NCBI RefSeq assembly: GCF_008727875.1
Contig: NZ_VTWS01000001.1
Location: forward strand, 558,001 to 622,000
Reading direction: 5' to 3'
DNA length: 64,000 nucleotides
From: Larkinella humicola
GTDB lineage: Bacteria; Bacteroidota; Bacteroidia; Cytophagales; Spirosomataceae
Under the pieces are notes generated by a model. It searched no databases. It was not told the DNA's origin and worked only from the letters and a program-made list of their open reading frames with translations. Shown here in pieces: positions 1 through 64,000 of this stretch; position 1 is the stretch's first letter, and every line of letters starts with the position of its first letter. The position numbers and the translations under genes were made by a program.

Positions 1-1142
1 TGCGGGTCCACCAGCATCGACATGATGTTGGAGTTATTCAGCGTATTCGAACTGTTTTTATCCCGCTTGTAGAGCACGAATTTGGCGGGCTGGTGATCCA
101 GGAAATTAATTCCCTGATTGTAGGTACCAATCCACATGTTGCTGCTGCGGTCCCGGCAAATGGCATATACTGAAGCATCGTTGATTCCGTCGGCCTTGTT
201 TTCGTCGTACAGGTACCGGGTAAAGGTGGTCCGGTTTTTATTGAGGACACTGATCCCGCCATTTTCGGTGCCAATCCACAAATTCCCATGGCGATCCTCC
301 CCGAGTGAGTTCAGGTCATTGTGACTAATGGTACCCGGATCGGCCGGATTGTGCTGGTAGCGAGTGAAGGTTTCCTGATCGGGATTCAGCCGGTTGAGCC
401 CACCCCCTTCCGTGGCAATCCAGAGTTCTCCCTTCGAATCTTCAAAAAGTTGCCGAAGATTGTTGTGACTCAATGACGACGGATCGGCCGGGCGGTTTTG
501 ATAATGACGAAAGGTGTGCATCGTGGTATCCAGCCGGTTAAGTCCTCCGCCAAAAGTTGATACCCAGATCCGGCCCACGCGGTCGATCACCACATCCTGA
601 ACAAAATTATTACTCAAACTGGTAGGAACACCGGCTTGGTGGCGGTAGTGCGTAAAGGTGTGGTCGGCGGTGTTAAATCGATTGAGTCCGGCGTCGGTTC
701 CGATCCAGAGATGGCCATACCGGTCTTCAACAATGGCCGTTACCCGGTTGTTACTCAAACTTTTAGGATCCCGCTCAATCTGCCGGTACGATGTAAAGCC
801 CCCGGTTTTTTTATCAAACAAGCACAAGCCTCCGGCGTCGGTTCCGATCCACAGGCGACCCTGCCGGTCTTCATAGAGGGAGCGAATGTAATTATCACTC
901 AGGCTGTTGGGCCGGTTTGGATCATTGCGGTAAATCGTAAACGAATAGCCGTCGTAGAGGTTGAGTCCATCCTGTGTCCCAAACCACATAAAGCCCTGCT
1001 GATCCTGAATGATGCAGGTTACGTTGCTTTGGGAAAGCCCCTCATTGGTGGTAATGTGCTTAAACCGAACCGGTCCCGTCTGAGCTACGGAAGCGGAACA
1101 AATCAGGAAAAAGGCCAGCAGCGAGAGAATAACGATTTTCAT
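1..1142 (-). CDS. Two-component-regulator propeller sensor, N-terminal part (cut by left edge)
   Basis: The reverse strand reads open from an ATG at 1142 to the window edge, about 380 codons. Residues 1-20 form a signal peptide (MKIVILSLLAFFLICSASVAQ). After it come about seven beta-propeller repeats of the Reg_prop type, recognised by recurrent LWIGT/MWFGT and GGLNRL motifs with SLSxN linkers. In Bacteroidota this periplasmic domain normally precedes a Y_Y_Y domain, a membrane helix and a histidine kinase or hybrid two-component output, often sensing polysaccharide fragments; that part lies outside the window, so the output type is unknown. The gene is divergent from the SRAP gene. Family assignment is firm, ligand unknown. 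Confidence 0.85.
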   Translation of the reverse strand, partial: MKIVILSLLAFFLICSASVAQTGPVRFKHITTNEGLSQSNVTCIIQDQQGFMWFGTQDGLNLYDGYSFTIYRNDPNRPNSLSDNYIRSLYEDRQGRLWIGTDAGGLCLFDKKTGGFTSYRQIERDPKSLSNNRVTAIVEDRYGHLWIGTDAGLNRFNTADHTFTHYRHQAGVPTSLSNNFVQDVVIDRVGRIWVSTFGGGLNRLDTTMHTFRHYQNRPADPSSLSHNNLRQLFEDSKGELWIATEGGGLNRLNPDQETFTRYQHNPADPGTISHNDLNSLGEDRHGNLWIGTENGGISVLNKNRTTFTRYLYDENKADGINDASVYAICRDRSSNMWIGTYNQGINFLDHQPAKFVLYKRDKNSSNTLNNSNIMSMLVDP

Positions 1143-1381
1143 GTAAAAGGCCCAGAGATTCTAAAAGTGCAATATAGGTTTATTCTTAGATACTTTATAT
1201 AGCTGTCTGATAATTGCATCCCTAACAAAAATTGATCCTGATTTTCGGGATTGACCACTAGCTATTTTTACGGAGCTTTTTTTTACGCCCGCAGGCCCGT
1301 TTTCCAGCCTGCGGCCTGGTTCCTGCCCCCTCATTTCCGGGAAATTTCGTACCTTGGAGTACGCAACATCCAACCGTTCCG

Positions 1382-1999
1382 ATGTGTTATTCCGTCAATG
1401 CCCGGGCTGAACTGGTCGAATTGGCAAAATTGAATAAAATTCTGCGATACCCGGATTCATATGTTTCAGTGGGAAAAATTTCCGGTTTTGCTCATCCGCC
1501 GCTGCCCGTTATTACGCAGGAAAATCCGCAGGAAATCCAGCTTTTTCAATGGGGATTATTACCGGTCTGGGCCCGGGAAGACAAAGCGGCCGAGTTGGCC
1601 AACATGACCCTCAATGCCAGGGAAGATTCGATTTTTGAAAAACCGTCTTTTCGGGATAGCATCCAGTCAAAACGCTGCCTGCTGCTCATCGACGGTTTTT
1701 ACGAATGGCGCCACGAAGGGAAACAGAAAATTCCGTACTACATCACCCTGACGGATCAAAAACCGTTTGCCCTGGGCGGCATTTATTCGGTCTGGAAAAA
1801 CCGGCCGACCTTTTCGATCGTGACCACGAAGGCCAACCCGCTCATGGAATACATTCACAATACTAAAAAGCGCATGCCGCTCATTCTGAACCGTGAAGAA
1901 GAACGGCGCTGGCTTGACCCGGAGCTGACCAGGGCCGAAATCAAGGAGCTGATGCAGCCGCTGGACGAAGGGCAGATGGAAGCGAAGGTGATAGCGTAA
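1382..1999 (+). CDS. SRAP-domain protein (YedK/HMCES family)
   Basis: 205 residues spanning a full SRAP domain. SRAP proteins form a thiazolidine cross-link with abasic sites in single-stranded DNA through the N-terminal cysteine and protect them. The visible active-site features are Cys2 exposed after removal of Met1 (MCYSVNAR), the NAR motif at residues 78-80, Glu108 in GFYEW and His159 just before RMPLIL. A possible -7 element TACCTTGG (1350-1357, one mismatch to TAnnTTTG) lies upstream. The end is 4 bases from the convergent kinase gene. Often SOS-linked in other bacteria; no LexA-like site is recognised here. Confidence 0.93.
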   Translation: MCYSVNARAELVELAKLNKILRYPDSYVSVGKISGFAHPPLPVITQENPQEIQLFQWGLLPVWAREDKAAELANMTLNAREDSIFEKPSFRDSIQSKRCLLLIDGFYEWRHEGKQKIPYYITLTDQKPFALGGIYSVWKNRPTFSIVTTKANPLMEYIHNTKKRMPLILNREEERRWLDPELTRAEIKELMQPLDEGQMEAKVIA

Positions 2000-2003
2000 G
2001 ACT

Positions 2004-2615
2004 TCAATTTCCTCCCAACACCCGGTCAATCCGCTTTATAATTGCCCGTAAATCCTCCGGATGGTTCACGTAATCCAGCTCGTTTACGTCGATTACCAGT
2101 AATTTTCCGTCGGTATAGTCGGCAGTGAAGGCTTCGTAATACCGGTTTAAGTTCGCCAGATACGCCGGGCTGATGGATTTTTCGTAGTCCCGGCCCCGTT
2201 TGCGAATCTGCTCCCGAAGCTTGGGAATTCCCGCACGCAGGTAAATCATCAGGTCCGGCGGATGAACCAGCTCCAGCATGTTTTCGAACACCCGGCGGTA
2301 GGTCTGGTAATCACGCGGACTCATAAACCCGCTTTCGTGCAGGTTGCGGGCAAAAATAGAGGCATCTTCGTAAATCGTCCGGTCCTGCACCACCGACCGG
2401 TTTCCGGCATTGATCGTCAGCATTTGCTCAAACCGGCTGTTCAGAAAGTAAATCTGGAGGTTGAACGACCAGCGATTCATGTCCTCATAGAAATCCACCA
2501 GATACGGATTGTCCTCGACGGCTTCTTTCAGAACCTCCCAGCCGTAGTGAGCGCCGAGTAGATGGGCCAGTGTCGTTTTTCCGGCCCCGATATTTCCGGT
2601 TATCGCGATGTGCAT
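2004..2615 (-). CDS. Deoxynucleoside kinase (dAK/dGK-like)
   Basis: 203 residues of the dNK family, which phosphorylate deoxynucleosides in the salvage pathway. Seen: P-loop GNIGAGKT at residues 6-13, the DRT motif (QDRTIYEDASIFA) and a lid-like RKRGRDYEK arginine cluster. I chose the ATG at 2615 (MHIAITGN) because homologues begin right at the P-loop strand; an in-frame ATG three codons upstream at 2624 is possible. It is divergent from trhO and convergent with the SRAP gene. Substrate preference (purine versus pyrimidine) cannot be read safely from the sequence. Confidence 0.88.
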   Translation of the reverse strand: MHIAITGNIGAGKTTLAHLLGAHYGWEVLKEAVEDNPYLVDFYEDMNRWSFNLQIYFLNSRFEQMLTINAGNRSVVQDRTIYEDASIFARNLHESGFMSPRDYQTYRRVFENMLELVHPPDLMIYLRAGIPKLREQIRKRGRDYEKSISPAYLANLNRYYEAFTADYTDGKLLVIDVNELDYVNHPEDLRAIIKRIDRVLGGN

Positions 2616-2660
2616 AGCGGTCATTCGTTACCCAAACATGGACGTCAGGGATACTTTTTA

Positions 2661-2668
2661 TATCTTTG
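2661..2668 (+). promoter_or_regulatory. Bacteroidota -7 element upstream of trhO
   Basis: TATCTTTG matches TAnnTTTG exactly, 33 bases before the ATG at 2701. It lies inside the longest possible reading frame for trhO (ATG at 2608), which argues that 2701 is the true start. Confidence 0.55.
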
Positions 2669-2700
2669 TGTGTGAACCAGTGACAGGAATTGTTTGTGTT

Positions 2701-3657
2701 ATGAAGCCCTATCGCGTTTTATTATATTATTGCTATACAACCATTGAAAACCCGGAGCAGTTTCGGGATGAACACCACCGGCTGTGCATCCGGCTCAATT
2801 TGCTGGGCCGAATCATCATCGCGCCCGAAGGACTGAACGGCACGGTTTCAGGTTTGCCCGCCGACTGTGACGAATACATGCGGATTGTGAAGTCCGACCC
2901 GCGGTTTGAAAGCCTGGAATTTAAGGTGGACGATTACGCCAGCCACGCGTTTCAGAAACTGAATGTTCGGTTGAAAGACGAGATCGTCAATTCCGACCTG
3001 CCGGTCGATCCGCGCGTCAGAACCGGGGTTCACCTCGAACCGGAGGAATTCCGGCAGATGAAGGACGAAGAAGACGTGGTGTTGATCGACATGCGGTCCA
3101 ATTACGAACATTCCGTCGGCAAATTCAAAGGAGCGATTACGTTCGACATGGAGAATCTGCGGGAACTGCCGCAGCACCTGGACGAAATCAAACACCTGAA
3201 AAACAAAAAAATCATTACGTATTGCACGGGCGGCATCAAGTGCGAAAAAGCCAGTGCCTACCTGCTTGATCAGGGGTTTGAGAACGTCTACCAGCTTCAC
3301 GGCGGTATTATCAAATACGGTCTTGAGGAAGGCGGTGAAGACTTCGATGGCAAGTGTTACGTGTTCGATAACCGGGTTGCGGTCGATGTCAACCAGGTGA
3401 ACCCGGTGGTGATTTCAACCTGCTACCGTTGCGGAACGCACACCGACCGGATGATCAACTGCGCCAGCCCGGCCTGCAACAACCACGTGACGCTCTGCGA
3501 AGCGTGTGGAGACGAGCACCAGGGAACCTGCGCGGATGCCTGCAAAACCGACCCGGCCCTGCGCCCCTACGACGGCACCGGCTACTACGCGAAGGAAACC
3601 CGGGGCTATTCGCCCCTGCTGGGCTACCGGAGCCAGCAATCAACCCTGAGTCACTAA
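2701..3657 (+). CDS. trhO: tRNA uridine(34) 5-hydroxylase TrhO (rhodanese-like)
   Basis: 318 residues. TrhO (YceA family) uses oxygen to hydroxylate U34 of certain tRNAs to ho5U. Domain order: N-terminal acylphosphatase-like fold (about 1-95), rhodanese domain (about 115-215) with catalytic Cys175 in YCTGGIKCEK, then a cysteine-rich C-terminal tail with CxxC-type pairs (CYRCGT, CASPAC, CEACGDEH) that probably binds zinc. The start at 2701 (MKPYRVLLYY) fits homologues and the promoter element at 2661; a longer frame from 2608 would overlap the divergent kinase. The stop overlaps the convergent GNAT gene by 18 bases. Confidence 0.92.
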   Translation: MKPYRVLLYYCYTTIENPEQFRDEHHRLCIRLNLLGRIIIAPEGLNGTVSGLPADCDEYMRIVKSDPRFESLEFKVDDYASHAFQKLNVRLKDEIVNSDLPVDPRVRTGVHLEPEEFRQMKDEEDVVLIDMRSNYEHSVGKFKGAITFDMENLRELPQHLDEIKHLKNKKIITYCTGGIKCEKASAYLLDQGFENVYQLHGGIIKYGLEEGGEDFDGKCYVFDNRVAVDVNQVNPVVISTCYRCGTHTDRMINCASPACNNHVTLCEACGDEHQGTCADACKTDPALRPYDGTGYYAKETRGYSPLLGYRSQQSTLSH

Positions 3658-4149
3658 CGGTTTTTCGAGTACAAAATCATTCATCCAGTACGGCCCGATC
3701 GGAATATCTTCTTCCCGGACCACTTCAAAGCCCAGCCGTTCGTAGAATTGCCGGGCTTTGTTATACCGGTTTACGTTCAGATACAGGCGGTTTCCGCCAG
3801 CCGAAAGGCACCGGCGGATGACTTCTTCCAGCAAAAGCCGTCCGGTTCCCTTGCCCTGTTCGGTCGGCAATACGTAGATTTTGTGTAACTTAAACCGCTC
3901 GTCGTTGGCTTCATTCCGCGAGAACGCTGCAAAACCGGTCAATTTCTGATCAGAAAAGGCCAGAATAAACTCCTGTTTCTCGACGGTCATTTGCTCCCGG
4001 AGGGCCTCCTGTGAATAAATGGCCTGAAACATGTAGGTAATCTGTTCCTGGTCGAGAATGGCGCGGTAGGTGGGTTCCCAGATGAGTTCCTGCAGGGCAA
4101 TGATGGAATCGATGTCGGAAAGCGTTGCGGTTTTGAACTCGAGTGACAT
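3640..4149 (-). CDS. GNAT-family N-acetyltransferase
   Basis: 169 residues. A GNAT fold with the acetyl-CoA pyrophosphate loop (LPTEQGKGTGRLLLEE, a QxxGxG/A-type motif) and the C-terminal LYLNVNRYNKARQFYERLGF segment typical of ribosomal-protein- or small-molecule-type acetyltransferases. The ATG at 4149 (MSLEFKTATL) begins exactly at the first beta strand; the upstream in-frame extension is low-complexity and overlaps surE. Substrate not predictable. Convergent with trhO, overlapping its last 18 bases. Confidence 0.85.
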   Translation of the reverse strand: MSLEFKTATLSDIDSIIALQELIWEPTYRAILDQEQITYMFQAIYSQEALREQMTVEKQEFILAFSDQKLTGFAAFSRNEANDERFKLHKIYVLPTEQGKGTGRLLLEEVIRRCLSAGGNRLYLNVNRYNKARQFYERLGFEVVREEDIPIGPYWMNDFVLEKPLVTQG

Positions 4150-4220
4150 ATGGTTTGAAATTAAGCCGTACAAAATTAACGGAAAAGAGGATAGTCGAGC
4201 GGGAAAAGAGCCGAAACCCT

Positions 4221-4228
4221 TACCTTTG
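4221..4228 (+). promoter_or_regulatory. -7 promoter element for surE
   Basis: TACCTTTG, a perfect TAnnTTTG, 31 bases before the surE ATG. No clear TTG-type -33 box at the expected distance. Confidence 0.5.
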
Positions 4229-4258
4229 GCATCCAGTAAACACGCAAAACGAAGTATC

Positions 4259-5104
4259 ATGCCGGACCAAAAACCGCTCATTCTAGTCACAAACGATGAT
4301 GGCATTACCGCCCACGGCATCCGAACGCTGGTGGGTTTAATGCAACAACTGGGTGACGTTGTGGTAGTTGCGCCCAACAGCCCGCAGTCGGGCATGGGGC
4401 ACGCCATCACGATTGCCTCTCCCCTCCGCTTAAATAAAGTTGATCTGTATCCGGGTATACCCGCCTACGAATGCTCCGGAACGCCCGCCGATTGTGTCAA
4501 GCTGGCGAAACATTTTGTACTGAAAGACCGCAGCCCGGATCTGGTCGTCAGCGGCATCAACCACGGCAGCAATACGTCCATCAGTGTGCTGTATTCGGGC
4601 ACCATGTCGGCGGCCATCGAAGCCGCCATCGAGGGCATTCCCGCGATCGGGTTTTCGCTCTGTGATTACGCCCACGATCCCGATTTTTCCCATACGCACG
4701 ACCACATTCTGAAAATTGCCGGACACGCCCTTGAACACGGTATTCCGAAAGGTGTCACGCTGAACGTCAATTTCCCGGCCAAATCGGACAAACCTTTGCA
4801 GGAAATCCGGATCTGTCGGCAGGCGGATGCCCGCTGGCAGGAAGAGTTCGACCAACGCAAGGACCCCTACGGCCGGAGCTATTTCTGGATGTCCGGGAAA
4901 TTTGTCAATGACGATCCCGGGGAGGATACCGACGAATACGCCCTGTCGCAAAACTGCACGTCGGTGGTTCCCTGCCAACTGGACCTGACGGATTACAAGA
5001 TCATTGAAACCATGAAATCCTGGAACATCAACGAACGGAATCCGGCCATCCCGGCGTCTGCTGCACCGAAAGAACTGCTCGAAACCGGTAAACAACAATC
5101 CTAA
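4259..5104 (+). CDS. surE: 5'-nucleotidase SurE
   Basis: 281 residues, typical for SurE, a divalent-metal nucleoside monophosphate phosphatase acting in nucleotide recycling and stress survival. Seen: NDDG at residues 12-15 (metal-binding Asp13 and Asp14), NSPQSGMGHAIT, GTPADCVK and SGINHGSN. Start at 4259 (MPDQKPLILVTNDDG) places the NDDG motif at the usual distance from the N-terminus; the frame extends further upstream but only over the GNAT gene. Only 12 bases separate it from the GH3-family gene, so the two are probably cotranscribed. Confidence 0.94.
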   Translation: MPDQKPLILVTNDDGITAHGIRTLVGLMQQLGDVVVVAPNSPQSGMGHAITIASPLRLNKVDLYPGIPAYECSGTPADCVKLAKHFVLKDRSPDLVVSGINHGSNTSISVLYSGTMSAAIEAAIEGIPAIGFSLCDYAHDPDFSHTHDHILKIAGHALEHGIPKGVTLNVNFPAKSDKPLQEIRICRQADARWQEEFDQRKDPYGRSYFWMSGKFVNDDPGEDTDEYALSQNCTSVVPCQLDLTDYKIIETMKSWNINERNPAIPASAAPKELLETGKQQS

Positions 5105-5116
5105 CGATTTTGCCCT

Positions 5117-6688
5117 ATGGCCTTATTAGGAAGCTTATTGAAAAGGGGTATTTCGCTGACCAACGTGGTTCGGCGGAAAAAATTGAATGCCCTTAAATTA
5201 CAGAAGAAAACCTTTGTCAAGCTGATCGGGAAAGCCCGCTACACGCAATTTGGACAGGCTTTTCAGTTTGAAGACATTGAAAATGCCGCCTTTTTCGAAG
5301 ACGAAAAGGAGTTTTATAAAAAGTTTCGGGAGATCGTTCCCATCTACGATTACAACAAAATTTACAAAGACTGGTGGCAACGGTCGATCAACGGCGAAAA
5401 AAACGTCTGCTGGCCGGGTCGGGTCAAGTATTTTGCGCTGAGTTCCGGCACCTCGGAAGCGGCTTCCAAATACATTCCCGTCACGAAAACCATGTCGAAG
5501 GCGATTCAGAAAACCAGCATCCGGCAAATTCTAAGCCTGGGCCGCTACCAGCACCTGCCATCGCAACTCTACGAAAAGGGCTTTCTGATGCTGGGCGGCA
5601 GCACGATGCTAAATTACCGCGACAACCATTTTGAAGGCGATTTGAGCGGGATTACGGCCAGCCAGATTCCGTTCTGGTTCCAGCAGTTTTACAAACCGGG
5701 CAAAGAAATTGCGCAGGAACGCGACTGGGCGTTGAAACTGGACGAAATTACGGAACAGGCGAGTCAGTGGGACATCGGTTTTGTGGTGGGCGTTCCGGCC
5801 TGGATTCAGTTGCTGATGGAGAAAATCATTGCCCATTATAAGGTCAAAACCATTCACGACATCTGGCCGAATCTGATGGTGTTCTGCCACGGCGGGGTGT
5901 CGTTCGAACCGTATCGGCACGGTTTTGAGCACCTGCTGGCCCGACCGATCACCTACATCGAAACGTATCTGGCATCGGAGGGATTCATTGCCTACCAGAC
6001 GCACCCCAACGCCGAAGGCATGCAGTTGGTACTCGACAACGGCATTTTCTTCGAATTTATCCCGTTCAACGACGAAAACTTCAATGCCGACGGCGAGGTC
6101 ATCGACAAACCACAGGCGCTGATGATCGATGAAGTGGAGGAAGGTAAGGAATACGCCCTGCTGATCTCGACCTGTTCGGGAGCCTGGCGGTACCTGATTG
6201 GCGACACGATTAAGTTCGTTTCCAAAAAACACAGCGAGATCGTCATTACCGGACGAACCAAGCACTTTCTGAGTCTGTGCGGAGAACACCTGTCGGTGGA
6301 TAACATGAACAAAGCCGTCGAACTGGCGTCGCAGGAACTCAACATCGATGTGCGGGAATTTACGGTCGCCGGTATTTCACACGACACCCTTTTCGCGCAC
6401 CACTGGTACATTGGGACCAACGACCCGGTCGATGAAACGGTGTTGAAAAACCTGATCGACGCCAAATTAAAAGAACTGAACGATGATTACGCGGTCGAAC
6501 GCCGGCACGCTCTCAAAGATGTGTTTGTAACGGTGTTACCTGCCAAAACTTTTTACAAGTGGATGGAAGTCAAGGGAAAAATGGGCGGTCAGAACAAATT
6601 TCCGCGGGTTCTGAAGAAAAACATGATTGCCGACTGGGACGGTTTTCTAAAAACGCAGGGCATCGAAGTGGGTGCTGCGCGGACATAA
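5117..6688 (+). CDS. GH3-family (auxin-responsive-promoter-like) acyl-adenylating enzyme
   Basis: 523 residues, full length for the bacterial GH3 branch. Plant GH3 enzymes are ANL-superfamily ligases that adenylate a carboxylate and conjugate it to an amine. The phosphate-binding loop LSSGTSEAASKYIP (about residues 112-125), the motif around YLASEGF and the hinge-type segment GRTKHFLSLCGEHLS are visible. Bacterial members are common in Bacteroidota and their substrate is not known to me. Placement directly after surE suggests cotranscription but not a shared pathway. Ends in front of a palindromic repeat. Confidence 0.85.
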   Translation: MALLGSLLKRGISLTNVVRRKKLNALKLQKKTFVKLIGKARYTQFGQAFQFEDIENAAFFEDEKEFYKKFREIVPIYDYNKIYKDWWQRSINGEKNVCWPGRVKYFALSSGTSEAASKYIPVTKTMSKAIQKTSIRQILSLGRYQHLPSQLYEKGFLMLGGSTMLNYRDNHFEGDLSGITASQIPFWFQQFYKPGKEIAQERDWALKLDEITEQASQWDIGFVVGVPAWIQLLMEKIIAHYKVKTIHDIWPNLMVFCHGGVSFEPYRHGFEHLLARPITYIETYLASEGFIAYQTHPNAEGMQLVLDNGIFFEFIPFNDENFNADGEVIDKPQALMIDEVEEGKEYALLISTCSGAWRYLIGDTIKFVSKKHSEIVITGRTKHFLSLCGEHLSVDNMNKAVELASQELNIDVREFTVAGISHDTLFAHHWYIGTNDPVDETVLKNLIDAKLKELNDDYAVERRHALKDVFVTVLPAKTFYKWMEVKGKMGGQNKFPRVLKKNMIADWDGFLKTQGIEVGAART

Positions 6689-6690
6689 CC

Positions 6691-6753
6691 CCGTCGGCGA
6701 TTCTAACCGCTGTCAGGGTCTTCGACCGCTAACGGGGTTAGAATCGCCGACGG
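6691..6753. repeat. 17-bp inverted repeat between convergent genes
   Basis: The arms CCGTCGGCGATTCTAAC (6691-6707) and GTTAGAATCGCCGACGG (6737-6753) are perfect complements with a 29-base loop. An alternative pairing AACCCCGT (6688-6695) with ACGGGGTT (6732-6739) overlaps it. There is no poly-T tail, so it looks more like an intergenic repetitive palindrome than a simple terminator, though it may still end transcripts from both sides. Confidence 0.75.
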
Positions 6754-6765
6754 AATTATAGTTGG

Positions 6766-7407
6766 TTATTGCTTCAGCATCGCAATCAGCGGATCGTATA
6801 GCCGGGTCCAGGCCAGTTGAAGGGAAATGAAAATGAAGACGACTCCGGTGACCCGGTTGAAGATCAGCACCACTTTGGGCGTAAAAAACCGCTTCAGTTT
6901 GTGGGCAAAAACTGCCAGTGCCGATTCGGTCAGGAAAATACTGACCAGACTGGCAATCATAAAACCGTAGCGTTCCTGGTGGCTGTAGTGCAGCGAATTG
7001 GTCAGGTATGCCGCCAGCGTGACCCAGGTGATAAAGTTGATCGGATTGATGGCATTCAGGACGAAGCCCGTCGTGAAGTAATAGAGGAAATTGCCGAAGC
7101 GGGTTTTCGGATAAGCCAGCCGGGGCGTCCCTTTAAAGAGGTTGGCAACGCCCATTGCCATCAGAAGAATCACGCCAAACAGTGTTAGATAGAATTCGAA
7201 ACCGTCTATTTTGGGCAAAAAAGCCGTACCAAACAAGGCACAAACGACAAAAATGGCATCGCAAACCACCACGCCGAAAGCAATCTTGATGCCCGACCGG
7301 TAGCCATTATCGACACTATTTTGCATCAGGGAAAAAAATACGGTTCCGAACGTCAGGCAAAGTAAAATACCCGCAATAAAACCGTAGAAAATAGCTTCAA
7401 TCATCAT
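6766..7407 (-). CDS. LysE/RhtB-family exporter
   Basis: 213 residues with about six membrane helices (roughly 4-26, 40-62, 68-88, 109-133, 147-168, 178-200), as expected for the LysE superfamily of amino-acid and metabolite exporters. The N-terminal FGTVFFSLMQNSVDNGYRSG segment corresponds to the conserved first-helix and loop region (usually PGP in classical RhtB; here it is altered, as in many Bacteroidota members). Four bases downstream of the Nudix gene, so the two form an operon. Export substrate unknown. Confidence 0.85.
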   Translation of the reverse strand: MMIEAIFYGFIAGILLCLTFGTVFFSLMQNSVDNGYRSGIKIAFGVVVCDAIFVVCALFGTAFLPKIDGFEFYLTLFGVILLMAMGVANLFKGTPRLAYPKTRFGNFLYYFTTGFVLNAINPINFITWVTLAAYLTNSLHYSHQERYGFMIASLVSIFLTESALAVFAHKLKRFFTPKVVLIFNRVTGVVFIFISLQLAWTRLYDPLIAMLKQ

Positions 7408-7411
7408 GCGA

Positions 7412-7960
7412 TCAGATCTGTTTCAACCGCGCTACTTTCAGCAGGGCGCAGACGCTGAGGGCATCGGTAATTTCACTGTTCATCACCATATCAACGGCGT
7501 CCGCTAAGGAAACCCGCCGAATTTGCAATTGTTCCGTTTCTTCCGGTTCGTGCGCCCCCTGAGTCAGTTCCTCCGCGATGTACAGAAAGCCCTCTTCGTC
7601 GGTGGCCGAATTGGAGGTGTGAATGCGACCAATCATCGTCCACTTTTCGGCTTCCAGGCCGGTTTCTTCCCGGAGTTCGCGCCGGGCCGATTCCAGCAGG
7701 TCCGTGCCGATGGGGGCACCGCCTTCCGGTACCTCCCAGGAATACTCATCGAGCGGATAGCGGTATTGGCCTACCAAATAGGTGTAGCCGTCCTGATCAA
7801 TAGGAACAACAACAACGGCTTTATTCTTGAAACTGACGACGCCATAAATACCGGGCGTGTTAGCGGGCGTAACCACCTCTTCGTGTCTGATTTTCAACCA
7901 GTTGTTATCATATACAACGGTTGATGTAAGTGTTTTCCAGGGATTTTCCGTAAACTCCAT
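7412..7960 (-). CDS. Nudix hydrolase (ADP-ribose-pyrophosphatase-like)
   Basis: 182 residues, the size of ADP-ribose-type Nudix enzymes. The Nudix box is around residues 80-102 (EGGAPIGTDLLESARRELRE then ETGL). The metal-binding core RELREETGL is intact, but the position of the first glutamate in Gx5Ex7REUxEExGU is a threonine (GGAPIGT). Cytosolic; cleaves nucleoside-diphosphate-linked substrates, exact one unknown. First gene of a pair with the LysE exporter; divergent from the CDF transporter. Confidence 0.87.
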   Translation of the reverse strand: MEFTENPWKTLTSTVVYDNNWLKIRHEEVVTPANTPGIYGVVSFKNKAVVVVPIDQDGYTYLVGQYRYPLDEYSWEVPEGGAPIGTDLLESARRELREETGLEAEKWTMIGRIHTSNSATDEEGFLYIAEELTQGAHEPEETEQLQIRRVSLADAVDMVMNSEITDALSVCALLKVARLKQI

Positions 7961-7996
7961 ACCAGCAAATGTAAAGAGAAATCCTTTACAGTTTGC

Positions 7997-8004
7997 TACC
8001 TTTA
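7997..8004 (+). promoter_or_regulatory. Probable -7 element for the CDF transporter
   Basis: TACCTTTA (7 of 8 to TAnnTTTG), 26 bases before the ATG at 8031. The spacing supports 8031 rather than upstream in-frame starts. Confidence 0.35.
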
Positions 8005-8030
8005 CAGGCTATAAACCAGCCAACGGCTCC

Positions 8031-9035
8031 ATGCAACCCAGTCAGCGAATCAAATACAAGTGGATGTCGATCTCATTGGGACTGAGTGTGGCACTGATGA
8101 TTCTCAAATTTACGGCCTGGTGGCTGACGTCGTCCACGGCGGTTTTGACGGATGCCCTCGAATCCATTATCAACGTGATTGCCAGCGGGTTTGCCCTCTA
8201 CAGCATTTACCTATCCGGCCAGCCCCGCGACCGAAATCACCCGTATGGACACGGTAAAATTGAGTTTTTCTCCTCCGGTTTTGAAGGGGCGTTAATTCTA
8301 TCGGCGGGGCTTTTCATCATTTTCCAGGCCATTCAATCCTTTTCACATCCGCAATCCATCACCAACCTGGACTGGGGTCTGGCGCTGATCGCCCTGACCA
8401 CGGTGGCCAACGCGCTGGTGGGCTGGCTGCTGATCCGAAACGGACGCGCTACGAATTCGATCACCCTCATTGCCGACGGTCGTCACCTGCTGGTCGACAG
8501 CCTAAGCAGTTTGATCGTGGTGGTGGGCATCGGCCTCATCTGGCTCACCGGGTTGACCTGGTTCGATGGCCTGTTGTCGCTTATTCTCTCCGGGGTGATC
8601 ATTTTCAACGGTCTCGGCCTGATCCGGCACTCGGTGGCGGGTTTAATGGACGAAACCGACCTGGCGCTGCTGCAACGCATTCTGGATATTCTGAAACACC
8701 ACAAGCGCAGCAATTGGATCGATATTCACAACACGCGCGTGCAGCGGTACGGGGCTGATCTGCACATCGACTGCCACCTGACGCTGCCTTACTACTGGAC
8801 ACTGGCGCAGGTTCACCAGGAAGTTCATGAGTTTGAAGAAGTGCTAAAGCGGGAAATCGACACGGAAGTGGAAATTTTTATTCACGTCGATCCGTGTTTG
8901 CCGGAATGTTGCCACTATTGCCGTATTGCCGACTGTCCGGTTCGGGCCCATGCATTCTCCGGCGATGTGGAATGGACGATTGCTAACATTTCGACCAATC
9001 AAAAACATTTTGTCAGGGAAGCTGAGCCGAATTGA
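8031..9035 (+). CDS. Cation diffusion facilitator (CDF) metal transporter
   Basis: 334 residues: six membrane helices in the first about 210 residues and a cytosolic metallochaperone-like domain after them. Metal-site residues are visible: TDALESI (D..E) in helix 2 and RHLLVDS (H...D) in helix 5, matching the DD/HD arrangement of YiiP/FieF with one Asp replaced by Glu. HPYGHGKIEF is the conserved loop. The C-terminus carries an unusual cysteine cluster (CLPECCHYCRIADC). Likely proton-coupled export of Zn, Fe or Mn. Start chosen at 8031 (MQPSQRIKYK). Followed by a hairpin terminator. Confidence 0.92.
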   Translation: MQPSQRIKYKWMSISLGLSVALMILKFTAWWLTSSTAVLTDALESIINVIASGFALYSIYLSGQPRDRNHPYGHGKIEFFSSGFEGALILSAGLFIIFQAIQSFSHPQSITNLDWGLALIALTTVANALVGWLLIRNGRATNSITLIADGRHLLVDSLSSLIVVVGIGLIWLTGLTWFDGLLSLILSGVIIFNGLGLIRHSVAGLMDETDLALLQRILDILKHHKRSNWIDIHNTRVQRYGADLHIDCHLTLPYYWTLAQVHQEVHEFEEVLKREIDTEVEIFIHVDPCLPECCHYCRIADCPVRAHAFSGDVEWTIANISTNQKHFVREAEPN

Positions 9036-9073
9036 TGCGGTTCTTTTTCAAAAAAATTTCACAAAATCCGATT

Positions 9074-9101
9074 AAAAAAGTTGGCCGTTATCAACTTTTT
9101 T
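9074..9101 (+). terminator. Rho-independent terminator after the CDF gene
   Basis: AAAAAAGTTG (9074-9083) pairs with CAACTTTTTT (9092-9101) around an 8-base loop, ending in a T run, 39 bases after the stop codon. Confidence 0.7.
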
Positions 9102-9102
9102 G

Positions 9103-9110
9103 TAATTTTC
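9103..9110 (+). promoter_or_regulatory. Candidate promoter inside the intergenic region
   Basis: TAATTTTC is 7 of 8 to TAnnTTTG; a TTG (9081-9083) lies 19 bases upstream, the expected Bacteroidota -33/-7 spacing. It would drive a short transcript that ends at the hairpin 9169-9204. Confidence 0.3.
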
Positions 9111-9116
9111 GGTGAG

Positions 9117-9204
9117 AATTTAGTGCTCAAATGAGATACTTAATTCAGGTTGTATTCATATCTCGGTTAAAAAGGCCCCCGCACACGCTGCTGAGGGCCT
9201 TTTT
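9117..9204 (+). ncRNA. Candidate small RNA, about 90 nt
   Basis: Between the CDF terminator and the carbonic-anhydrase gene there is a promoter-like element (9103-9110, TTG 19 bases upstream) followed about 60 bases later by a strong GC stem with a T tail. No open reading frame of note lies between. The arrangement fits a stand-alone small RNA; alternatively the hairpin only serves the flanking genes. I do not recognise an RNA family. Confidence 0.25.
9169..9204. terminator. Bidirectional terminator hairpin
   Basis: AAAAAGGCCC (9169-9178) pairs with GGGCCTTTTT (9195-9204), 10 bp perfect, with T runs on both strands. It can stop transcription from the left and from the carbonic-anhydrase gene on the right. 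Confidence 0.8.
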
Positions 9205-9255
9205 CCTTTTTGAGACGTCCTGGTTTAGTACTGCAAGACTTGAGGGGATCGATTT

Positions 9256-9819
9256 TTAAGTTAAACTGTCCATCAGCCTTACATTTCCCCGCAAATCAAT
9301 AAAAAAACAATGGACGTTGAGTTGGTGATTTTCCAACACAATTTCATTTCCCTTGACAACTTCCTTTGGAAACGGTTTAGTATGAATCTCCCTGGCAAGC
9401 GTTAAGGCAAACTCTTTGTGGCATTGGTATTCTTCCTCCCTTGAACTGAACGTCCCCGTCCCATCAATCAGAAACTCCTTGTATGCCCCACAATCTTCGT
9501 GTTCTATAATGTAAACATCCTTAATGTCGTGCAACTTCACGGCTATTGCCAGATGGTGGTCGAGCGTTGTCTTCCAGGGTTTGAAATGATCATAGGTTTT
9601 CAACGCCTGGGGATCAAACCGATGCCGGTGTTCATGGGCCGCATGGGTGCATAATGAAGTACCGGCCAGCGCAAAATGATCGTACCGATTGTGCAGATTA
9701 TCGTGGTGAAGAAAATGAAGCAGGTTGTCGGTCAGTCGCAGGTCGATACAACTGATGACCAGAATATTTTTGTGAGGCAACTGATATTCCTCAATTTTTG
9801 GATAGGAAAGAATTGACAT
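9256..9819 (-). CDS. Beta-class carbonic anhydrase-like protein
   Basis: 187 residues. The zinc-site motifs of beta-carbonic anhydrases are present: CxDxR at residues 24-28 (CIDLR) and HxxC at 107-110 (HEDC). Members hydrate CO2 to bicarbonate, but this short, divergent type (LAGTSLCTHAAHEHRH segment) is often only annotated as carbonic-anhydrase-like. The ATG at 9819 is chosen because a perfect TATATTTG -7 box covers 9844-9851, which would lie on top of a possible TTG start at 9846. Confidence 0.78.
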   Translation of the reverse strand: MSILSYPKIEEYQLPHKNILVISCIDLRLTDNLLHFLHHDNLHNRYDHFALAGTSLCTHAAHEHRHRFDPQALKTYDHFKPWKTTLDHHLAIAVKLHDIKDVYIIEHEDCGAYKEFLIDGTGTFSSREEEYQCHKEFALTLAREIHTKPFPKEVVKGNEIVLENHQLNVHCFFIDLRGNVRLMDSLT

Positions 9820-9843
9820 CGTGGACAGGAGTTTGGTACCTGA

Positions 9844-9851
9844 CAAATATA
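9844..9851 (-). promoter_or_regulatory. -7 element for the carbonic anhydrase-like gene
   Basis: On the reverse strand TATATTTG, a perfect TAnnTTTG, 24 bases before the ATG at 9819. This decides the start codon against the upstream TTG at 9846. Confidence 0.55.
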
Positions 9852-9875
9852 ACCGATTCGTTCACAAGACCATAC

Positions 9876-9906
9876 GCCCCTACCGCGCGTCAGGGGCGGT
9901 AGGGGC
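9876..9906. repeat. GC-rich palindrome in a divergent promoter region
   Basis: GCCCCTACCGC (9876-9886) and GCGGTAGGGGC (9896-9906) are perfect complements around a 9-base loop. It lies between two divergently transcribed genes, so it is not a terminator; an operator or an intergenic repetitive palindrome are the options. Confidence 0.6.
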
Positions 9907-9942
9907 CATCGTTCGGGAGTCCGATAAACCAAGCTTTTTTAG

Positions 9943-9950
9943 TATCTTTC
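9943..9950 (+). promoter_or_regulatory. Probable -7 element for the TIM-barrel gene
   Basis: TATCTTTC (TAnnTTTG with final C), 49 bases before the ATG at 10000. The same TATCTTTC variant occurs before the esterase at 51502. Confidence 0.35.
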
Positions 9951-9999
9951 CTCACTTTCATCCCAGTTTCGAGATTAACTCATTTAAAACGATTAACCT

Positions 10000-10935
10000 A
10001 TGACATCGCGTCGCTCCTTTTTAAAACAACTCAGCGTCTTGACCGCCACGGCGTCTGCCCTTCCCGCTCTGGCCGAGGCCGCTGCCAAAAAACCGTTCTT
10101 CGAGATTTCGCTGGCCGAATGGTCGCTGCACAAAGCGTTGTTCAACGAGAAAAAAATTACAAACCTGGACTTTCCAGCCCTCGCTAAAAAGGAATTCGGC
10201 ATCGATATCGTCGAATACGTCAACCAATTTTTTAAGGATAAAGCGCAGGATGCCACGTATCTGAAAGAATTGATGATGCGCTGCAAGGACAATGGCGTTC
10301 GGAATCACCTGATTATGATCGACGGAGAAGGCTATCTGGGCGAAACCGATGCGGCCAAACGCAACGAAGCCGTTGAAAAACACAAGCCCTGGGTCGAATG
10401 CGCCAAAACGCTGGGTTGTAAAACCATCCGGGTCAATGCCTTCGGAAAAGGAACGGAAGAAGAAGTGGCCAAAGCCGCCGTGGAAGGACTGGGAAAACTG
10501 GGCGAATTTGCCAAAACCATGAACATCAACGTAATTGTCGAAAACCACGGCAGTTATTCGTCCAACGGCCAGTGGCTAACGGGCGTCATGAAGCAGGTCA
10601 ACATGAAAAACGTCGGTATTCTGCCCGATTTCGGCAATTTCTGCATCAAACGCAGCGACAATTCCGAATGGGGCGGCAAGTGTGTGGAAGAATATGACCG
10701 CTACAAGGGCGTGGGTGAAATGATGCCGTTCGCCAAGGGCGTCAGTGCCAAAACCCACGACTTCGACGCCAGCGGCAACTGTACGGACACCGACTACATG
10801 CGCATGATGAAAATCGTGAAAGACAGCGGTTTCAAAGGCATCGCCGGGATCGAATACGAAGGCTCAACCCTGAGCGAATACGAAGGAATCAAAAAAACAA
10901 AAGCGCTTCTGGAGCGCGTGGGAACACTTGTTTAA
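10000..10935 (+). CDS. Tat-exported sugar phosphate isomerase/epimerase-like TIM-barrel protein
   Basis: 311 residues. The N-terminus [27 protein letters not shown] is a Tat signal (SRRSFLK motif), so the folded protein is exported to the periplasm. The rest matches the AP-endonuclease-2/xylose-isomerase-like barrel: NVIVENHG and GIEYEGS carry the metal-binding glutamates, with DFGNF between. Such exported proteins are numerous in Bacteroidota and act on sugars or inositols; the reaction is not known. Ends before a 21-bp palindrome shared with the convergent folE. Confidence 0.87.
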
Positions 10936-10949
10936 TAGGATAACGATAA

Positions 10950-11011
10950 ATTATGAACGATGAACGATGAATTTTACTGGCGAAGTCCAATCATCGTTCA
11001 TCGTTCATAAT
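10950..11011. repeat. 21-bp perfect inverted repeat of ATGAACGATGA words
   Basis: The arms at 10950-10970 and 10991-11011 are perfectly complementary over 21 bp with a 20-base loop. Each arm is built from tandem GAACGAT/GATGAA words. It lies between convergent genes and can act as a bidirectional terminator, though without a T tail. Confidence 0.85.
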
Positions 11012-11017
11012 TCATCA

Positions 11018-11752
11018 TTATAAAGCTGCGGTTGGTTCGCTGACGTGGCGCAGGAATTCCTGCCGGGTGGCTTCATCTTCCTTGAATTTGCCGCCGTAAT
11101 GCACCGTAACGGTCGAGCTGTTGACATCCTGAACCCCGCGCATCGAAACGCACAGGTGCCGGGCGTCGATCACCACCGCCACATCCTCAGTCTCCAGCAC
11201 GGTTTTCAACTCGTTGGCAATCTGCACCGTCAATCGCTCCTGCACCTGGGGGCGCTTGGCGAAATACTGTACAATGCGGTTGAGTTTGGACAATCCAATC
11301 ACTTTTCCACTCGAAATATAGGCCACGTGGGCGCGGCCGATGATCGGCACAAAATGGTGTTCGCAGTGCGAATGTACGGTGATGCCCTTTTCAACCAGCA
11401 TTTCATTGTACTGGTATTTGTTTTCAAACAGAGCCGCCTGCGGTTTTTTCGCTGGATCGAGACCGCTGAAAATTTCCTTGACGTACATTTTAGCGACTCG
11501 CCGGGGTGTTCCTTTCAGGCTGTCATCGGTTAAATCCAGCCCCAAAATGTTCATAATGTGCCGAAAATGGCCTTCGATCAGGTCCATTTTTGCCTCATCA
11601 CTCAAGTCAAAGGCATCATCACGCAACGGAGTTTCGATGGAAGACGCCACGTGGTCATCACCCATTTCATCGACTGTTACGTCATGAAGCAGGTCATAAG
11701 CAGGATGATGGCCGTTAGACCGGGTATTCAACGAAGTTCCGTTCGGTTTCAT
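11018..11752 (-). CDS. folE: GTP cyclohydrolase I
   Basis: 244 residues. FolE converts GTP to 7,8-dihydroneopterin triphosphate, the first step of folate and (with QueD) queuosine synthesis. Zinc and substrate motifs are visible: HSHCEHHFVPIIGRAHVAYI, the second zinc ligand in ARHLCVSMRG, and QERLTVQIA. The N-terminal about 55 residues are an extension rich in polar residues. The chosen ATG at 11752 overlaps the 3' end of queD by 38 bases, which suggests translational coupling; a later start at 11665 would remove the overlap but cuts the extension. Confidence 0.95.
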   Translation of the reverse strand: MKPNGTSLNTRSNGHHPAYDLLHDVTVDEMGDDHVASSIETPLRDDAFDLSDEAKMDLIEGHFRHIMNILGLDLTDDSLKGTPRRVAKMYVKEIFSGLDPAKKPQAALFENKYQYNEMLVEKGITVHSHCEHHFVPIIGRAHVAYISSGKVIGLSKLNRIVQYFAKRPQVQERLTVQIANELKTVLETEDVAVVIDARHLCVSMRGVQDVNSSTVTVHYGGKFKEDEATRQEFLRHVSEPTAAL

Positions 11753-12131
11753 AGAGTCTGATTTTCAAATCCAGAGATGAATCTAGCTGGCTACGCAGCG
11801 AATCGTAAATAACTATGGCAATATGTTCGGCGGAGGGATTGAGGTTTTTAAATTCTTCCGTGTCTACATTGAGGTTTTTATGATCAAACCGGTCCGTAAC
11901 GCGGTCTTTGATCAAATCACTGAGCAATTTCATGTCCATGACGAAACCCGTAACGGGGTCTACCTCGCCGATGACCTGAACAATCAGCTCATAATTGTGG
12001 CCGTGATAATGAGGATTATTGCACTTGCCAAAAACCCGTTTGTTCTCTTCATCCGACCATTCCGGATTGTGGAGACGATGAGCCGCGTTGAAGTGTTCTT
12101 TACGGAACACCGCTACCCGTTTTTTGTCCAT
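11715..12131 (-). CDS. queD: 6-carboxytetrahydropterin synthase (QueD/PTPS family)
   Basis: 138 residues. Converts dihydroneopterin triphosphate to 6-carboxytetrahydropterin for preQ0/queuosine. His18 (FNAAHRL) and the HYHGHN segment (His43, His45) are the zinc ligands; Cys37 in FGKCNNPHYHGHN is the catalytic cysteine. The start at 12131 (MDKKRVAVFRKEHF) fits the family; the frame extends upstream to 12212 without conserved sequence. Together with folE just downstream it makes a two-enzyme pterin operon. A 6-pyruvoyl-type PTPS is the alternative. Confidence 0.9.
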   Translation of the reverse strand: MDKKRVAVFRKEHFNAAHRLHNPEWSDEENKRVFGKCNNPHYHGHNYELIVQVIGEVDPVTGFVMDMKLLSDLIKDRVTDRFDHKNLNVDTEEFKNLNPSAEHIAIVIYDSLRSQLDSSLDLKIRLYETERNFVEYPV

Positions 12132-12469
12132 TCTGTCAGAACCGGTCGCCCGGATTTTTCGATTGATACTAATTCTCGACCAAAATGTCGTCAGAAAGGA
12201 TGTCTGCAACACATTTGAGCCGTCAAGCGGTGGGATAATCCGCCTTCAGGAAGCAATTTCAGTCAGTTTCGCAGGGATAACAGCCCGGTTTCTGATTTGG
12301 TTCATACGTATATACCGGCGATTTTAAGAAATTATTAAGCCTTTCGGAATCAACTGTAGGCAACTCTCTGGATAATAATACAAGTAATCCCGTCATTTTT
12401 TTGGCTCTACCGATATTTTGCTTTTTTTTACGGCTTAGTCCTTAACAAACCCTTAACGACCGAACCTAC
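12132..12469. other. Non-coding divergent region between queD and the GH109 gene
   Basis: Between the queD start and the TTG start of the GH109 gene I find no convincing gene, hairpin or exact TAnnTTTG box. The right half is AT-rich with T runs (around 12397 and 12421), consistent with promoter DNA. Confidence 0.5.
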
Positions 12470-13822
12470 TTGAAAACGAATCGACGTCACTTTTTGCGTT
12501 CTGCGGCCGCAACCGTTTCCTCCGCCCATTTATTTCCGACCATTCTAACCGGTGCACCGGCCCAGGACAAAAAAGTCCGGCTGGCTTTTATCGGTGTGGG
12601 TGGCCGGGGCCGCAGCCACGTCGATCAGGCCATTTACCGGAACGATGTGGCCATTACGGCCATTTGCGACATTGATCCCGATGCGATCAACCGCACCAAG
12701 GCCATGATTAGCAAGGCCGGACGACCCGAGCCGGCGGTTTTTGGCAAAACGGACGAAGATTTTCTGAACATGCTCAAACGCGACGACATCGACGGCGTGG
12801 TGATTGCCACCCCCTGGGAATGGCACGTGCCGATGTCGGTAGCCACGATGAAAGCCGGGAAATACGCGGGGGTTGAAGTGTCGGCGACGGTTACCCTGAA
12901 AGAATCCTGGGATCTGATCGAAGCGTCGGAAAAAAGCGGAATGCCCTGCATGATTCTGGAGAACGTCTGCTACCGGCGCGATGTCATGGCGGTTTTGAAC
13001 ATGATTCGTCAGGGTCTGTTCGGCGAAATGCTGTATGCCCACTGCGGGTACCAGCACGACCTGCGAACCGTCAAGTTTAACGGCGGTATGGGCAAAGAAG
13101 GCGTCGAATTCGGAGCCAAAGGCTATTCCGAAGCCCGCTGGCGGACCCAACATTCCGTCGATCGCAACGGCGATCTGTATCCTACCCACGGTTTGGGGCC
13201 GGTCGCCCACTGGCTGGACATCAATCGCGGCAACCGGTTTATGTATTTGACGTCAACTGCGACCAAGGCCCGGAGTCTGCACAAATTTGTGGTAGACAAA
13301 GGCGGAGCCAACCACCCGAACGCCAAAGTCAATTTCAAACTGGGCGATATTGTTACGACCGTCATCAACTGTGCGAATGGCGAGAACATCGTGATTATGC
13401 ACGATACGAACTCACCCCGCCCCTATTCGCTGGGCTTCCGGGCGCAGGGAACCCAGGGCATCTGGATGGATGATGGAAAAACCATTTATATTGAAGGAAA
13501 AAGTGCCAAACCGCACCAGTGGGAGCCTTTCAAAGAATACCAGGACCAGTACGACCACCCGATCTGGAAGCGCCACGCTCAAACCGCCGAAAATGCGGGC
13601 CACGGCGGAATCGATTTTTTCGTGATCCGGGCTTTCATCGAGTCCGTCAAACGGAAAGTGCCGCCCCCAATCGACGTGTATGACGCAGCGGTCTGGAGCG
13701 CCATCAGTCCACTCTCGGAAGAATCCATCGCCAAAGGCAGTAAACCGATTGAAATTCCGGACTTTACGCGCGGCAAATGGAAGACAAATAAGCCCATTTT
13801 TGCTTTAACGGATGACTATTAA
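12470..13822 (+). CDS. GH109-type Gfo/Idh/MocA oxidoreductase fold, Tat-exported (alpha-N-acetylgalactosaminidase-like)
   Basis: 450 residues. A Tat signal (TNRRHFLRSAAATVSS) precedes a Rossmann fold (FIGVGGRGRSHV at about residues 40-51). The body matches family GH109 enzymes, which cleave alpha-N-acetylgalactosamine by an NAD-dependent mechanism: TPWEWHVPMSVATMKAGK, LENVCYRRDVMAVLNM, GYQHDLR, YPTHGLGPV, HDTNSPRPY and the C-terminal EIPDFTRGKWK. The only available start is TTG: upstream in frame is a stop with no ATG or GTG. Next genes are a sugar permease and a GHMP kinase, which fits aminosugar use. Confidence 0.87.
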   Translation: MKTNRRHFLRSAAATVSSAHLFPTILTGAPAQDKKVRLAFIGVGGRGRSHVDQAIYRNDVAITAICDIDPDAINRTKAMISKAGRPEPAVFGKTDEDFLNMLKRDDIDGVVIATPWEWHVPMSVATMKAGKYAGVEVSATVTLKESWDLIEASEKSGMPCMILENVCYRRDVMAVLNMIRQGLFGEMLYAHCGYQHDLRTVKFNGGMGKEGVEFGAKGYSEARWRTQHSVDRNGDLYPTHGLGPVAHWLDINRGNRFMYLTSTATKARSLHKFVVDKGGANHPNAKVNFKLGDIVTTVINCANGENIVIMHDTNSPRPYSLGFRAQGTQGIWMDDGKTIYIEGKSAKPHQWEPFKEYQDQYDHPIWKRHAQTAENAGHGGIDFFVIRAFIESVKRKVPPPIDVYDAAVWSAISPLSEESIAKGSKPIEIPDFTRGKWKTNKPIFALTDDY

Positions 13823-13941
13823 TTCGGTAACGGCCCAATAATCAGAATAAAATTCTTAATTAATAAAAAAATTTAAAATATATTAAACGACTGCGTGTTA
13901 TATTGCGAGCTCGTTCTCAATTTCTCCAAACTTCTCAAAAA

Positions 13942-15174
13942 ATGACTCCGACTGCAACCCGGAATTCAACCAATAGCTACCTTGGGCCACTGCTCATTGT
14001 CGGCATGTTATTTTTCATTTTCGGATTTGTCACCTGGGTCAATGGGGTGCTGATTACCTTTTTCAAACAGGCTTTTCAGCTCAGCACCGTAGGTTCGAAC
14101 CTGGTAGTGTCGGCGTTTTTCATTTCTTACACGCTCATGGCGATTCCGTCGTCCTGGCTGCTTAAGAAAACAGGATTCAAAAACGGGATGTCGCTGGGCC
14201 TGATCATCATGGCCATCGGCACCATCACGTTCATACCGGCTGCCAAGGCGGTTTCGTATCCGTTGTTCCTGGTCGGTTTGTTCCTGATCGGAATTGGCTT
14301 AACGGTTCTGCAAACGGCTTCCAATCCTTACGTGACCATCCTTGGACCCCGCGAAAGTGCGGCACAACGGATTAGCTTCATGGGGGTCGCCAACAAATTA
14401 GCGGGCATCATCAGCCAGTTTATTTTCGGCGGTTTGTTGTTAACGGGGGCCAATGTCATTTCGGCCGAGGAATCGCTGAACAAAGTGGTGACGCCGTATT
14501 TGATTCTGACGGGCGTTCTGGTGGTGCTCGCCATGCTAATCCGCTTCTCTACTTTACCTGAAGTATCCGAAGAGCAGGATGAAGACAAAACACTAGTAAC
14601 CAAGCCATTAACCACGGATAGCGTATGGCAACATGCCAACCTTGTACTGGGCGTTCTGGCTATTTTTTGCTACGTAGGGGTCGAAGTCATTTCGGGCGAC
14701 ACCATCATTAACTACGGCGTTGCGCTGGGCTTCTCCAATGACGAAGCCAAATACTTTACGGCCTATACGTTGTACGGCATGCTTGGTGGTTACATCCTGG
14801 GCATCATCCTCATTCCGCGTTTCCTTTCGCAGCAGAAATCACTCATCATTGGAACGAGTCTCGGTTTGGTTCTGACCGTGGGTGCTTTGCTAACCGACGG
14901 GTTTACGTCCGTACTGTGCATCGCGCTACTGGGTTTTGCCATCGCACCGATCTGGCCGGCCCTCTGGCCTTTGTCGCTAGACCGGCTGGGTAAATTCACC
15001 AAATTAGGCTCAGCATTACTAATCATGGGTATTTCCGGCGGTGCGTTACTGCCCCTGCTGCACGGTTATCTGACCGACGCCGTTAGTCCCAAATTAGCGT
15101 ACGCCATGATCCTGCCCCTGCTAAGTTACATCTTGTATTATGCGGTAGCAGGAAGCAAAAAACACACCTGGTAA
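13942..15174 (+). CDS. MFS sugar permease (FucP/FHS family-like)
   Basis: 410 residues with about twelve membrane helices. The N-terminus YLGPLLIVGMLFFIFGFVTW and the segment VLQTASNPYVTILGPRESAAQRIS are characteristic of the fucose/glucose/galactose:H+ symporter branch of MFS. Start at the ATG 13942 rather than an in-frame TTG at 13903. The stop codon overlaps the next ATG (TAATG at 15172-15176), so it is translationally coupled to the GHMP kinase. The substrate is inferred to be the sugar released by the preceding GH109 enzyme. Confidence 0.88.
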   Translation: MTPTATRNSTNSYLGPLLIVGMLFFIFGFVTWVNGVLITFFKQAFQLSTVGSNLVVSAFFISYTLMAIPSSWLLKKTGFKNGMSLGLIIMAIGTITFIPAAKAVSYPLFLVGLFLIGIGLTVLQTASNPYVTILGPRESAAQRISFMGVANKLAGIISQFIFGGLLLTGANVISAEESLNKVVTPYLILTGVLVVLAMLIRFSTLPEVSEEQDEDKTLVTKPLTTDSVWQHANLVLGVLAIFCYVGVEVISGDTIINYGVALGFSNDEAKYFTAYTLYGMLGGYILGIILIPRFLSQQKSLIIGTSLGLVLTVGALLTDGFTSVLCIALLGFAIAPIWPALWPLSLDRLGKFTKLGSALLIMGISGGALLPLLHGYLTDAVSPKLAYAMILPLLSYILYYAVAGSKKHTW

Positions 15175-16250
15175 TGAGCCAATTAAGCGTTTCCACCCCC
15201 GGCAGAATCTGTTTGTTCGGCGAACACCTGGATTATTTGGGGCTGCCCGTCATTGCCGCAGCCATCAACCGGCGAATCCGGATTACCGGTTCGCACCGGG
15301 CGGATCGGAACGTGGTGATCAACCTGCCGGATGTGAACGAGCGGGAAGAATTCGAGCTATCGGATTCCAGTCTGGTGTATACCAAACCGCGTGATTATTT
15401 TCGGAGCAGCTACAATGTGCTGTTAAAACACGGTTACCGGTTTTCAAAAGGGGTGGAATGTGAAGTCCACGGAAATATTCCGATCAATTCCGGTACGTCG
15501 AGTTCATCAGCGTTGGTGGCTTCCTGGCTGCATTTTCTGATGCGCATGAGTGACCGTCCGCGGTTGCTGAGTCGGCAGGAAATTGGCAATCTGGCCAATG
15601 AGGCCGAAGTGCTTGAATTTGGCGAACCGGGTGGCATGATGGATCATTATTCCACCGCCATCGGCGATGTGATCTATCTGGAGTCGGAACCGCACATTGA
15701 AATTGAAGAATTACGGCCCAAACTCGGTGCCTTCGTGCTGGGCGACTCGCTGGAAGCCAAAGATACGCTGGATATCCTGGGTCGGCTGCGGAACGGTGTC
15801 AACGGAATTATTCAGAAAATCAAAGCCGTCAACCCTGAATTCTCCCTCCATACCACGGATGTCCTGGAACTTGACGACTACCGTCTTTTTTTATCGGGCG
15901 AAGAAAATACGCTGCTGGAAGGCACGGTTTCGAACCGCGATCTCCTCCGCGAAGCCCGGCAGGTGCTGGAATCAGCTGATCTGAATCACATCCGGCTTGG
16001 CGACTTACTCAACCGTCACCACGCCAATCTGCGGGATGCCCAACGCATTTCGACACCCAAAATCGACCGAATGCTCGAAGCGGCTTTGAATGCCGGGGCG
16101 CTGGGCGGTAAAATCAACGGTTCGGGGGGCGGTGGGTGTATGTTTGCCTACGCACCCGGCCATGCCGGAGCCGTCGCCGAAGCCATTGAACGCCAGGGCG
16201 GTGCGGCCTATATTATTCGGGTAGACGAAGGCACCAAGGTCGAAGAATAG
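15174..16250 (+). CDS. GHMP kinase, galactokinase-like
   Basis: 358 residues. Galactokinase signature near the N-terminus (GRICLFGEHLDYLGLPV, residues 10-26), the ATP-binding motif NIPINSGTSSSSALVAS, and the C-terminal GGKINGSGGGGCMFAY motif. Full GHMP length. Phosphorylates a hexose at C1 or a related position; galactose or N-acetylgalactosamine is likely given the GH109 and MFS genes upstream, but sequence alone does not settle this. Coupled to the permease by a TAATG overlap. Confidence 0.88.
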   Translation: MSQLSVSTPGRICLFGEHLDYLGLPVIAAAINRRIRITGSHRADRNVVINLPDVNEREEFELSDSSLVYTKPRDYFRSSYNVLLKHGYRFSKGVECEVHGNIPINSGTSSSSALVASWLHFLMRMSDRPRLLSRQEIGNLANEAEVLEFGEPGGMMDHYSTAIGDVIYLESEPHIEIEELRPKLGAFVLGDSLEAKDTLDILGRLRNGVNGIIQKIKAVNPEFSLHTTDVLELDDYRLFLSGEENTLLEGTVSNRDLLREARQVLESADLNHIRLGDLLNRHHANLRDAQRISTPKIDRMLEAALNAGALGGKINGSGGGGCMFAYAPGHAGAVAEAIERQGGAAYIIRVDEGTKVEE

Positions 16251-16367
16251 AATAACCGACTGATTATCAACGTATATCCATCTCTTTTACTAACGTTCCG
16301 AAATGAACAATTTCGGGAAAAAGCGGGTTCTATTACTAGCTTTTGCGGGGAAAACGCGCCGGTTTTG

Positions 16368-16375
16368 TACCTTTG
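16368..16375 (+). promoter_or_regulatory. ispG promoter
   Basis: TACCTTTG, a perfect TAnnTTTG, with TTTG at 16342-16345 22 bases upstream. The ATG follows 29 bases after the box. Confidence 0.6.
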
Positions 16376-16404
16376 TATCCTCTTCCGCACTCGCTGTTTA
16401 GGCC

Positions 16405-18423
16405 ATGCTTGACTTCGCAACACCGTCTTTAGTACCATCCGCCGAAAAACCGGCTCTCTATTGCAACTCCTTAACCGGATATTCCCGTCGCAAAACCATC
16501 ACGGTTCCCATCGGCAACATTCCGCTAGGCTCTGATTATCCCATCCGGGTTCAGTCGATGACGACCATCGACACCATGAACACCCTGGGTTCGGTCGAGC
16601 AGTCGATCAAAATGATCGAAGCGGGCTGCGAATACATCCGGATTACGGCGCCCAGCGTCAAGGAAGCCCAAAATCTCGAAAACATCCGCAAGGAATTACG
16701 CGCCCGGGGCTACACGACACCCCTCGTCGCCGATATTCATTTTACACCCAATGCCGCCGAACTGGCCGCCCGCATCGTCGAAAAAGTCCGGATCAACCCC
16801 GGCAATTATGCCGACCGGAAGCGGTTTGAAGTCATCGAATACACCGACGCGTCCTATGCCGCCGAACTGGAACGGATTCGGGCCAAATTCCTGCCCCTGA
16901 TCCGGATTTGCAAAGAATACGGAACGGCCATGCGGATCGGCACCAACCACGGTTCGCTGTCGGACCGGATTCTGAGTCGATACGGCGATACACCCCTCGG
17001 GATGGTGGAATCAGCTTTAGAATTTCTGCGGATTTGTGACGATGAAAATTACCACAGTATTGTTCTTTCGATGAAATCCAGCAATCCGCAGGTCATGGTG
17101 GAAGCCTACCGCCTGTTGGTTCAGCGACTGGATGCGGAAGGCTTGAAACCGTATCCGCTGCATTTGGGTGTCACCGAAGCGGGCGAAGCGGAAGATGGCC
17201 GGATCAAATCGGCTGTCGGCATTGGCACGTTGCTGGAAGACGGTTTGGGCGATACCGTCCGGGTTTCCCTAACGGAAGATCCCGAACTGGAAGCCCCGGT
17301 AGCACAGGCGCTCATCGACCGCTATGCAAAACGGGCGGGCCACAGTCCGATTCCGGAAATCCGGCAGTATCCCATTCATCCGTACCAGTATACCCGGCGG
17401 AAAACCCGCGAAGTCGCCAATTTCGGTGGGGTCAACGTACCGCGCGTGATTGCCGATTATTCCGAAATACCCGTCACCCACCACGAGCAACTCCGGCCCA
17501 TCGGCCACTTTTACCTGCCCGTTCCCGACAAATGGCGGATGAATGACCTGGGTGCCGACTACCTGTACACCGGTTCTCAGCCCGCTAGATTCATGTTACC
17601 CAACGGCTTGAAAGAAATTCTGGATTATTCGGCCTGGCTTTCCGCCACCGATCAGGTTCATAAATTCCCCTTGCTTGACACGAATACCTACCTGAATAGT
17701 CGGCAAAAACCGGGTGGTTTGCACCCGCTTCTCAATTTTGTTGAAACCCAACTGGGTGACTTTTCGGATGAATTAGCTAGTGCGCTCAGTGAAGATCAAC
17801 ACGTTGTGCTGGTGGTTCGAACGGAAAATACCCACGCGATGGCCGAACTTCGGCGATTGTATGTCGAGTTGATCAACCGCGAAATTTTCTGCCCGGTCGT
17901 AACGCTGCGGAGTTTTCCGGATAGTCAGGGCGACTCCCTGCAACTCTACGCGGCAACGGACATCGGCGGTTTGCTGGTCGATGGCCTGGGCGACGGAGCC
18001 TGGCTAGCGACCGATCAGCTTCCCGACCTGTCGCCCGATGAGCGCCTGGAGACGGCAAACCGGTACAATTCGACGGCATTTGGCATTTTGCAGGCGGCCC
18101 GCACCCGGATGTCGAAAACGGAATACATCTCCTGCCCTTCCTGCGGACGAACGTTGTTCGATTTGCAGGAAACCACGGCCCTGATTCGTAAACGCACCGA
18201 CCACCTGAAAGGCATCAAAATCGGCATCATGGGCTGCATCGTCAACGGACCCGGCGAGATGGCCGACGCCGATTATGGCTACGTTGGAATCGGCAAAGAC
18301 AAAATTTCGTTGTACCGGGGTCAGCAGGTGATCAAAAAGTCGGTCACCGCCGAACACGCCGTCGATGAACTGATTGAATTGATAAAAGAAGACGGTCGCT
18401 GGAATGAACCGGAATCTGAGTGA
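16405..18423 (+). CDS. ispG: 4-hydroxy-3-methylbut-2-enyl diphosphate synthase, long form
   Basis: 672 residues. IspG (GcpE) reduces MEcPP to HMBPP in the MEP isoprenoid pathway using a [4Fe-4S] cluster and reduced ferredoxin/flavodoxin. The long three-domain form with an insert between the TIM barrel (about 25-300) and the Fe-S domain is typical of Bacteroidota, Chlamydiae and plants. Seen: VQSMTTIDTMNT near the N-terminus, and cluster ligands in CPSCGRTLFD and MGCIVNGPGEMADADYGYVG. Its own promoter element lies just upstream. Confidence 0.96.
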   Translation: MLDFATPSLVPSAEKPALYCNSLTGYSRRKTITVPIGNIPLGSDYPIRVQSMTTIDTMNTLGSVEQSIKMIEAGCEYIRITAPSVKEAQNLENIRKELRARGYTTPLVADIHFTPNAAELAARIVEKVRINPGNYADRKRFEVIEYTDASYAAELERIRAKFLPLIRICKEYGTAMRIGTNHGSLSDRILSRYGDTPLGMVESALEFLRICDDENYHSIVLSMKSSNPQVMVEAYRLLVQRLDAEGLKPYPLHLGVTEAGEAEDGRIKSAVGIGTLLEDGLGDTVRVSLTEDPELEAPVAQALIDRYAKRAGHSPIPEIRQYPIHPYQYTRRKTREVANFGGVNVPRVIADYSEIPVTHHEQLRPIGHFYLPVPDKWRMNDLGADYLYTGSQPARFMLPNGLKEILDYSAWLSATDQVHKFPLLDTNTYLNSRQKPGGLHPLLNFVETQLGDFSDELASALSEDQHVVLVVRTENTHAMAELRRLYVELINREIFCPVVTLRSFPDSQGDSLQLYAATDIGGLLVDGLGDGAWLATDQLPDLSPDERLETANRYNSTAFGILQAARTRMSKTEYISCPSCGRTLFDLQETTALIRKRTDHLKGIKIGIMGCIVNGPGEMADADYGYVGIGKDKISLYRGQQVIKKSVTAEHAVDELIELIKEDGRWNEPESE

Positions 18424-18427
18424 TGAA

Positions 18428-18500
18428 TTAAGAGTTAAAAGTAAAGAGTTAGCCACTCTGCATTCTCTCACCGATTTAACGCTTAATTTTTAACTCTTAA
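18428..18500. repeat. GAGTTAA-word inverted repeat after ispG
   Basis: TTAAGAGTTAAAA (18428-18440) pairs perfectly with TTTTAACTCTTAA (18488-18500). Both sides continue with tandem words (AGTAAAGAGTTAG; CTCTTAACTT). It sits between co-directional genes and is the only sequence in the 90-base gap. Confidence 0.7.
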
Positions 18501-18513
18501 CTCTTAACTTATT

Positions 18514-18702
18514 ATGTCCAAAATAGGAGACTATTTCAAGTTGGGTGACGTCTTCCGGTATTTCTACCGGGTTTTTCAAAAACCGGACCCGAGTCGCCCG
18601 ACGAACACCAACCTTCGCATGATGCACGGGATCAACCGGATCTCCATCATCATGTTTCTGTTTTGTCTGATTGTGATGATTGTCAGAGCCATTATGCGAT
18701 GA
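18514..18702 (+). CDS. Small membrane protein, DUF6728-like
   Basis: 62 residues: a basic-aromatic N-terminus (YFKLGDVFRYFYRVFQKPDPSRPTN) and a single C-terminal membrane helix (about 43-59, ISIIMFLFCLIVMIVRAI). I believe it matches the small Bacteroidota family DUF6728 from the GDVFRYF, DPxRPTN and MHxINRISI pattern. Function unknown. Its stop overlaps the next start (ATGCGATGA), so the two genes are translationally coupled. Confidence 0.7.
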   Translation: MSKIGDYFKLGDVFRYFYRVFQKPDPSRPTNTNLRMMHGINRISIIMFLFCLIVMIVRAIMR

Positions 18703-19052
18703 ACATTGAAACGCTGCGGAATTACTGCCTGAGCAAACCCGGTGCCAACGAGTCGTTTCCGTTTGGTGAAGATACGCTGGTTTTCAAGGTTGGCGGCAAG
18801 GTGTTCGCCTTGACATCGATGGACGCCCGTCCGCTGTCGGTCAATCTGAAATGCAATCCCGAACTGGCCGTCGAGTTGCGCGAGCAATATGATGCGGTTC
18901 GGCCTGGTTACCACATGAATAAAGTACACTGGAATACCGTTATCATCGACGGAACGGTTCGGGAAAGTGATCTGAAAAAATGGATCGATCATTCCTACGA
19001 ACTGATTGTTGCCAGTCTACCCAAAGCGGTTCGGCACGAACTGGAAAAATAG
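18699..19052 (+). CDS. MmcQ/YjbR family protein
   Basis: 117 residues of the CyaY-like fold, a family annotated as MmcQ/YjbR DNA-binding. Typical features: YCLSKPGANESFPFGEDTLVFKVGGKVFAL, LSVNLKCNPE and YHMNKVHWNTV. Role in the cell is not established. The ATG at 18699 overlaps the stop of the preceding small gene by 4 bases (ATGA). Confidence 0.87.
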   Translation: MNIETLRNYCLSKPGANESFPFGEDTLVFKVGGKVFALTSMDARPLSVNLKCNPELAVELREQYDAVRPGYHMNKVHWNTVIIDGTVRESDLKKWIDHSYELIVASLPKAVRHELEK

Positions 19053-19116
19053 GATACGGGTTGCAAATACCCGGTTTTTCAGCTAGTTTACAGTAGTTTT
19101 CTGAAAGCTTCAGGAT

Positions 19117-19665
19117 ATGGAAGTTGCGCTGATAGGATTCTTCTTCATAGTCTACCTGGTTGTCCGGTATTTCGTGATTGACCATGACACGCAGGCGGAG
19201 AAAGACCGTCTTCGGTTTTCCGAGGGCATTACGCTCGTCCAGTTTCACCGCTACGATGAAGCCTTCGCCTACTTCGATCAGGCTGTGAAACAACACCCCA
19301 AATCCTCCCTGGCGTTTGCCTACCGGGGAAAATGCCACCTGCGGAATGAAAATGCGTATTCCGCCCTTTTCGATCTGACGGTTGCCCTGAGTTTCGACAA
19401 CACCATTCCCGATTCGTATCTCGATAAAGGCATTGCCCTGTACCAACTGAACCAATTCGGTGAAGCCTTCAAAGAGTTTGACAAAGCGGTCTGGTATTTC
19501 CGGGGTCAGCAACCCGACGCCATCCGCTGGCGGGCTTTGGCGCGCATGCAGCTCGACCAGTACGGTCCGGCCCAGAAAGACCTGATTCGGGCCATTGAAC
19601 TGGGCGACGAAAATTCGGCCTATCTGTTGAAGCAACCGCCGTTCTCGAACGTCATTTATTCCTGA
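19117..19665 (+). CDS. Membrane-anchored TPR protein
   Basis: 182 residues. A hydrophobic helix at about residues 4-20 (ALIGFFFIVYLVVRYFV) is followed by three to four tetratricopeptide repeats (EGITLVQFHRYDEAFAYFDQAV; AFAYRGKCHLRNENAYSALFDL; SYLDKGIALYQLNQFGEAFKEF; RWRALARMQLDQYGPAQKDL). Probably a scaffold; partner unknown. Convergent with the thioredoxin-TPR gene, 3 bases apart. Confidence 0.75.
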   Translation: MEVALIGFFFIVYLVVRYFVIDHDTQAEKDRLRFSEGITLVQFHRYDEAFAYFDQAVKQHPKSSLAFAYRGKCHLRNENAYSALFDLTVALSFDNTIPDSYLDKGIALYQLNQFGEAFKEFDKAVWYFRGQQPDAIRWRALARMQLDQYGPAQKDLIRAIELGDENSAYLLKQPPFSNVIYS

Positions 19666-19668
19666 CGA

Positions 19669-20862
19669 TCATTTTAACCGGCCAATCTGCTCCGTATTCC
19701 GCTTCGTATCGATTTTAGCGGCTTTCGCCATCTCCAGCGCCTTTTGCGCAGCTTTCAATCCCTCGGCGGTTTTTCCACCCCGGCGATACACTTCCGCCAG
19801 TTCAAAATACAAATCAGCCTGTTCGGCGGGGCTTTTAACCTGTGGGATGGCTTTGTTGGCCCAGCGGGCTACCGTCGGCGCATCGCTGGCATCCGGGCTT
19901 TTCCGGTTGAACAACCGAATCACATACAGGTATTCCGGCGTAGAGAACTGGTTCTGGGCAATGTGATCGTCCATTCGGGAAGCGGCTTTGGTGGCCTGAC
20001 CCGCCCGAAAATACGCGTTGATTTCGGGCAGCAGCGTGCGATTGCTGGCGACGCGTCCGTCGATACCCACTTGTTGAAGCTGGTTACGGATGGTGATGAT
20101 TTTGGCGGCCGGATACTGATTGCCCCGGCTGCTATATAAAGAAGACATCAAAATGTTCTCCGCCACTGTTTTGACCAGCTCCGCACCGTTGGGTTTGATA
20201 AATTGATCAAGATGGCCGATCATGTACTGAAAAAGCGGGTTGTCGACGTCCAGAATCAGCTTTTGCAACACGAGCCAGTTCGTTGGATTTGCATACGTAT
20301 TGGCGGCTTGCCGAGTGGCATACTCGTTCATCACCCGGATGTTCGTCACCGTGTCGCGCGTCACCCGGGCATACATCCCGTAATCGATCAGGAAATTCGG
20401 GGAGCGTTCCCCGTCTTCAAACCGTTTGCGCATGGCCGACGACCGAATTTCCGGATTCAGGGCCGTGGTTCCGTGTCGAATGACCTCATCCGTCGAGTTG
20501 TTACTCATCGCCAGGTGAATGAGATCTCCCTGCGCATTGAAGTATAAAAACAGCGGTAAGGAGGGAACAAACAGGCGGTTTTTGTCCAAAAAAGCAATGG
20601 TACTCTTATCGGAAATATCGATTTTGGTGCTGATAAAACGGGTATTGTAGAATTTTCCCACCGTTTTGTTCGCAAACGTGGGGATAAAACTCTGGCAAAC
20701 GTGGCAGGTTTCCGAATATACTTCCACAAAGACCGGCTTTTTGGCTTTTCGGGCCGCACTCAAAACCGCCGTCAACGGCTCCTTCCGAAACTGCACCCCC
20801 TGCCCAACGGCCAAACCGATCGTCAGCCAAACAACGATCACAACTAAACTCAATATTTTCAT
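19669..20862 (-). CDS. Exported thioredoxin-fold protein with C-terminal TPR-like helices
   Basis: 397 residues. Signal peptide at 1-20, then a thioredoxin-like domain (about 25-140) with the redox pair CHVC at residues 53-56 and cis-Pro region VPSLPLFLYF. The remainder is helical with TPR-like segments near the C-terminus (AEQADLYFELAEVYRRGGKTAEGLKAAQKALEMA). Likely a periplasmic disulfide reductase or folding factor. Starts just downstream of a 23-bp inverted repeat. Confidence 0.8.
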   Translation of the reverse strand: MKILSLVVIVVWLTIGLAVGQGVQFRKEPLTAVLSAARKAKKPVFVEVYSETCHVCQSFIPTFANKTVGKFYNTRFISTKIDISDKSTIAFLDKNRLFVPSLPLFLYFNAQGDLIHLAMSNNSTDEVIRHGTTALNPEIRSSAMRKRFEDGERSPNFLIDYGMYARVTRDTVTNIRVMNEYATRQAANTYANPTNWLVLQKLILDVDNPLFQYMIGHLDQFIKPNGAELVKTVAENILMSSLYSSRGNQYPAAKIITIRNQLQQVGIDGRVASNRTLLPEINAYFRAGQATKAASRMDDHIAQNQFSTPEYLYVIRLFNRKSPDASDAPTVARWANKAIPQVKSPAEQADLYFELAEVYRRGGKTAEGLKAAQKALEMAKAAKIDTKRNTEQIGRLK

Positions 20863-20876
20863 CAGTAAAGGGTTTA

Positions 20877-20971
20877 CGGTTTACGGTATTCAGTTTTCGG
20901 TTTATCGCGTCAGTTCCGTCGGGGAACCGCACAGCTCCGGCGGCCCGGCGAAAACTGAATACCGTAAACCG
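20877..20971. repeat. 23-bp inverted repeat of GGTTTACGGT words
   Basis: The arms at 20877-20899 and 20949-20971 are perfectly complementary over 23 bp (words CGGTTTACGG, GTATTCAGTTTTCG). The loop is GC-rich. It lies between two co-directional reverse-strand genes. The same words recur at 44371-44480 and 52211-52395. Confidence 0.85.
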
Positions 20972-20989
20972 AACACAACCTGTCGTTCG

Positions 20990-21340
20990 CTATGCCTGCT
21001 TCTGCTGCTCGCGGTATTCTTCCTCCACTTTTTTGCTTAGAGCCCGGCAAAGGTTGTCGATCTGGTCGGCCATCGATTGGTCGCCCGTGGCCGTTACGAT
21101 GGTGTCGGCGAGGCTGCCGAGCACTTCGACGCAAAACCGCTTCATGTCGGTGACGGCCATGTCTTTGGTCCACAGATTCAGCCGCAGCGTACCCTGGTTG
21201 TAATGATCCCATACCGACACCACCACCGCTTTGGTGTCACTCAGTCCTTCATTGGGATTGTCCGTCGCGTTCCAGAAAATTTTTTCGGGGATATTGTGGT
21301 CGTCTAATTCAACCGCAAAATTGATTTCTGATTTTTTCAT
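20990..21340 (-). CDS. gldC: Gliding motility protein GldC
   Basis: 116 residues matching GldC of Bacteroidota over the whole length: MKKSEINFAVELDDHNIPEKI, WNATDNP, WDHYNQGTLRLNLWTKDM, VEVLGSLADTIVTATGD. A soluble protein linked to gliding motility in Flavobacterium, where its exact role is not settled; it also occurs in genomes of non-gliders. No other gld gene is next to it here. Confidence 0.85.
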   Translation of the reverse strand: MKKSEINFAVELDDHNIPEKIFWNATDNPNEGLSDTKAVVVSVWDHYNQGTLRLNLWTKDMAVTDMKRFCVEVLGSLADTIVTATGDQSMADQIDNLCRALSKKVEEEYREQQKQA

Positions 21341-21362
21341 CGTTTGCTTTTCAGTACAGTAA

Positions 21363-21460
21363 AAAACTCCGCTTGAATACCCCCAACCCCCTGAAGGGGA
21401 CTTAAACTAGTTGTATTTATAGCCCCCTTCAGGGGGTTGGGGGCACTTAACCGGAGTTTT
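21363..21460. repeat. C/G-rich inverted repeat nested inside a terminator-like stem
   Basis: Inner arms 21380-21402 and 21421-21443 pair over 23 bp with one mismatch (core CCCCCAACCCCCTGAAGGGG). Outside them AAAACTCCG (21363-21371) pairs with CGGAGTTTT (21452-21460). The inner element is nearly identical to the one at 55107-55167. Confidence 0.85.
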
Positions 21461-21542
21461 AAGACTTCAAAGGTAACCATTTGTGAGACGGATTTGCAAT
21501 CCGATCCGACGATTCAAAACCAAAAACCAGCCTAATTACAGG

Positions 21543-22295
21543 TTACTTCTGCCCAAATACTTTCTTTAGCAAATCAGTGACGCGGGCTGCCGGGTTTTCG
21601 CGGATTTGTTTTTCTTCCTGGGCAACCAGCGTAAAAATACCGTCCACGGCTTTCGTGGCGGCATAATTGGTCAGATCCGGATTAACTTTGGTGGTGGCAA
21701 TGGGTAGTTTGTTATAGGTGCGAACCAGATCGCCGTAATACCGGGTGGCGTTGTTTTTTTTCAGCGTGCTGTCGATCACCGGCGTAAAAGCTGCCATCAA
21801 CTGATCCGACGTGGTGCGCTTCAGATACTGCGTGGCGGCATTGTCCTGACCGCGCAAAATACCGACGGCATCCTGAATGGTCATCGACGTCAGGGCATTC
21901 AGAAAGATCGGCTTGGCTTTTTTGGCCGCATCTTCTGCCGAGCGGTTGAGCGACATAATGAACTGGTCGACCTGTTTTCCCATGCCAAGCTTACGCAGGG
22001 TCGATTCCACCTTTTGGGCTTCCGGGGGCATCAGTATCTTGATCAGCGTGTTTTTGTAATAGCCATCCACGGCCGAAGCCTGATCGGAGCCTTTGCTGAT
22101 CCCGATCCGGAGAGCTTCTTTCAATCCATTGGCAATTTCGTCATTGGATGAGCTTCCGCCCGAAGCAACATCGCCTACTTTATCCAGAATTTGTCCGAAG
22201 ATACCCTTCTTTTTCGGTTGGGTCGAATCGGACTGGGCAATTGCGGCACCGGAATACCCGGCAAGCAGGAGGGCAAAAAGGACTGTTTTTTTCAT
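21543..22295 (-). CDS. DUF4197 exported protein
   Basis: 250 residues with a signal peptide (MKKTVLFALLLAGYSGAAIAQ) and a full DUF4197 domain: EIANGLKEALRIGISKGSDQASAVDGYYKNTLIKILMPPEAQ at the front, ATQYLKRTTSDQLMAAFTPVID in the middle and TKAVDGIFTLVAQEEKQIRENPAAR at the end. Periplasmic or outer-membrane associated; function unknown. Start at 22295, since upstream in-frame residues lack a signal sequence. Confidence 0.87.
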   Translation of the reverse strand: MKKTVLFALLLAGYSGAAIAQSDSTQPKKKGIFGQILDKVGDVASGGSSSNDEIANGLKEALRIGISKGSDQASAVDGYYKNTLIKILMPPEAQKVESTLRKLGMGKQVDQFIMSLNRSAEDAAKKAKPIFLNALTSMTIQDAVGILRGQDNAATQYLKRTTSDQLMAAFTPVIDSTLKKNNATRYYGDLVRTYNKLPIATTKVNPDLTNYAATKAVDGIFTLVAQEEKQIRENPAARVTDLLKKVFGQK

Positions 22296-22489
22296 GTGCT
22301 TCTCAGGTTGATTCTCTTTGTGAAACGATCGCCGATGGTCTGTCGGCAAAAGATAAACCGTTTTTTTACGTATTTTTGGCTCGAAAGACAGCGTTCTGCT
22401 GTTAGTTTGTCAATCGGCCTTTCTCTATAAGACAGCAAAACTGACAAAAAGTAAAGGGTCAAGCCACAAAAACTTGTAGATTCTTTTTC

Positions 22490-23743
22490 ATGAAACCCAT
22501 TCTGGCCGAAATCATAACGATTGGTGACGAAATACTGTTTGGACAAATTACCGATACCAACACCCAGTGGATTGGGGCGGAATTGACAAAAATCGGAATC
22601 CGGACCATTCGAAAATCGTCGGTTGGCGACCAAAAGGAAGCGATTCTCAGTATTTTGAAAGAAGCCACCGAACGCGCTGATCTGGTCATTCTGACCGGTG
22701 GTCTCGGCCCCACCAAGGATGACATCACGAAAGTGACCATTTGCGAGTATTTTAATACGACCCTCGAACGAAATCCCGAAGCGCTGGCGTTTGTGACGAA
22801 GTTCTTTGAAAGCCGGGGACGTCCGATTACCGAAATTAACGCCAAACAGGCCGATCTGCCCCTCAATTGCACCTACGTGCCGAATGACTGGGGAACCGCA
22901 CCGGGCATGTGGTTCAACGAAAATGAAACCATTTATGTCTCCCTGCCGGGCGTACCGTTTGAAATGAAGAACCTCATGCAATACCGGATCATTCCGATGT
23001 TGCAGAACCAGTTTGAAACACCGACGATCGTACATAAAATAATTCGGACGGTGGGAATCGGCGAGTCTTTTCTGGCCGAAACGATTGCCGACTGGGAAGA
23101 TGCGCTGCCCGCGCACATCAAACTGGCCTACCTGCCCCACTTTGGCCAGGTGCGGCTGCGGCTCACCGGAACCGGTAGCGATCCGTTGGTGCTGAAACAG
23201 GAAATCGATGAACAGGTGGAGGCCGTTCTGCCGTTGATCCAGCCTTTTGTGTTTGGCTATGACGACGATGAACTGGAAACCAAAGTGGCGCAGTTGTTGT
23301 CCGAACGAAACTGGATGCTAGCCACCGCCGAAAGCTGCACGGGCGGTTTTGTGGCGAGTCAGATGACCAAATACGCCGGTTCGTCCCGGTATTTCGTCGG
23401 CGGGGTAGTCAGTTACAGCAATACCGTCAAGGTCAATCAGTTGGGTGTTCAACCGGAGACCCTGAGCCAGTTTGGCGCGGTCAGTGAACAAACCGTGCGG
23501 GAGATGGCAGAGGGCGTTCGAACGAAGTTGGGTGCCAACGTGGGCATTGCCACCAGCGGCATTGCCGGCCCCGACGGCGGAACACCCGAAAAACCGGTCG
23601 GCACCATCTGGATTGCCTGTTCGACCGAAAAACAGACCGTCGCCCGCTTGCTGAAACTGGGACCTTACCGCGAGCAGAATATTCAGAACACGTCGGTTCA
23701 AGTCTTAAACCTTCTCCGGCAAACGTTGCTGGAAGAAAAATAA
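22490..23743 (+). CDS. cinA: CinA: competence/damage-inducible protein with nicotinamide-nucleotide amidase domain
   Basis: 417 residues. N-terminal MoCF-like domain (about 1-170; IITIGDEILFGQITDTNTQW and LTGGLGPTKDD), reported as ADP-ribose pyrophosphatase in relatives, and a C-terminal PncC-type NMN deamidase domain (about 255-417; TAESCTGGFVASQMTKYAGSSRYF, GIAGPDGG). Acts in pyridine-nucleotide recycling. Only 11 bases separate it from the E2 acyltransferase gene. Confidence 0.95.
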   Translation: MKPILAEIITIGDEILFGQITDTNTQWIGAELTKIGIRTIRKSSVGDQKEAILSILKEATERADLVILTGGLGPTKDDITKVTICEYFNTTLERNPEALAFVTKFFESRGRPITEINAKQADLPLNCTYVPNDWGTAPGMWFNENETIYVSLPGVPFEMKNLMQYRIIPMLQNQFETPTIVHKIIRTVGIGESFLAETIADWEDALPAHIKLAYLPHFGQVRLRLTGTGSDPLVLKQEIDEQVEAVLPLIQPFVFGYDDDELETKVAQLLSERNWMLATAESCTGGFVASQMTKYAGSSRYFVGGVVSYSNTVKVNQLGVQPETLSQFGAVSEQTVREMAEGVRTKLGANVGIATSGIAGPDGGTPEKPVGTIWIACSTEKQTVARLLKLGPYREQNIQNTSVQVLNLLRQTLLEEK

Positions 23744-23754
23744 ACTCCCTGCCA

Positions 23755-25071
23755 ATGGCACTTGTTGACATGGTTATGCCCAAAATGGGCGAAAGTATTG
23801 TAGAATGCACGATCATCTCCTGGCTCAAAAAGCCGGGCGACCGCATTGAAGCCGACGATTCGGTTCTGGAAGTGGCCACCGACAAAGTGGACACCGAGGT
23901 ACCATCATCCCATGCCGGTATTCTCAAAGAAATTCTGGTGAACGATGGCGACGTCGTGGCCATTGGCAGCCCGGTGGCCCGAATTGAAGTCGAAGGGAAT
24001 GCGGAGGACCTGTCGGCATCCCCAACGCCGGACTCCCCCCCATTCGGAGAAACCGAGGAACAGGACGTAGCCAGCGTAGCGGCCAAACTGGAAGACGACC
24101 TATCGCAGATTTCGTCGCGTAATCCGGAAATCCGGACCGATGCCGAAACCGGTGTGTCTGAAAATAACCGTTTTTATTCGCCCCTGGTGCTGAGCATAGT
24201 CAAGGCCGAAGGGATTTCTCAGGCTGAGCTGGCGTCGATCAAGGGCACTGGTGCCGAAAACCGCATCACAAAAAACGATATTTTGGCGTATGTCGAAAAA
24301 CGGAAAAGCGAACCAGTTTCAACCGGAGCTTCGTTTCCAAAAGCTGCTTCCATCACCGGCCAGAACGACATCATTCAAATGGACCGGATGCGGAAGATGA
24401 TCGCCGAACGGATGGTCGAATCAAAGCGGATTGCACCCCACGTATCTTCGTTTGTCGAAACCGACATGACGGTTCTGGTGCAATGGCGCGAACGCAACAA
24501 GAAGACGTTTCAGCAACAGTACGGCGAAAATATCACCTACACGCCCTTGCTGATCGAAGCCGTCGTAAAGGCCATCCGTGACTTTCCAATGATCAATATC
24601 TCGGTAAATGGCGATACGATTATTGTTAAAAAAGCCATCAACATTGGCATGGCCGTGGCACTCCCGAGCGGCAATCTTATTGTGCCGGTGATTCACAACG
24701 CCGATCAGTATAATCTGGTTGGATTGACCCGGAAAGTGAACGACCTGAGCCGTCGTGCGAGAGAGAATAAACTCACCGCCGACGATCTGGCCAATGGCAC
24801 CTACACGGTTTCCAACATCGGCACGTTCGGCAACGTCATGGGGACGCCCATCATCGTCCAGCCACAGGTGGCCATCATGGCTTTTGGAGCCATTGAGAAA
24901 AAACCGGCGGTGATCGAAACTCCTCAGGGCGATCTGATCGGGGTGCGGCAAAAGATGTTCATCTCCCACAGCTACGACCACCGGGTGGTAGACGGTTCGC
25001 TGGGCGGGCAATTTGTCAAGCGCGTTTCGGATTACCTGGAAGGGTTCGATCCGGACCGAAAAATTGTCTAA
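23755..25071 (+). CDS. 2-oxo acid dehydrogenase E2 (dihydrolipoamide acyltransferase)
   Basis: 438 residues with standard E2 order: lipoyl domain (about 3-80, lipoyl-lysine Lys44 in ATDKVD), flexible linker, peripheral subunit-binding domain (about 140-178; YSPLVLSIVKAEGISQAEL), and the catalytic acyltransferase domain with His409 in SHSYDHRVVDG. Could serve pyruvate, branched-chain oxo acid or oxoglutarate dehydrogenase; the YSPLVLSIVKAEG form resembles the branched-chain/pyruvate type of Bacteroidota. No E1 or E3 gene adjoins. Probably cotranscribed with cinA. Confidence 0.92.
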   Translation: MALVDMVMPKMGESIVECTIISWLKKPGDRIEADDSVLEVATDKVDTEVPSSHAGILKEILVNDGDVVAIGSPVARIEVEGNAEDLSASPTPDSPPFGETEEQDVASVAAKLEDDLSQISSRNPEIRTDAETGVSENNRFYSPLVLSIVKAEGISQAELASIKGTGAENRITKNDILAYVEKRKSEPVSTGASFPKAASITGQNDIIQMDRMRKMIAERMVESKRIAPHVSSFVETDMTVLVQWRERNKKTFQQQYGENITYTPLLIEAVVKAIRDFPMINISVNGDTIIVKKAINIGMAVALPSGNLIVPVIHNADQYNLVGLTRKVNDLSRRARENKLTADDLANGTYTVSNIGTFGNVMGTPIIVQPQVAIMAFGAIEKKPAVIETPQGDLIGVRQKMFISHSYDHRVVDGSLGGQFVKRVSDYLEGFDPDRKIV

Positions 25072-25194
25072 CCGTTCATCCCGGCATTTATGCCTTTCAG
25101 GACGTAAAAATGCCATGCGAAGCATTTCATGCGGGTTTGGGGTTTGCCAGTGTTGTAGTTTCGGGTCATTTTACGCAAACAACATACTTTACTC
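25072..25194. other. Short intergenic spacer with weak hairpins
   Basis: Contains the small dyads GGCAT-TT-ATGCC and AAATGC...GCATTT. Neither is strong; no clear promoter or gene. Confidence 0.4.
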
Positions 25195-25812
25195 ATGAAA
25201 TTACAACTGGTTCTTTCCGCTGTTCTTTGTACCATCCTTGGTTTCACCTCCGTTTTCGCGCAGACAAACGCACGGGTTGAAAAAATTCAGGGCATTGAAA
25301 CGTACGTGATGTGCGAACCGCTGCGTGCCTACGAAACCGTCTTCGAAATCGCATCCGGTGCCAAGGCGGCATCGCTGTTTACTGGCGGAGTCGTCAATGA
25401 AGGGGTTTCTGAAAAAGCCGCCCAGTTTGTCCGACGGGCGAGTAAGGATGGCAAAAAAGACAACAAAGCGTTTGATGCCGTCGTCATTTCGGGCTCAAAA
25501 ACCGCCATCGCTGTTAAATTCAAAGAGGAAGCCGGTGCTAACAAAGGCCTTGCGAAGGTTCGGAAAATTGATGGACTGGCCGTTTATGTCATGAATGAGC
25601 CGCTGCTGGATTACGAAACTGTCGTCGATGCATCCGGGGGCGTGAAAGCCAAATCCTACTTTACCGGTGGTATTGTGAACAATTCCATTGAAGAAGATGT
25701 CGAACAGTTTGTTCGTCGGGTCAAAAAAGAAGCAACCGAAGCCAAGAAGCCCATCGACGCCATTGTCTATTCAAGCGGCAAAAGAGCCATTGGCATAAAA
25801 TTTAAAGAATGA
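25195..25812 (+). CDS. Exported protein made of two tandem homologous repeats
   Basis: 205 residues: signal peptide 1-23, then two copies of an about 86-residue unit, residues 26-111 and 120-205. Shared landmarks are VEKIQGIETYVMCEPLRAYE versus VRKIDGLAVYVMNEPLLDYE, then FTGGVVNEG versus FTGGIVNNS, AQFVRRA versus EQFVRRV, and AIAVKFKE versus AIGIKFKE. The unit loosely recalls YbjQ-type folds, but I cannot assign a family. The last codon overlaps the deoxyribonucleotidase start (ATGA), so the genes are coupled. Confidence 0.75.
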   Translation: MKLQLVLSAVLCTILGFTSVFAQTNARVEKIQGIETYVMCEPLRAYETVFEIASGAKAASLFTGGVVNEGVSEKAAQFVRRASKDGKKDNKAFDAVVISGSKTAIAVKFKEEAGANKGLAKVRKIDGLAVYVMNEPLLDYETVVDASGGVKAKSYFTGGIVNNSIEEDVEQFVRRVKKEATEAKKPIDAIVYSSGKRAIGIKFKE

Positions 25813-26336
25813 AACCACGTATTGCCATCGACATGGATGATGTGCTGGCGGACACCGTCGGCAAGTTTATTGCCATTTTCCGCCGTGATTTTGATACAAC
25901 GGCATTGCCCACCGTATTCCGGGACAATTCGTTTCATGAACTGCTGGAAAAGGACGTTTACAAGCGTCTGGCGGATTATGTGCACGAACCCGGTTTCTTT
26001 GCCGACATACCGGTGATGCCCGGAGCCATTGAAGTAACGCAGGCACTTTCCGAAAAATACGACCTGTTCGTTACCTCCGCGGCCATGGAGTTTCGCAATT
26101 CGCTTTCGGAAAAATACGACTGGCTGGATCAGCATTTCCCGCATATTCACTGGAAAAACCGGGTCTTCTGTGGTGACAAGAGCATTCTGCGGGCCGACTT
26201 TATGATCGACGACATGCCGTATAATCTGGTCAGTTTTCAGGGGAAAGGCCTTTTGTTCGATGCTCCCCACAACCGTGATAACACCATCTTCCAACGAGTA
26301 CTTTCGTGGGATGAAGTGGCGAAGGAGTTGTTGTGA
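25809..26336 (+). CDS. 5'(3')-deoxyribonucleotidase (HAD superfamily)
   Basis: 175 residues. HAD motif I is AIDMDDVLAD with nucleophile Asp8 and acid/base Asp10; motif II is FVTSAAM; the C-terminal acidic motif is DFMIDDMPYNL. Matches NT5C-type deoxyribonucleotidases that dephosphorylate dNMPs and limit nucleotide pools. Start overlaps the stop of the preceding two-repeat protein by 4 bases. Followed by two large hairpins. Confidence 0.88.
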   Translation: MKPRIAIDMDDVLADTVGKFIAIFRRDFDTTALPTVFRDNSFHELLEKDVYKRLADYVHEPGFFADIPVMPGAIEVTQALSEKYDLFVTSAAMEFRNSLSEKYDWLDQHFPHIHWKNRVFCGDKSILRADFMIDDMPYNLVSFQGKGLLFDAPHNRDNTIFQRVLSWDEVAKELL

Positions 26337-26344
26337 AAAAGAGT

Positions 26345-26415
26345 AAAGAGGTTAGACAAGAGAGTAAAGACAGTTCCACCATGATAAAGTCTTTATTCTT
26401 TTGTCTAACCTCTTT
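26345..26415. repeat. 27-bp near-perfect inverted repeat of AGAGGTTAGACAA words
   Basis: Arms 26345-26371 and 26389-26415 pair over 27 bp with two G:T positions; the outer 15 bp are perfect. Lies between convergent genes. Confidence 0.8.
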
Positions 26416-26421
26416 CTTCTC

Positions 26422-26470
26422 CAACACGAAAAATGCCCGCCAGTCAGACTGGCGGGCATTTTTCGTGTTG
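26422..26470. terminator. 49-base perfect palindrome, strong bidirectional terminator
   Basis: CAACACGAAAAATGCCCGCC... (26422-26445) is the exact complement of 26447-26470, with one central base. The inner GC stem GCCCGCCAGTC is flanked by A and T runs, so it has terminator form on both strands, serving the nucleotidase gene and the desaturase gene. Confidence 0.9.
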
Positions 26471-26484
26471 AAAGTCAAGGCAGA

Positions 26485-27297
26485 TTAAGCTGACATTTTC
26501 TCGTTATGTTCCACCAGACGATCATGACCCGTTTCGAATTCCGGGCTGGTTACTTTCGCCGGGCGCATTTTAATGATTCCCACCGCCGACAGCAGCCGGA
26601 TAACCGGGTAAGTCGGATCGAGTTCAAACCAACGCGCACCGAAGTTAGCGGCATTCGGACGTTTGTGGTGGTTGTTCTGGAACAGTTCGCCCATCATCAG
26701 CCAATCAAAAAACATCGAGTTTTTAGACCGGTCATGGTTGTCGAAGTTGGCGTAACCGTACTTGTGTCCGCTCCAGTTCACAATCGCGCCGTGGATCGGT
26801 CCCATCAGGAAGTGAATCGGCAGCAGGAAGAAAAACGCCCAGTGCATATCCAGGTAAACGAAGGCGAAGATGTAGAACAAGGAATACACGGTTCCCCAGG
26901 CTACGCGTGAAATCCAGGAATCACCGATTTTTTCCAGTGCATACCATTCCGGGTAGTTGCGGTCAAATTTAGCTTCAATCGGCCGCACCCGGTTCAGGAC
27001 GGCATTGTATAGATCTTTCGTTTTCCACATCATCGTAAACACGTTTTTCGTGTGGTGTGGAGAATGCGGGTCTTTGGGAGTATCACTGAACGCATGGTGC
27101 ATCCGGTGCAGAACGGCGTAAGCGCGAGGACTCAAATACGAGGACCCTTGTGAGAGATAGGTCAGGAAAAAGAAAAAACGTTCCCATACCTTGCTCATCG
27201 TGAACATTTTGTGAGCCGAATACCGGTGCAGAAAAAATGTCTGGCAGAAAAGCGATACGTACCAGTGAACAACAAAGGCAATAAGGATTATTACCAC
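26485..27297 (-). CDS. Membrane fatty-acid desaturase (delta-9 type)
   Basis: 270 residues with four to five membrane helices and the three histidine boxes of di-iron acyl desaturases: HRYSAH (24-29), HRMHH (64-68) and NNHHKRP near residue 210, plus GHKYGY. Inserts a double bond in acyl-CoA or acyl-lipid substrates to adjust membrane fluidity. The start is GTG at 27297: upstream in frame there is a stop and no ATG, and the next ATG lies after the first histidine box. A TAGATTTG element is 60 bases upstream. Confidence 0.9.
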   Translation of the reverse strand: MVIILIAFVVHWYVSLFCQTFFLHRYSAHKMFTMSKVWERFFFFLTYLSQGSSYLSPRAYAVLHRMHHAFSDTPKDPHSPHHTKNVFTMMWKTKDLYNAVLNRVRPIEAKFDRNYPEWYALEKIGDSWISRVAWGTVYSLFYIFAFVYLDMHWAFFFLLPIHFLMGPIHGAIVNWSGHKYGYANFDNHDRSKNSMFFDWLMMGELFQNNHHKRPNAANFGARWFELDPTYPVIRLLSAVGIIKMRPAKVTSPEFETGHDRLVEHNEKMSA

Positions 27298-27356
27298 GGG
27301 ATTAAATTTGTTAAAGGTGAATGGCTAAAAACCAACTTCAGTGCAATTAGATTCTA

Positions 27357-27364
27357 CAAATCTA
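27357..27364 (-). promoter_or_regulatory. -7 element upstream of the desaturase
   Basis: On the reverse strand TAGATTTG, a perfect TAnnTTTG, about 60 bases before the GTG start. No -33 box at the right distance. Confidence 0.35.
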
Positions 27365-27422
27365 CAACAATAACGTCGATAGTTAACCGAATAAGACAAA
27401 TTTTTATTTTTTATTTATTTTC

Positions 27423-28094
27423 TCAAAATGCGGTTGTCGAATACTGTAACAGGTTGGCTCCCATGCGTAAAGCTTGCTGACGAGCCTCTTCCGGGTCGTT
27501 ATAGACCGATTGGTCTTCCCAGCCATTCCCCAAATCACACTCATAACTGTAGAAACAGATTAAACGCCCTTCCCAGATTAATCCAAATCCCTGCGGTGCC
27601 TTTCCATCGTGTTCGTGCACTTTCGGCAGGCCGTTTGTGAAGTTGAATTTCTGGTGATAAACGGGATGATTGTAGGGCAATTCGATGAATGAAAGCTCCG
27701 GAAACACCTTTTTCATCTCCCGCCGGATGAATTTATCCAGTCCGTAATTGTCGTCGATGTGCAGAAAACCGCCCGACATCAGATATCGGCGCATGTTCTG
27801 GGCTTCCGCATCCGAAAAAACAACGTTCCCGTGGCCCGTCATGTGAACGAAGGGATACGAAAACAATTCGGGGCTTCCCACTTCCACAATGTCCTCTTCC
27901 GGAAAAATATTCATCCGCAGGTTCGCATTGCAAAACTTGATCAAGTTGGGGATGGACGTTTTGTTGGCATACCAGTCGCCCCCGCCATTGTATTTCAATT
28001 TGGCAATTTTATACGAATACTGCGCCTGCCCCGACAACGCTGCCGTCAACATTAAAACCAAAATCACCAAAGAAATTCCAGTACGTCGCTTCAT
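27423..28094 (-). CDS. DUF4159 exported protein
   Basis: 223 residues: signal peptide 1-24, then a DUF4159 domain (KIAKLKYNGGGDWYANKTSIPNLIKF; PFVHMTGHGNVVFSDAEAQNMRRYLMSGGFLHIDDNYGLD), a glutamine-amidotransferase-like fold also found in gliding-type Bacteroidota proteins. Function unknown. Two bases separate it from rsmE upstream, so it is in the rsmE operon. Confidence 0.88.
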   Translation of the reverse strand: MKRRTGISLVILVLMLTAALSGQAQYSYKIAKLKYNGGGDWYANKTSIPNLIKFCNANLRMNIFPEEDIVEVGSPELFSYPFVHMTGHGNVVFSDAEAQNMRRYLMSGGFLHIDDNYGLDKFIRREMKKVFPELSFIELPYNHPVYHQKFNFTNGLPKVHEHDGKAPQGFGLIWEGRLICFYSYECDLGNGWEDQSVYNDPEEARQQALRMGANLLQYSTTAF

Positions 28095-28096
28095 GT

Positions 28097-28798
28097 TCAG
28101 GTTGTCGTATTAATCAAATGAATCGTATGACAGGCTGCCAGAGCCGCTGTTTCAGTGCGCAGCCGGGTCTCCCCCAATTTAACCATTTTGAATCCATTTT
28201 CAATTGCCTGCTGAATTTCACGCTCCGAAAAATCACCCTCGGGACCAATCAGCACCAGGGTTGTCCGTCCCGGTTTGGCGGCTTTTAACAAAGACACCGC
28301 CGGTTCATTTTCAGGAAGATGCGCAATAAACCGCTCATCGGCAGCCTGCGTCAATACGGTTTTGAAATCCAGCAAAGGATCGATGACCGGCATAAACAAC
28401 TGCAGGGATTGCTTCATGGCAGCAACAGCGATCTTCTCCAGCCGGTCGGTTTTGAGCATCCGGCGTTCGGAATGCTGGCTAACGAAAAAACTGAACTGAT
28501 CGATGCCCAGTTCTACCGATTTTTCCACCAGCCATTCGATCCGGTCCATGTTTTTGGTCGGTGCAACGGCCAGTTGAATTCGGTAGGGCCGAGCAGCCTG
28601 GGTATGTGTGTCAACAACCCGAAAAGTACACCGGCGCGGATCGGCGGTCTCAATGACACAGTTGTGACGTTTACCGCGACCGTCGGTCACATCAATAACC
28701 GCTCCTTTGGCCAGCCGCAGCGTTTTGACACAATGCCGGGATTCTTCCTCGCTCAAATAGGCGTTTGTTTCCGCTTCGGGCTGATAAAACAGGTGCAT
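28097..28798 (-). CDS. rsmE: 16S rRNA (uracil-1498-N3)-methyltransferase
   Basis: 233 residues. RsmE methylates U1498 of 16S rRNA with SAM. N-terminal PUA-like domain (about 1-70) and C-terminal SPOUT knot domain: LIGPEGDFSEREIQ and KLGETRLRTETAALAA are the knot signatures. Followed by the DUF4159 gene with a 2-base gap and preceded by an acidic protein of unknown role 29 bases upstream. Confidence 0.94.
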   Translation of the reverse strand: MHLFYQPEAETNAYLSEEESRHCVKTLRLAKGAVIDVTDGRGKRHNCVIETADPRRCTFRVVDTHTQAARPYRIQLAVAPTKNMDRIEWLVEKSVELGIDQFSFFVSQHSERRMLKTDRLEKIAVAAMKQSLQLFMPVIDPLLDFKTVLTQAADERFIAHLPENEPAVSLLKAAKPGRTTLVLIGPEGDFSEREIQQAIENGFKMVKLGETRLRTETAALAACHTIHLINTTT

Positions 28799-28827
28799 AC
28801 ATACGGACGAACCGTCGAAATTTTCGC

Positions 28828-29397
28828 TTATTCTTCGGGTTCGTCGTTGGTAAAGGAATACATCGTCTTGTCCAGAGTCAGCGTATTGCTGTTGAACCGA
28901 GCAATAAAGTCTTCAATGACCTCTTCCGAAATTTCTTCCACATTGAGGCAGACATCCAGACTGATTCCGTATTCAAACTCGTGATCGATTTCAATGTGTT
29001 CCTGCACTTTAACCGCTTCGGTCTCTTCGATTTCCTCGATCAACTCGGTTAAGAACAACTCAATTTCCTCTTCCAGTTCCGCATCGATCCGGTAATCGGG
29101 TTTCCGCTCTTCTACCGGAATGTATTGGGGGAACGATTTCTTGACTTTTTCCATGGCCATTTCATACACCAGGCTGCTGTGGTGGAGTCGCAGCGTATAA
29201 ATGATGGCATCGTAAATGACTTCGTTCTCCTTGTGCTTGCCAACAAACTGAACGTGAACGCACTCTCCGGAATTCAAAACCTCCAGATCATCGTCTTCAT
29301 CTTCTACATAGACAAATGAACTTCCATCTTCTTTGCATTCCTCTTTCAGAAGTTGAATCGTTGCGGGTTCAAATCCCTCATTTTTGTACGTCCCCAT
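28828..29397 (-). CDS. Acidic protein of unknown function
   Basis: 189 residues, strongly acidic with Glu/Asp clusters (DEDDDLEVL; ELEEEIELF; ELIEEIEETE; EPEE at the C-terminus). No signal peptide or membrane segment. I do not recognise the family; the length, regular codon use and position at the head of the rsmE gene string speak for a real gene, probably conserved in related bacteria. Confidence 0.65.
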   Translation of the reverse strand: MGTYKNEGFEPATIQLLKEECKEDGSSFVYVEDEDDDLEVLNSGECVHVQFVGKHKENEVIYDAIIYTLRLHHSSLVYEMAMEKVKKSFPQYIPVEERKPDYRIDAELEEEIELFLTELIEEIEETEAVKVQEHIEIDHEFEYGISLDVCLNVEEISEEVIEDFIARFNSNTLTLDKTMYSFTNDEPEE

Positions 29398-29490
29398 TGC
29401 AGTAATCGTTAAAATATTCGTTTAATCGTGCGGACAAATCTACAAACCTGCCCGTGAAATTCAACATTCAAAACCAGCATACCGTTCAAT

Positions 29491-30699
29491 TCACAACCGC
29501 TCGGCGGTGATTTCATACGTCTGATAGAGCCGCACCAGCGTTTGAATGGCAAAATCGACCGCCGTAGGAAGGGCACTGACATCCGTGACCAGCAACTGGT
29601 CTTCCGGGCGGTGAATGTTGGGCATGCGGCCTCTGGCATCCATCGCCGTCAGAGTCATTACCGGAATTTTCCGGCGCACAAACCAGACGCTGTCGAAATC
29701 GGCCGTGTGCCAGCGCCCGGGTTTGACAACTCCCCGGAACGGTTTTTCCTCCAGCAATCGTTCCGCCGTTCTCATCAGGTCGTTGGTATATTCAATAACT
29801 TCAACGGTTCCGGTATGTTTAATGATCCGCAGCGATCCATTGCCCAGCGTATCGAAGTTGACCACCACCGTCCGTCCCTGGGGCCAACTGCCGATGTGTT
29901 TGTCCAGGTACGCCCGCGAGCCAATCAGGCCCGCTTCTTCCGCGCCGGTCAGCACCACTTCGGTTTCCAGTCCGGGCATATAGAGCTGCCGCAGCCGTTC
30001 GGCGGTAGCAATGGCGGCCACAACCCCGGTTGCGTTATCGCTGGCTCCGTTGGTGTAGCCATAGAGCCAGTAACCGAGCGTTCCGAGCAGGGCCTGGAGA
30101 ACAAAATACGCGATCAGGCCGTAGCGAATCCACGGCATCCAGTCGCTGTGAAAACCCAGTTGCTCAAAAAGCACCAGCAGCCCGGCCCCCAGCATCAGCA
30201 CCAGCGAAAGAACGAGGGTGGTATGGAAACTGTTGACGGCGCCGGTTCGGTATAGAAGCGAGATTGGAGCGGTATCATAATGCGCCATCAAGATGACTTT
30301 CATCACCGGTTTTTCCTGGTCACCGGCATACCCAAACCCGGTTTCACGCCAGCGGCCAATGACATTGTGGGAGGTTACCTGCGGAGGGAGTCGGGTGACG
30401 GGTGAAAACCGCCAGTTGAAAAACAACCAGGCCAGCGTAACCCAGCCCCACGTCCAGAGCACCGCCACCCAGCCCAGCCAGGGCGCCGTCAACAGCCCGG
30501 TGACGATGCCGGCAATTAGCCAGTAAATTACCGTCACGTAGGTGCGGGGCGTCCGGAAGGGTTCGACCGTTACGGTGGCCTGCAGTTCCCGGAGCGCCAA
30601 TGATAACCGTTCAATCGCGGCCGCTTCGAAAGCTGTAGCCGCCCCCCGGTGTGGCAGACGGCTCAAATCGCGCAGCAGGGTGTCCATCGAAAACGGCAT
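29491..30699 (-). CDS. Membrane M28-family zinc peptidase
   Basis: 402 residues. Zinc ligands in M28 order: AHYDTAP, GASDNATGV, GAEEAGLIGS, FDTLG and HRPED. Helices at about 54-92 precede the catalytic domain and another two lie at about 180-215 between the first (AHYD) and second (SDN) ligand motifs, so the peptidase core carries an inserted membrane hairpin. The active site side cannot be decided from sequence. Aminopeptidase activity is likely. An alternative start is 12 bases downstream. Confidence 0.83.
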   Translation of the reverse strand: MPFSMDTLLRDLSRLPHRGAATAFEAAAIERLSLALRELQATVTVEPFRTPRTYVTVIYWLIAGIVTGLLTAPWLGWVAVLWTWGWVTLAWLFFNWRFSPVTRLPPQVTSHNVIGRWRETGFGYAGDQEKPVMKVILMAHYDTAPISLLYRTGAVNSFHTTLVLSLVLMLGAGLLVLFEQLGFHSDWMPWIRYGLIAYFVLQALLGTLGYWLYGYTNGASDNATGVVAAIATAERLRQLYMPGLETEVVLTGAEEAGLIGSRAYLDKHIGSWPQGRTVVVNFDTLGNGSLRIIKHTGTVEVIEYTNDLMRTAERLLEEKPFRGVVKPGRWHTADFDSVWFVRRKIPVMTLTAMDARGRMPNIHRPEDQLLVTDVSALPTAVDFAIQTLVRLYQTYEITAERL

Positions 30700-30845
30700 T
30701 TCTAGTTCGGTTAGAGGTTGGGCCTTTACGTTCTAAACGCGCAAAACCGGTTTTGAGGTTTTGCAGGCAGAAATGTAAATAAACCACTGATTGTCGTCAA
30801 AACCGATTAATAGGGCTAAAAAAAGCCTGGTACCGTTACAAAACA

Positions 30846-30873
30846 AAAGCCTGCACCAATTGGCGCAGGCTTT
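30846..30873 (-). terminator. glnN terminator
   Basis: AAAGCCTGC (30846-30854) pairs with GCAGGCTTT (30865-30873); read on the reverse strand it is followed by a T-rich tract. It lies 29 bases after the glnN stop. Confidence 0.8.
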
Positions 30874-30901
30874 ATGTAACGATATGGTTGGAAAATTACT
30901 A

Positions 30902-33091
30902 TTACTTGACGAAAAGTAACTCACGGTATTTTACCAGCGGCCAGTCTTCATCATCGATGATGAGTTCCAGCTTGTCAACTTCGTAGCGAATAACGTCAAA
31001 GAAGTCTTTCACTTCCGTAGCGTACAATTTCGCCATTTCGGCCGTATCGGTCAAATTATTGGCCTTTTTACGGGTTTCCGTCATTGCTTCGACATTTTTC
31101 TTGATGGCGATGACACGGGCCGAAATCTCCTTGATCAGGTCTTTGATCGGCTCGGCTTCGTCAGTCATACCCAGATCAACCAGCGCTTTGGCGGTTTCTG
31201 CCAGTTTGTTCAGGTATTTTAGCGCCGTTGAAACGATGTGATTCATCGCCAGATCACCCACGACCCGCGACTCGATCTGTACTTTTTTAATGTACTTCTC
31301 CAGTTCGATTTCGTAGCGGGATTCGACTTCGGCATGGCTTAGAACACCCACACGTTCGAACAATTCCAGCGATTCGGGTTTCAGGTATACGCCCAGGGCT
31401 TCCGGTGTCGATTTGATGTTCGACAGTCCCCGTTTGGCGGCTTCCTCAACCCACTCATCCGAATAACCGTTGCCTTCGAACAGAATGCGTTTTGACGACT
31501 TGTAGTACTCTTTCAGAATCTCGACGATGGCCAGTTCTTTCTTCTCGCCATTGGCCAGACGCGCATCCAGTTCCTGTTTGAAGGTCGCCAACTGAGCGGC
31601 AACAATCGTGTTCAGAACCGTCATCGTAGACGCCGAATTGGCTCCACCACCCACGGCACGGAACTCAAATTTGTTTCCGGTAAAGGCAAACGGGGAGGTC
31701 CGGTTCCGGTCGGTGTTGTCCCGCAGCAGTGACGGAATGCGGTTGATCCCCAGTTTATAGTAGACGTTATCGCCTTTGTTGACAATCACTTCCGACTTCG
31801 TTTCGAGGTCTTCCAGGGCTTTCGTCAGCGACTCGCCCAGAAACACGGATACAATGGCCGGGGGCGCTTCGTTGGCACCCAGGCGGTATTCATTACCCGC
31901 CGAGGCAATGCTGGCGCGCAGCAGATCGGCATGGTCGTGAACGGCCTTCACCACATTGACCAGGAACGTCAAAAACCGCAGGCTTTCTTTTGGTTTCGAG
32001 CTGGGAGCTAGCAGGTTGACGCCGGTATTGGTTCCGAGTGACCAGTTGTTGTGTTTCCCGCTACCGTTGATGCCGGCAAACGGTTTTTCGTGGAACAACA
32101 CTTTGAAGTTGTGTTTTTCAGCCACTTTTTCCATCAAATCCATCAACAGGGCGTTGTGGTCGATGGCCAGGTTCACTTCTTCAAACGTGGGTGCTACCTC
32201 GAACTGACCCGGAGCCACTTCGTTGTGACGCGTCCGAACCGGCATACCCAGTTTCATGGCTTCAAATTCAAAGTCAACCATGTAGGCATTCACCCGGGGC
32301 GGAATCGTGCCAAAATAGTGGTCTTCCAATTGCTGACCACGCGCCGGAGAATGGCCGAACACACTCCGACCGGCCATTACCAAATCCGGGCGGGCATAGA
32401 ACAATGCTTTGTCAACGACAAAATACTCCTGCTCGACACCCAGTGTTGGGGTTACTTTGGTTACATTCCGATCGAAATATTGACAAACCGCCGTAGCTGC
32501 TTTGTCAACTTCCAGTAGGGCTTTCAACAAAGGCGTTTTGTAGTCAAGCGCTTCGCCGGTATACGATATAAATACGGAGGGAATACAAAGGGTTTTTCCG
32601 CCCGCGCCGTTGTCCATCAAAAAAGCCGGCGAGCTAGGGTCCCAACCGGTGTAGCCGCGCGCTTCGAAGGTGTTCCGCAGACCACCACTCGGAAACGAAG
32701 AAGCATCCGGTTCCTGCTGAACCAGGGCCCCCCCTTTGAATTTTTCGATGGCTTTTCCGTCCATCGTCACATCGAAGAAAGCGTCGTGTTTTTCGGCCGT
32801 TGCTCCCGTTAATGGCTGAAACCAGTGCGTATAGTGGGTGGCCCCTTTCGCCGTTGCCCAAGCTTTCATGGCATTCGCCACTTCATCGGCAATGTCGCGG
32901 TCAATTTTACCGCCGGTATCGATGGCCTGGGTGATTTTCAGATATGCTTCCGGCGACAGCAGGGAACGCATAACCTCGTTGTTAAATGTGTAGGAGCCAT
33001 AGTATTCCGTTACACGTTCTGCCGGAGGTGGAACAGAGAGGGCTTGCCGACTTTGTGCAATTTCGAGAGCTTTAAACCGAAAGTTTGACAT
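30902..33091 (-). CDS. glnN: Type III glutamine synthetase
   Basis: 729 residues, the length of GSIII, which assembles ATP, glutamate and ammonia into glutamine. N-terminal domain (RFKALEIAQSR; VTEYYGSYTFN) plus the catalytic core: GVEQEYFVVDK, the ammonium/glutamate motif GINGSGKHNNWS, and FRAVGGGANSAS. GSIII is the standard enzyme of Bacteroidota. Nitrogen-related amtB and a porin gene lie 4 kb away. A large upstream region (33092-33410) has a twin GTACGTAC site, but it is nearer the divergent gene. Confidence 0.96.
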   Translation of the reverse strand: MSNFRFKALEIAQSRQALSVPPPAERVTEYYGSYTFNNEVMRSLLSPEAYLKITQAIDTGGKIDRDIADEVANAMKAWATAKGATHYTHWFQPLTGATAEKHDAFFDVTMDGKAIEKFKGGALVQQEPDASSFPSGGLRNTFEARGYTGWDPSSPAFLMDNGAGGKTLCIPSVFISYTGEALDYKTPLLKALLEVDKAATAVCQYFDRNVTKVTPTLGVEQEYFVVDKALFYARPDLVMAGRSVFGHSPARGQQLEDHYFGTIPPRVNAYMVDFEFEAMKLGMPVRTRHNEVAPGQFEVAPTFEEVNLAIDHNALLMDLMEKVAEKHNFKVLFHEKPFAGINGSGKHNNWSLGTNTGVNLLAPSSKPKESLRFLTFLVNVVKAVHDHADLLRASIASAGNEYRLGANEAPPAIVSVFLGESLTKALEDLETKSEVIVNKGDNVYYKLGINRIPSLLRDNTDRNRTSPFAFTGNKFEFRAVGGGANSASTMTVLNTIVAAQLATFKQELDARLANGEKKELAIVEILKEYYKSSKRILFEGNGYSDEWVEEAAKRGLSNIKSTPEALGVYLKPESLELFERVGVLSHAEVESRYEIELEKYIKKVQIESRVVGDLAMNHIVSTALKYLNKLAETAKALVDLGMTDEAEPIKDLIKEISARVIAIKKNVEAMTETRKKANNLTDTAEMAKLYATEVKDFFDVIRYEVDKLELIIDDEDWPLVKYRELLFVK

Positions 33092-33271
33092 ATTAGGTTC
33101 GAGGTGGTTTTTGGATTAAAAACACCCAAAAATACTGATTATTTGTTGTAATTTCCAAGAAACAACCTGCGTTTTAACCTATTTTTCACGAAAATTTGCT
33201 CAAAATTACCAAAATTGGTTTTTCGCTATCGAAAATCTTGCATCTGAGAAAATACCTATTTCATCCAAATT

Positions 33272-33302
33272 TTGTACGTACCCCAGAACAAATTGTACGT
33301 AC
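33272..33302. promoter_or_regulatory. Twin TTGTACGTAC operator-like direct repeat
   Basis: TTGTACGTAC occurs at 33272-33281 and again at 33293-33302, exactly 21 bases apart (two helical turns). The core GTACGTAC is itself palindromic. Two phased sites about 80-100 bases before a -7 box look like a binding site for an activator or repressor dimer pair. Confidence 0.5.
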
Positions 33303-33371
33303 GAAAGATAAAGTAAACCACAATTCTATAACCGTTTACATAATAAGCAATTATCCCGCCCGGTTTCGTGT

Positions 33372-33379
33372 TACCTTTG
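33372..33379 (+). promoter_or_regulatory. -7 element for the LTA-synthase-like gene
   Basis: TACCTTTG, a perfect TAnnTTTG identical to the ispG and surE boxes, 31 bases before the ATG. Confidence 0.55.
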
Positions 33380-33410
33380 CGATCCCCTGGTCATTGTATT
33401 TTCAGAAGTA

Positions 33411-35243
33411 ATGAAGAGTCGATTGCTTATTCCTGTTGCCTGTTTGATGGGCTGGACCGGCTGGTTGCTGGCTAGCCGCGTTCTCTTTTTGATGTATCAA
33501 CCCCAATCCAGTCAGTTGAATACCGCGGCTGTAGCGGGTGTTTTTGCCAATGGTCTGCGGATGGACCTTTCAACGGCCGGTTACCTGACCGTCATTCCCG
33601 CCCTGCTCCTTACCTTGCGGCCCAACTGGTCTTCTTCCAAACTTGCGCTGTCCCTGCGAATCATCATTTTTATCGAACTGATCGTTGTTTCTCTGATCAC
33701 GGTCGCTGATCTCGAGGTGTTTCGCGCCTGGGGTTTTCACCTGGACATCACCCCGTTGCACTATTTGACATCCCCACGCGAAGCGGCCGCGTCGATGGCA
33801 TCCTCCCCGATTTTGTCACTGGCAACGCTTTTTGTAGCGATGCTGCTCGTGGGCGATTATTTTTTTAAACGGCTGGTACACCGCTTGCTCACACATCTGA
33901 AACCAGTTCGGTGGTGGGTTGCAACGCCCCTGCTGCTGGTCGAGACGGCCGCCCTGGTTATTCCAATTCGGGGGGGAACCCAACTGGCTCCAATGAATGT
34001 CAGCGCCGTTTACTTTTCACCGGTCGCTTTTGCCAACTATGCCGCCGTAACCCCCCAGTGGAATTTTATGCATTCCGTTCTGGAACGGAATAAATACGGC
34101 ATAAATCCCTTCAGTTTCCTACCCAAAGGACAGGCAAACCGAACACTACAACCGCTTTTTCAGCCAGTTACCAACCCTCCGTCGTTACTGACCACCTCAA
34201 AACCGAATGTCATTCTCATCGTTTGGGAAAGTTTTACGGCCAAAACCGTTGCCGGTCTGGGCGGGCGGGCCGGTGTTACCCCGCAGTTTGAAAAGCTCGC
34301 CCGCGAAGGCATCCTGTTCAACCAGCTCTTCGCCAGTGGCGACCGAAGTGAAAAAGGATTGATTGCACTTTTGAGCGGTTTTCCGGCTCAGGCAACGGCT
34401 TCCATCATGACCTTACCGACGAAATCGGCAAAATTGCCAACGCTGGGGGAGAAATTTAGAAAAGCCGGTTACCAGACGTCGTTTTACTACGGCGGTGAAA
34501 CCGAATTTGCCAACATCAAATCCTACCTCTACCACAACCAGTTTAACCGAATCATTTCCAAACCGGATTTTAAATCCAGCGACTGGAATTCCAAATGGGG
34601 CGCCCACGACCATGTGGTGTACAGCCGGATCCTGTCGGATCTGAGCGGAGAAAAGCAGCCATTTTTTGCGTCGCTCTTTACCTTGAGCAGTCACGAACCG
34701 TTCGAAGTGCCGATGCCGACGGTGTTTCCCGGCACAGATGAAGAATCACTGTTTCTGAATTCGATGTATTATGCCGACCGCAGTTTGGGCGAGTTTATTG
34801 CTCAGGCCAAAAAACAGCCGTGGTGGGCAAACACGCTCGTTGTGATTACGGCGGATCACGGACACCGTTTGCCGGTGTTGTCAACCGACCGGGTACGGGA
34901 TTTTCACATTCCCATGTTGTGGCTGGGGGGCGCCTTGAAAGCCAAACCGCGGGTCATCGACTGCATTGGATCCCAAACCGATCTGGCGGCCACCTTGTTG
35001 CAGCAACTGAATGTGAACGTTACCGATTTTAAATGGAGCCGGGATTTGCTGAATCCGCAAAACCGCCCATTTGCTTATTTTGCGTTTAACAACGGTTTTG
35101 GCGTCGTCCAACCCAACCGGCATTTGCTGTTCGACAACACCAGCCGCCAACTCATTTCTTCCAAGGGCGTCATTCAAAAACAGGATATCGAACTGGGGGA
35201 AGCCTACGAAGAGGAATCCTATCAGGATTTTCTGAATAAATAA
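33411..35243 (+). CDS. LTA-synthase-family membrane sulfatase-fold enzyme
   Basis: 610 residues. About five membrane helices (residues 1-200), then an extracytoplasmic alkaline-phosphatase-superfamily domain. Metal and catalytic landmarks: VWESF, the nucleophile region GDRSEKGLIALLSG, SSHEPF and ITADHGH. In relatives the nucleophile is Thr; here the matching residue is Ser313. Such enzymes transfer phosphoglycerol or phosphoethanolamine groups; Bacteroidota lack lipoteichoic acid, so the target (lipid or glycan) is unknown. Ends before two strong hairpins. Confidence 0.83.
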   Translation: MKSRLLIPVACLMGWTGWLLASRVLFLMYQPQSSQLNTAAVAGVFANGLRMDLSTAGYLTVIPALLLTLRPNWSSSKLALSLRIIIFIELIVVSLITVADLEVFRAWGFHLDITPLHYLTSPREAAASMASSPILSLATLFVAMLLVGDYFFKRLVHRLLTHLKPVRWWVATPLLLVETAALVIPIRGGTQLAPMNVSAVYFSPVAFANYAAVTPQWNFMHSVLERNKYGINPFSFLPKGQANRTLQPLFQPVTNPPSLLTTSKPNVILIVWESFTAKTVAGLGGRAGVTPQFEKLAREGILFNQLFASGDRSEKGLIALLSGFPAQATASIMTLPTKSAKLPTLGEKFRKAGYQTSFYYGGETEFANIKSYLYHNQFNRIISKPDFKSSDWNSKWGAHDHVVYSRILSDLSGEKQPFFASLFTLSSHEPFEVPMPTVFPGTDEESLFLNSMYYADRSLGEFIAQAKKQPWWANTLVVITADHGHRLPVLSTDRVRDFHIPMLWLGGALKAKPRVIDCIGSQTDLAATLLQQLNVNVTDFKWSRDLLNPQNRPFAYFAFNNGFGVVQPNRHLLFDNTSRQLISSKGVIQKQDIELGEAYEEESYQDFLNK

Positions 35244-35245
35244 TC

Positions 35246-35300
35246 TTGACAACCCGAAACCTGTTAGGTATTGAAGACCTAACAGGTTTCGGGTTGTCAA
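35246..35300. repeat. 24-bp perfect inverted repeat
   Basis: Arms 35246-35269 and 35277-35300 are perfect complements over 24 bp with a 7-base loop (word CCCGAAACCTGTTAGGT). It begins 2 bases after the stop codon, so it probably works as terminator. Confidence 0.85.
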
Positions 35301-35309
35301 AAGCCTTAT

Positions 35310-35342
35310 AAACCCGCAAGGTTTTGAAAACCTTGCGGGTTT
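35310..35342. repeat. 33-base perfect palindrome
   Basis: AAACCCGCAAGGTTTT (35310-35325) and AAAACCTTGCGGGTTT (35327-35342) are exact complements around one base; 10 bases after the previous hairpin. Terminator-like with a T-rich edge. Confidence 0.85.
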
Positions 35343-35389
35343 CGTCCCACCACCTCATCGGTTTGATTCGGCTGTACCGAATAGTTTTG

Positions 35390-35397
35390 TAATTTTG
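35390..35397 (+). promoter_or_regulatory. mtaB promoter element
   Basis: TAATTTTG (perfect TAnnTTTG); a second box TAGTTTTG at 35382-35389 overlaps its edge. TTTG at 35362-35365 is 16 bases from the first of them. The ATG is at 35405, so the leader is very short. Confidence 0.45.
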
Positions 35398-35404
35398 CAG
35401 TCAA

Positions 35405-36754
35405 ATGAAAAAAATTGCTTTTTATACACTCGGCTGCAAACTCAACTTCTCCGAAACCTCCACCCTGGCCCGCATCCTGGAGCAAAAGGGATATGAGCGC
35501 GTAGAATTTAATCAGAAGCCCGATATTTTTATCATCAATACCTGCTCGGTTACGGACAATGCGGACAAGAAATGCCGGAAAATTGTTCGGGAAGCACAAC
35601 ATATCAACCCCGATGGCTATGTGGCCATTGTGGGATGTTACGCGCAACTGAAACCGACCGAAATTGCCACCATTCCCGGTGTGGATGCGGTTTTGGGAGC
35701 TTCCGAGAAATTTCGGCTGGCCGAATTGCTGGGCGATTTTGTCAAGGAACCGTCCGGGAAAGCCGCCGTTTATAACTCCCCCATTGAAGAAGCCGTCGAT
35801 TACCACGCGTCCTATTCTCTCAACGACCGTACCCGCACGTTTCTGAAGGTACAGGACGGTTGCGATTACCCCTGCGCCTATTGCACCATTCCGCTCGCCC
35901 GCGGCAACAGCCGGAGTGACACGATTGCCAATGTGGTGCGGGCCGCCCGCGAAATTGCCGCCCGCAACGTAAAGGAAATTGTGTTGACAGGCGTCAACAT
36001 CGGCGATTTTGGGCTGCAACCCCAAACCGGGCAGGATGCTCAGCCAAAAGAAACTTTCCTGCAACTGATTCAGGCCCTGGATGAGGTGGAAGGCATTGAA
36101 CGGTTCCGGATATCGTCTATCGAACCCAACTTGCTGACCGACGACATCATTGCGTTCGTCGCCCGCTCAAAGCGGTTTGTCCCCCATTTCCACGTTCCAC
36201 TCCAGTCAGGCTCCAATGCCGTTCTGGCGTTGATGCGCCGTCGCTACAAGCGCGAACTGTATGCCGAACGGGTGGCGAAAATCAAGGAGCTGATGCCGCA
36301 TGCCTGCATTGGCGTCGATGTGATTGTGGGGCATCCCGGCGAAACGGACGAGGCTTTTCTTGAAACCTTCCACTTTCTGAACGAACTTCCGGTCTCGTAT
36401 CTGCACGTTTTTACGTATTCCGAGCGGCCCAACACGCACGCCCTGAACCTGAAACCGGTGGTCAATCCGTCCAAACGGGCCGACCGTTCGAAAATGCTGC
36501 ACAGCCTTTCCGACAAAAAAAGGCGGTTTTTCTACGAACAGCAGGTCGGTCGGGAAGCTTCCGTTCTATTCGAAGAAGACATCGAAAACGGTCAGATGCT
36601 GGGTTTTACCGAAAACTACGTTCGGGTGACGGCCACCTACGATCCGCTGCTCATCAACGAAACCAAATCCGTTCTGCTGACGGGCCTGAACAGCGCCGGG
36701 TTGATGGAAGTGACGGAAAGCATTGCGGAACCATCCGTCGTTCATTTTCAGTAA
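35405..36754 (+). CDS. mtaB: tRNA t6A37 methylthiotransferase MtaB
   Basis: 449 residues. A radical-SAM methylthiotransferase that converts t6A37 to ms2t6A37 in tRNA. UPF0004 domain with three Cys ligands (TLGCKLN, NTCSVT, VGCYAQ), the radical-SAM motif CDYPCAYCTIP (CxxxCxxC), and a C-terminal TRAM domain. The TLGCKLN motif and overall order separate MtaB from MiaB and RimO. Confidence 0.94.
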   Translation: MKKIAFYTLGCKLNFSETSTLARILEQKGYERVEFNQKPDIFIINTCSVTDNADKKCRKIVREAQHINPDGYVAIVGCYAQLKPTEIATIPGVDAVLGASEKFRLAELLGDFVKEPSGKAAVYNSPIEEAVDYHASYSLNDRTRTFLKVQDGCDYPCAYCTIPLARGNSRSDTIANVVRAAREIAARNVKEIVLTGVNIGDFGLQPQTGQDAQPKETFLQLIQALDEVEGIERFRISSIEPNLLTDDIIAFVARSKRFVPHFHVPLQSGSNAVLALMRRRYKRELYAERVAKIKELMPHACIGVDVIVGHPGETDEAFLETFHFLNELPVSYLHVFTYSERPNTHALNLKPVVNPSKRADRSKMLHSLSDKKRRFFYEQQVGREASVLFEEDIENGQMLGFTENYVRVTATYDPLLINETKSVLLTGLNSAGLMEVTESIAEPSVVHFQ

Positions 36755-36805
36755 GGTATACTCGTCTAAATAAGGGTAGGACTTACGTCTGATAATTCTA
36801 TCACT

Positions 36806-36918
36806 CTTTCGCTTTCTGCCCCGTTCCCCTAAAGGGCGGTCGGCCGCTGCCGGACTTTTAGCATCCGGACTAAGCCGCGTCCAAGTCCCCTTTAGGGGAA
36901 CGGGGCAGAAAGCGAAAG
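36806..36918. repeat. 31-bp perfect inverted repeat, C/G-rich family
   Basis: Arms 36806-36836 and 36888-36918 are perfect complements over 31 bp (words TTCTGCCCCG, TTCCCCTAAAGGG). The 51-base loop ends in TAAGCCGCGTCCAAGT, which matches TAAGCTGGGTCCAAGT of the element at 50444-50491. Confidence 0.9.
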
Positions 36919-36925
36919 TCCTAAA

Positions 36926-37029
36926 GGGAATCACAAATTTAAAATGATGAATGCTAAATGTAAAAGGGTTTGAGGATGCGATCCTTCCCATTTACATTTA
37001 GCATTCATCATTTTAAATTTGTGATTCCC
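36926..37029. repeat. 39-bp perfect inverted repeat of ATGATGAATG words
   Basis: Arms 36926-36964 and 36991-37029 are perfect complements over 39 bp (words TTTAAAATGATGAATG, CTAAATGTAAA) with a 26-base loop. Longest perfect arm in the window. Confidence 0.92.
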
Positions 37030-37041
37030 TTCCCAAAAAAA

Positions 37042-37070
37042 GAAGGTATCCGTCAAAGACAGATACCTTC
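37042..37070 (-). terminator. Distal amtB terminator
   Basis: GAAGGTATC (37042-37050) pairs with GATACCTTC (37062-37070); on the reverse strand it is followed by a run of seven T. Confidence 0.75.
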
Positions 37071-37086
37071 ATCGAGTACAACAAAA

Positions 37087-37105
37087 CCACAGGCAACCCC
37101 TGTGG
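37087..37105 (-). terminator. Proximal amtB terminator
   Basis: CCACAGG (37087-37093) and CCTGTGG (37099-37105) form a 7-bp stem; on the reverse strand TTTTGTTG follows. It lies about 20 bases after the amtB stop. Confidence 0.7.
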
Positions 37106-37126
37106 CTCTGTTGGTATATCTTGGGA

Positions 37127-38455
37127 CTAAGCGTCAACTAAGAATTCGTCGTGCTGACTAACATCCAGACCCACTTTCTCGTCTTCTTCGCTAACCCGCA
37201 GTGGCAGGATGGCGTTGGTAATGATCAGCAGCAGGTAGGAAGCACCGAAAGCGAAAACCGATACGATCACCAGGGCCATCAGGTGGATGAAGAACAATTT
37301 GGTATCGCCGAAAGCCAGACCTTCGTCGACAACCGCCGAGTTAACACCTTTCGAAGCGAAAATACCCGTCATCAGCATCCCGACCATACCGCCTACACCG
37401 TGGCAAGGGAACACATCCAGCGTATCGTCCAGTCTTGATTTTGTACGCAGGTGAGCAACGGTATTACTAACCAGTGAAGCGACCGTTCCGATAAAGATCG
37501 ACGTCGGGATCGTTACGAAACCAGCTGCCGGAGTGATGGCAACCAGACCGACAACCGCACCAATGGCGAAACCTAAACCGGATACTTTCTTGCCTTTAGC
37601 GGCATCAAACAAGACCCAGCCCAAACCAGCCGCAGCCGCAGCCGTGTTGGTGGTGGCGAAAGCCGAGGCAGCCAGGGGCGTTGCGCCTACTGCCGAACCG
37701 GCGTTGAAACCGAACCAGCCGAACCACAGTAAACCCGTACCCAACAGAACGAACGGGATGTTGGCTGGTGGGAAGTAGCTGGCTTCCATGTGTGATTTAC
37801 GGCGTTTCAGATACAGAGCACCGGCCAGAGCGGCCCAGCCGGCCGACATGTGAACCACCGTACCACCGGCAAAATCCAGAACACCCAATTTAAACAGGAA
37901 ACCGTCCGGGTGCCAGGTCATGTGGGCCAGGGGCGTGTACACAATCAGGCTGAACAGGATCATGAACAACACGTAGGATTTGAAATTGACCCGTTCTGCC
38001 ATCGAACCGGTTACGAGAGCCGGCGTAATCATGGCAAATTTTAATTGAAAAAACGCGAATACGACCAGGGGAACCGTTGCTGCTAATGGCCATGGTTTGC
38101 CATCCAGTACGCCATTGAACATGAAGAAAGTGGTTGGATTTCCGATGAAACCGCCAATGCTTTCACCAAAAGCCAGACTAAAACCGACTACCACCCAGAG
38201 AATACTGATGACGCCCATCGCTATGAAGCTTTGCAGCATCGTCGAGATGACGTTTTTGTTGTTCACCATCCCGCCGTAGAAGTAAGCCAGACCGGGAGTC
38301 ATCAACAACACCAGCGCAGCGGAAACGAGCATCCAGGCCGTATCTCCCGAGTTGATGCCTTCGGTGACGATGCCCTTCGGAACGGCTGGAAAAATCACAC
38401 CCAACACACTGACTATCAGCAGTAGGGCAAGCGGTAAGTAAGATGGTTTTTGCAT
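37127..38455 (-). CDS. amtB: Ammonium transporter
   Basis: 442 residues with eleven to twelve membrane helices. Amt signatures: MVNNKNVISTMLQSF, ALVTGSMAERVNFKSY, AGGTVVHMSAGWAAL, and the pore histidines in LAHMTWH and PCHGVGGMVG. Imports ammonium for assimilation by GlnN. No PII gene (glnB/glnK), the usual partner, is beside it. A porin gene lies 68 bases upstream on the same strand, likely one operon. Two terminators follow. Confidence 0.96.
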   Translation of the reverse strand: MQKPSYLPLALLLIVSVLGVIFPAVPKGIVTEGINSGDTAWMLVSAALVLLMTPGLAYFYGGMVNNKNVISTMLQSFIAMGVISILWVVVGFSLAFGESIGGFIGNPTTFFMFNGVLDGKPWPLAATVPLVVFAFFQLKFAMITPALVTGSMAERVNFKSYVLFMILFSLIVYTPLAHMTWHPDGFLFKLGVLDFAGGTVVHMSAGWAALAGALYLKRRKSHMEASYFPPANIPFVLLGTGLLWFGWFGFNAGSAVGATPLAASAFATTNTAAAAAGLGWVLFDAAKGKKVSGLGFAIGAVVGLVAITPAAGFVTIPTSIFIGTVASLVSNTVAHLRTKSRLDDTLDVFPCHGVGGMVGMLMTGIFASKGVNSAVVDEGLAFGDTKLFFIHLMALVIVSVFAFGASYLLLIITNAILPLRVSEEDEKVGLDVSQHDEFLVDA

Positions 38456-38523
38456 GATACTTGAACGGTTTAGTTGTACATTAGGTTGAGAAAGGTCCCG
38501 AGAGACCAGTGTGGGGTTGCTTC

Positions 38524-39741
38524 TTAAAATTTGTAGATAAAGGCCAGTCCCAGCGTCGATTGCGAGGATTTGGTAAACGCGCCATCGCTGTCTTCAAATT
38601 GCTGGGCTTCCGCGGTGTTGCTACCGGCAGGTTTGGCGTAACTATCGAGCCGGAACTCCGGTTTGATCAACAGGTTGCCGTCGGCAGCCGTGATGTTACC
38701 CGTAATGGTGATCGAGTTGACGCTCGTTCCTTCGCCCAGATAATTGCGCAGACCGCGGGCACCGTCTTTGTTGTCAAAATACTCGTAGCGGGCGCCCAGA
38801 CCGAATTTGCCGGTGAAAGCGTAGTTCGTATAAACGGCCACACCGCTCCATTTGGACGTACCGGCTTTAACGGGGGCATAGCCCTGAAAATCTTCTTTCT
38901 GCGAACCGATGGCTGCATTCAGACCCAGGTAGAATTTCTCTGTGATCTGGTACGTCGTCGTCAAATCGAATACGGAGTACATGCCTTTTACAGCTTTTCC
39001 CGTCGAATCCGGGTTGGCTTCGTTGCTCACAATTCCGTTCAGGTAGACGTTCCAGCCCGAAACCGGTGCAAAGAACAACTGGCCAATGATGCCTTTCGCC
39101 TTGTTGTTGTCTTTCCAGCTATCGACGTTGTTCACGATACCCAGCATCAGCGACGCTTTATCGCTGAAGGCATACGTCCCTTTAATACCGGTGTGGTAGA
39201 AAGGACCGTTGTTGAACAGGTTCGACAGGGAGTAATTGTAGTTGACCGGGGCGTCGATTACTTCATATCCGATGTGTGTACCGAACTGACCCACCATGAT
39301 CGAGAATTTATCGGACGTCTTCCAGTTGATGTACGCCTGCTTGATAGCAGCGAGGGACGTTCCTCCCGATAAGGGTCCAATCACGTTACCATAATTACCC
39401 AGATCGGCATTCGGACCAAAGGTCAGGTCAAGTACGGCATCGACCTTGTCAGTGCTGTACCCGATTTTGGTTTGAATGAGACCCAGTGAAATCTGACCGG
39501 CGCGCTGATCGAAAACGCGAGCCGTACCGGCTGCTCCGAGGTTGCTGCCCGAACGAGGATTATTAAGATTACCGCTGTAAAACGAATCGATGTAGCCTGA
39601 GAAAGAGAATTTACCCTTGTTTTCGGCTTCAGACTCCGTGGCGGCTACTTCCTGCGGCTTAGAAGTAGTCGTCGTTGCGTCCTGAGCTTTGGACAAAAAG
39701 AAGGAAAACGAACAACATACCAGTAAAACAGTTTTTTTCAT
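38524..39741 (-). CDS. Outer-membrane beta-barrel porin
   Basis: 405 residues: signal peptide 1-20, a linker rich in Thr/Glu, then alternating beta-strand pattern starting FSFSGYIDSFYSGN and ending with aromatic SSQSTLGLAFIYKF, typical of a barrel. Matches the putative Bacteroidota porin family (BBP2-like) often found before amtB. Probably lets ammonium or other small solutes across the outer membrane; specificity is inferred from the operon with amtB only. Confidence 0.83.
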   Translation of the reverse strand: MKKTVLLVCCSFSFFLSKAQDATTTTSKPQEVAATESEAENKGKFSFSGYIDSFYSGNLNNPRSGSNLGAAGTARVFDQRAGQISLGLIQTKIGYSTDKVDAVLDLTFGPNADLGNYGNVIGPLSGGTSLAAIKQAYINWKTSDKFSIMVGQFGTHIGYEVIDAPVNYNYSLSNLFNNGPFYHTGIKGTYAFSDKASLMLGIVNNVDSWKDNNKAKGIIGQLFFAPVSGWNVYLNGIVSNEANPDSTGKAVKGMYSVFDLTTTYQITEKFYLGLNAAIGSQKEDFQGYAPVKAGTSKWSGVAVYTNYAFTGKFGLGARYEYFDNKDGARGLRNYLGEGTSVNSITITGNITAADGNLLIKPEFRLDSYAKPAGSNTAEAQQFEDSDGAFTKSSQSTLGLAFIYKF

Positions 39742-40104
39742 AATTTCCTTTGGTTTGTTCGAGAATAAACTGATTAATTAAATTGACGCACAAATATTAT
39801 TACTCGACACCTAATTTGCAAGCAATTGGTAAAATTTAATGCAATTTTCCTTGAAATCATGCACAAATTGCCAAAAGTCACCTAAAACTAGAGCCATATT
39901 GCGTAATTTTATATGAACTATGCCATTGTAGCATATTTTGTGAACAAGCGTTATTTTGGAATAATATACAAGTTACACCCTAACATGCCATTCAATTAAT
40001 TATTTGAATAGTTCTATTTCATCCCAACATTCCTGAATTATGAGCACAAAAAAAATCCCGGATCGGCGATCCGGGATTTTTTGGTGTATCTGGTGGTGAG
40101 TCAA
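39742..40104. other. AT-rich non-coding region upstream of the porin
   Basis: 363 bases between the porin start and the ferredoxin end. A possible reverse-strand -7 box AATATTTG (39791-39798, one mismatch) is 50 bases before the porin ATG. The right end holds the ferredoxin terminator. No gene seen. Confidence 0.6.
40051..40081 (-). terminator. Ferredoxin gene terminator
   Basis: AAAAATCCCGGATC (40051-40064) pairs with GATCCGGGATTTTT (40068-40081): 14-bp stem, 3-base loop, T run on the reverse strand. Confidence 0.88.
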
Positions 40105-40458
40105 TCAGGCAGCCTCGGCATGGAGCCACGACTTTTTGGCCAGAAGGGTATCTTCTTCCTCCACATTATCCGGGTCGGGTATACAACAGTCGACCGGACA
40201 AACGGCTGCACACTGTGGTTCCTCGTGGAAACCAACACATTCCGTACATTTATCTGAAACGATGTAATAAAATTCGTCGGATACCGGGGTTTGCGGATCT
40301 TTACCGTTGACTACCGTACCATCACCAAAATCGACAACATCCAATTCGGTTCCTCCGCCCCAGGTCCATTCAACACCGCCTTCATAGATGGCCGTGTTCG
40401 GACATTCGGGTTCGCAGGCACCACAATTGATGCACTCATCTGTGATCATGATTGCCAT
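40105..40458 (-). CDS. 2[4Fe-4S] ferredoxin
   Basis: 117 residues. First cluster motif [12 protein letters not shown] (Cys9, 12, 15, 19); second half [22 protein letters not shown]. The insert between the two motifs and the long acidic C-terminus are typical for the Alvin-type ferredoxins of Bacteroidota. An electron carrier in the cytosol. Divergent from the LuxC-type acyl-CoA reductase, an arrangement I know from related genomes and which hints at a shared role or shared regulation. Confidence 0.9.
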
Positions 40459-40561
40459 TTGCAGGTAGAATTTTAATGATTCGTAGGGAACGGCTTCTTC
40501 CGTGTAAAGAATCGTACCTTTCGAAACGGTTGCTGTTTAAGTGTCTATGTTAATTAATCAA

Positions 40562-40592
40562 CAAATATAATTATTTAAAGTTTGACACCAAA
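40562..40592 (-). promoter_or_regulatory. Ferredoxin promoter (complete -33 and -7)
   Basis: Reverse strand TTTG (40589-40592) and TATATTTG (40562-40569) with 19 bases between, an excellent fit to the Bacteroidota consensus. It gives a leader of about 100 bases. Confidence 0.65.
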
Positions 40593-40643
40593 CTATAATT
40601 TAATTTTACCCGTTCAATACTCTGTAAAGCACCCCGAATTAGA

Positions 40644-41663
40644 ATGAATTTAAGCGAACGAGTTGCCACCTTTGTCCAGTTGGGTAATTTCCTGAAAGAA
40701 GCCCGGAATACGTCAGAATTGCCTGAAATCGCCGAAAAAGCCTTTTATTCCAACCACTGGTTTACCCCGGAAAACGGCCTGAAATCCCTCCAGGCTATCG
40801 CCGATGAGTACCTCAATGAAGAAAAGTTATCGGCATGGATAAAAGGTTATAACGTCACAACTGAAACACCTAAAAATGTGGGAGTTGTCATGGCGGGGAA
40901 CATTCCTGCCGTCGGTTTTCATGATTTGCTGTGCGTATTGCTCAGTGGACATCACCTGCTGGCCAAGCTAAGTACCCCCGATTTTGTACTTATCAATTAT
41001 TTAATACAAAAAATCATTGAAATCAACCCCAAATTTGCGGATCGGATCCACGTTAGTGAGCGTTTGAACCAGGCCGATGCGTTCATTGCCACCGGCAGTT
41101 CCAACTCCGCGCGGTACTTTGCGTATTATTTCTCCAAAAAACCGCACATAATTCGCCGAAACCGCTCGTCCGTCGCTGTTTTGACCGGCACTGAAACGAC
41201 CGACGATCTGGACAAACTGGGCCACGACGCCCTCGACTATTTTGGCCTGGGTTGCCGTAACGTCTCCACACTGTTCGTTCCGGAACACTACGATTTCATT
41301 CCGTTCCTGCAACGACTGGACCCACTTGCTTTTCAATTCACGAGCCACCACAAATACAACAACAACTACGACTACAACAAGTCAATTTACCTCATCAACG
41401 GCGTGCCGCACTTCGACAACGGTTTTTTATTGCTGACCGAAAACGAAGGGCTGGTTTCACCCATTTCAACGCTTTACTACCAAACCTACGCTGACCCGGA
41501 AACCCTGGCAGGCAAACTCACGGCTCTTTCCGATCGAATTCAGTGTGTGGCTTCGAAAGACGGTTTTTATCCGGGCAGTGTTCCCCTTGGCCACACGCAG
41601 CGCCCCGGCCTGAATGCGTATGCGGACGGAGTCGACACGATGGCCTTTCTGCTCACGATCTGA
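40644..41663 (+). CDS. Acyl-CoA reductase (LuxC-like, PF05893)
   Basis: 339 residues, cytosolic. Aldehyde-dehydrogenase-like fold; the catalytic cysteine is probably Cys204 in YFGLGCRNVSTLF, with NAD(P) region VMAGNIPAVGFHD. Reduces acyl-CoA or acylated enzyme to aldehyde; in luminous bacteria LuxC supplies aldehyde to luciferase, but no lux genes are here. Divergent from ferredoxin, with a possible promoter TTTG (40581) and TAATTTTA (40601) in between. Confidence 0.83.
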   Translation: MNLSERVATFVQLGNFLKEARNTSELPEIAEKAFYSNHWFTPENGLKSLQAIADEYLNEEKLSAWIKGYNVTTETPKNVGVVMAGNIPAVGFHDLLCVLLSGHHLLAKLSTPDFVLINYLIQKIIEINPKFADRIHVSERLNQADAFIATGSSNSARYFAYYFSKKPHIIRRNRSSVAVLTGTETTDDLDKLGHDALDYFGLGCRNVSTLFVPEHYDFIPFLQRLDPLAFQFTSHHKYNNNYDYNKSIYLINGVPHFDNGFLLLTENEGLVSPISTLYYQTYADPETLAGKLTALSDRIQCVASKDGFYPGSVPLGHTQRPGLNAYADGVDTMAFLLTI

Positions 41664-41740
41664 TTGCAGCGGTTTACCAAAAAAATTCCGGGAAGAAAGC
41701 GCGTCTTCCCGGAATCCGATTCATGAACCCATCTGAAGGA

Positions 41741-42472
41741 TCAGTCTTTCTCCGAAACGAGCGAGTCGACGGCTGATCCGGCCGGTACGTCAGGCTTCGT
41801 TGAAATAAAAGCTTGTGACGGTTTGCGGCTCAGTGAAACCAGATTCTCGAAGCTGGGCTTTTTTTCCGAAGCCTTATAGATCTGAACCCGATAATCACCA
41901 ACGGGCATGTTGCTCATATTAAACCGGTAATACCGCTGGTAAGTGTTGCTGTACTCCTGGCAAACTGCAAAGCCCTTTGAGTTGAGAATTTCGATCCGCA
42001 AACGTTCTTCGTGCGGGTTATAAATGAACACTTTCAGGCAAGGTTCAAACCCGACTACGGAGGGTACAATCCGCGCCATTACGTCGGCGGTCGATGCCCG
42101 GCGTTCAGCGGTCATCAGTCGTTTTCGATCATGCGCAATTCTCGGATCTTCGTTGTCGGTCGGCAAACTCACCGTTTTGACATTGGAGGGTTCCAACTGA
42201 TTCTGAGTCACTTTCGTCACCGTAGCATTCAGCCGTCGTACATTGTTCTTCGTTAGCTTGACCAGTTTGTTCGAGTGAATTTCCTGGTGAATCAAGCGCT
42301 TGTCGGCATTGAAGTACCGGATGGCCGTACCGTTGGTGCGGTAATCGGTTGAAACCTCCCAATAACCGGGACGGTCGATTGGCGTAAGGTCTTCGGTGGA
42401 AGACTTCGGTTGAGCGAGCAATGTCCCAACCGAAAGCAGGCAGAGGCATGAACTACTTAAAATCGTTTTCAT
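41741..42472 (-). CDS. Exported protein of unknown function
   Basis: 243 residues: signal peptide (about 1-20), a basic middle, and a beta-rich C-terminal part (EPCLKVFIYNPHEERLRIEIL; NMPVGDYRVQIYKAS) that looks like a small beta-sandwich. No family recognised. Start at 42472 since the upstream in-frame 13 residues would precede the signal peptide. Divergent from the ECF sigma gene, 128 bases apart. Confidence 0.65.
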   Translation of the reverse strand: MKTILSSSCLCLLSVGTLLAQPKSSTEDLTPIDRPGYWEVSTDYRTNGTAIRYFNADKRLIHQEIHSNKLVKLTKNNVRRLNATVTKVTQNQLEPSNVKTVSLPTDNEDPRIAHDRKRLMTAERRASTADVMARIVPSVVGFEPCLKVFIYNPHEERLRIEILNSKGFAVCQEYSNTYQRYYRFNMSNMPVGDYRVQIYKASEKKPSFENLVSLSRKPSQAFISTKPDVPAGSAVDSLVSEKD

Positions 42473-42548
42473 GGTGTGTGCAATAGTTTTGTTCTGACTT
42501 CTTAGTCGCACTCGTTCCCCACATTGGTAACATCTTGCACAGAAAAAA

Positions 42549-42578
42549 TTGAAAAGCGCGCAATTTTCGGCATATTTG
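42549..42578 (+). promoter_or_regulatory. Promoter of the ECF sigma gene
   Basis: TTG at 42549-42551 and CATATTTG at 42571-42578 (one mismatch to TAnnTTTG) with 19 bases between; ATG at 42601. Fits the housekeeping consensus rather than an obvious autoregulated ECF promoter. Confidence 0.5.
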
Positions 42579-42600
42579 GTTCAAGCAGACTCTCCTACTC

Positions 42601-43182
42601 ATGCGGTTTTTTGCTCGCCAGCCAACCGATTCAGACTTGATTGCCGGACTAGAAGCCGGAGGTGTTCAACGCAGACAATGTGAAAATCGTCTGTACCAGA
42701 AATACGCCTATCTGATCGCCGACGGTGCCCGCAAACACCGTTTAGGGGAAGATGACTGCGCCAGTGCCTATTCCGATACGGTTCTCACCGTCATCGAAAA
42801 TGTCCTCGCAGGACGGTTTGAAGGACGGTCGGAACTAAAAACGTATATTTATCAGATTTTTACCAACAAGTGCATCGACCTGATTCGAAAAAAATCAACG
42901 CTACGGGACCGGGTGCATGATGCCATTTCCCTGGATGATTCGCTCCTGCAACTGCCCGATTCGGCCCGCTCGGTGGTGCAACAACTCATCGCCCAGAGCG
43001 ATGTTGAGCGGCTGCGTAAACTCATTGGTACGCTTGGCGACAAGTGCAGGGAGATGATTCTGGCGTGGGGTGAAGGGTATTCCGACGAGGAAATTGCCCG
43101 GCAACTGAATTACAACACGGCTTCGGTTGCCAAAACCAGCCGGTTGCGGTGTTTGGAACGTTTGAGGGACTTATACAAATGA
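42601..43182 (+). CDS. ECF-type RNA polymerase sigma factor
   Basis: 193 residues with sigma region 2 (about 28-95; YAYLIADGARKHRLGEDDCASAYSDTVLTVIENVL, ELKTYIYQIFTNKCIDLIRKK) and region 4 (about 128-190; EEIARQLNYNTASVAKTSRLRCLERL). No region 3, so an ECF sigma. Its stop overlaps the start of the membrane TPR protein (ATGA at 43179-43182), the usual place of an anti-sigma gene. Target promoters cannot be read from this window. Confidence 0.92.
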   Translation: MRFFARQPTDSDLIAGLEAGGVQRRQCENRLYQKYAYLIADGARKHRLGEDDCASAYSDTVLTVIENVLAGRFEGRSELKTYIYQIFTNKCIDLIRKKSTLRDRVHDAISLDDSLLQLPDSARSVVQQLIAQSDVERLRKLIGTLGDKCREMILAWGEGYSDEEIARQLNYNTASVAKTSRLRCLERLRDLYK

Positions 43183-43904
43183 ACGACCTGGAACGCATCG
43201 ACGACTATTTTTCGGGCCGCCTGCCGGTGGAGGAACGGGTTCGGTTTGAATCCTCCCTGGAAACCGATTCCGCGCTAGCCGAAGCCGTCGCCTTTTACCT
43301 GACCGCGCGGCAAGCGGCCCAAAACGAAGCCCGCGCCGACCGGAAAGCGCGCTTTGAAACGCTGCGGAAAGAGTCAGGACCGGTTCGTCAGTTGCCGGCT
43401 CGCACCTGGCTTGCGATAGCAGCGAGCGCCATGTTGGTTCTCGGACTGGGGGGATACTGGCTGTTCCAGCGTCAGACGCCGTCGGCTGCTGCACTGGCCG
43501 ATCAGTATATTCAGCAGAATTTCAGCCAGTTGTCTACTCATATGAATGGTCAACCCGACAGCCTTCAAACCGGGATTGCCCGCTACAACGAAGGGAAACT
43601 ACAGGAAGCCGGGGCGATTTTCAATGCTCTGCTGCAACGCAACCCCGCCGACGACCACGCTCAAAAGCTGGCCGGACTCGTCGCGCTCCGAACCGGTCAG
43701 TACAACCAGGCCATCGACCATTTCCACCGGCTGGGCGAACGCACCGATCTGTTTGCCAACCCTGGTCGGTTTCTGGAAGCCCTGACCCGACTCAAACGGG
43801 GACAACCGGACGATCGTCGTCAGGCCGAAACCCTGTTCAAAACGGTCATCGAGCAGAATCTGGAGGGAAAGGCGGAAGCCGAAGTACTGATTGATAAATT
43901 ATAG
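43179..43904 (+). CDS. Membrane TPR protein with anti-sigma-like topology (copy 1)
   Basis: 241 residues. N-terminal cytosolic helical segment (1-70; LERIDDYFSGRLPVEERVRFE) resembling the head of Bacteroidota anti-sigma/TPR proteins, one membrane helix (about 77-96), then two to three TPR-like units (PDSLQTGIARYNEGKLQEAGAIF; AQKLAGLVALRTGQYNQAIDHF). Basic residues before the helix place the N-terminus inside and the TPR part in the periplasm. Overlaps the sigma gene by 4 bases, so I infer a regulator of that sigma. A paralogue is at 44575. Confidence 0.78.
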   Translation: MNDLERIDDYFSGRLPVEERVRFESSLETDSALAEAVAFYLTARQAAQNEARADRKARFETLRKESGPVRQLPARTWLAIAASAMLVLGLGGYWLFQRQTPSAAALADQYIQQNFSQLSTHMNGQPDSLQTGIARYNEGKLQEAGAIFNALLQRNPADDHAQKLAGLVALRTGQYNQAIDHFHRLGERTDLFANPGRFLEALTRLKRGQPDDRRQAETLFKTVIEQNLEGKAEAEVLIDKL

Positions 43905-43934
43905 AACCGGTTTTCCCAGCTCAATTCTGGGTCG

Positions 43935-44306
43935 CTATGACCGATCGTAAATCTCGCAAATGGCCCGAAGAATCCGATCGGCTGGTCTTTTTTTGAGCAA
44001 ATACCCGGAAGCCCCCGCGCAAATCCCCTCCATCACCCGTTCGTCCAGGTCATCACTGGTCAGCAACAACACATCGACATCCGGAAATTCACGTTGCAGT
44101 TGCCCGCTGGCGGTTTTTCCGAGCTCCACGGAGAGTTCAATATCCAGCAGCACTACCTGCGGATTTAGCCCGCGGAGTTGGTTTTCCAATTCCTTCGTGT
44201 CGGCAAATGCCCCCATCAGAACATACCCCGCCGTGACGGCAATCTGGCTGGACAAAGCCTTTCGAAAACCATAATCCCGCTCATAAATCACAATACGGAC
44301 TGCCAT
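43935..44306 (-). CDS. Stand-alone receiver-domain protein (NarL-type)
   Basis: 123 residues holding only a response-regulator receiver domain: phosphoacceptor Asp55 in VVLLDIEL, acidic ERD at 9-11, Thr83 in LLTSDD and Lys105 in YLLKKRP. All key residues are present but there is no DNA-binding output domain. It is inverted between the two TPR paralogues. The ATG at 44306 starts the first beta strand; the upstream frame runs into the repeat at 44371. A cognate kinase is not in the window. Confidence 0.82.
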   Translation of the reverse strand: MAVRIVIYERDYGFRKALSSQIAVTAGYVLMGAFADTKELENQLRGLNPQVVLLDIELSVELGKTASGQLQREFPDVDVLLLTSDDLDERVMEGICAGASGYLLKKRPADRILRAICEIYDRS

Positions 44307-44370
44307 ACATTTCCTTGGGTTGGGGTTCACTCCCTTAGTCGGCAGAAACCGGCGTGTTGGAAACAAGTCT

Positions 44371-44480
44371 ACGGTTTTCGGTTTACGGTTTACGGTGCGG
44401 TTCTGCAGCGGGGTTAGCGCACTGTCAACCGAACATCGAATACTGAACACTGAATACAGTAAACCGAATACCGAAAACCG
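44371..44480. repeat. GGTTTACGGT-word palindromic region
   Basis: CGGTTTTCGGT (44372-44382) pairs with ACCGAAAACCG (44470-44480); the arms continue imperfectly as tandem words (GGTTTACGGTTTACGGT on the left; GAATACTGAACACTGAATAC and GTAAACCGAATACCG on the right). Lies between the receiver gene and TPR copy 2. Confidence 0.75.
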
Positions 44481-44574
44481 AATTTTCAGACAAGCTGTTA
44501 GCGTAATCCGGCAAAAAAACGACTAAGGTGTTGACGCATTCCACACCAACCAGGACGTAAATGCATCGCCCATA

Positions 44575-45282
44575 ATGAAAGAACTGGAACGAATCGACGA
44601 CTACTTTGCAGGTCGGCTGTCACCGGAAGACCGGGATCGGTTTGAAGCTACTCTGCCCCAGAATCCGGCTCTGGCCCGATCCGTGGCCTTTTACCTGCTG
44701 GCCCGCCAGACCGCCCGTCAGGAAGCCCGGCGGATGCTGAAACCGTTGCCGGTGCGCCGACTGCCGGTGCGGTTTTTGACGCTTCTGGCCGCCTGTCTGC
44801 TTCTGGTACTGGGGGTGGGCTGGTATCTGACGGTTTGGCAAACGCCCCCGTCGGCCCGCGAAGTAGCCGATCAGTATCTCTCTGAACGGTATAGTCAACT
44901 GCCGGTTTCACTCGATGGGCAAAGCGACAGTCTGAAAACCGGTTCTCACTTCTACAATATGGGGGAATTCAGAAAAGCGGAAACGGTTTTTGAAAGCATT
45001 CTCCAGCGGGAGCCTACGCATCCGGAAGCACTAAAACGGGCCGGTCTTGTTTCCCTGCGGCTCGGAAACTACGACCAAGCCATCGAACGGTTTCGCCGGC
45101 TTGGCCAGCAAACCGATCTGTATGCCAACCCGGGTATTTTTCTGGAAGCACTCGCCTATTTGAAGCGCGGACAACCGATGGATAAAAACCGGGCTAAAAA
45201 GTTGTTACTGACTGTTATTCAAGGCAATTTGGAAGGAAAGGAAGAAGCCGGGCAGTTGGTAGAGAAGATCACGGATAACTAA
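44575..45282 (+). CDS. Membrane TPR protein (copy 2, paralogue of 43179)
   Basis: 235 residues with the same layout as copy 1: N-terminal ELERIDDYFAGRLSPEDRDRFE and PALARSVAFYLLARQTARQEAR, a membrane helix at about 66-87, then TPR units (SDSLKTGSHFYNMGEFRKAETVF; ALKRAGLVSLRLGNYDQAIERF). Alignable with copy 1 over its whole length, so a gene duplication. No sigma factor directly precedes it; it heads a run with the subtilisin (19 bases) and the CHAT gene. Probably a membrane scaffold or regulator for those proteases. Confidence 0.78.
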   Translation: MKELERIDDYFAGRLSPEDRDRFEATLPQNPALARSVAFYLLARQTARQEARRMLKPLPVRRLPVRFLTLLAACLLLVLGVGWYLTVWQTPPSAREVADQYLSERYSQLPVSLDGQSDSLKTGSHFYNMGEFRKAETVFESILQREPTHPEALKRAGLVSLRLGNYDQAIERFRRLGQQTDLYANPGIFLEALAYLKRGQPMDKNRAKKLLLTVIQGNLEGKEEAGQLVEKITDN

Positions 45283-45301
45283 CTAAAATTTTCATATCCC
45301 C

Positions 45302-46792
45302 ATGCGTATTTTTACCAACCTGCTCATTTTCACAGTGGCTTTTTGGGCCCTGCTTTCCTGCAATTTAATTCGATCTTTCCCTGAATCCGGACATCTTCCC
45401 GACCAGAACATCATTCTTTTTCCCCTCATCGATGTGAAAGGAGAAAAAGTTTTTATACCAGTTGCTAAACAAATGGAGATGGTCGATTCAGTCAATAAAG
45501 AGCTTTTAAGCAATGGGAAAGAGACCATAAAAATCAAACACTGGTGTCCCTGTGATAGCGCCCTTGTGTTGCTGGAAGGAAAAAACCTGGACCAGTTGAT
45601 TATTAGCGGAAAAGAAATGGCGTCCAGTACAGGGGGGGGCAGTGGCGTTAGTGGAGAGCCTCCGTATGGCATTAAATTGAATTCCGATGGAAGCCTGACC
45701 TGGCCACAACTGGAAGAACCGGGTTCAAAAAACTACCGCCTTTCATTGCCCTACGGTCCCGTTAATGAGCCGGGAAAGGCGGTTAAAGTACTACTTCCTC
45801 CCGCGAATCCAACCGATCACCCCTTCATTATCGCGATCCTGGATACGGGCTTCGATGGTTCACTTTATACCCCTGCCTCCAATTCGTTTTGGGTCAACAC
45901 GGCCGAAATTTCTGGTGCCGATCACGATCACAATGGATTGGTAGGTGACCAGTTTGGCTATGATTTTGTGAACAATGCCAGTTTTCCGTACGACGACAAT
46001 AACCACGGAACGCTGGTGACTTCGCTCATCCATGAACAGTTCAGAAACAACCCCTGGGCCGCGGGCAAGGTCCGCTTTATGCACCTCAAAACCTTCGGTG
46101 CCGACGGCCAGGGAACGCTTTTCGATAACCTCTGCGCCCTGTCGTATGCCCGCCAAATGAACGCAAAAATAATCAATGCCAGTTGGGGATTTTACAGCCA
46201 GCAGGAAAGCAAACTACTGGGTCATTTCATTCAACAACTGAACACCACTGGGATTACGCTGGTGGCAGCCGCAGGCAATAAAAACGAACGTCTGGAGAGA
46301 AACCCGCTCGGGTGGCTGACGGGGATCTACCGCAATCTGGACACCAATCCTTTCTGGCCGGCGGCAATCAGTACGACCCGTGACAATGTCATTGCCGTTA
46401 CGACCATTCATTCTGACTCAAAGGAAAGCAAAGCCAATCCCGCCGTTTCACCGGAGGGGCCGTTTGATGTGTGCCCCAACCAGAACTATTCGAATCATGC
46501 GGTTAATATCGGCGTATTGAATAACCCTAACCTGAAAGTAACCGGCCCGATCATCCCGGGCTGCGAGGTGCTTGACATTACAGCCACTAATGGAAGGACA
46601 AAATCGGGGAGTTCCTTCGCGGCTCCGGTGGTGACGGGCAAACTGGTCAACAAACTCGGACCGGGCTGGTCTGCTCACAAACGGACGGACTTGTACACCA
46701 AAGTGCGCACCCTTTCTCCGACAACGCTTAAAACGGATCCCAGCCTGACCAATCGGCTAAAAGATCATTACGTGTTACGTCATGAACCCTAA
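45302..46792 (+). CDS. Subtilisin-like (S8) serine peptidase, lipoprotein
   Basis: 496 residues. Lipoprotein signal (hydrophobic 5-19, lipobox-like ALLSC with Cys20), an about 140-residue N-terminal region, then the S8 domain with the triad Asp181 (ILDTGFD), His235 (NHGTLV) and Ser438 (GSSFAAPVV); Asn in AAAGN completes the oxyanion hole. An aspartate-rich DHDHNGLVGD near residue 200 could bind calcium. Anchored on the periplasmic or outer side. Twelve bases before the TPR-CHAT gene, so they are expressed together. Confidence 0.92.
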   Translation: MRIFTNLLIFTVAFWALLSCNLIRSFPESGHLPDQNIILFPLIDVKGEKVFIPVAKQMEMVDSVNKELLSNGKETIKIKHWCPCDSALVLLEGKNLDQLIISGKEMASSTGGGSGVSGEPPYGIKLNSDGSLTWPQLEEPGSKNYRLSLPYGPVNEPGKAVKVLLPPANPTDHPFIIAILDTGFDGSLYTPASNSFWVNTAEISGADHDHNGLVGDQFGYDFVNNASFPYDDNNHGTLVTSLIHEQFRNNPWAAGKVRFMHLKTFGADGQGTLFDNLCALSYARQMNAKIINASWGFYSQQESKLLGHFIQQLNTTGITLVAAAGNKNERLERNPLGWLTGIYRNLDTNPFWPAAISTTRDNVIAVTTIHSDSKESKANPAVSPEGPFDVCPNQNYSNHAVNIGVLNNPNLKVTGPIIPGCEVLDITATNGRTKSGSSFAAPVVTGKLVNKLGPGWSAHKRTDLYTKVRTLSPTTLKTDPSLTNRLKDHYVLRHEP

Positions 46793-46804
46793 CGAACCCA
46801 CCCC

Positions 46805-49606
46805 ATGATGTCAGGCGGTTTTGCCAATCCCACCCTCCTCTTCCGAATGCGTTGGGGAGGGTGGCGGTGTTTTGGTATTCTGACCGGTTTTTTCCTGTTT
46901 TTCGAGGGCCTGGGCCAATGTCCGCAACCCGAAATGATCCGGTTGCGGTATGATAGCCTGATGACTCTGGATAACAACCAACAGGCCGTGGGTTTTCCTG
47001 CGCTGGTTCGGATCTGCGACCGCTGCCAGCTTAACCGCGACTCGACCTATGCCAAGATCTGGCACCGGCTGGGCACCCTGGCGTATCTTAAAAAGGATTA
47101 CCCAACCGCTATCGACTATACCCGCCGGGCCATCCGGCTGAACTCCCAGAAACGAACCGATGTCAGCCCCTCTTTTCTGGCCAAAAGCTATTTTAACCTG
47201 GGCAACATCTACCTGGACCAGCAGGATTTTCGGACGGCCCGACTGATTTTTCAGCAGTTTGTCACCATGGGAAGCCGGTATCCCGAACGGTATGAACTGG
47301 TGGGACTGGCCTACTGGCATTTAGCCAATCTCTTCTTTAAAGAGTCTGACTACCAGAAAGGCATCCGCCAGGCTGAATTAGGGGTTTCGTATGCCGAACG
47401 GATTGGAAACGCCGAATTGATGGCGGCTAATCTCACCGAAAAAGCCAATTGCCTGAAAGAAATCGGCGATTACGAACAGGCTTTACAAATCGTCAACCAA
47501 ATCATCCTTTTGTTCGGCACTTTGCCCGAGCCGTCGATTAGGCTGGCCAATGCATATTCGTCTCAGGCCAGTGTGCTGGGCCATTTGCACCGCTTTGGGG
47601 AAGCCCTTAAAGCGTATGAAAAAGCCTATGCGGTTCATGTCCAAATCCAGAACCCAGCCGGTCAGTCGGAAGTCACGTCAAACATTGGTTTTCTGTATGA
47701 CAATTACCTCCACCAGTACGATAAAGCGTTGATTCACTACCGGAAAGCGCTGGAAACCATCGGCGATACCCGCTACGGCCGCGTCCGCATCCTGAGCAAC
47801 ATCGGCGAAATTTACTGGCGAAAAAAGCACTACCCAACCGCCCTCCGGTTTTTCCAGACGGCCCTCGACACGCTGCACTTCGATGACCGGCAAAAACCGG
47901 CCGAACTGACCCGGACCATCCGGCTGACGCCCTACAAAGAGTACCTGCTGACGGTGATCCAGAATAAAGCCGATACCTGGCTCGACTACGCCAAAAGCAG
48001 GCCCGAACCCACCAGAAATCTCCTTCGGGAAGCTCTGAAACGCTACCAGATTGCCGACCAGATGATCGACATCATGCGGTTCGAGCAGGCGGGTCAGCAG
48101 TCGAAACTCTACTGGCGGCAGAAAACCCACAGCATGTATGAACGGGCCATCGAAACCGCTTACCGACTGAAGGACAGCGAAATGGCGTTCCACTTTTTTG
48201 AAAAAAGCCGGGCGGTTTTGCTGAGCGACAAACTCAATGAGCTGGGTGCCCGGCAGGAATTGCCTCCGCTACAGGCGCAGCAGGAACAGGATTTTCGCCA
48301 GCGGATCAACACGATGCAAAATGCGTTGTCGGAGTTGAAACCCGGCAGCCGTTCCTACGATTCAACGCGAACGGTTTTGATGACCGAGCAGGAAAAACTG
48401 GATGCGTTTCTCAAAAAACTGGAACAGGAAAACCCCACGTATTACCGCTACAAATTCGACAATACGGTTCCGTCCCTGGCGCGTCTTCAAAACTGGCTGA
48501 GCGACCGGAAATCGACGCTGGTGACCTATTTTGTCGGAGATAGTGCCTTCTATAGTCTGGCCGTTGGGGCATCCGGCACCCGGTTGGTGCGGCAGTCCGT
48601 TCAGGACTATCAAAAGGTGGTGGGCGAATTTCTGCCGCTGTGTGCCACTGACCGGCAAAACCGGCAGTTCGGGCGGTTCTTGACGCTGAGCCATCAGGTT
48701 TACAACCAACTTCTTAAACCGCTGAATCTGACTACAGAACGCGTTATTATTTCGCCCGATTACCACTTTATCCCGTTTGAAACGCTCAGTAAATCCGCCA
48801 ATCAACCCGACTTTCTCCTCAAACACCACGCGTTCAGTTACGGTTATTCGGCCACGGTTTTGTTGAAAGAAACGGAGCGTCCGTCGTCGAAGAGTTCGGA
48901 ATTTCTGGGCATGGCTCCGGTGCATTTCAACCAGGCCCTCCAGCAGGCAACCCTTGCTGGCTCCAGTCAGGTGCTGGCCAACATCGGTGATCGGTTCAGT
49001 CATCCGACGGTTTTGACCGACCAGGCCGCGACCCGCCGGGCGTTCCGGACACTGGCCCCGAACTACCGTGTCGTTCAGTTGTTTACACACGCCGAAGCCG
49101 ACAGCGTTGGACATGAACCCCTGTTGTACTTTGCCGATTCGACCCTGCGGTTGTCGGAACTCAGCGACGCTGGCCCCTACCAGACGCAGCTCATCGTTTT
49201 ATCGGCCTGTAAAACCAGTCTGGGCGTCAACCAGCAGGGCGAGGGAATTTTCAGTCTGGCGCGCGGATTCGCCACGCTCGGAATTCCCAGCGTCCTGACC
49301 ACGCTCTGGAGTGTGGAAGATCAGGCGACGTACAAGCTTACGGAGCGATTTTATCACCACCTAAGCGAGGGACTTCCGAAAGATCAGGCGCTTCAGCTAG
49401 CGAAACTCGACTGGCTGGCCAGTGCTTCCCGCGCCGACCAGTTGCCCTATCGCTGGGCCGGACTCATTCTGGTAGGCAACGCCGACCCGCTGTCTGACTT
49501 CCAAACGGCCTGGTGGTGGCTGGGGGGCGGTTTCGTTGTCATTCTGGCCCTTGTGATGAGCCGGCGATTCCGCCAGCGAACCCGAAAACCGAAATCGGTT
49601 TATTGA
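46805..49606 (+). CDS. TPR-CHAT protease-fold protein with C-terminal membrane anchor
   Basis: 933 residues. N-terminal signal-like helix (about 18-37), a long TPR array (about 70-480), a linker helix region, and a CHAT domain (about 620-895) of the caspase-like clan CD with catalytic His762 (LFTHAEAD) and Cys802 (LSACKTSLG). A final membrane helix at about 905-923 is followed by the basic tail RRFRQRTRK. This topology puts the TPR and CHAT parts in the periplasm. Overlaps the convergent GH16 gene by 7 bases. ATG 46805 is used; 46847 is an alternative. Confidence 0.9.
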   Translation: MMSGGFANPTLLFRMRWGGWRCFGILTGFFLFFEGLGQCPQPEMIRLRYDSLMTLDNNQQAVGFPALVRICDRCQLNRDSTYAKIWHRLGTLAYLKKDYPTAIDYTRRAIRLNSQKRTDVSPSFLAKSYFNLGNIYLDQQDFRTARLIFQQFVTMGSRYPERYELVGLAYWHLANLFFKESDYQKGIRQAELGVSYAERIGNAELMAANLTEKANCLKEIGDYEQALQIVNQIILLFGTLPEPSIRLANAYSSQASVLGHLHRFGEALKAYEKAYAVHVQIQNPAGQSEVTSNIGFLYDNYLHQYDKALIHYRKALETIGDTRYGRVRILSNIGEIYWRKKHYPTALRFFQTALDTLHFDDRQKPAELTRTIRLTPYKEYLLTVIQNKADTWLDYAKSRPEPTRNLLREALKRYQIADQMIDIMRFEQAGQQSKLYWRQKTHSMYERAIETAYRLKDSEMAFHFFEKSRAVLLSDKLNELGARQELPPLQAQQEQDFRQRINTMQNALSELKPGSRSYDSTRTVLMTEQEKLDAFLKKLEQENPTYYRYKFDNTVPSLARLQNWLSDRKSTLVTYFVGDSAFYSLAVGASGTRLVRQSVQDYQKVVGEFLPLCATDRQNRQFGRFLTLSHQVYNQLLKPLNLTTERVIISPDYHFIPFETLSKSANQPDFLLKHHAFSYGYSATVLLKETERPSSKSSEFLGMAPVHFNQALQQATLAGSSQVLANIGDRFSHPTVLTDQAATRRAFRTLAPNYRVVQLFTHAEADSVGHEPLLYFADSTLRLSELSDAGPYQTQLIVLSACKTSLGVNQQGEGIFSLARGFATLGIPSVLTTLWSVEDQATYKLTERFYHHLSEGLPKDQALQLAKLDWLASASRADQLPYRWAGLILVGNADPLSDFQTAWWWLGGGFVVILALVMSRRFRQRTRKPKSVY

Positions 49607-50397
49607 AACACCCGGACAAAATCAACCGTCAGTCGCTGCGGCCAGATCGACTCATCGACGCCTTTTTGCCCACCCCAGTTGCCGCCAACGGCCAGATTCA
49701 GAATGAGATAAAACGGCTGGTCGAGTGGCCATTGTTCATAGCGGCTGCCGGTTTCTTTTTTGGTAATCGTAAAATACGTGGTGTCGTCGATCAGAAAATC
49801 AATCTTTTCCGCTGTCCAGTCGATGGAGTAGGTATGAAAATTGTCCGTGGCACCAGGAATGACTTTGGTGCCGGTTTTGTGGGTATTTTTGGTGTGGTTG
49901 TAGGCTTCGGTATGAATGGTGCCATGAATCTGGTTTTCGTTGAAACCGACGTGTTCCATGATGTCGATTTCGCCGTCGAGCGGCCATTTCAACGGTGTTT
50001 TCGCGCTGAGCATCCAGATTGCAGGCCAGGTTCCCCGCCCCTTCGGCAGCTTCGCCCGTACGTCGATTCGTCCGTATTTCCACTCGGCAATCCCTTTCGT
50101 GATCAGTTTGGCGGAGGTATACTCGCGGTTTTCGTGCTTTTCTTTTCGCGCTTCGATGATCAGAAAACCGTTTTCAACGCGGGCATTTTCCGGGCGGGAA
50201 GCGCGGTAAAATTGCAGTTCGTTGTTTCCAAAACCGCTGCCGCCCACGTCGTACGCCCATTTATTGGGGTCGGGCAAACCGGCTTTCTCGAATTCGTCGG
50301 ACCAGACGAGTTTGCGTTCGGCCACGGTTCCGGCCAGTTCGGGGAAATTGCAGGCCATTAAGGTGGCCATGGCGACGGTTAAAAGGATCGTTTTCAT
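49600..50397 (-). CDS. GH16 beta-glucanase-like lipoprotein
   Basis: 265 residues. Lipoprotein signal (MKTILLTVAMATLMAC, Cys16), then a GH16 jelly-roll. The catalytic motif GEIDIMEHVG carries nucleophile Glu, helper Asp and acid/base Glu (ExDxxE, the laminarinase/lichenase form). Likely cleaves beta-1,3- or mixed-linkage glucan in the periplasm or on the surface. The stop overlaps the CHAT gene end by 7 bases. No SusC/SusD pair is nearby. Confidence 0.93.
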   Translation of the reverse strand: MKTILLTVAMATLMACNFPELAGTVAERKLVWSDEFEKAGLPDPNKWAYDVGGSGFGNNELQFYRASRPENARVENGFLIIEARKEKHENREYTSAKLITKGIAEWKYGRIDVRAKLPKGRGTWPAIWMLSAKTPLKWPLDGEIDIMEHVGFNENQIHGTIHTEAYNHTKNTHKTGTKVIPGATDNFHTYSIDWTAEKIDFLIDDTTYFTITKKETGSRYEQWPLDQPFYLILNLAVGGNWGGQKGVDESIWPQRLTVDFVRVFQ

Positions 50398-50443
50398 ACG
50401 TTCAGTTCAGGAATTGGTTAACAAATTAGTTGCTCCGTTCCCT

Positions 50444-50491
50444 TGAAGGGGACTTCTTAATCCGGTTTAAGCTGGGTCCAAGTCCCCTTCA
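50444..50491. repeat. C/G-rich inverted repeat overlapping an esterase 3' end
   Basis: TGAAGGGGACTT (50444-50455) pairs with AAGTCCCCTTCA (50480-50491). The stem's right arm includes the esterase stop codon. Shares GTCCAAGTCCCCTT with the element at 36806-36918 (there at 36879-36892). Confidence 0.75.
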
Positions 50492-51343
50492 GGCCGGGCC
50501 GACGCTTCGGGATTTAGGGGCAAACGCCCAGGTCAAAAATTGCGGCATCACCTGCCCCCAGGTTTCGGGGTCGTGCCGACCGTCTTTTACCTCCACATAC
50601 TGCACCTCACGGCCCCAGCGAAAACCCCGGCGCTCGACTTCGGCAATCAGGTCGAGGGTGTCGGCAATGGAGTCAATAATGCCATCCTGGTCGCGGTCGT
50701 CGATTTCGTCCAGCGTCCCGGTTTGAAACCAGAACACCGAGCCAACTGGTGGCTTGGTTTGCCGAACCTGCGCGTGCATTATCCGGTCAGTATCATCCGA
50801 ATAGCCATCGTTCAGTCCGCGCTGCCGCCACCAGAACGAACCCGAAAACACGCCGGCTTTTCGGAACAGTTCCGGGCGATGCCAGACCAGATCGAATGCC
50901 GACAAACCACCGAGCGAAAAACCGGCAAAAACCGACTCATTCGGATCTTTCGAAACCCGGTATAGTTTCCGTGCGTACGGGAGTAGTTCGTGAACGACAA
51001 AGTCCGCATAAGCACCCGCTTTGGCACCCCGCTGGAGGTAATCGGCCTGTGCGGCCACGCCGTATTCCTGAATCCGGTCCCCGCAGTGAATGGCCACCAG
51101 AATAAACGGCTGAATGGCTTTCTGGTGGGAAAGGGTATTCAAAACCGCGATCATACGAAGTCGTTCCAGGTCCTGCCCATCGTTGAGATACAAAACCGGA
51201 AAGGACTCGGCTGAATCCGCGTATTCTTTCGGCAAAACGATCTCCAGCCGGACGCTCCGGTTTAGGTAAACCGATACCAAACCGGTGTCGACATGGCTCG
51301 TTACCCCATCGGCAAGCGAAGCTATTTCACCAACTATACTCAT
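50489..51343 (-). CDS. Esterase of the enterochelin-esterase-like (PF00756) family
   Basis: 284 residues, alpha/beta-hydrolase fold. Seen: LYLNDGQDLER, nucleophile Ser in GFSLGGLSAF, and the catalytic His in DGRHDPETW. No signal peptide. The last about nine residues (PKSRSVGPA) and the stop are encoded in the flanking palindromic repeat rather than in family-conserved sequence. Divergent from the second esterase at 51502; both flank the amidoligase cluster. Substrate unknown. Confidence 0.85.
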   Translation of the reverse strand: MSIVGEIASLADGVTSHVDTGLVSVYLNRSVRLEIVLPKEYADSAESFPVLYLNDGQDLERLRMIAVLNTLSHQKAIQPFILVAIHCGDRIQEYGVAAQADYLQRGAKAGAYADFVVHELLPYARKLYRVSKDPNESVFAGFSLGGLSAFDLVWHRPELFRKAGVFSGSFWWRQRGLNDGYSDDTDRIMHAQVRQTKPPVGSVFWFQTGTLDEIDDRDQDGIIDSIADTLDLIAEVERRGFRWGREVQYVEVKDGRHDPETWGQVMPQFLTWAFAPKSRSVGPA

Positions 51344-51459
51344 TATAAGAAAGTTACTGTGTATCCATCATTCTTTCATTCCGTTGAGGGTTACCGGATT
51401 TGATCGGTTTAATTACCCCAAAATTACAGACAGTTTTCGTGGAAATTCGTAAATATGGT

Positions 51460-51467
51460 TATCTTTC
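51460..51467 (+). promoter_or_regulatory. Probable -7 element before the second esterase
   Basis: TATCTTTC, the same variant as before the gene at 10000, 35 bases upstream of the TTG start at 51502. It supports that start over further upstream ones. Confidence 0.4.
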
Positions 51468-51501
51468 CTCCGGAATCATCAACAAAAAACCAACCGATAT
51501 T

Positions 51502-52206
51502 TTGCAGGAACATTACAGAAAATGGTATTCGCGCCACCTGGGTCGCGACATTGAAATGCTGGTTTACGGCGACTGGGGGTATCCCGTACTCCTTTTTCCC
51601 ACCACGATGGGGCGGTATTACGAAGCCAAAGACTTCAAACTGATCGAATCCGCCCAGTGGTTTGTCGACAACCGAAAAATTAAAATCTATTGCATCGACA
51701 GCATCGACCGGGATAGCTGGTATGCCAAACACCTGCACCCGTCGGTCCGGATTCAAAACCACATCTGGTACGACAAAATGGTGAACGAAGAACTGGTGCC
51801 GTGGATTCAGCACGAGTGTCAGGTCGGAAAAATCGCGGTGGGCGGCTGCAGTTTCGGCGGTTTTCAGGCACTGAACTTCGCGTTCCGCCACCCCGACAAA
51901 GTGGCGCACCTCTGGTCGATGGGTGCCAAGTTTGACATTAAATCGTTCATGAGTGGGTATTACGACGACAACGTCTATTTTAACAACCCGCCCGATTACA
52001 TTCCGAACGCCCACAACGACCAGTTTTACCAGATGAAAATCATTCTGGGAACGTCGGAACATGATTTCTGTAAACCGGATAACTATGCGATGTCGGGCAT
52101 CCTGAACCGCAAAGGCATTCACCACTGGCTCGATGTCCGGCCCTGGGGCGCCCATGACTGGCCCGTCTGGCGCGAAATGTTTCCGCATTATCTGTCACAG
52201 GTGTGA
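51502..52206 (+). CDS. Esterase/alpha-beta hydrolase (putative esterase family)
   Basis: 234 residues. Nucleophile motif GCSFGG with Ser after Cys (GGCSFGGFQALNF), LLFPTTMGRYYEAKDF near the N-terminus, and catalytic His in WGAHDWPVW. No ATG is available near the conserved N-terminus; I chose the TTG at 51502 (QEHYRKWYSRHLGRD follows) because a -7 element lies at 51460. Longer options start at GTG 51439 or TTG 51400. Same strand as the ATP-grasp/GCS2 cluster and probably part of it. Confidence 0.8.
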   Translation: MQEHYRKWYSRHLGRDIEMLVYGDWGYPVLLFPTTMGRYYEAKDFKLIESAQWFVDNRKIKIYCIDSIDRDSWYAKHLHPSVRIQNHIWYDKMVNEELVPWIQHECQVGKIAVGGCSFGGFQALNFAFRHPDKVAHLWSMGAKFDIKSFMSGYYDDNVYFNNPPDYIPNAHNDQFYQMKIILGTSEHDFCKPDNYAMSGILNRKGIHHWLDVRPWGAHDWPVWREMFPHYLSQV

Positions 52207-52210
52207 AGGC

Positions 52211-52395
52211 GGTTTACGGTATTCGGTTTGCAGTATTCGGTTTGCGGTTTACAGGGGCTGGCGCGTGCTGATTGAATGAATATTGAATACGGAATATCGA
52301 ATTTTGAATAACGAAAGAAAAAACACGGAATGTGTCAGTCCAGTTGGGGAACCGAACCGTAAACCAAAAACCGTAAACCAAAAACCATAAACCAC
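52211..52395. repeat. GGTTTACGGT / TATTCGGTTTG word array, palindromic
   Basis: Left side holds GGTTTACGGT (52211) followed by ATTCGGTTTG and CAGTATTCGGTTTGC words; the right side holds ACCGTAAACC twice (52356-52365 and 52370-52379) and ACCATAAACC. Inner part carries GAATATTGAATACGGAATATCG words. Imperfect large dyad. Confidence 0.7.
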
Positions 52396-52403
52396 CTTCC
52401 GTT

Positions 52404-52874
52404 TTGAAATACGGCTACATCGAAAACCAGCGTCCGCTGTCGGAGGCTTTGCAACAGCTTCGAACGTACCTTGAAGAAGTTCCGGTGCGTTTGCGGGGCT
52501 ACAGTGAGGAGGAATTGACCTATCGAAATCCCGGAAAATGGTCGAGGAAGGAGATTCTGGGGCACTTGATCGATTCGGGGCTGAACAACCTCAAGCGCTT
52601 TACAGATGCGCAGTTTCTGCCGTCGCCGTTTGTGGTTCAGCGGTATCATCAGAACCAGTCGGTGGTGTTGAACCGCTACCAGCAACTTCCGCTGGAACAT
52701 TTACTGACGTACTGGCAATCGTTGAATCGACAAATTTTGTATGTTACCGAAAATATACCGGAGGAAACCCTTCAAAAGCCGGTCATCCCGCCTGATGATT
52801 CGCCGACGGTAACCCTGCTGTGGCTCATCGACGATTATGTGGCGCATTTGGGGCATCATTTTAAACAATTATAG
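52404..52874 (+). CDS. DinB-family protein
   Basis: 156 residues, four-helix DinB/YfiT fold. Putative metal histidines are in ILGHLIDSGLNNL and in the C-terminal DYVAHLGHHF. Proteins of this fold include metal-dependent thiol transferases (mycothiol or bacillithiol dependent). The start is TTG at 52404; no ATG or GTG is present at the expected position. It leads into the ATP-grasp gene 51 bases on. Confidence 0.85.
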   Translation: MKYGYIENQRPLSEALQQLRTYLEEVPVRLRGYSEEELTYRNPGKWSRKEILGHLIDSGLNNLKRFTDAQFLPSPFVVQRYHQNQSVVLNRYQQLPLEHLLTYWQSLNRQILYVTENIPEETLQKPVIPPDDSPTVTLLWLIDDYVAHLGHHFKQL

Positions 52875-52925
52875 TGGGCATATCCTTTATTCCGTTACGA
52901 CCGATTTTGATCCCGTAAAACGCAT

Positions 52926-53957
52926 ATGAAGAAAATTGGAATCCTATTTGGGCAGGAAAACTCCTTTCCGCAAGCTTTTATCGACCGCGTCAACAGCAAA
53001 AAAGAAACCGACATCGTGGCCGAATTCGTGACCATCGACAAAGTCGTTCAGGGCGAAGCCACCGACTATGCCGTCATCATCGACCGGATTTCGCAGGATG
53101 TTCCGTTTTACCGGGCTTATCTCAAAAATGCAGCCCTGAGCGGTACGGCGGTCATCAACAACCCCTTCTGGTGGAGTGCCGATGAGAAGTTTTTTAATAA
53201 CGCCATTGCGACCAAACTGAATGTGCCGGTTCCGAATACCGTTCTGCTACCTTCGAAAGACCGGCCCGACGATACGAATGAAAACTCGTTCCGCAATCTG
53301 AAAATGATGGATTGGGAGTTCATTTTCAAGTACATCGGTTTTCCGGCTTACATGAAACCACATTCCGGCGGGGGCTGGAAAAGCGTGTACAAGATCTACA
53401 ACGCGGAGGACCTGTGGGAAAAATACGCCGAAACCGCCCAGTTGGTGATGATGTTGCAGGAAGAAATCATTTTCGATGACTATTTCCGCTGCTATTGCAT
53501 CGGCGGAACCGACGTCCGGATTATGCCCTACGAACCGCGCAACCCGCACCACCTGCGCTACGCAGCCGAGCCGAAAGTGACCGGTGATGCCTACAAAAAA
53601 CTGATGACCACCGTTAAAAACTACGTCATCGCCCTCAACCGGGCATTGGGCTACGATTTCAACACGGTCGAGTTTGCCATCCGCGACGGCATTCCCTACG
53701 CCATCGACTTCTGCAACCCGGCACCGGACGCCGATATTCACTCGGTGGGCCTGGCCAATTTCGAGTGGGTGGTAGAGGCAGCCGCTACCATGGCCATTGC
53801 GCGGGCGAAAGCCCAAAAACCGGGCGAGGATAACCTGACCTGGGGGTCTTATGTCCAAAGTTCGTCGCACGGTCGGCTTTTTGTTCCGGAAACCCTGGTG
53901 GAAGAACCCGTGGCGGCACCTGTCGAGAAGAAAAAGGCGAAAAAGTCCACTAAGTAA
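52926..53957 (+). CDS. ATP-grasp ligase
   Basis: 343 residues. ATP-grasp features: phosphate-binding KPHSGGGWKSVYK (about 142-154), the acidic metal pair in TVEFAIRDGIPYAIDFCNPAPDAD, and the C-terminal lysine-rich tail (EKKKAKKSTK). Forms amide or ester-like bonds through an acyl-phosphate. Reading frame is typical of the cluster with GCS2 ligase (27 bases downstream), GATase and a second ATP-grasp-like gene. Substrates unknown. Confidence 0.85.
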   Translation: MKKIGILFGQENSFPQAFIDRVNSKKETDIVAEFVTIDKVVQGEATDYAVIIDRISQDVPFYRAYLKNAALSGTAVINNPFWWSADEKFFNNAIATKLNVPVPNTVLLPSKDRPDDTNENSFRNLKMMDWEFIFKYIGFPAYMKPHSGGGWKSVYKIYNAEDLWEKYAETAQLVMMLQEEIIFDDYFRCYCIGGTDVRIMPYEPRNPHHLRYAAEPKVTGDAYKKLMTTVKNYVIALNRALGYDFNTVEFAIRDGIPYAIDFCNPAPDADIHSVGLANFEWVVEAAATMAIARAKAQKPGEDNLTWGSYVQSSSHGRLFVPETLVEEPVAAPVEKKKAKKSTK

Positions 53958-53984
53958 TCGGTTCACGCAGCCCAACTCTGTTTC

Positions 53985-55085
53985 ATGCCAGTATTCACGT
54001 TAGGAATCGAAGAAGAATTTCAGACGATCGACCCCGTCACACGCGAATTGCGTTCGCACATGTCGAAAATTGTGGAGGGCGGTCAAATTCAGTTGCAGGA
54101 ACGGGTGAAAGCCGAGATGCACCAGGCCGTGGTGGAAGTCGGCACCAACATCTGCACGAACATTCACGAAGCGCGCGAAGAAGTTACCTACCTCCGCAAG
54201 ATGGTTCTGGATTTGGCCGACAAACAGAACCTGCGGATTGCGGCTGCGGGCACGCACCCCATTTCCGACTGGCAGGATCAGCTTATCACGGACAACGAAC
54301 GCTACGACAAACTCATCGACGAGATGCGCGACGTGGCCCGGTCGAACCTGATTTTTGGCCTGCACGTTCACGTCGGCATCGAAAGCCGGAACGAAGGGCT
54401 TCACATCATGAATGCCGTGCGGTATTTTTTGCCTCACATTTATGCCCTTTCGACCAATTCGCCGTTCTGGTGCGGGCGAAATACCGGTTTCAAGTCGTAT
54501 CGCTCCAAAGTGTTCGACAAGTTTCCGCGAACGGGCATTCCCGACTATTTTTCGTCGGCGGCCGAATACGACGATTACATCAACCTGCTGGTCAAGACGA
54601 ATTGCATCGACAACGGCAAGAAAATCTGGTGGGACATCCGGCTCCATCCGTTTTTCGACACCATCGAATTCCGGATTTGTGACGTGCCGATGCGTGTCGA
54701 CGAAACGATTTGTCTGGCGGCCGTGATGCAGGCGCTGGTGGCGAAGATCCACAAACTCCATAAGCAAAACCTGAATTTCAGGCCGTATCGCCGGCTGCTG
54801 ATCAACGAAAACAAATGGCGGGCGGCCCGGTACGGTATTGAAGGAAAACTGATCGACTTCGGCAAGCAGGAGGAGGTTCCCTACCACACCCTGGCACAGG
54901 AACTGCTCGATTTCATCGACGATGTGGTCGACGAACTCGGCAGCCGGAAAGATGTCGAATACGTCAAAACCATTCTCGAAATGGGTACCGGTGCCGATCG
55001 GCAGTTGGCGGTTTTTCGGCAAACCAATGATCTCAAGCGCGTTGTGGATTACATTGTGGAGGAAACTTCTCACGGTTTGAGATAG
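53985..55085 (+). CDS. GCS2-type carboxylate-amine ligase (YbdK family)
   Basis: 366 residues. Glutamine-synthetase-like fold of glutamate-cysteine ligase type 2: LGIEEEFQTIDPVT at the N-terminus (metal glutamates), EVGTNICTNIHEAREEV, FGLHVHVGI and DTIEFRICDVPM. Full length. Members join an amino acid carboxylate to an amine; only some are true gamma-glutamylcysteine ligases. Between two ATP-grasp genes and a GATase, so an amide or peptide product is likely. Confidence 0.9.
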   Translation: MPVFTLGIEEEFQTIDPVTRELRSHMSKIVEGGQIQLQERVKAEMHQAVVEVGTNICTNIHEAREEVTYLRKMVLDLADKQNLRIAAAGTHPISDWQDQLITDNERYDKLIDEMRDVARSNLIFGLHVHVGIESRNEGLHIMNAVRYFLPHIYALSTNSPFWCGRNTGFKSYRSKVFDKFPRTGIPDYFSSAAEYDDYINLLVKTNCIDNGKKIWWDIRLHPFFDTIEFRICDVPMRVDETICLAAVMQALVAKIHKLHKQNLNFRPYRRLLINENKWRAARYGIEGKLIDFGKQEEVPYHTLAQELLDFIDDVVDELGSRKDVEYVKTILEMGTGADRQLAVFRQTNDLKRVVDYIVEETSHGLR

Positions 55086-55106
55086 TTATCTTTGATATGT
55101 GATTGC

Positions 55107-55167
55107 CCCCAACCCCCTGAAGGGGGCTTACAGCATTTGGGAAAGCCCCCTTCAGGGGGTTGGGGGT
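55107..55167. repeat. 24-bp perfect inverted repeat, C/G-rich family
   Basis: CCCCCAACCCCCTGAAGGGG... (55107-55130) is the exact complement of 55144-55167 with a 13-base loop. Nearly identical in sequence to the inner arms at 21380-21443. It sits inside the cluster, between the GCS2 and GATase genes. Confidence 0.9.
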
Positions 55168-55201
55168 TTACCTGTAGCTTTGAAACGTACCCATGGAATC
55201 T

Positions 55202-55990
55202 ATGAAAGTGGCCATTCTGGACTTATACAACAATGTCCCGAATGAAGGAATGCGCTGTATTTTGCAACTGATTCGGAATATCAGCGAAAAGGAACAGCTT
55301 GAATTAACGCATACGGTTTTCGACGTCCGGGGCAAGAACGAAGTTCCGGGACTGGACTACGATATTTATATTTCGAGTGGTGGTCCCGGCAGTCCGCTGC
55401 CGAGCGATGAGCCCTGGGAAGACCCCTATTTTCAGTTAATCGATCGGCTTTTTTCGCACAACCGGACGAGCAATCAAAAGAAGTATCTGTTTCTGATTTG
55501 CCATTCGTTTCAGTTGGTATCACGGCACCTCGGCATCGGCACCATCAGCAAACGGCGGTCGACGTCCTTTGGCATTTTCCCGATTCACAAAACCGACGAA
55601 GGCCAAACCGATCCGTTGTTTCAGAAATTGCCCGATCCGTTTTTTGCGGTCGATTCGCGGGATTACCAACTCACCGAACCTAACTGGCAACGCATTAGCG
55701 ATCTGGATGCCAAGGTGTTATGCCTGGAAAAAATTCGTCCTCACGTCGACTACGAACGGGCCATTATGGCTGTCCGGTTTACCGATGAGGTGTTCGGAAC
55801 CCAGTTTCACCCGGAAGCCGACGGCGAAGGTATGTTGCGGTATTTCATGAAAGACGAGAAAAAACAGCAGATTGTCGAGAACCACGGCGAAGAAAAATAC
55901 AACGAAATGGTTGCGTCACTGCTGGACCCTCAAAAAATCGGGCTGACCGAATCGGTGCTGATTCCGGGTTTTCTGCGCCAAACCATCTGA
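55202..55990 (+). CDS. Class I glutamine amidotransferase-like protein
   Basis: 262 residues. Triad-type GATase: Cys100 (LFLICHSFQL) and the His/Glu pair in QFHPEAD; glycine-rich oxyanion region SSGGPGSP at about 59-66. Could release ammonia from glutamine for the neighbouring ligases, or hydrolyse a gamma-glutamyl bond. The ATG at 55202 (MKVAILDLYNN) matches the fold start; an ATG three codons earlier (55193) is possible. Confidence 0.87.
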   Translation: MKVAILDLYNNVPNEGMRCILQLIRNISEKEQLELTHTVFDVRGKNEVPGLDYDIYISSGGPGSPLPSDEPWEDPYFQLIDRLFSHNRTSNQKKYLFLICHSFQLVSRHLGIGTISKRRSTSFGIFPIHKTDEGQTDPLFQKLPDPFFAVDSRDYQLTEPNWQRISDLDAKVLCLEKIRPHVDYERAIMAVRFTDEVFGTQFHPEADGEGMLRYFMKDEKKQQIVENHGEEKYNEMVASLLDPQKIGLTESVLIPGFLRQTI

Positions 55991-56042
55991 CCACCTTTAA
56001 ATCGTGACCCGGTTTTCAGACATCGGGTCACGTCCAGCGACT

Positions 56043-57233
56043 ATGATTCAATCGATTCGTCAAGCCTACAATAAAGCCTTTAGCCCGGAAAATTACCGGG
56101 CTTTTTTGGATCAGATTGACCACGATTATCCGGGGCAACTGGATTTCCGGGTGGCCGAAACCCCGGTTTTTGTACCGCTGGCCTTGAAAAACCGGATTCT
56201 GGAAGCCTGCGATTCGATTGTCGATACAATCACCGACGAACAGTTTAAAGCGTGGTCGGAAGCCGCCATTCCACCCGGCCAGCGGGTGCCGAACGAGAAC
56301 GGGCACACCTCTTTTCTGGCCATCGACTTTGCCATTTGCAAGGATGAAAACGGCGATTTACTGCCACAATTGATCGAATTGCAGGGCTTTCCGTCGATCT
56401 TCGGTTTTCAATCTTATTTGTCCGGTAATTTTAGAAATTACTTTCCTATTCCCGACGGTTTCAACCATTTGTTCGACGTCGATTCCGACGAAACCTACCG
56501 CCAGCATCTGCGTCGGCTGATCATTGGAACGGAACCGCCGGAGCAGGTGATTCTGCTGGAAATTTACCCGGAAAAACAGAAAACCCGCATCGACTTTGCC
56601 ATCACCCACGAGATGCTGGGCATCGAAGCGGTTTGTTTAACAAAGATTCAGAAAGAGGGCCGGAAGCTTTTTTACGAAAAAGAGGGACAGCGTTACCACA
56701 TTAAGCGAATCTATAACCGACTGATATTTGACGAGTTAGAAGATTTTCCGGAACTAAAAACCGCTTTCTCATTAACGGACGACGTCGACGTTGAATGGGT
56801 TGGCCACCCGAACTGGTTTTTCCGCATCAGTAAACATACCCTTCCTCTGCTGAACAGCCCCTACGTGCCGACCAGTCAATACCTGGATCAGGTAGAAACC
56901 TATCCCGACGATCTGGAAAATTACGTTTTGAAACCGCTTTTTTCCTTCGCGGGCAGTGGCGTTATGCTGAATATTTCGAAAGAAGATCTGGATTCAATTT
57001 CTGACAAAGAGAATTATTTACTCCAGAAAAAAGTCAAATACGAACCGGTCATTCAATCACCGGACGGGTTGGTGAAGTGCGAAATCCGGATGCTCTACAT
57101 CTGGCACGAAAAAGACCCGCGCCCGACGCTCCTGACCAACCTGGCGCGTTTGAGCCGGGGCGAAATGATCGGCGTCCGTTTCAACAAAGATTTCGACTGG
57201 GTGGGGGGAACCGTGTGTTTTTTTGAGGAATAG
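56043..57233 (+). CDS. ATP-grasp-like protein (second ligase of the cluster)
   Basis: 396 residues. Middle part YVLKPLFSFAGSGVML looks like an ATP-grasp phosphate loop; PQLIELQGFPSIFGFQ near residue 105 and the C-terminal FDWVGGTVCFFEE recall circularly permuted or divergent ATP-grasp proteins such as glutathionylspermidine-synthase relatives. Start at ATG 56043 (IQSIRQAYNKAF); a GTG at 56004 in frame is the alternative. Last gene of the cluster, 52 bases after the GATase stop; followed by nested palindromes. Confidence 0.7.
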   Translation: MIQSIRQAYNKAFSPENYRAFLDQIDHDYPGQLDFRVAETPVFVPLALKNRILEACDSIVDTITDEQFKAWSEAAIPPGQRVPNENGHTSFLAIDFAICKDENGDLLPQLIELQGFPSIFGFQSYLSGNFRNYFPIPDGFNHLFDVDSDETYRQHLRRLIIGTEPPEQVILLEIYPEKQKTRIDFAITHEMLGIEAVCLTKIQKEGRKLFYEKEGQRYHIKRIYNRLIFDELEDFPELKTAFSLTDDVDVEWVGHPNWFFRISKHTLPLLNSPYVPTSQYLDQVETYPDDLENYVLKPLFSFAGSGVMLNISKEDLDSISDKENYLLQKKVKYEPVIQSPDGLVKCEIRMLYIWHEKDPRPTLLTNLARLSRGEMIGVRFNKDFDWVGGTVCFFEE

Positions 57234-57688
57234 ACGATGGTCGAGGACGATTGACCATTGCCAATTGACCATCAGTACTGTATGAAGGATGCATTTTTCC
57301 CCCATCCTCTTTGGTTGTTGGCGTAGAACGATCTTTAGAATGGTTTTCTCTGATGCTGTAACGCGAATAAGGGTGGTTGGCCGCGTAGCGGACGGATATC
57401 TGTAGCCACAGTATGTCATCGGGAAAACCCGCGTGCCTTTGGGTACGCAACAGGCAGGGGCAGGCGATTGCGTACCCAAAGGCACGCGGCAGGAACCGGG
57501 TAGTCTTTTCGCTACAAACATTCGTCCGCTACGCGACCCCCTCATTGACGTTAGCATCGACAGGGGTTTGCAAAAATCGTAACCAAAAAAGGGAAGAAAA
57601 AGCGGTTTACCAATTGTTTTAAATCCTTCGTACAGTACTGATTGACCATTACCAATGGTCGATCGTCAATGGTCGATGGTCCATCGTC
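57233..57688. repeat. Nested (concentric) palindromes, 456 bases
   Basis: From outside in: GACGATGG (57233-57240) with CCATCGTC (57681-57688), plus TTGACCAT-type words; 57271-57290 with 57623-57642 (20 bp, one mismatch); CGCGTAGCGGACG (57382-57394) with CGTCCGCTACGCG (57523-57535); CGCGTGCCTTTGGGTACGCA (57430-57450) with its exact complement (57468-57488, 21 bp). All share one approximate centre near 57460. No gene lies in this stretch. Confidence 0.88.
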
Positions 57689-57700
57689 AACCCAAAACTC

Positions 57701-58600
57701 TCATTTCCCAAGCCGAACCATGTAACTCAGATACGGCAGTGGGCTGGTGCGAATCAGGCCGTTCGAACTGTAGACGGGTAGCAGAATCGCCGTATCGAAT
57801 GCGTGTCGACGGCGGTTGAACCGCAAGCCCGCCGAAGTCAAACCGGAGAGGTAGGTATATTGCGGCTCAATGGCTTCTCCCACCAGAATGTTGTTCTGAT
57901 TGATGAACGTCAGATCCGGTGTCAATTTGCGGACGTAGCCGATGGTGACAACGCCCGATGAAGCAATGCCCTGCCGGGAGAAAGTCACACCGGCTCCCAC
58001 GGTTATGTTGCGATCCGCATCCCCCACGGTCACCACGCCCTGGGCTAATCCCAGTTTGGTTAACAGGTGTTCATTCAGACGAATACCGATGTACTGGACA
58101 TTCAGCGCGATGTGGGTTCGGTGCATCAATTTAGTACCGTATTTGGCCGAAAACGTGTGAAAATTTCGGGGATTCAGGGTTTGAAAGGTCGTACCCACAC
58201 TCAGGTTTTTGGTAATTCCCACATCCAGCCGACTGAACAAAACGTAGCTGCTTTGAAAATACAGGCTCTTTTTTTCGGGCATATACGCCGTGGGCATCAA
58301 AAATAACCGGAAGGGAAAACCGTTCGGAAAGTCAGGGCCACTGCGGAGGGTGCCCCCAACCAGATCGGCGCGCTGAATCTCATGGGCTGCCAGCAGCCGG
58401 TCGCCCTCCTTTTTGGTTCGGATGAGATACGAAGCGCTATCCCGCCGGACGAATTGGCCGCGTATTGTGGTGCCATTTTTGAGCAGAAAATCATAGGTTC
58501 CGGGAATATGCGACTGACCCGGTTCGTAATACACGTCCTGGGACCACCCCTTCGAAACCAGCAAAATTCCCAGAATAACAGACAGGTAGATTAGCTTCAT
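57701..58600 (-). CDS. Exported beta-barrel-like protein of unknown function
   Basis: 299 residues: signal peptide 1-21 (MKLIYLSVILGILLVSKGWSQ), a short domain with a KNGTTIRGQFVRRDS segment, then alternating strand patterns (YFQSSYVLFSRLDVGIT; LSVGTTFQTLNP; ITVGAGVTFSRQG) ending in an aromatic-rich LPYLSYMVRLGK, so an outer-membrane barrel is likely. Start at 58600, upstream in-frame residues lack signal features. Divergent from the aminotransferase gene. Confidence 0.7.
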   Translation of the reverse strand: MKLIYLSVILGILLVSKGWSQDVYYEPGQSHIPGTYDFLLKNGTTIRGQFVRRDSASYLIRTKKEGDRLLAAHEIQRADLVGGTLRSGPDFPNGFPFRLFLMPTAYMPEKKSLYFQSSYVLFSRLDVGITKNLSVGTTFQTLNPRNFHTFSAKYGTKLMHRTHIALNVQYIGIRLNEHLLTKLGLAQGVVTVGDADRNITVGAGVTFSRQGIASSGVVTIGYVRKLTPDLTFINQNNILVGEAIEPQYTYLSGLTSAGLRFNRRRHAFDTAILLPVYSSNGLIRTSPLPYLSYMVRLGK

Positions 58601-58668
58601 AGGCAGGAAAATTTCATAACTAATAAAGTTAATAAACTTACCGATTTCGCCCAAGCGTTATATAGGTG

Positions 58669-58676
58669 TATTTTTG
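58669..58676 (+). promoter_or_regulatory. -7 element that rejects an upstream start
   Basis: TATTTTTG, a perfect TAnnTTTG, lies across the in-frame TTG at 58674. Transcription would begin downstream, so the aminotransferase start is the TTG at 58698. Confidence 0.55.
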
Positions 58677-58697
58677 CACCGGCAACTAACTATTTCC

Positions 58698-59891
58698 TTG
58701 AAGAACAACACAGTAGTAACCCACCGGCAACTGTTTTTTCAGCATGTCGCCCAAACGTCCGACTTTCCCCTGGCTCTCGAAATCGAGCGGGCGGAGGGCA
58801 TTTATCTGTACGGAACCGGCCAGCGCTACATCGATCTGATCTCCGGCATCGGCGTGAGCAACGTTGGTCACCGCCATCCGCGCGTGCTGACGGCCATTCA
58901 GGAGCAACTGGATAAATACCTGCATTTGATGGTCTACGGCGAATATGTGCAGACGCCCCAGGTTGAACTGGCCCACGCGCTAGCCCAAACGCTGCCGGAA
59001 CCGCTATCCAGCGTCTATTTCACCAACTCCGGTACGGAAGCCATCGAAGGCACCATGAAGCTGGCCAAACGCTTTACGGGACGGCGGGAAATCATTTCCT
59101 GTTTCAATGCCTACCACGGGGCCACACAGGGCGCGCTTTCGCTGTCGGGGAGTGAGAATTTCAAACGAAGCTTCCGCCCCCTCCTCCCCGGCATTCGGCA
59201 CATCCAGCACGGTGACTGGCAGCACCTGGAGAAAATCACCCCAAAAACCGCTGCCGTGATTCTGGAAGTGGTGCAGGGCGAAGCGGGCGTTCGCGTGCCG
59301 AAAGCCTCGTATCTTCAGGCCGTGCGGCAACGGTGTACGGAGGTGGGCGCGTTGCTGGTTTTTGATGAAATTCAAACCGGTTTTGGGCGAACCGGAACCT
59401 TCTGGGCCTTCGAAGATTTTGGAGTTGTTCCCGACGTGCTGGTTTGCGCCAAAGGCATGGGGGGTGGTATGCCGATCGGCGCGTTCATCAGTTCGGCGGA
59501 AATCATGAGCGTTTTCAAAACCAACCCGATTCTGGGCCACATCACGACGTTTGGGGGCCACCCGGTTTGCTCGGCGGCTTCGCTAGCTACCCTGCGCGTT
59601 GTTCTGGACGGAAAACTGCACGAACAGGCCGAAGCCAAAGGCCAGTTGTTCAAGCAGTTGCTGGTACATCCGGCCATCAAAGAAGTCCGGGGTAAAGGGC
59701 TGATGCTGGCGGCCGAATTTGAATCGTTCGACGTTTTAAAACCGGTCATTGACCGGGCCATTGCGAAGGGCGTGATTACGGACTGGTTTCTGTTCTGCGA
59801 CAATTCCATGCGCATTGCGCCCCCGCTGATCATCACCGAGGAGCAGATTCGGGAAGCCTGTGCGGTGATTCTAAACGCCATCGATTCCTAA
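58698..59891 (+). CDS. Class III PLP aminotransferase (acetylornithine/ornithine type)
   Basis: 397 residues. PLP-binding lysine in CAKGMGGGMP; GLISGIGVSNVGHRHP near the N-terminus (written from SGIGVSNVGHRHPRV), TNSGTEAIEG, VFDEIQTGFGRTG (Asp that pairs with the PLP ring) and TFGGHPVCSAA. The enzyme transfers an amino group, likely from an omega-amino acid. Exact substrate is open (acetylornithine, ornithine or 4-aminobutyrate). Start at TTG 58698, since the promoter element covers the earlier TTG. Confidence 0.88.
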   Translation: MKNNTVVTHRQLFFQHVAQTSDFPLALEIERAEGIYLYGTGQRYIDLISGIGVSNVGHRHPRVLTAIQEQLDKYLHLMVYGEYVQTPQVELAHALAQTLPEPLSSVYFTNSGTEAIEGTMKLAKRFTGRREIISCFNAYHGATQGALSLSGSENFKRSFRPLLPGIRHIQHGDWQHLEKITPKTAAVILEVVQGEAGVRVPKASYLQAVRQRCTEVGALLVFDEIQTGFGRTGTFWAFEDFGVVPDVLVCAKGMGGGMPIGAFISSAEIMSVFKTNPILGHITTFGGHPVCSAASLATLRVVLDGKLHEQAEAKGQLFKQLLVHPAIKEVRGKGLMLAAEFESFDVLKPVIDRAIAKGVITDWFLFCDNSMRIAPPLIITEEQIREACAVILNAIDS

Positions 59892-59908
59892 AACCGACTC
59901 TCCGGCGA

Positions 59909-61042
59909 CTACGTCCGTTGTTTTACCGAGCGAATGGCAGAACCGTTCCGCACTTCTTCCGTGGCGGTGGTTAGAATCTGATCGCCTTCTTTCACTTCGC
60001 CAAACACCTCGACGCTGTCGCCGTCTTCCAGCCCTTTCTGAACCGGAACCCATTCGGCCTTCTGATTGATCACTTTGACGATGAAAACGCCTGTTGTGGC
60101 ATTGATGACGGCGGATTTGGGCACCACGAAAGTCGTATTTTTGGTCGGTAACGGAATGGTCACCTCTGCAATCATACCCGGCAGGAGTTTGCGGTCGGTA
60201 TTGATGACATCCACTTCGGTTCGTTCCGAGCGCAGGCGTTTGTCGAGCGCCCCCGCCAGCCGTTTCACTTTCCCGCTGAATTTTTTATCGGGATAGGCTT
60301 TCACGGTAAACGTCACCTCATCGTTTAGATCAACATACCCCGTGTAGGCTTCGGGAACGGCAATGACCAGCCGCAGCCGTTTTTGTTCCGTCAGTACGAA
60401 CAGCGGAAACTCCGAACCCTTTCCCGACGGCCCGATGTAGGCCCCGGTGCTGGCATTCCGCAGACTGATAATCCCGCTGAAGGGCGCCCGGATTTCCAGG
60501 TATTTGCGCATGTCAGCCACTTCCCGGTACGACGATTTGGCGGCTTCCAGTTGGGCCAGATCCGATTCTTTTTTCGCCAGCGTCTGTTCAATCATCGTTT
60601 GGGCGACGGTTCCCGGTGTTTTGGCGGCATCCACATAGCGGTCGTAATTGGCCTTGCTGGCGATGTACAAGGCTTCCTGCGACTTCAGTCTCGACTGGGC
60701 AGCCGCCAGTTGTGCGTTCAGTTCGGGGGCTTCGGCCAGGGCCAGCAACTGCCCTTCTTTCACTTCCGTGCCCACGTCGGCATGAATGGATTTAATAAAG
60801 CCGCTCACCTTGGCGTACAGATCCACATCCCGAAACGCCACCAGTTCGCCGGGAATCTGCAGGCTCGACGAGAGTTTGCCCTTGCGCAACGCAATCACTT
60901 CCAGCGGCTCCGGCTCCTCCGCTACGGCCGTTTTTTCCGTTTTTCCGTCGCTCGAGTGGCATCCATTCAGGGAACTGACCACCAAAATGCCGGAAATAAC
61001 CGCCAATACTGAAAACCCTACTCTGTTAATTAACCGATTCAT
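59909..61042 (-). CDS. RND efflux periplasmic adaptor (membrane fusion protein)
   Basis: 377 residues. Lipoprotein signal with lipobox at SLNGC (Cys28), then barrel/lipoyl/hairpin/beta domains of MFP proteins: LQIPGELVAFRDVDLYAKVSGFIKSI, a coiled-coil hairpin (about 100-165), and RLAGALDKRLRSERTEVDV. Links the inner-membrane RND pump to an outer-membrane channel. Start at ATG 61042, so the gene overlaps the RND 3' end by 17 bases, tight coupling. No TolC-type gene within the window. Confidence 0.9.
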   Translation of the reverse strand: MNRLINRVGFSVLAVISGILVVSSLNGCHSSDGKTEKTAVAEEPEPLEVIALRKGKLSSSLQIPGELVAFRDVDLYAKVSGFIKSIHADVGTEVKEGQLLALAEAPELNAQLAAAQSRLKSQEALYIASKANYDRYVDAAKTPGTVAQTMIEQTLAKKESDLAQLEAAKSSYREVADMRKYLEIRAPFSGIISLRNASTGAYIGPSGKGSEFPLFVLTEQKRLRLVIAVPEAYTGYVDLNDEVTFTVKAYPDKKFSGKVKRLAGALDKRLRSERTEVDVINTDRKLLPGMIAEVTIPLPTKNTTFVVPKSAVINATTGVFIVKVINQKAEWVPVQKGLEDGDSVEVFGEVKEGDQILTTATEEVRNGSAIRSVKQRT

Positions 61043-64000
61043 ATACGCCGGGAATATAATGTTTACTTTCTTTATCTTCAGGGTCCAACGAAACCGACTG
61101 GGTCGATGATTTTTCCTGCACCCAGGCAAATACCAGCGGCAAAATATGCAAAGCCGCAAACGTCGAAGCGATCAGTCCGCCAATGACGGCCCGGCCCAGC
61201 GGGGCGGTTTGTGAACCGCCTTCACCAAATCCGAGGGCCATCGGAAGCATGCCCACCACCATCGCCACGCTGGTCATCAGAATGGGCCGCATCCGCAGCG
61301 AAGCGGCTTCTTTGGCCGCCAGCAAGGCGTTGTGGTTTTTCATCCGCAACTGCTCGGCATTGGTCACCAGCAACACGGCGTTGGAAATGGACACCCCTAC
61401 CGACATAATCATGCCCATGTACGATTGCAGATTGAGCGTAGAACCCGTCAGCAGCAACAGGGCCAGGGAGCCCGCCAAAACCGCCGGAACGGTACACAAA
61501 ACGACCAGCGATACTTTAAACGACTGGAAGTTAGCCGCCAGCATCAGGAAGATCACGATGATGGCCGTTAGCAGACCGGTTTGTAAACTATCCAGGGTTT
61601 CGGTCAGCACCTGTGTTAACCCCCGGGTTTCGATGAGTAAGCCGCGCGGCAATTCTCCCAGATCGGCAATGGCGTTGTTCACGTCTTTCGTCGCCGTTCC
61701 CAAATCCATATCGTTCAAATTAGCCGTCACGGACAAGACCGGTACGGCTCCGATGTTGTCATTTTCGCCGTAGGTCCGGCCTTTTTTTATGGTGGCAATA
61801 TCGCTCAGCACCGGTCGGTTGGCGTTGGGCGTCACCGGAATTTCGCCAATATCGCTGATGTTCGCCATTTTGCTTTCGGGGACCACCACCTGAACACTGT
61901 ACATCTGCGCACTTTTCGGATCAATCCAAACATTTTTTTCAGTGAACCGCGACGAGGATGTCGACGCCGTCAGGGAACGTGAAATTGCCGAGACGTCCGT
62001 TCCCAACTGCGCGGCCCGGATCCGATCAATTTCGATGTTAATTGCGGGATAATTTATCGCCTGACCAATCTGAACATCCCGCAGGTAAGGGATTTTTTTC
62101 AAACTGGCAATTACCTTTTGGGCATATTCTTCGTTTTGCGGTTTATTTTTCCCGATCACCTTCACTTCAATCGGTGTAGGCGAACCCTGACTCAAAATTT
62201 TATCGGTTAACTCTATCGGTTCAAAGGAGAGTTTTATATCCGGCAAAGCGGCCTTCATTTTATCCCGGTACTGGTCCTTTAGCTGATCCAGATCGACGTC
62301 ATAATCGTGATTTAAACTTACCTGCAACACCCCTTCCTGCGGACCGGCCATGAAGAGGTAAATCGGACTGGTTGAAAACTGTGATCCGTGCATCCCCACC
62401 ATAGCCGAGGTAATATCGACGTTCTCTTTTCCCACCAGGTCGTGTAAAACATCAATGGCTTTGAGCATCGTAGTTTCGGTTTTCTCAAGCCGCGTACCAT
62501 CCTGAGCCCGAAGGCGAACCTGAAACTGCCCGGCATTGACCCGAGGCAACACGTCCCGCCCGATGATCGATAAAAAGAAAGCCGTGCTGGCCAGTGCGAT
62601 CACGACATAGCCGACGGTTATGGATTTTTTATAGGGAATCGTCCACGAAATAAACCGCACAAAATTGATCCGAAGCCGCTCGAAACGACCGATTTTACCA
62701 TCGTTGTTGAGGTCAGCCTGGTGCGCTAGTTTCTGTTTTCCGCTCAGGATGCGTTCTTCCGACGACTGGGCCGCCACCGGAATCGACTGGGCCAGTCTGG
62801 CGTCTTGTTTCCCGGCTATTCCGTTGGTTTTAATGACGTGCGCTTTCATCAGCCAGTTTGCCAGCACCGGCACCAGCGTCTGGGCCATGATGTAGGACGT
62901 AATCATGGAAAACGCGATGGCCAGCGAAAGCGGTAAAAACAAGGCACCCGGTATGCCTTTCATGGTGAAGGCCGGGGCAAAAACCGCCAGAATACAGAAG
63001 AGAATCAGTAGTTTAGAGAAGGCGATTTCCTGACAGGCATCCCAGATGGCCAGCGCCTTGGGCTTTTTCATGTCCAGATGCTGGTGTATATTTTCGATCG
63101 TTACGGTCGATTCGTCTACCAGAATTCCGATGGCCAGCGACAACCCGCTCAACGTCATGATGTTGATGGTTTGCCCGAATAGCGATAGGAATAAAACCCC
63201 GGAGATAATACAGATCGGAATGGTAATAATAACGATCAATGCCCCACGCGGATCGCCCAGAAAGAGCAGCACCATTAACCCGGTCAAAATGGCGCCAATG
63301 ACGCCTTCGGTTATCAAACTTTCGACCGAATTGATGACATAAACTGACTGGTCAAACTCATACGACAACTTAACATCTTCGGGTAACAACGACTGAAACC
63401 GGGGCAATTCTTTTTTCAGATTCTGAACCACTTCCCACGTGGAGGCATCGGCTGATTTGGTAATGGGCAAATACACCGAACGACGCCCATTGACCAACAC
63501 ATAACCCGACGTAATATCCGCACCATCTTCCACTTTAGCCACATCCTTGAGGTAGATGTTCTGAACCGTTCCGGTGTATAACGGAATGTTTTCAAAGTCT
63601 TTAACTTCCCTGATGGTGGTGTTGGCGGGCGTAAAATAATTCAGGTCACCCACCCGCACGTTCCCGGCGGGAGTTGCCTGGTTATTAATCCGTAAAGCCG
63701 CTACCAACTGATCAGGCGTAAGATTGTGAGAGCGCAGCAAGGCCGGGTCGGCTTTAATGACAATGGTTCGCGAATTGCCCCCGAAGGGCGCCGGTGCTAC
63801 CAGACCGGGAATTGAACTGAAACCGGCCCGTATGTACACATTCGCCATGTCCTGCAGTTCGTTGTTGGTTCGGATGGGGCTGCTCAACACCAACTGCCCC
63901 ACCGGCAAGGTTGAGGCATCGAACCGAAGGATGAAAGGCGGCTGCGATCCGGGTGGAAAAATGGCCTGCGCCCGGTTGGTATACGACGACACTTCGGCGG
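61026..64000 (-). CDS. RND efflux pump inner-membrane subunit (5' end beyond window)
   Basis: About 990 residues are visible and the frame runs off the right edge, so about the first 100 residues are missing. HAE/AcrB-like: PTRSFILRFDASTLP-type porter sequence (PPFILRFDASTLPVGQ), helices with GILVDESTVTIENIHQHLD, a proton-relay region, and the second half with AIGxxxS-type SVGVSISNAVLLVTNAEQL. An EF-hand-like loop DLNNDGKIGRFE sits in the cytoplasmic TM6-TM7 linker (residues 427-438 of the visible part). Substrate unknown. Confidence 0.9.
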   Translation of the reverse strand, partial: AEVSSYTNRAQAIFPPGSQPPFILRFDASTLPVGQLVLSSPIRTNNELQDMANVYIRAGFSSIPGLVAPAPFGGNSRTIVIKADPALLRSHNLTPDQLVAALRINNQATPAGNVRVGDLNYFTPANTTIREVKDFENIPLYTGTVQNIYLKDVAKVEDGADITSGYVLVNGRRSVYLPITKSADASTWEVVQNLKKELPRFQSLLPEDVKLSYEFDQSVYVINSVESLITEGVIGAILTGLMVLLFLGDPRGALIVIITIPICIISGVLFLSLFGQTINIMTLSGLSLAIGILVDESTVTIENIHQHLDMKKPKALAIWDACQEIAFSKLLILFCILAVFAPAFTMKGIPGALFLPLSLAIAFSMITSYIMAQTLVPVLANWLMKAHVIKTNGIAGKQDARLAQSIPVAAQSSEERILSGKQKLAHQADLNNDGKIGRFERLRINFVRFISWTIPYKKSITVGYVVIALASTAFFLSIIGRDVLPRVNAGQFQVRLRAQDGTRLEKTETTMLKAIDVLHDLVGKENVDITSAMVGMHGSQFSTSPIYLFMAGPQEGVLQVSLNHDYDVDLDQLKDQYRDKMKAALPDIKLSFEPIELTDKILSQGSPTPIEVKVIGKNKPQNEEYAQKVIASLKKIPYLRDVQIGQAINYPAINIEIDRIRAAQLGTDVSAISRSLTASTSSSRFTEKNVWIDPKSAQMYSVQVVVPESKMANISDIGEIPVTPNANRPVLSDIATIKKGRTYGENDNIGAVPVLSVTANLNDMDLGTATKDVNNAIADLGELPRGLLIETRGLTQVLTETLDSLQTGLLTAIIVIFLMLAANFQSFKVSLVVLCTVPAVLAGSLALLLLTGSTLNLQSYMGMIMSVGVSISNAVLLVTNAEQLRMKNHNALLAAKEAASLRMRPILMTSVAMVVGMLPMALGFGEGGSQTAPLGRAVIGGLIASTFAALHILPLVFAWVQEKSSTQSVSLDPEDKESKHYIPGVYESVN

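Follow-up and report, generated by a model that had tools for sequence, protein, structure and literature searches.

A compact group of genes in the window analysed here, a 64,000-nucleotide stretch of the Larkinella humicola genome, encodes an ECF sigma factor, two membrane proteins with TPR repeats, a receiver-only protein, a subtilisin-like S8 protease, and a TPR-CHAT protease. The question raised by this locus is whether these genes belong to a single regulatory circuit and, if they do, whether the proteases act upstream of the sigma factor or are themselves under its control.

A conserved sigma-TPR-S8-CHAT gene set

The features of the locus are collected in Table 1. The preliminary description had named six of these genes, all of which were confirmed by coordinates and family searches, but had left out the divergent gene DIV, which carries its own copy of the promoter motif described below. 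The sigma and TPR1 genes overlap by ATGA, TPR2 is separated from S8 by 19 nt, and S8 is separated from the TPR-CHAT gene by 12 nt.

Table 1. Genes and promoter sites of the locus (window coordinates)
Feature	Position	Strand	Basis and remarks
Divergent gene DIV, 243 aa	41741..42472	-	Predicted sigma target; signal peptide by eye
Promoter site TGTTACC-N17-CGACTAA, directed at DIV	42502..42532	-	Perfect match
ECF sigma factor, 193 aa	42601..43182	+	TIGR02937 above cut-off
TPR1, probable anti-sigma factor, 241 aa	43179..43904	+	ATGA overlap with sigma; N-domain likeness
Receiver-only protein, 123 aa (D11, D55, T83, K105)	43935..44306	-	Response_reg 3.5e-13; predicted sigma target
Promoter site TGTTTCC-N17-CGACTAA, directed at receiver gene	44335..44365	-	Perfect match
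Promoter-like site TGTTAGC-N17-CGACTAA, directed at TPR2-S8-CHAT	44496..44526	+	One mismatch
TPR2, TPR1 paralogue of the same layout, 235 aa	44575..45282	+	53% identity to TPR1
Promoter-like site TGTTTCC-N17-CGACCAA, within TPR2 coding sequence	45048..45078	+	One mismatch; 223 nt before S8
S8 (subtilisin-like) protease, 496 aa, N-terminal domain with CxC motif	45302..46792	+	Peptidase_S8 2.8e-22
TPR-CHAT protease, 933 aa	46805..49606	+	CHAT (PF12770) 3.2e-44; catalytic H762, C802

Sigma, TPR, S8, and CHAT genes occur in the same order and on the same strand in 56 of the 80 best named CHAT loci, with median gaps over these complete loci of -0.5, 25, and 12 nt (sigma-TPR1, TPR1-S8, and S8-CHAT, respectively), and eight more of the 80 have sigma-TPR-CHAT without S8; the sigma/TPR pair is thus present in 64 of the 80, although related genes are included in this set and in the codon tests below, which used few shuffles, and the strength of both is overstated to some degree. 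It had been suggested that these genes form a module, an idea that would fail if they occurred together in this genome alone; instead, the set is conserved over many Bacteroidota genera, which rules out a chance cluster. A search of the open-licence PMC literature found no paper on the sigma-TPR-S8-CHAT gene set. Orthologues of the receiver gene were found in three same-genus genomes among 40 stretches scanned and orthologues of TPR2 in five, and on these comparisons both genes are apparent additions to the conserved core. TPR2 is 46 to 53% identical to TPR1 over the four TPR2 sequences aligned. DIV, which has a weak T9SS-tail similarity below cut-off (E 0.005), has orthologues at the same place in all five other Larkinella loci compared.

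The S8-CHAT pair also occurs without SIG and TPR1 nearby (11 of the 80 loci). When 14 of the 16 genomes with a sigma-less locus were searched for the sigma factor (E 1e-15; L140 and L145 left out), six proved to have kept S8-CHAT with no sigma match of at least 60 bits, implying a role for the pair that does not depend on this sigma factor. A second CHAT class also adjoins distant sigma/TPR pairs. Five small genes in the S8 slot were tested as stand-alone S8 N-domains, and four (L094, L154, L159, and L164) were negative; the fifth, L166, is suggestive of one (hhalign 69; hmmsearch E 0.028).

The sigma factor and its probable membrane anti-sigma factor

The window sigma gene encodes a genuine ECF sigma factor, as first proposed: it scores 64.8 bits against TIGR02937 (cut-off, 42.9), and the VIA structural matches of the sigma part of the L114 model include sigmaE region 2 (4lup, Z 11.9), SigW (5wur, Z 11.5), and AlgU. 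Its Pfam matches to region 2 and region 4_2 both lie below cut-off; with E 0.1 as the limit, all 17 sigma factors compared have sigma-70 region 2, and 7 have region 4_2.

TPR1 has an N-terminal helical domain (residues 1 to 74), a transmembrane segment at approximately residues 73 to 92, and C-terminal TPR repeats, and the hydrophobic segment was present in 65 of 65 TPR1 proteins in a hydropathy scan. The zf-HC2 domain is a mark of anti-sigma factors, and the TPR1 N-domain matched it with an hhalign probability of 73.5, compared with 8.2 or lower for four controls (16 of 18 zf-HC2 matches were used, two partial ones being dropped). The top three VIA matches of the N-domain are MucA, RslA, and MucA, at modest Z scores of 5.2, 5.0, and 4.9, with the next row at 3.8, and the closest NCBIfam model, "anti-sigma factor," was matched below cut-off by TPR1 and likewise by TPR2 (E 2.1e-8). 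It is to these three comparisons that TPR1 owes its anti-sigma likeness, and not to a profile search against the PDB, in which the best 60 of 93 rows match the TPR part alone. The Hx3Cx2C zinc motif is absent from the TPR1 alignments. This motif is optional in ASDI, and because approximately 44% of ASDIs are without it (PMC7406223), its absence does not bar TPR1 from membership. Co-folding of the sigma factor and the TPR1 N-domain as a single chain gave a confident model, with a pTM of 0.71 and a pLDDT of 87.6, the VIA match list of the co-fold model covering the sigma part only. From these sequence and model comparisons, TPR1 is probably an anti-sigma factor with a non-zinc class I-like N-domain. 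The pairing of a sigma factor with a membrane anti-sigma factor, inferred in the preliminary description, is accordingly upheld by the ATGA overlap, the hydrophobic segment, and the MucA/RslA likeness.

The S8 and CHAT proteases

That description had coupled the pairing to a periplasmic protease pair, which does not hold as a general feature: an N-terminal hydrophobic segment was found in 34 of 68 S8 proteins and was absent from the other 34 (a simple scan for a 15-residue mean of at least 1.6 in the first 70 residues, with no count of transmembrane helices). The window S8 protein has a lipoprotein signal with lipobox LLSC, by eye, and the catalytic residues D181/H235/N326/S438 are conserved in 69 of 69 S8 proteins. 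In the CHAT protein, a signal peptide and a C-terminal transmembrane segment with a basic tail are visible by eye, N- and C-terminal hydrophobic segments are both present in 69 of 80 CHAT proteins, and H762 and C802 are kept in 81 of 81; the protein is predicted to be periplasmic and membrane anchored. PADLOC gave weak hits for S8 (subtilase, 1e-4; IetS, 3.6e-4) and CHAT (BovA, 2.4e-5) and no strong model match, and a known defence system was rejected.

A promoter motif at the locus

The candidate promoter motif TGTTWCC-N16/17-CGACTAA has two perfect copies in the 7.9-Mb genome, both at this locus (reversed control, 0). One precedes the receiver gene and the other precedes DIV, with the ATG 28 and 29 nt, respectively, from the -10 box. 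A one-mismatch site lies 48 nt before the TPR2 ATG, and one-mismatch sites are found at the same place in all five other Larkinella loci. DIV, the receiver gene, and TPR2-S8-CHAT are the predicted targets of the sigma factor; that the proteases, the receiver, and TPR2 might be targets was a point missed previously. Because sites with up to two mismatches are no more numerous than control sites (65 versus 113; spacer 17 only), the regulon in this genome is read as essentially local. On C13, an exported relative of DIV (blastp E 1.3e-6) has a one-mismatch site in front of it, and the other one-mismatch sites in the genome may be due to chance.

The inverted receiver gene, seemingly out of place, is explained if it is a sigma target as predicted. 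An unrelated insertion is ruled out by its own perfect site and by the stand-alone LytTR or LuxR-type (LuxR-HTH) regulator genes that, like genes for small exported proteins, lie behind the same site in other genera. Pfam searches with ten regulon proteins gave nothing above cut-off. In Persicitalea, the genes behind the site belong to a type VI secretion region, and in two genomes sites are followed by a pesticin-like lysozyme gene and by type VI genes. S8-CHAT itself lies behind TssG-TssN-TssK-like-TssO genes in three loci of genomes in which no sigma match was found, so that the type VI links comprise these three loci plus Persicitalea and G011. The TssK naming is weak, the L143 protein matching Pfam VasE below cut-off (E 0.0098) and the L135 protein, with no Pfam hit, being named by similarity to it. 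Type VI secretion was rejected as a general partner, TssN being present in 10 of 59 relatives and absent from the L. humicola genome.

The motif follows the sigma gene across relatives

The 80 CHAT loci contain 43 perfect sites, 36 of them intergenic and 7 inside called ORFs, against 0.04 expected and 0 in the reversed control, and when spacers of 12 to 23 were tested, 16 and 17 alone occurred. The SigX consensus is TGTAAC-N17-CGAC, and both the -35/-10 form and the fixed 16/17 spacer of the present motif are, as sequence features, those of an ECF promoter. All 19 genomes with an orthologous CHAT (380 bits or more) carry the site, compared with 2 of 40 without that CHAT. Among 121 genomes of the family, a perfect site was found in 44 of 58 with the sigma gene versus 8 of 63 without it (Fisher 7e-13), and the reversed control in the same genomes (25/58 versus 27/63) had no link to sigma; at the level of the order, a perfect site occurs in 8 of 148 genomes. 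In other genomes, some sites fall within ORFs or have no clear gene behind them. In five S8-CHAT loci, a site (two perfect, three with one mismatch) precedes S8 with no sigma gene nearby, and all five genomes have the sigma gene elsewhere, as two fragments in G063. The six genomes without a sigma match have no perfect site at the S8-CHAT locus. The motif and its tie to the sigma gene are a new finding, and we infer that the ECF sigma factor is the factor that reads it.

In many relatives, the motif also occurs within the coding sequences of sigma and TPR, beyond what the proteins require. Of the 70 TPR genes in the 80 loci, 18 have an internal site equivalent to that in TPR2, compared with a mean of 0.05 over 20 synonymous shuffles, and in 16 of these 18 genes the site lies 158 to 419 nt before S8. 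Codon-level constraint was detected inside both SIG and TPR1. The sigma stretch containing the internal -10 box is presumably region 2.4; the internal site seen in relatives is absent from the window sigma gene. If these elements are true promoters, their placement within the genes for sigma and anti-sigma would represent an unusual form of overlapping information.

A model for the circuit and its alternatives

The gene set, the families, the topology pattern, the motif, its link to sigma, and the codon-level constraint were computed directly, and to them we would add, by inference, binding of sigma by TPR1, cutting of TPR1 by CHAT, the signs of the feedback, and the signal. In the resulting model, to which we give a probability of about 0.5, the locus is a self-contained envelope-signalling circuit in which sigma is held by TPR1, freed via CHAT, and switches on its own neighbours. 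Through its N-domain, TPR1 would tether the ECF sigma factor to the inner membrane, with the TPR domain in the periplasm. A periplasmic signal would lead the TPR-CHAT protease (H762/C802), itself anchored in the membrane, to cut TPR1, alone or jointly with S8, and further proteolysis of TPR1 would free sigma to transcribe DIV, the receiver gene, and TPR2-S8-CHAT from the motif. More protease would provide positive feedback, and TPR2, as a second anti-sigma-like protein, would provide shut-off. Release of sigma by S8/CHAT is an unproven proposal: S8 and CHAT are themselves among the genes that sigma is predicted to switch on, an N-terminal hydrophobic segment is missing from half of the S8 proteins, and S8-CHAT occurs in six genomes in which this sigma was not found.

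In a different arrangement, S8 and CHAT are outputs rather than triggers: sigma/TPR1 would sense alone, for example through a housekeeping site-1 protease or a ligand that binds the TPR domain, and would switch on a protease cassette for envelope defence or competition, along with regulators and proteins that are exported or of type VI. The sites before S8 in five loci with sigma in trans alone, the Larkinella one-mismatch site before TPR2-S8-CHAT, and the position of the internal TPR sites upstream of S8 all favour such an arrangement, as do the six genomes that have S8-CHAT with no sigma found (three of these loci behind Tss genes) and the pesticin-like lysozyme and type VI genes behind sites in two genomes. 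The eight loci with SIG-TPR1-CHAT without S8 and the full order in 56 are nevertheless more in keeping with a functional unit than with a simple target, and the second CHAT class beside distant sigma/TPR pairs points the same way. We regard control of the proteases purely as outputs as a real possibility, if one on which we would not wager.

CHAT domains are used in bacterial conflict, and S8 and CHAT might instead form a suicide cascade in a conflict or programmed-death module, with sigma merely setting its level. The weak PADLOC hits for both proteases and the description of caspase loci that also contain an ECF sigma and a TPR gene (PMC8195603) are in keeping with this idea, which we nevertheless consider unlikely: no known defence model was matched strongly, family scans of eight window proteins showed no toxin or pore family, and the genes behind the sites, for exported proteins and half response regulators, suggest an adaptive response. 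It is more improbable still that another factor, merely accompanying these genomes, reads the motif. Perfect sites in 8 of 63 sigma-less genomes and their absence from 14 of 58 sigma genomes would suit such a factor, but 8 of 63 is below the reversed control, 94 of 105 sites in the 121 family genomes lie in sigma-bearing genomes, and the -35/-10 form and fixed spacer are of the ECF promoter type.

Comparison with known systems

The circuit modelled above would offer a widely conserved system for asking what periplasmic CHAT proteases do, and with so exact a motif, the likely regulon of this sigma family can be read from the sequences of many genera. RseA-DegS and RsiW are membrane anti-sigma systems. 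As in RseA-DegS (described in PMC10028731), sigma would be held by a membrane anti-sigma factor, with periplasmic proteolysis as the proposed trigger; in contrast, a CHAT cysteine protease and a subtilisin would take the place of a PDZ trypsin, and the periplasmic part carries TPR repeats. With ASDI, TPR1 shares a gene position downstream of an ECF sigma and, perhaps, a three-helix N-domain, and non-zinc members are known (PMC7406223), but TPR1 has TPR repeats outside. ASDIs are reported beside 6% of Bacteroidetes ECFs only (PMC7406223), and sigma-ASDI pairing may be undercounted in this group. EACC2 caspase loci, in which an ECF sigma gene is accompanied by a DUF1822 TPR gene (PMC8195603), likewise bring a caspase-like protease, an ECF sigma, and a TPR protein into one neighbourhood; their domain families are different, neither EACC2 nor DUF1822 being identified here, and the account of these loci in PMC8195603 mentions no anti-sigma role, S8, or promoter.

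The closest precedent, by analogy, is the CRISPR-linked type III-E Csx29-Csx30-CASP-sigma system, in which the TPR-CHAT protein Csx29 cuts Csx30, an inhibitor of CASP-sigma, and three CASP-sigma sites are found in the locus (PMC10028731). In both cases a TPR-CHAT protein is encoded with an ECF sigma (and, there, a protein by which sigma is bound and inhibited) and several sites for the sigma factor, candidate ones here, lie in the locus. In a type III-E CASP system, the CHAT protease is encoded alongside Cas7-11, but scans of eight window proteins turned up no Cas protein. The present set also differs in that TPR1, as the probable inhibitor, is membrane-bound and has a class I-like domain, that CHAT, by hydropathy, carries both a signal peptide and a transmembrane anchor, that S8 is added, and that the set extends over many Bacteroidota genera. 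A tentative generalization, which we hold at somewhat under even odds, is that CHAT-controlled sigma factors are a widespread, CRISPR-independent form of envelope signalling in Bacteroidota, of which type III-E would be a special case, and that in many relatives sigma drives its anti-sigma and protease genes from promoters that have become locked into the sigma and TPR coding sequences, the CGACTAA -10 box in the stretch for region 2.4 being kept even where the amino acid changes. The analogy points to relatives of the CRISPR-linked CHAT/sigma switch beyond CRISPR.

Conserved gene set

All six genes that the preliminary description placed in the window were confirmed. An ECF sigma gene overlaps the gene for TPR1, a TPR protein of the membrane; a receiver-only gene on the opposite strand comes next, and then genes for TPR2, which is paralogous to TPR1, for an S8 lipoprotein and for a TPR-CHAT protein. 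In the whole Larkinella humicola genome there are six CHAT matches. Scanning named genomes with a CHAT alignment gave 195 relatives, and the gene surroundings of the best 80 were read. The neighborhood recurs across Bacteroidota: sigma-TPR1-S8-CHAT is found in that order in 56 of these 80 loci, in genera that include Larkinella, Spirosoma, Dyadobacter, Runella, Arcicella, Telluribacter, Pedobacter, Chitinophaga and Mucilaginibacter and in a Flavobacterium sp. Eight loci are complete except for S8, 11 lack both sigma and TPR1, one has TPR1-S8-CHAT with only a distant sigma nearby, and in four CHAT stands by itself, in L140 on a short contig. In genome G011 (locus L050) the sigma/TPR1 pair is inverted relative to S8-CHAT, with adjacency retained. 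Among 40 stretches scanned, receiver orthologues occur in three genomes of the same genus and TPR2 in five genomes.

A second CHAT class, comprising contig C20 of the L. humicola genome and seven further loci of the same genome family (L074-L079, L085), adjoins an ECF sigma of distant similarity (37-69 bits) and a protein weakly resembling TPR1 (18-41 bits), both close to CHAT in 8 of 15 loci inspected. These neighbors suggest that the association of CHAT, sigma and TPR proteins probably arose or persisted more than once.

Features located in this analysis (window positions unless a locus is named; mm, mismatch)
Feature	Position	Remark
DIV, divergent exported-protein gene	41741-42472(-)	upstream of sigma
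Site	42502-42532(-)	perfect
Sigma	42601-43182(+)	
TPR1	43179-43904(+)	
Receiver	43935-44306(-)	
Site	44335-44365(-)	perfect
Strong hairpin, degenerate AACCG-type repeats	44366-44495	z -4.1; between receiver and TPR2 promoters
Site	44496-44526(+)	1 mm; before TPR2
TPR2	44575-45282(+)	
Site	45048-45078(+)	1 mm; within TPR2
S8	45302-46792(+)	
TPR-CHAT	46805-49606(+)	
Exported DIV relative, 120 aa (own genome, C13)	L256:3317-3748	1-mm site 38 nt before it
Second CHAT locus, own genome	L037:7881-17716	two back-to-back CHAT genes, distant ECF sigma, two weakly TPR1-like proteins
Sigma-TPR1, then two tandem CHAT genes, no S8	L148:7968-13839	likewise L149
Persicitalea (G024) site-preceded loci	L245:3664-19933; L246:903-1343; L135:1562-2790	TssK-like, lipoprotein and LytTR genes
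Pesticin-like lysozyme-domain locus (G011)	L247:2769-5158	TssN ~22 kb away
Cyclobacteriaceae-type S8-CHAT	L143:2537-7806	likewise L144, L147
S8-slot protein, 123 aa	L166:7571-7942	may be S8 N-terminal domain without protease (hhalign 69, E 0.028)

A promoter motif that accompanies the sigma gene

Comparison of the DNA upstream of sigma genes yielded a two-part motif, read on the opposite strand, TGTTWCC-N16/17-CGACTAA. The copies preceding DIV and the receiver gene are the only perfect ones in the whole 7.86-Mb genome, and the reversed control has none. The 80 loci contain 43 perfect sites against 0.04 expected (control, 0), 36 of them intergenic by simple ORF tiling. In 78 loci, two near-identical ones having been dropped, the spacer is 16 in 11 sites and 17 in 28, and lengths of 12-15 and 18-23 never occur. 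The hairpin in the window may act as a terminator or represent an intergenic repeat.

Orthologous CHAT (at least 380 bits) is present in 19 of 59 relatives, own genome included, and all 19 have the site, compared with 2 of the 40 lacking such a CHAT. Among 121 family genomes, 58 have sigma and 52 the site; 44 have both, 14 sigma only, 8 the site only and 55 neither (Fisher 7e-13), while the reversed control showed no association (25/58 with sigma, 27/63 without). Order-wide, the site occurs in 8 of 148 genomes. Where the CHAT locus is without sigma, 8 of 14 genomes carry sigma at another place; among them are all five genomes that have a site before S8, sigma being split into two fragments in G063. 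The other six have no sigma match of at least 60 bits and no perfect site at the CHAT locus.

In the window and 80 loci, 59 of 70 sites (at most one mismatch, outside core genes) have an ORF within 180 nt. The genes behind them encode S8-CHAT, TPR2, the receiver, small exported proteins, lipoproteins, stand-alone LytTR proteins (five scanned, three of these in shortened form, and one scanned separately, all above the Pfam cut-off) and a LuxR-type HTH protein. Some sites, however, fall within ORFs or precede no clear gene. The apparently misplaced receiver would thus be one of several half response regulators with the same role. In Persicitalea, the site-preceded lipoprotein gene lies upstream of three Hcp-like genes, one VgrG-like gene and one TssF gene; in G011, a site precedes genes for a pesticin-like lysozyme-domain protein, a histidine kinase and a response regulator. 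In the three Cyclobacteriaceae-type loci, TssG, TssN, TssK-like (a weak naming) and TssO genes are followed directly by S8-CHAT, and no match to this sigma was found in these genomes. A search for TssN in the L. humicola genome found none.

Sites within coding sequences

TGTTTCC-N17-CGAC(C/A)AA is frequent inside the TPR gene adjoining S8: 18 of 70 TPR genes contain a site with no more than one mismatch, whereas 20 synonymous shuffles gave 0.05 on average and never more than 1. The corresponding peptide pattern, found in 40 of 72 TPR genes, is biased in codons toward GTT (26/29 Val; 233/784 overall) and TCC (21/28 Ser; 160/906 overall). In Larkinella knui (L089), the S8-adjoining TPR2 retains the DNA motif; TPR1 encodes almost the same peptide but lacks the motif. 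Sigma genes likewise carry an internal plus-strand site (at most two mismatches) in 43 of 64 cases (shuffle mean 0.5, maximum 2), although not in the window's own sigma gene or in L090. Among 31 representatives, several genera being included more than once, TGTGTTGA is present in 27 and CGACTAA in 25, the latter with Thr (18), Ser (4) or Ala (3) as the first residue. Synonymous conservation in the sigma gene peaks in this stretch (z 4.45 within the gene); in TPR1 the peak stretch spans the -35 part (z 3.1).

Sigma, TPR1 and the proteases

The window's sigma exceeds the NCBIfam ECF cut-off, and the model of an orthologue structurally matches sigmaE, SigW and AlgU. TPR1 residues 1-74 are modeled as three helices (pLDDT 85.7, pTM 0.60); among 52 chains aligned, the top three matches are anti-sigma domains of MucA, RslA and MucA (Z 5.2, 5.0 and 4.9), followed by an unrelated protein (Z 3.8). 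When profiles were compared, 16 zf-HC2 domains from relatives gave a probability of 73.5, against 0.07, 0.3, 8.2 and 0.33 for four controls. The domain lacks zinc ligands, like the non-zinc class I anti-sigma domains described in PMC7406223. A hydrophobic segment is present in every one of the 65 TPR1 proteins.

Catalytic His and Cys are kept in 81 of 81 CHAT proteins, and catalytic residues in 69 of 69 S8 proteins. The proposal of a periplasmic protease pair holds better for CHAT, which has hydrophobic segments at both ends in 69 of 80 proteins, than for S8, in which only 34 of 68 have one at the N terminus. The CHAT segments, with two mostly conserved cysteines (C39, 64/81; C74, 63/81), fit a periplasmic protein.

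Trigger or output

The conserved gene set, its protein families, the promoter motif and the association of motif with sigma gene are established by computation. On our reading, TPR1 would hold sigma until CHAT, perhaps with S8, cleaves TPR1 in the periplasm; freed sigma would then activate the protease, the second TPR protein, the receiver and exported genes. We put this full sequence at roughly even odds (about 0.5). Somewhat less probable, yet a serious contender, is that S8-CHAT is an output of sigma and TPR1 rather than their trigger; the presence of S8-CHAT in genomes in which sigma was not found and the frequent lack of an N-terminal hydrophobic segment in S8 both speak against a dedicated trigger role. 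For CHAT acting on TPR1 to release sigma, the best precedent is the Csx29-Csx30-CASP-sigma system, whose own locus, according to PMC10028731, holds three sigma sites.
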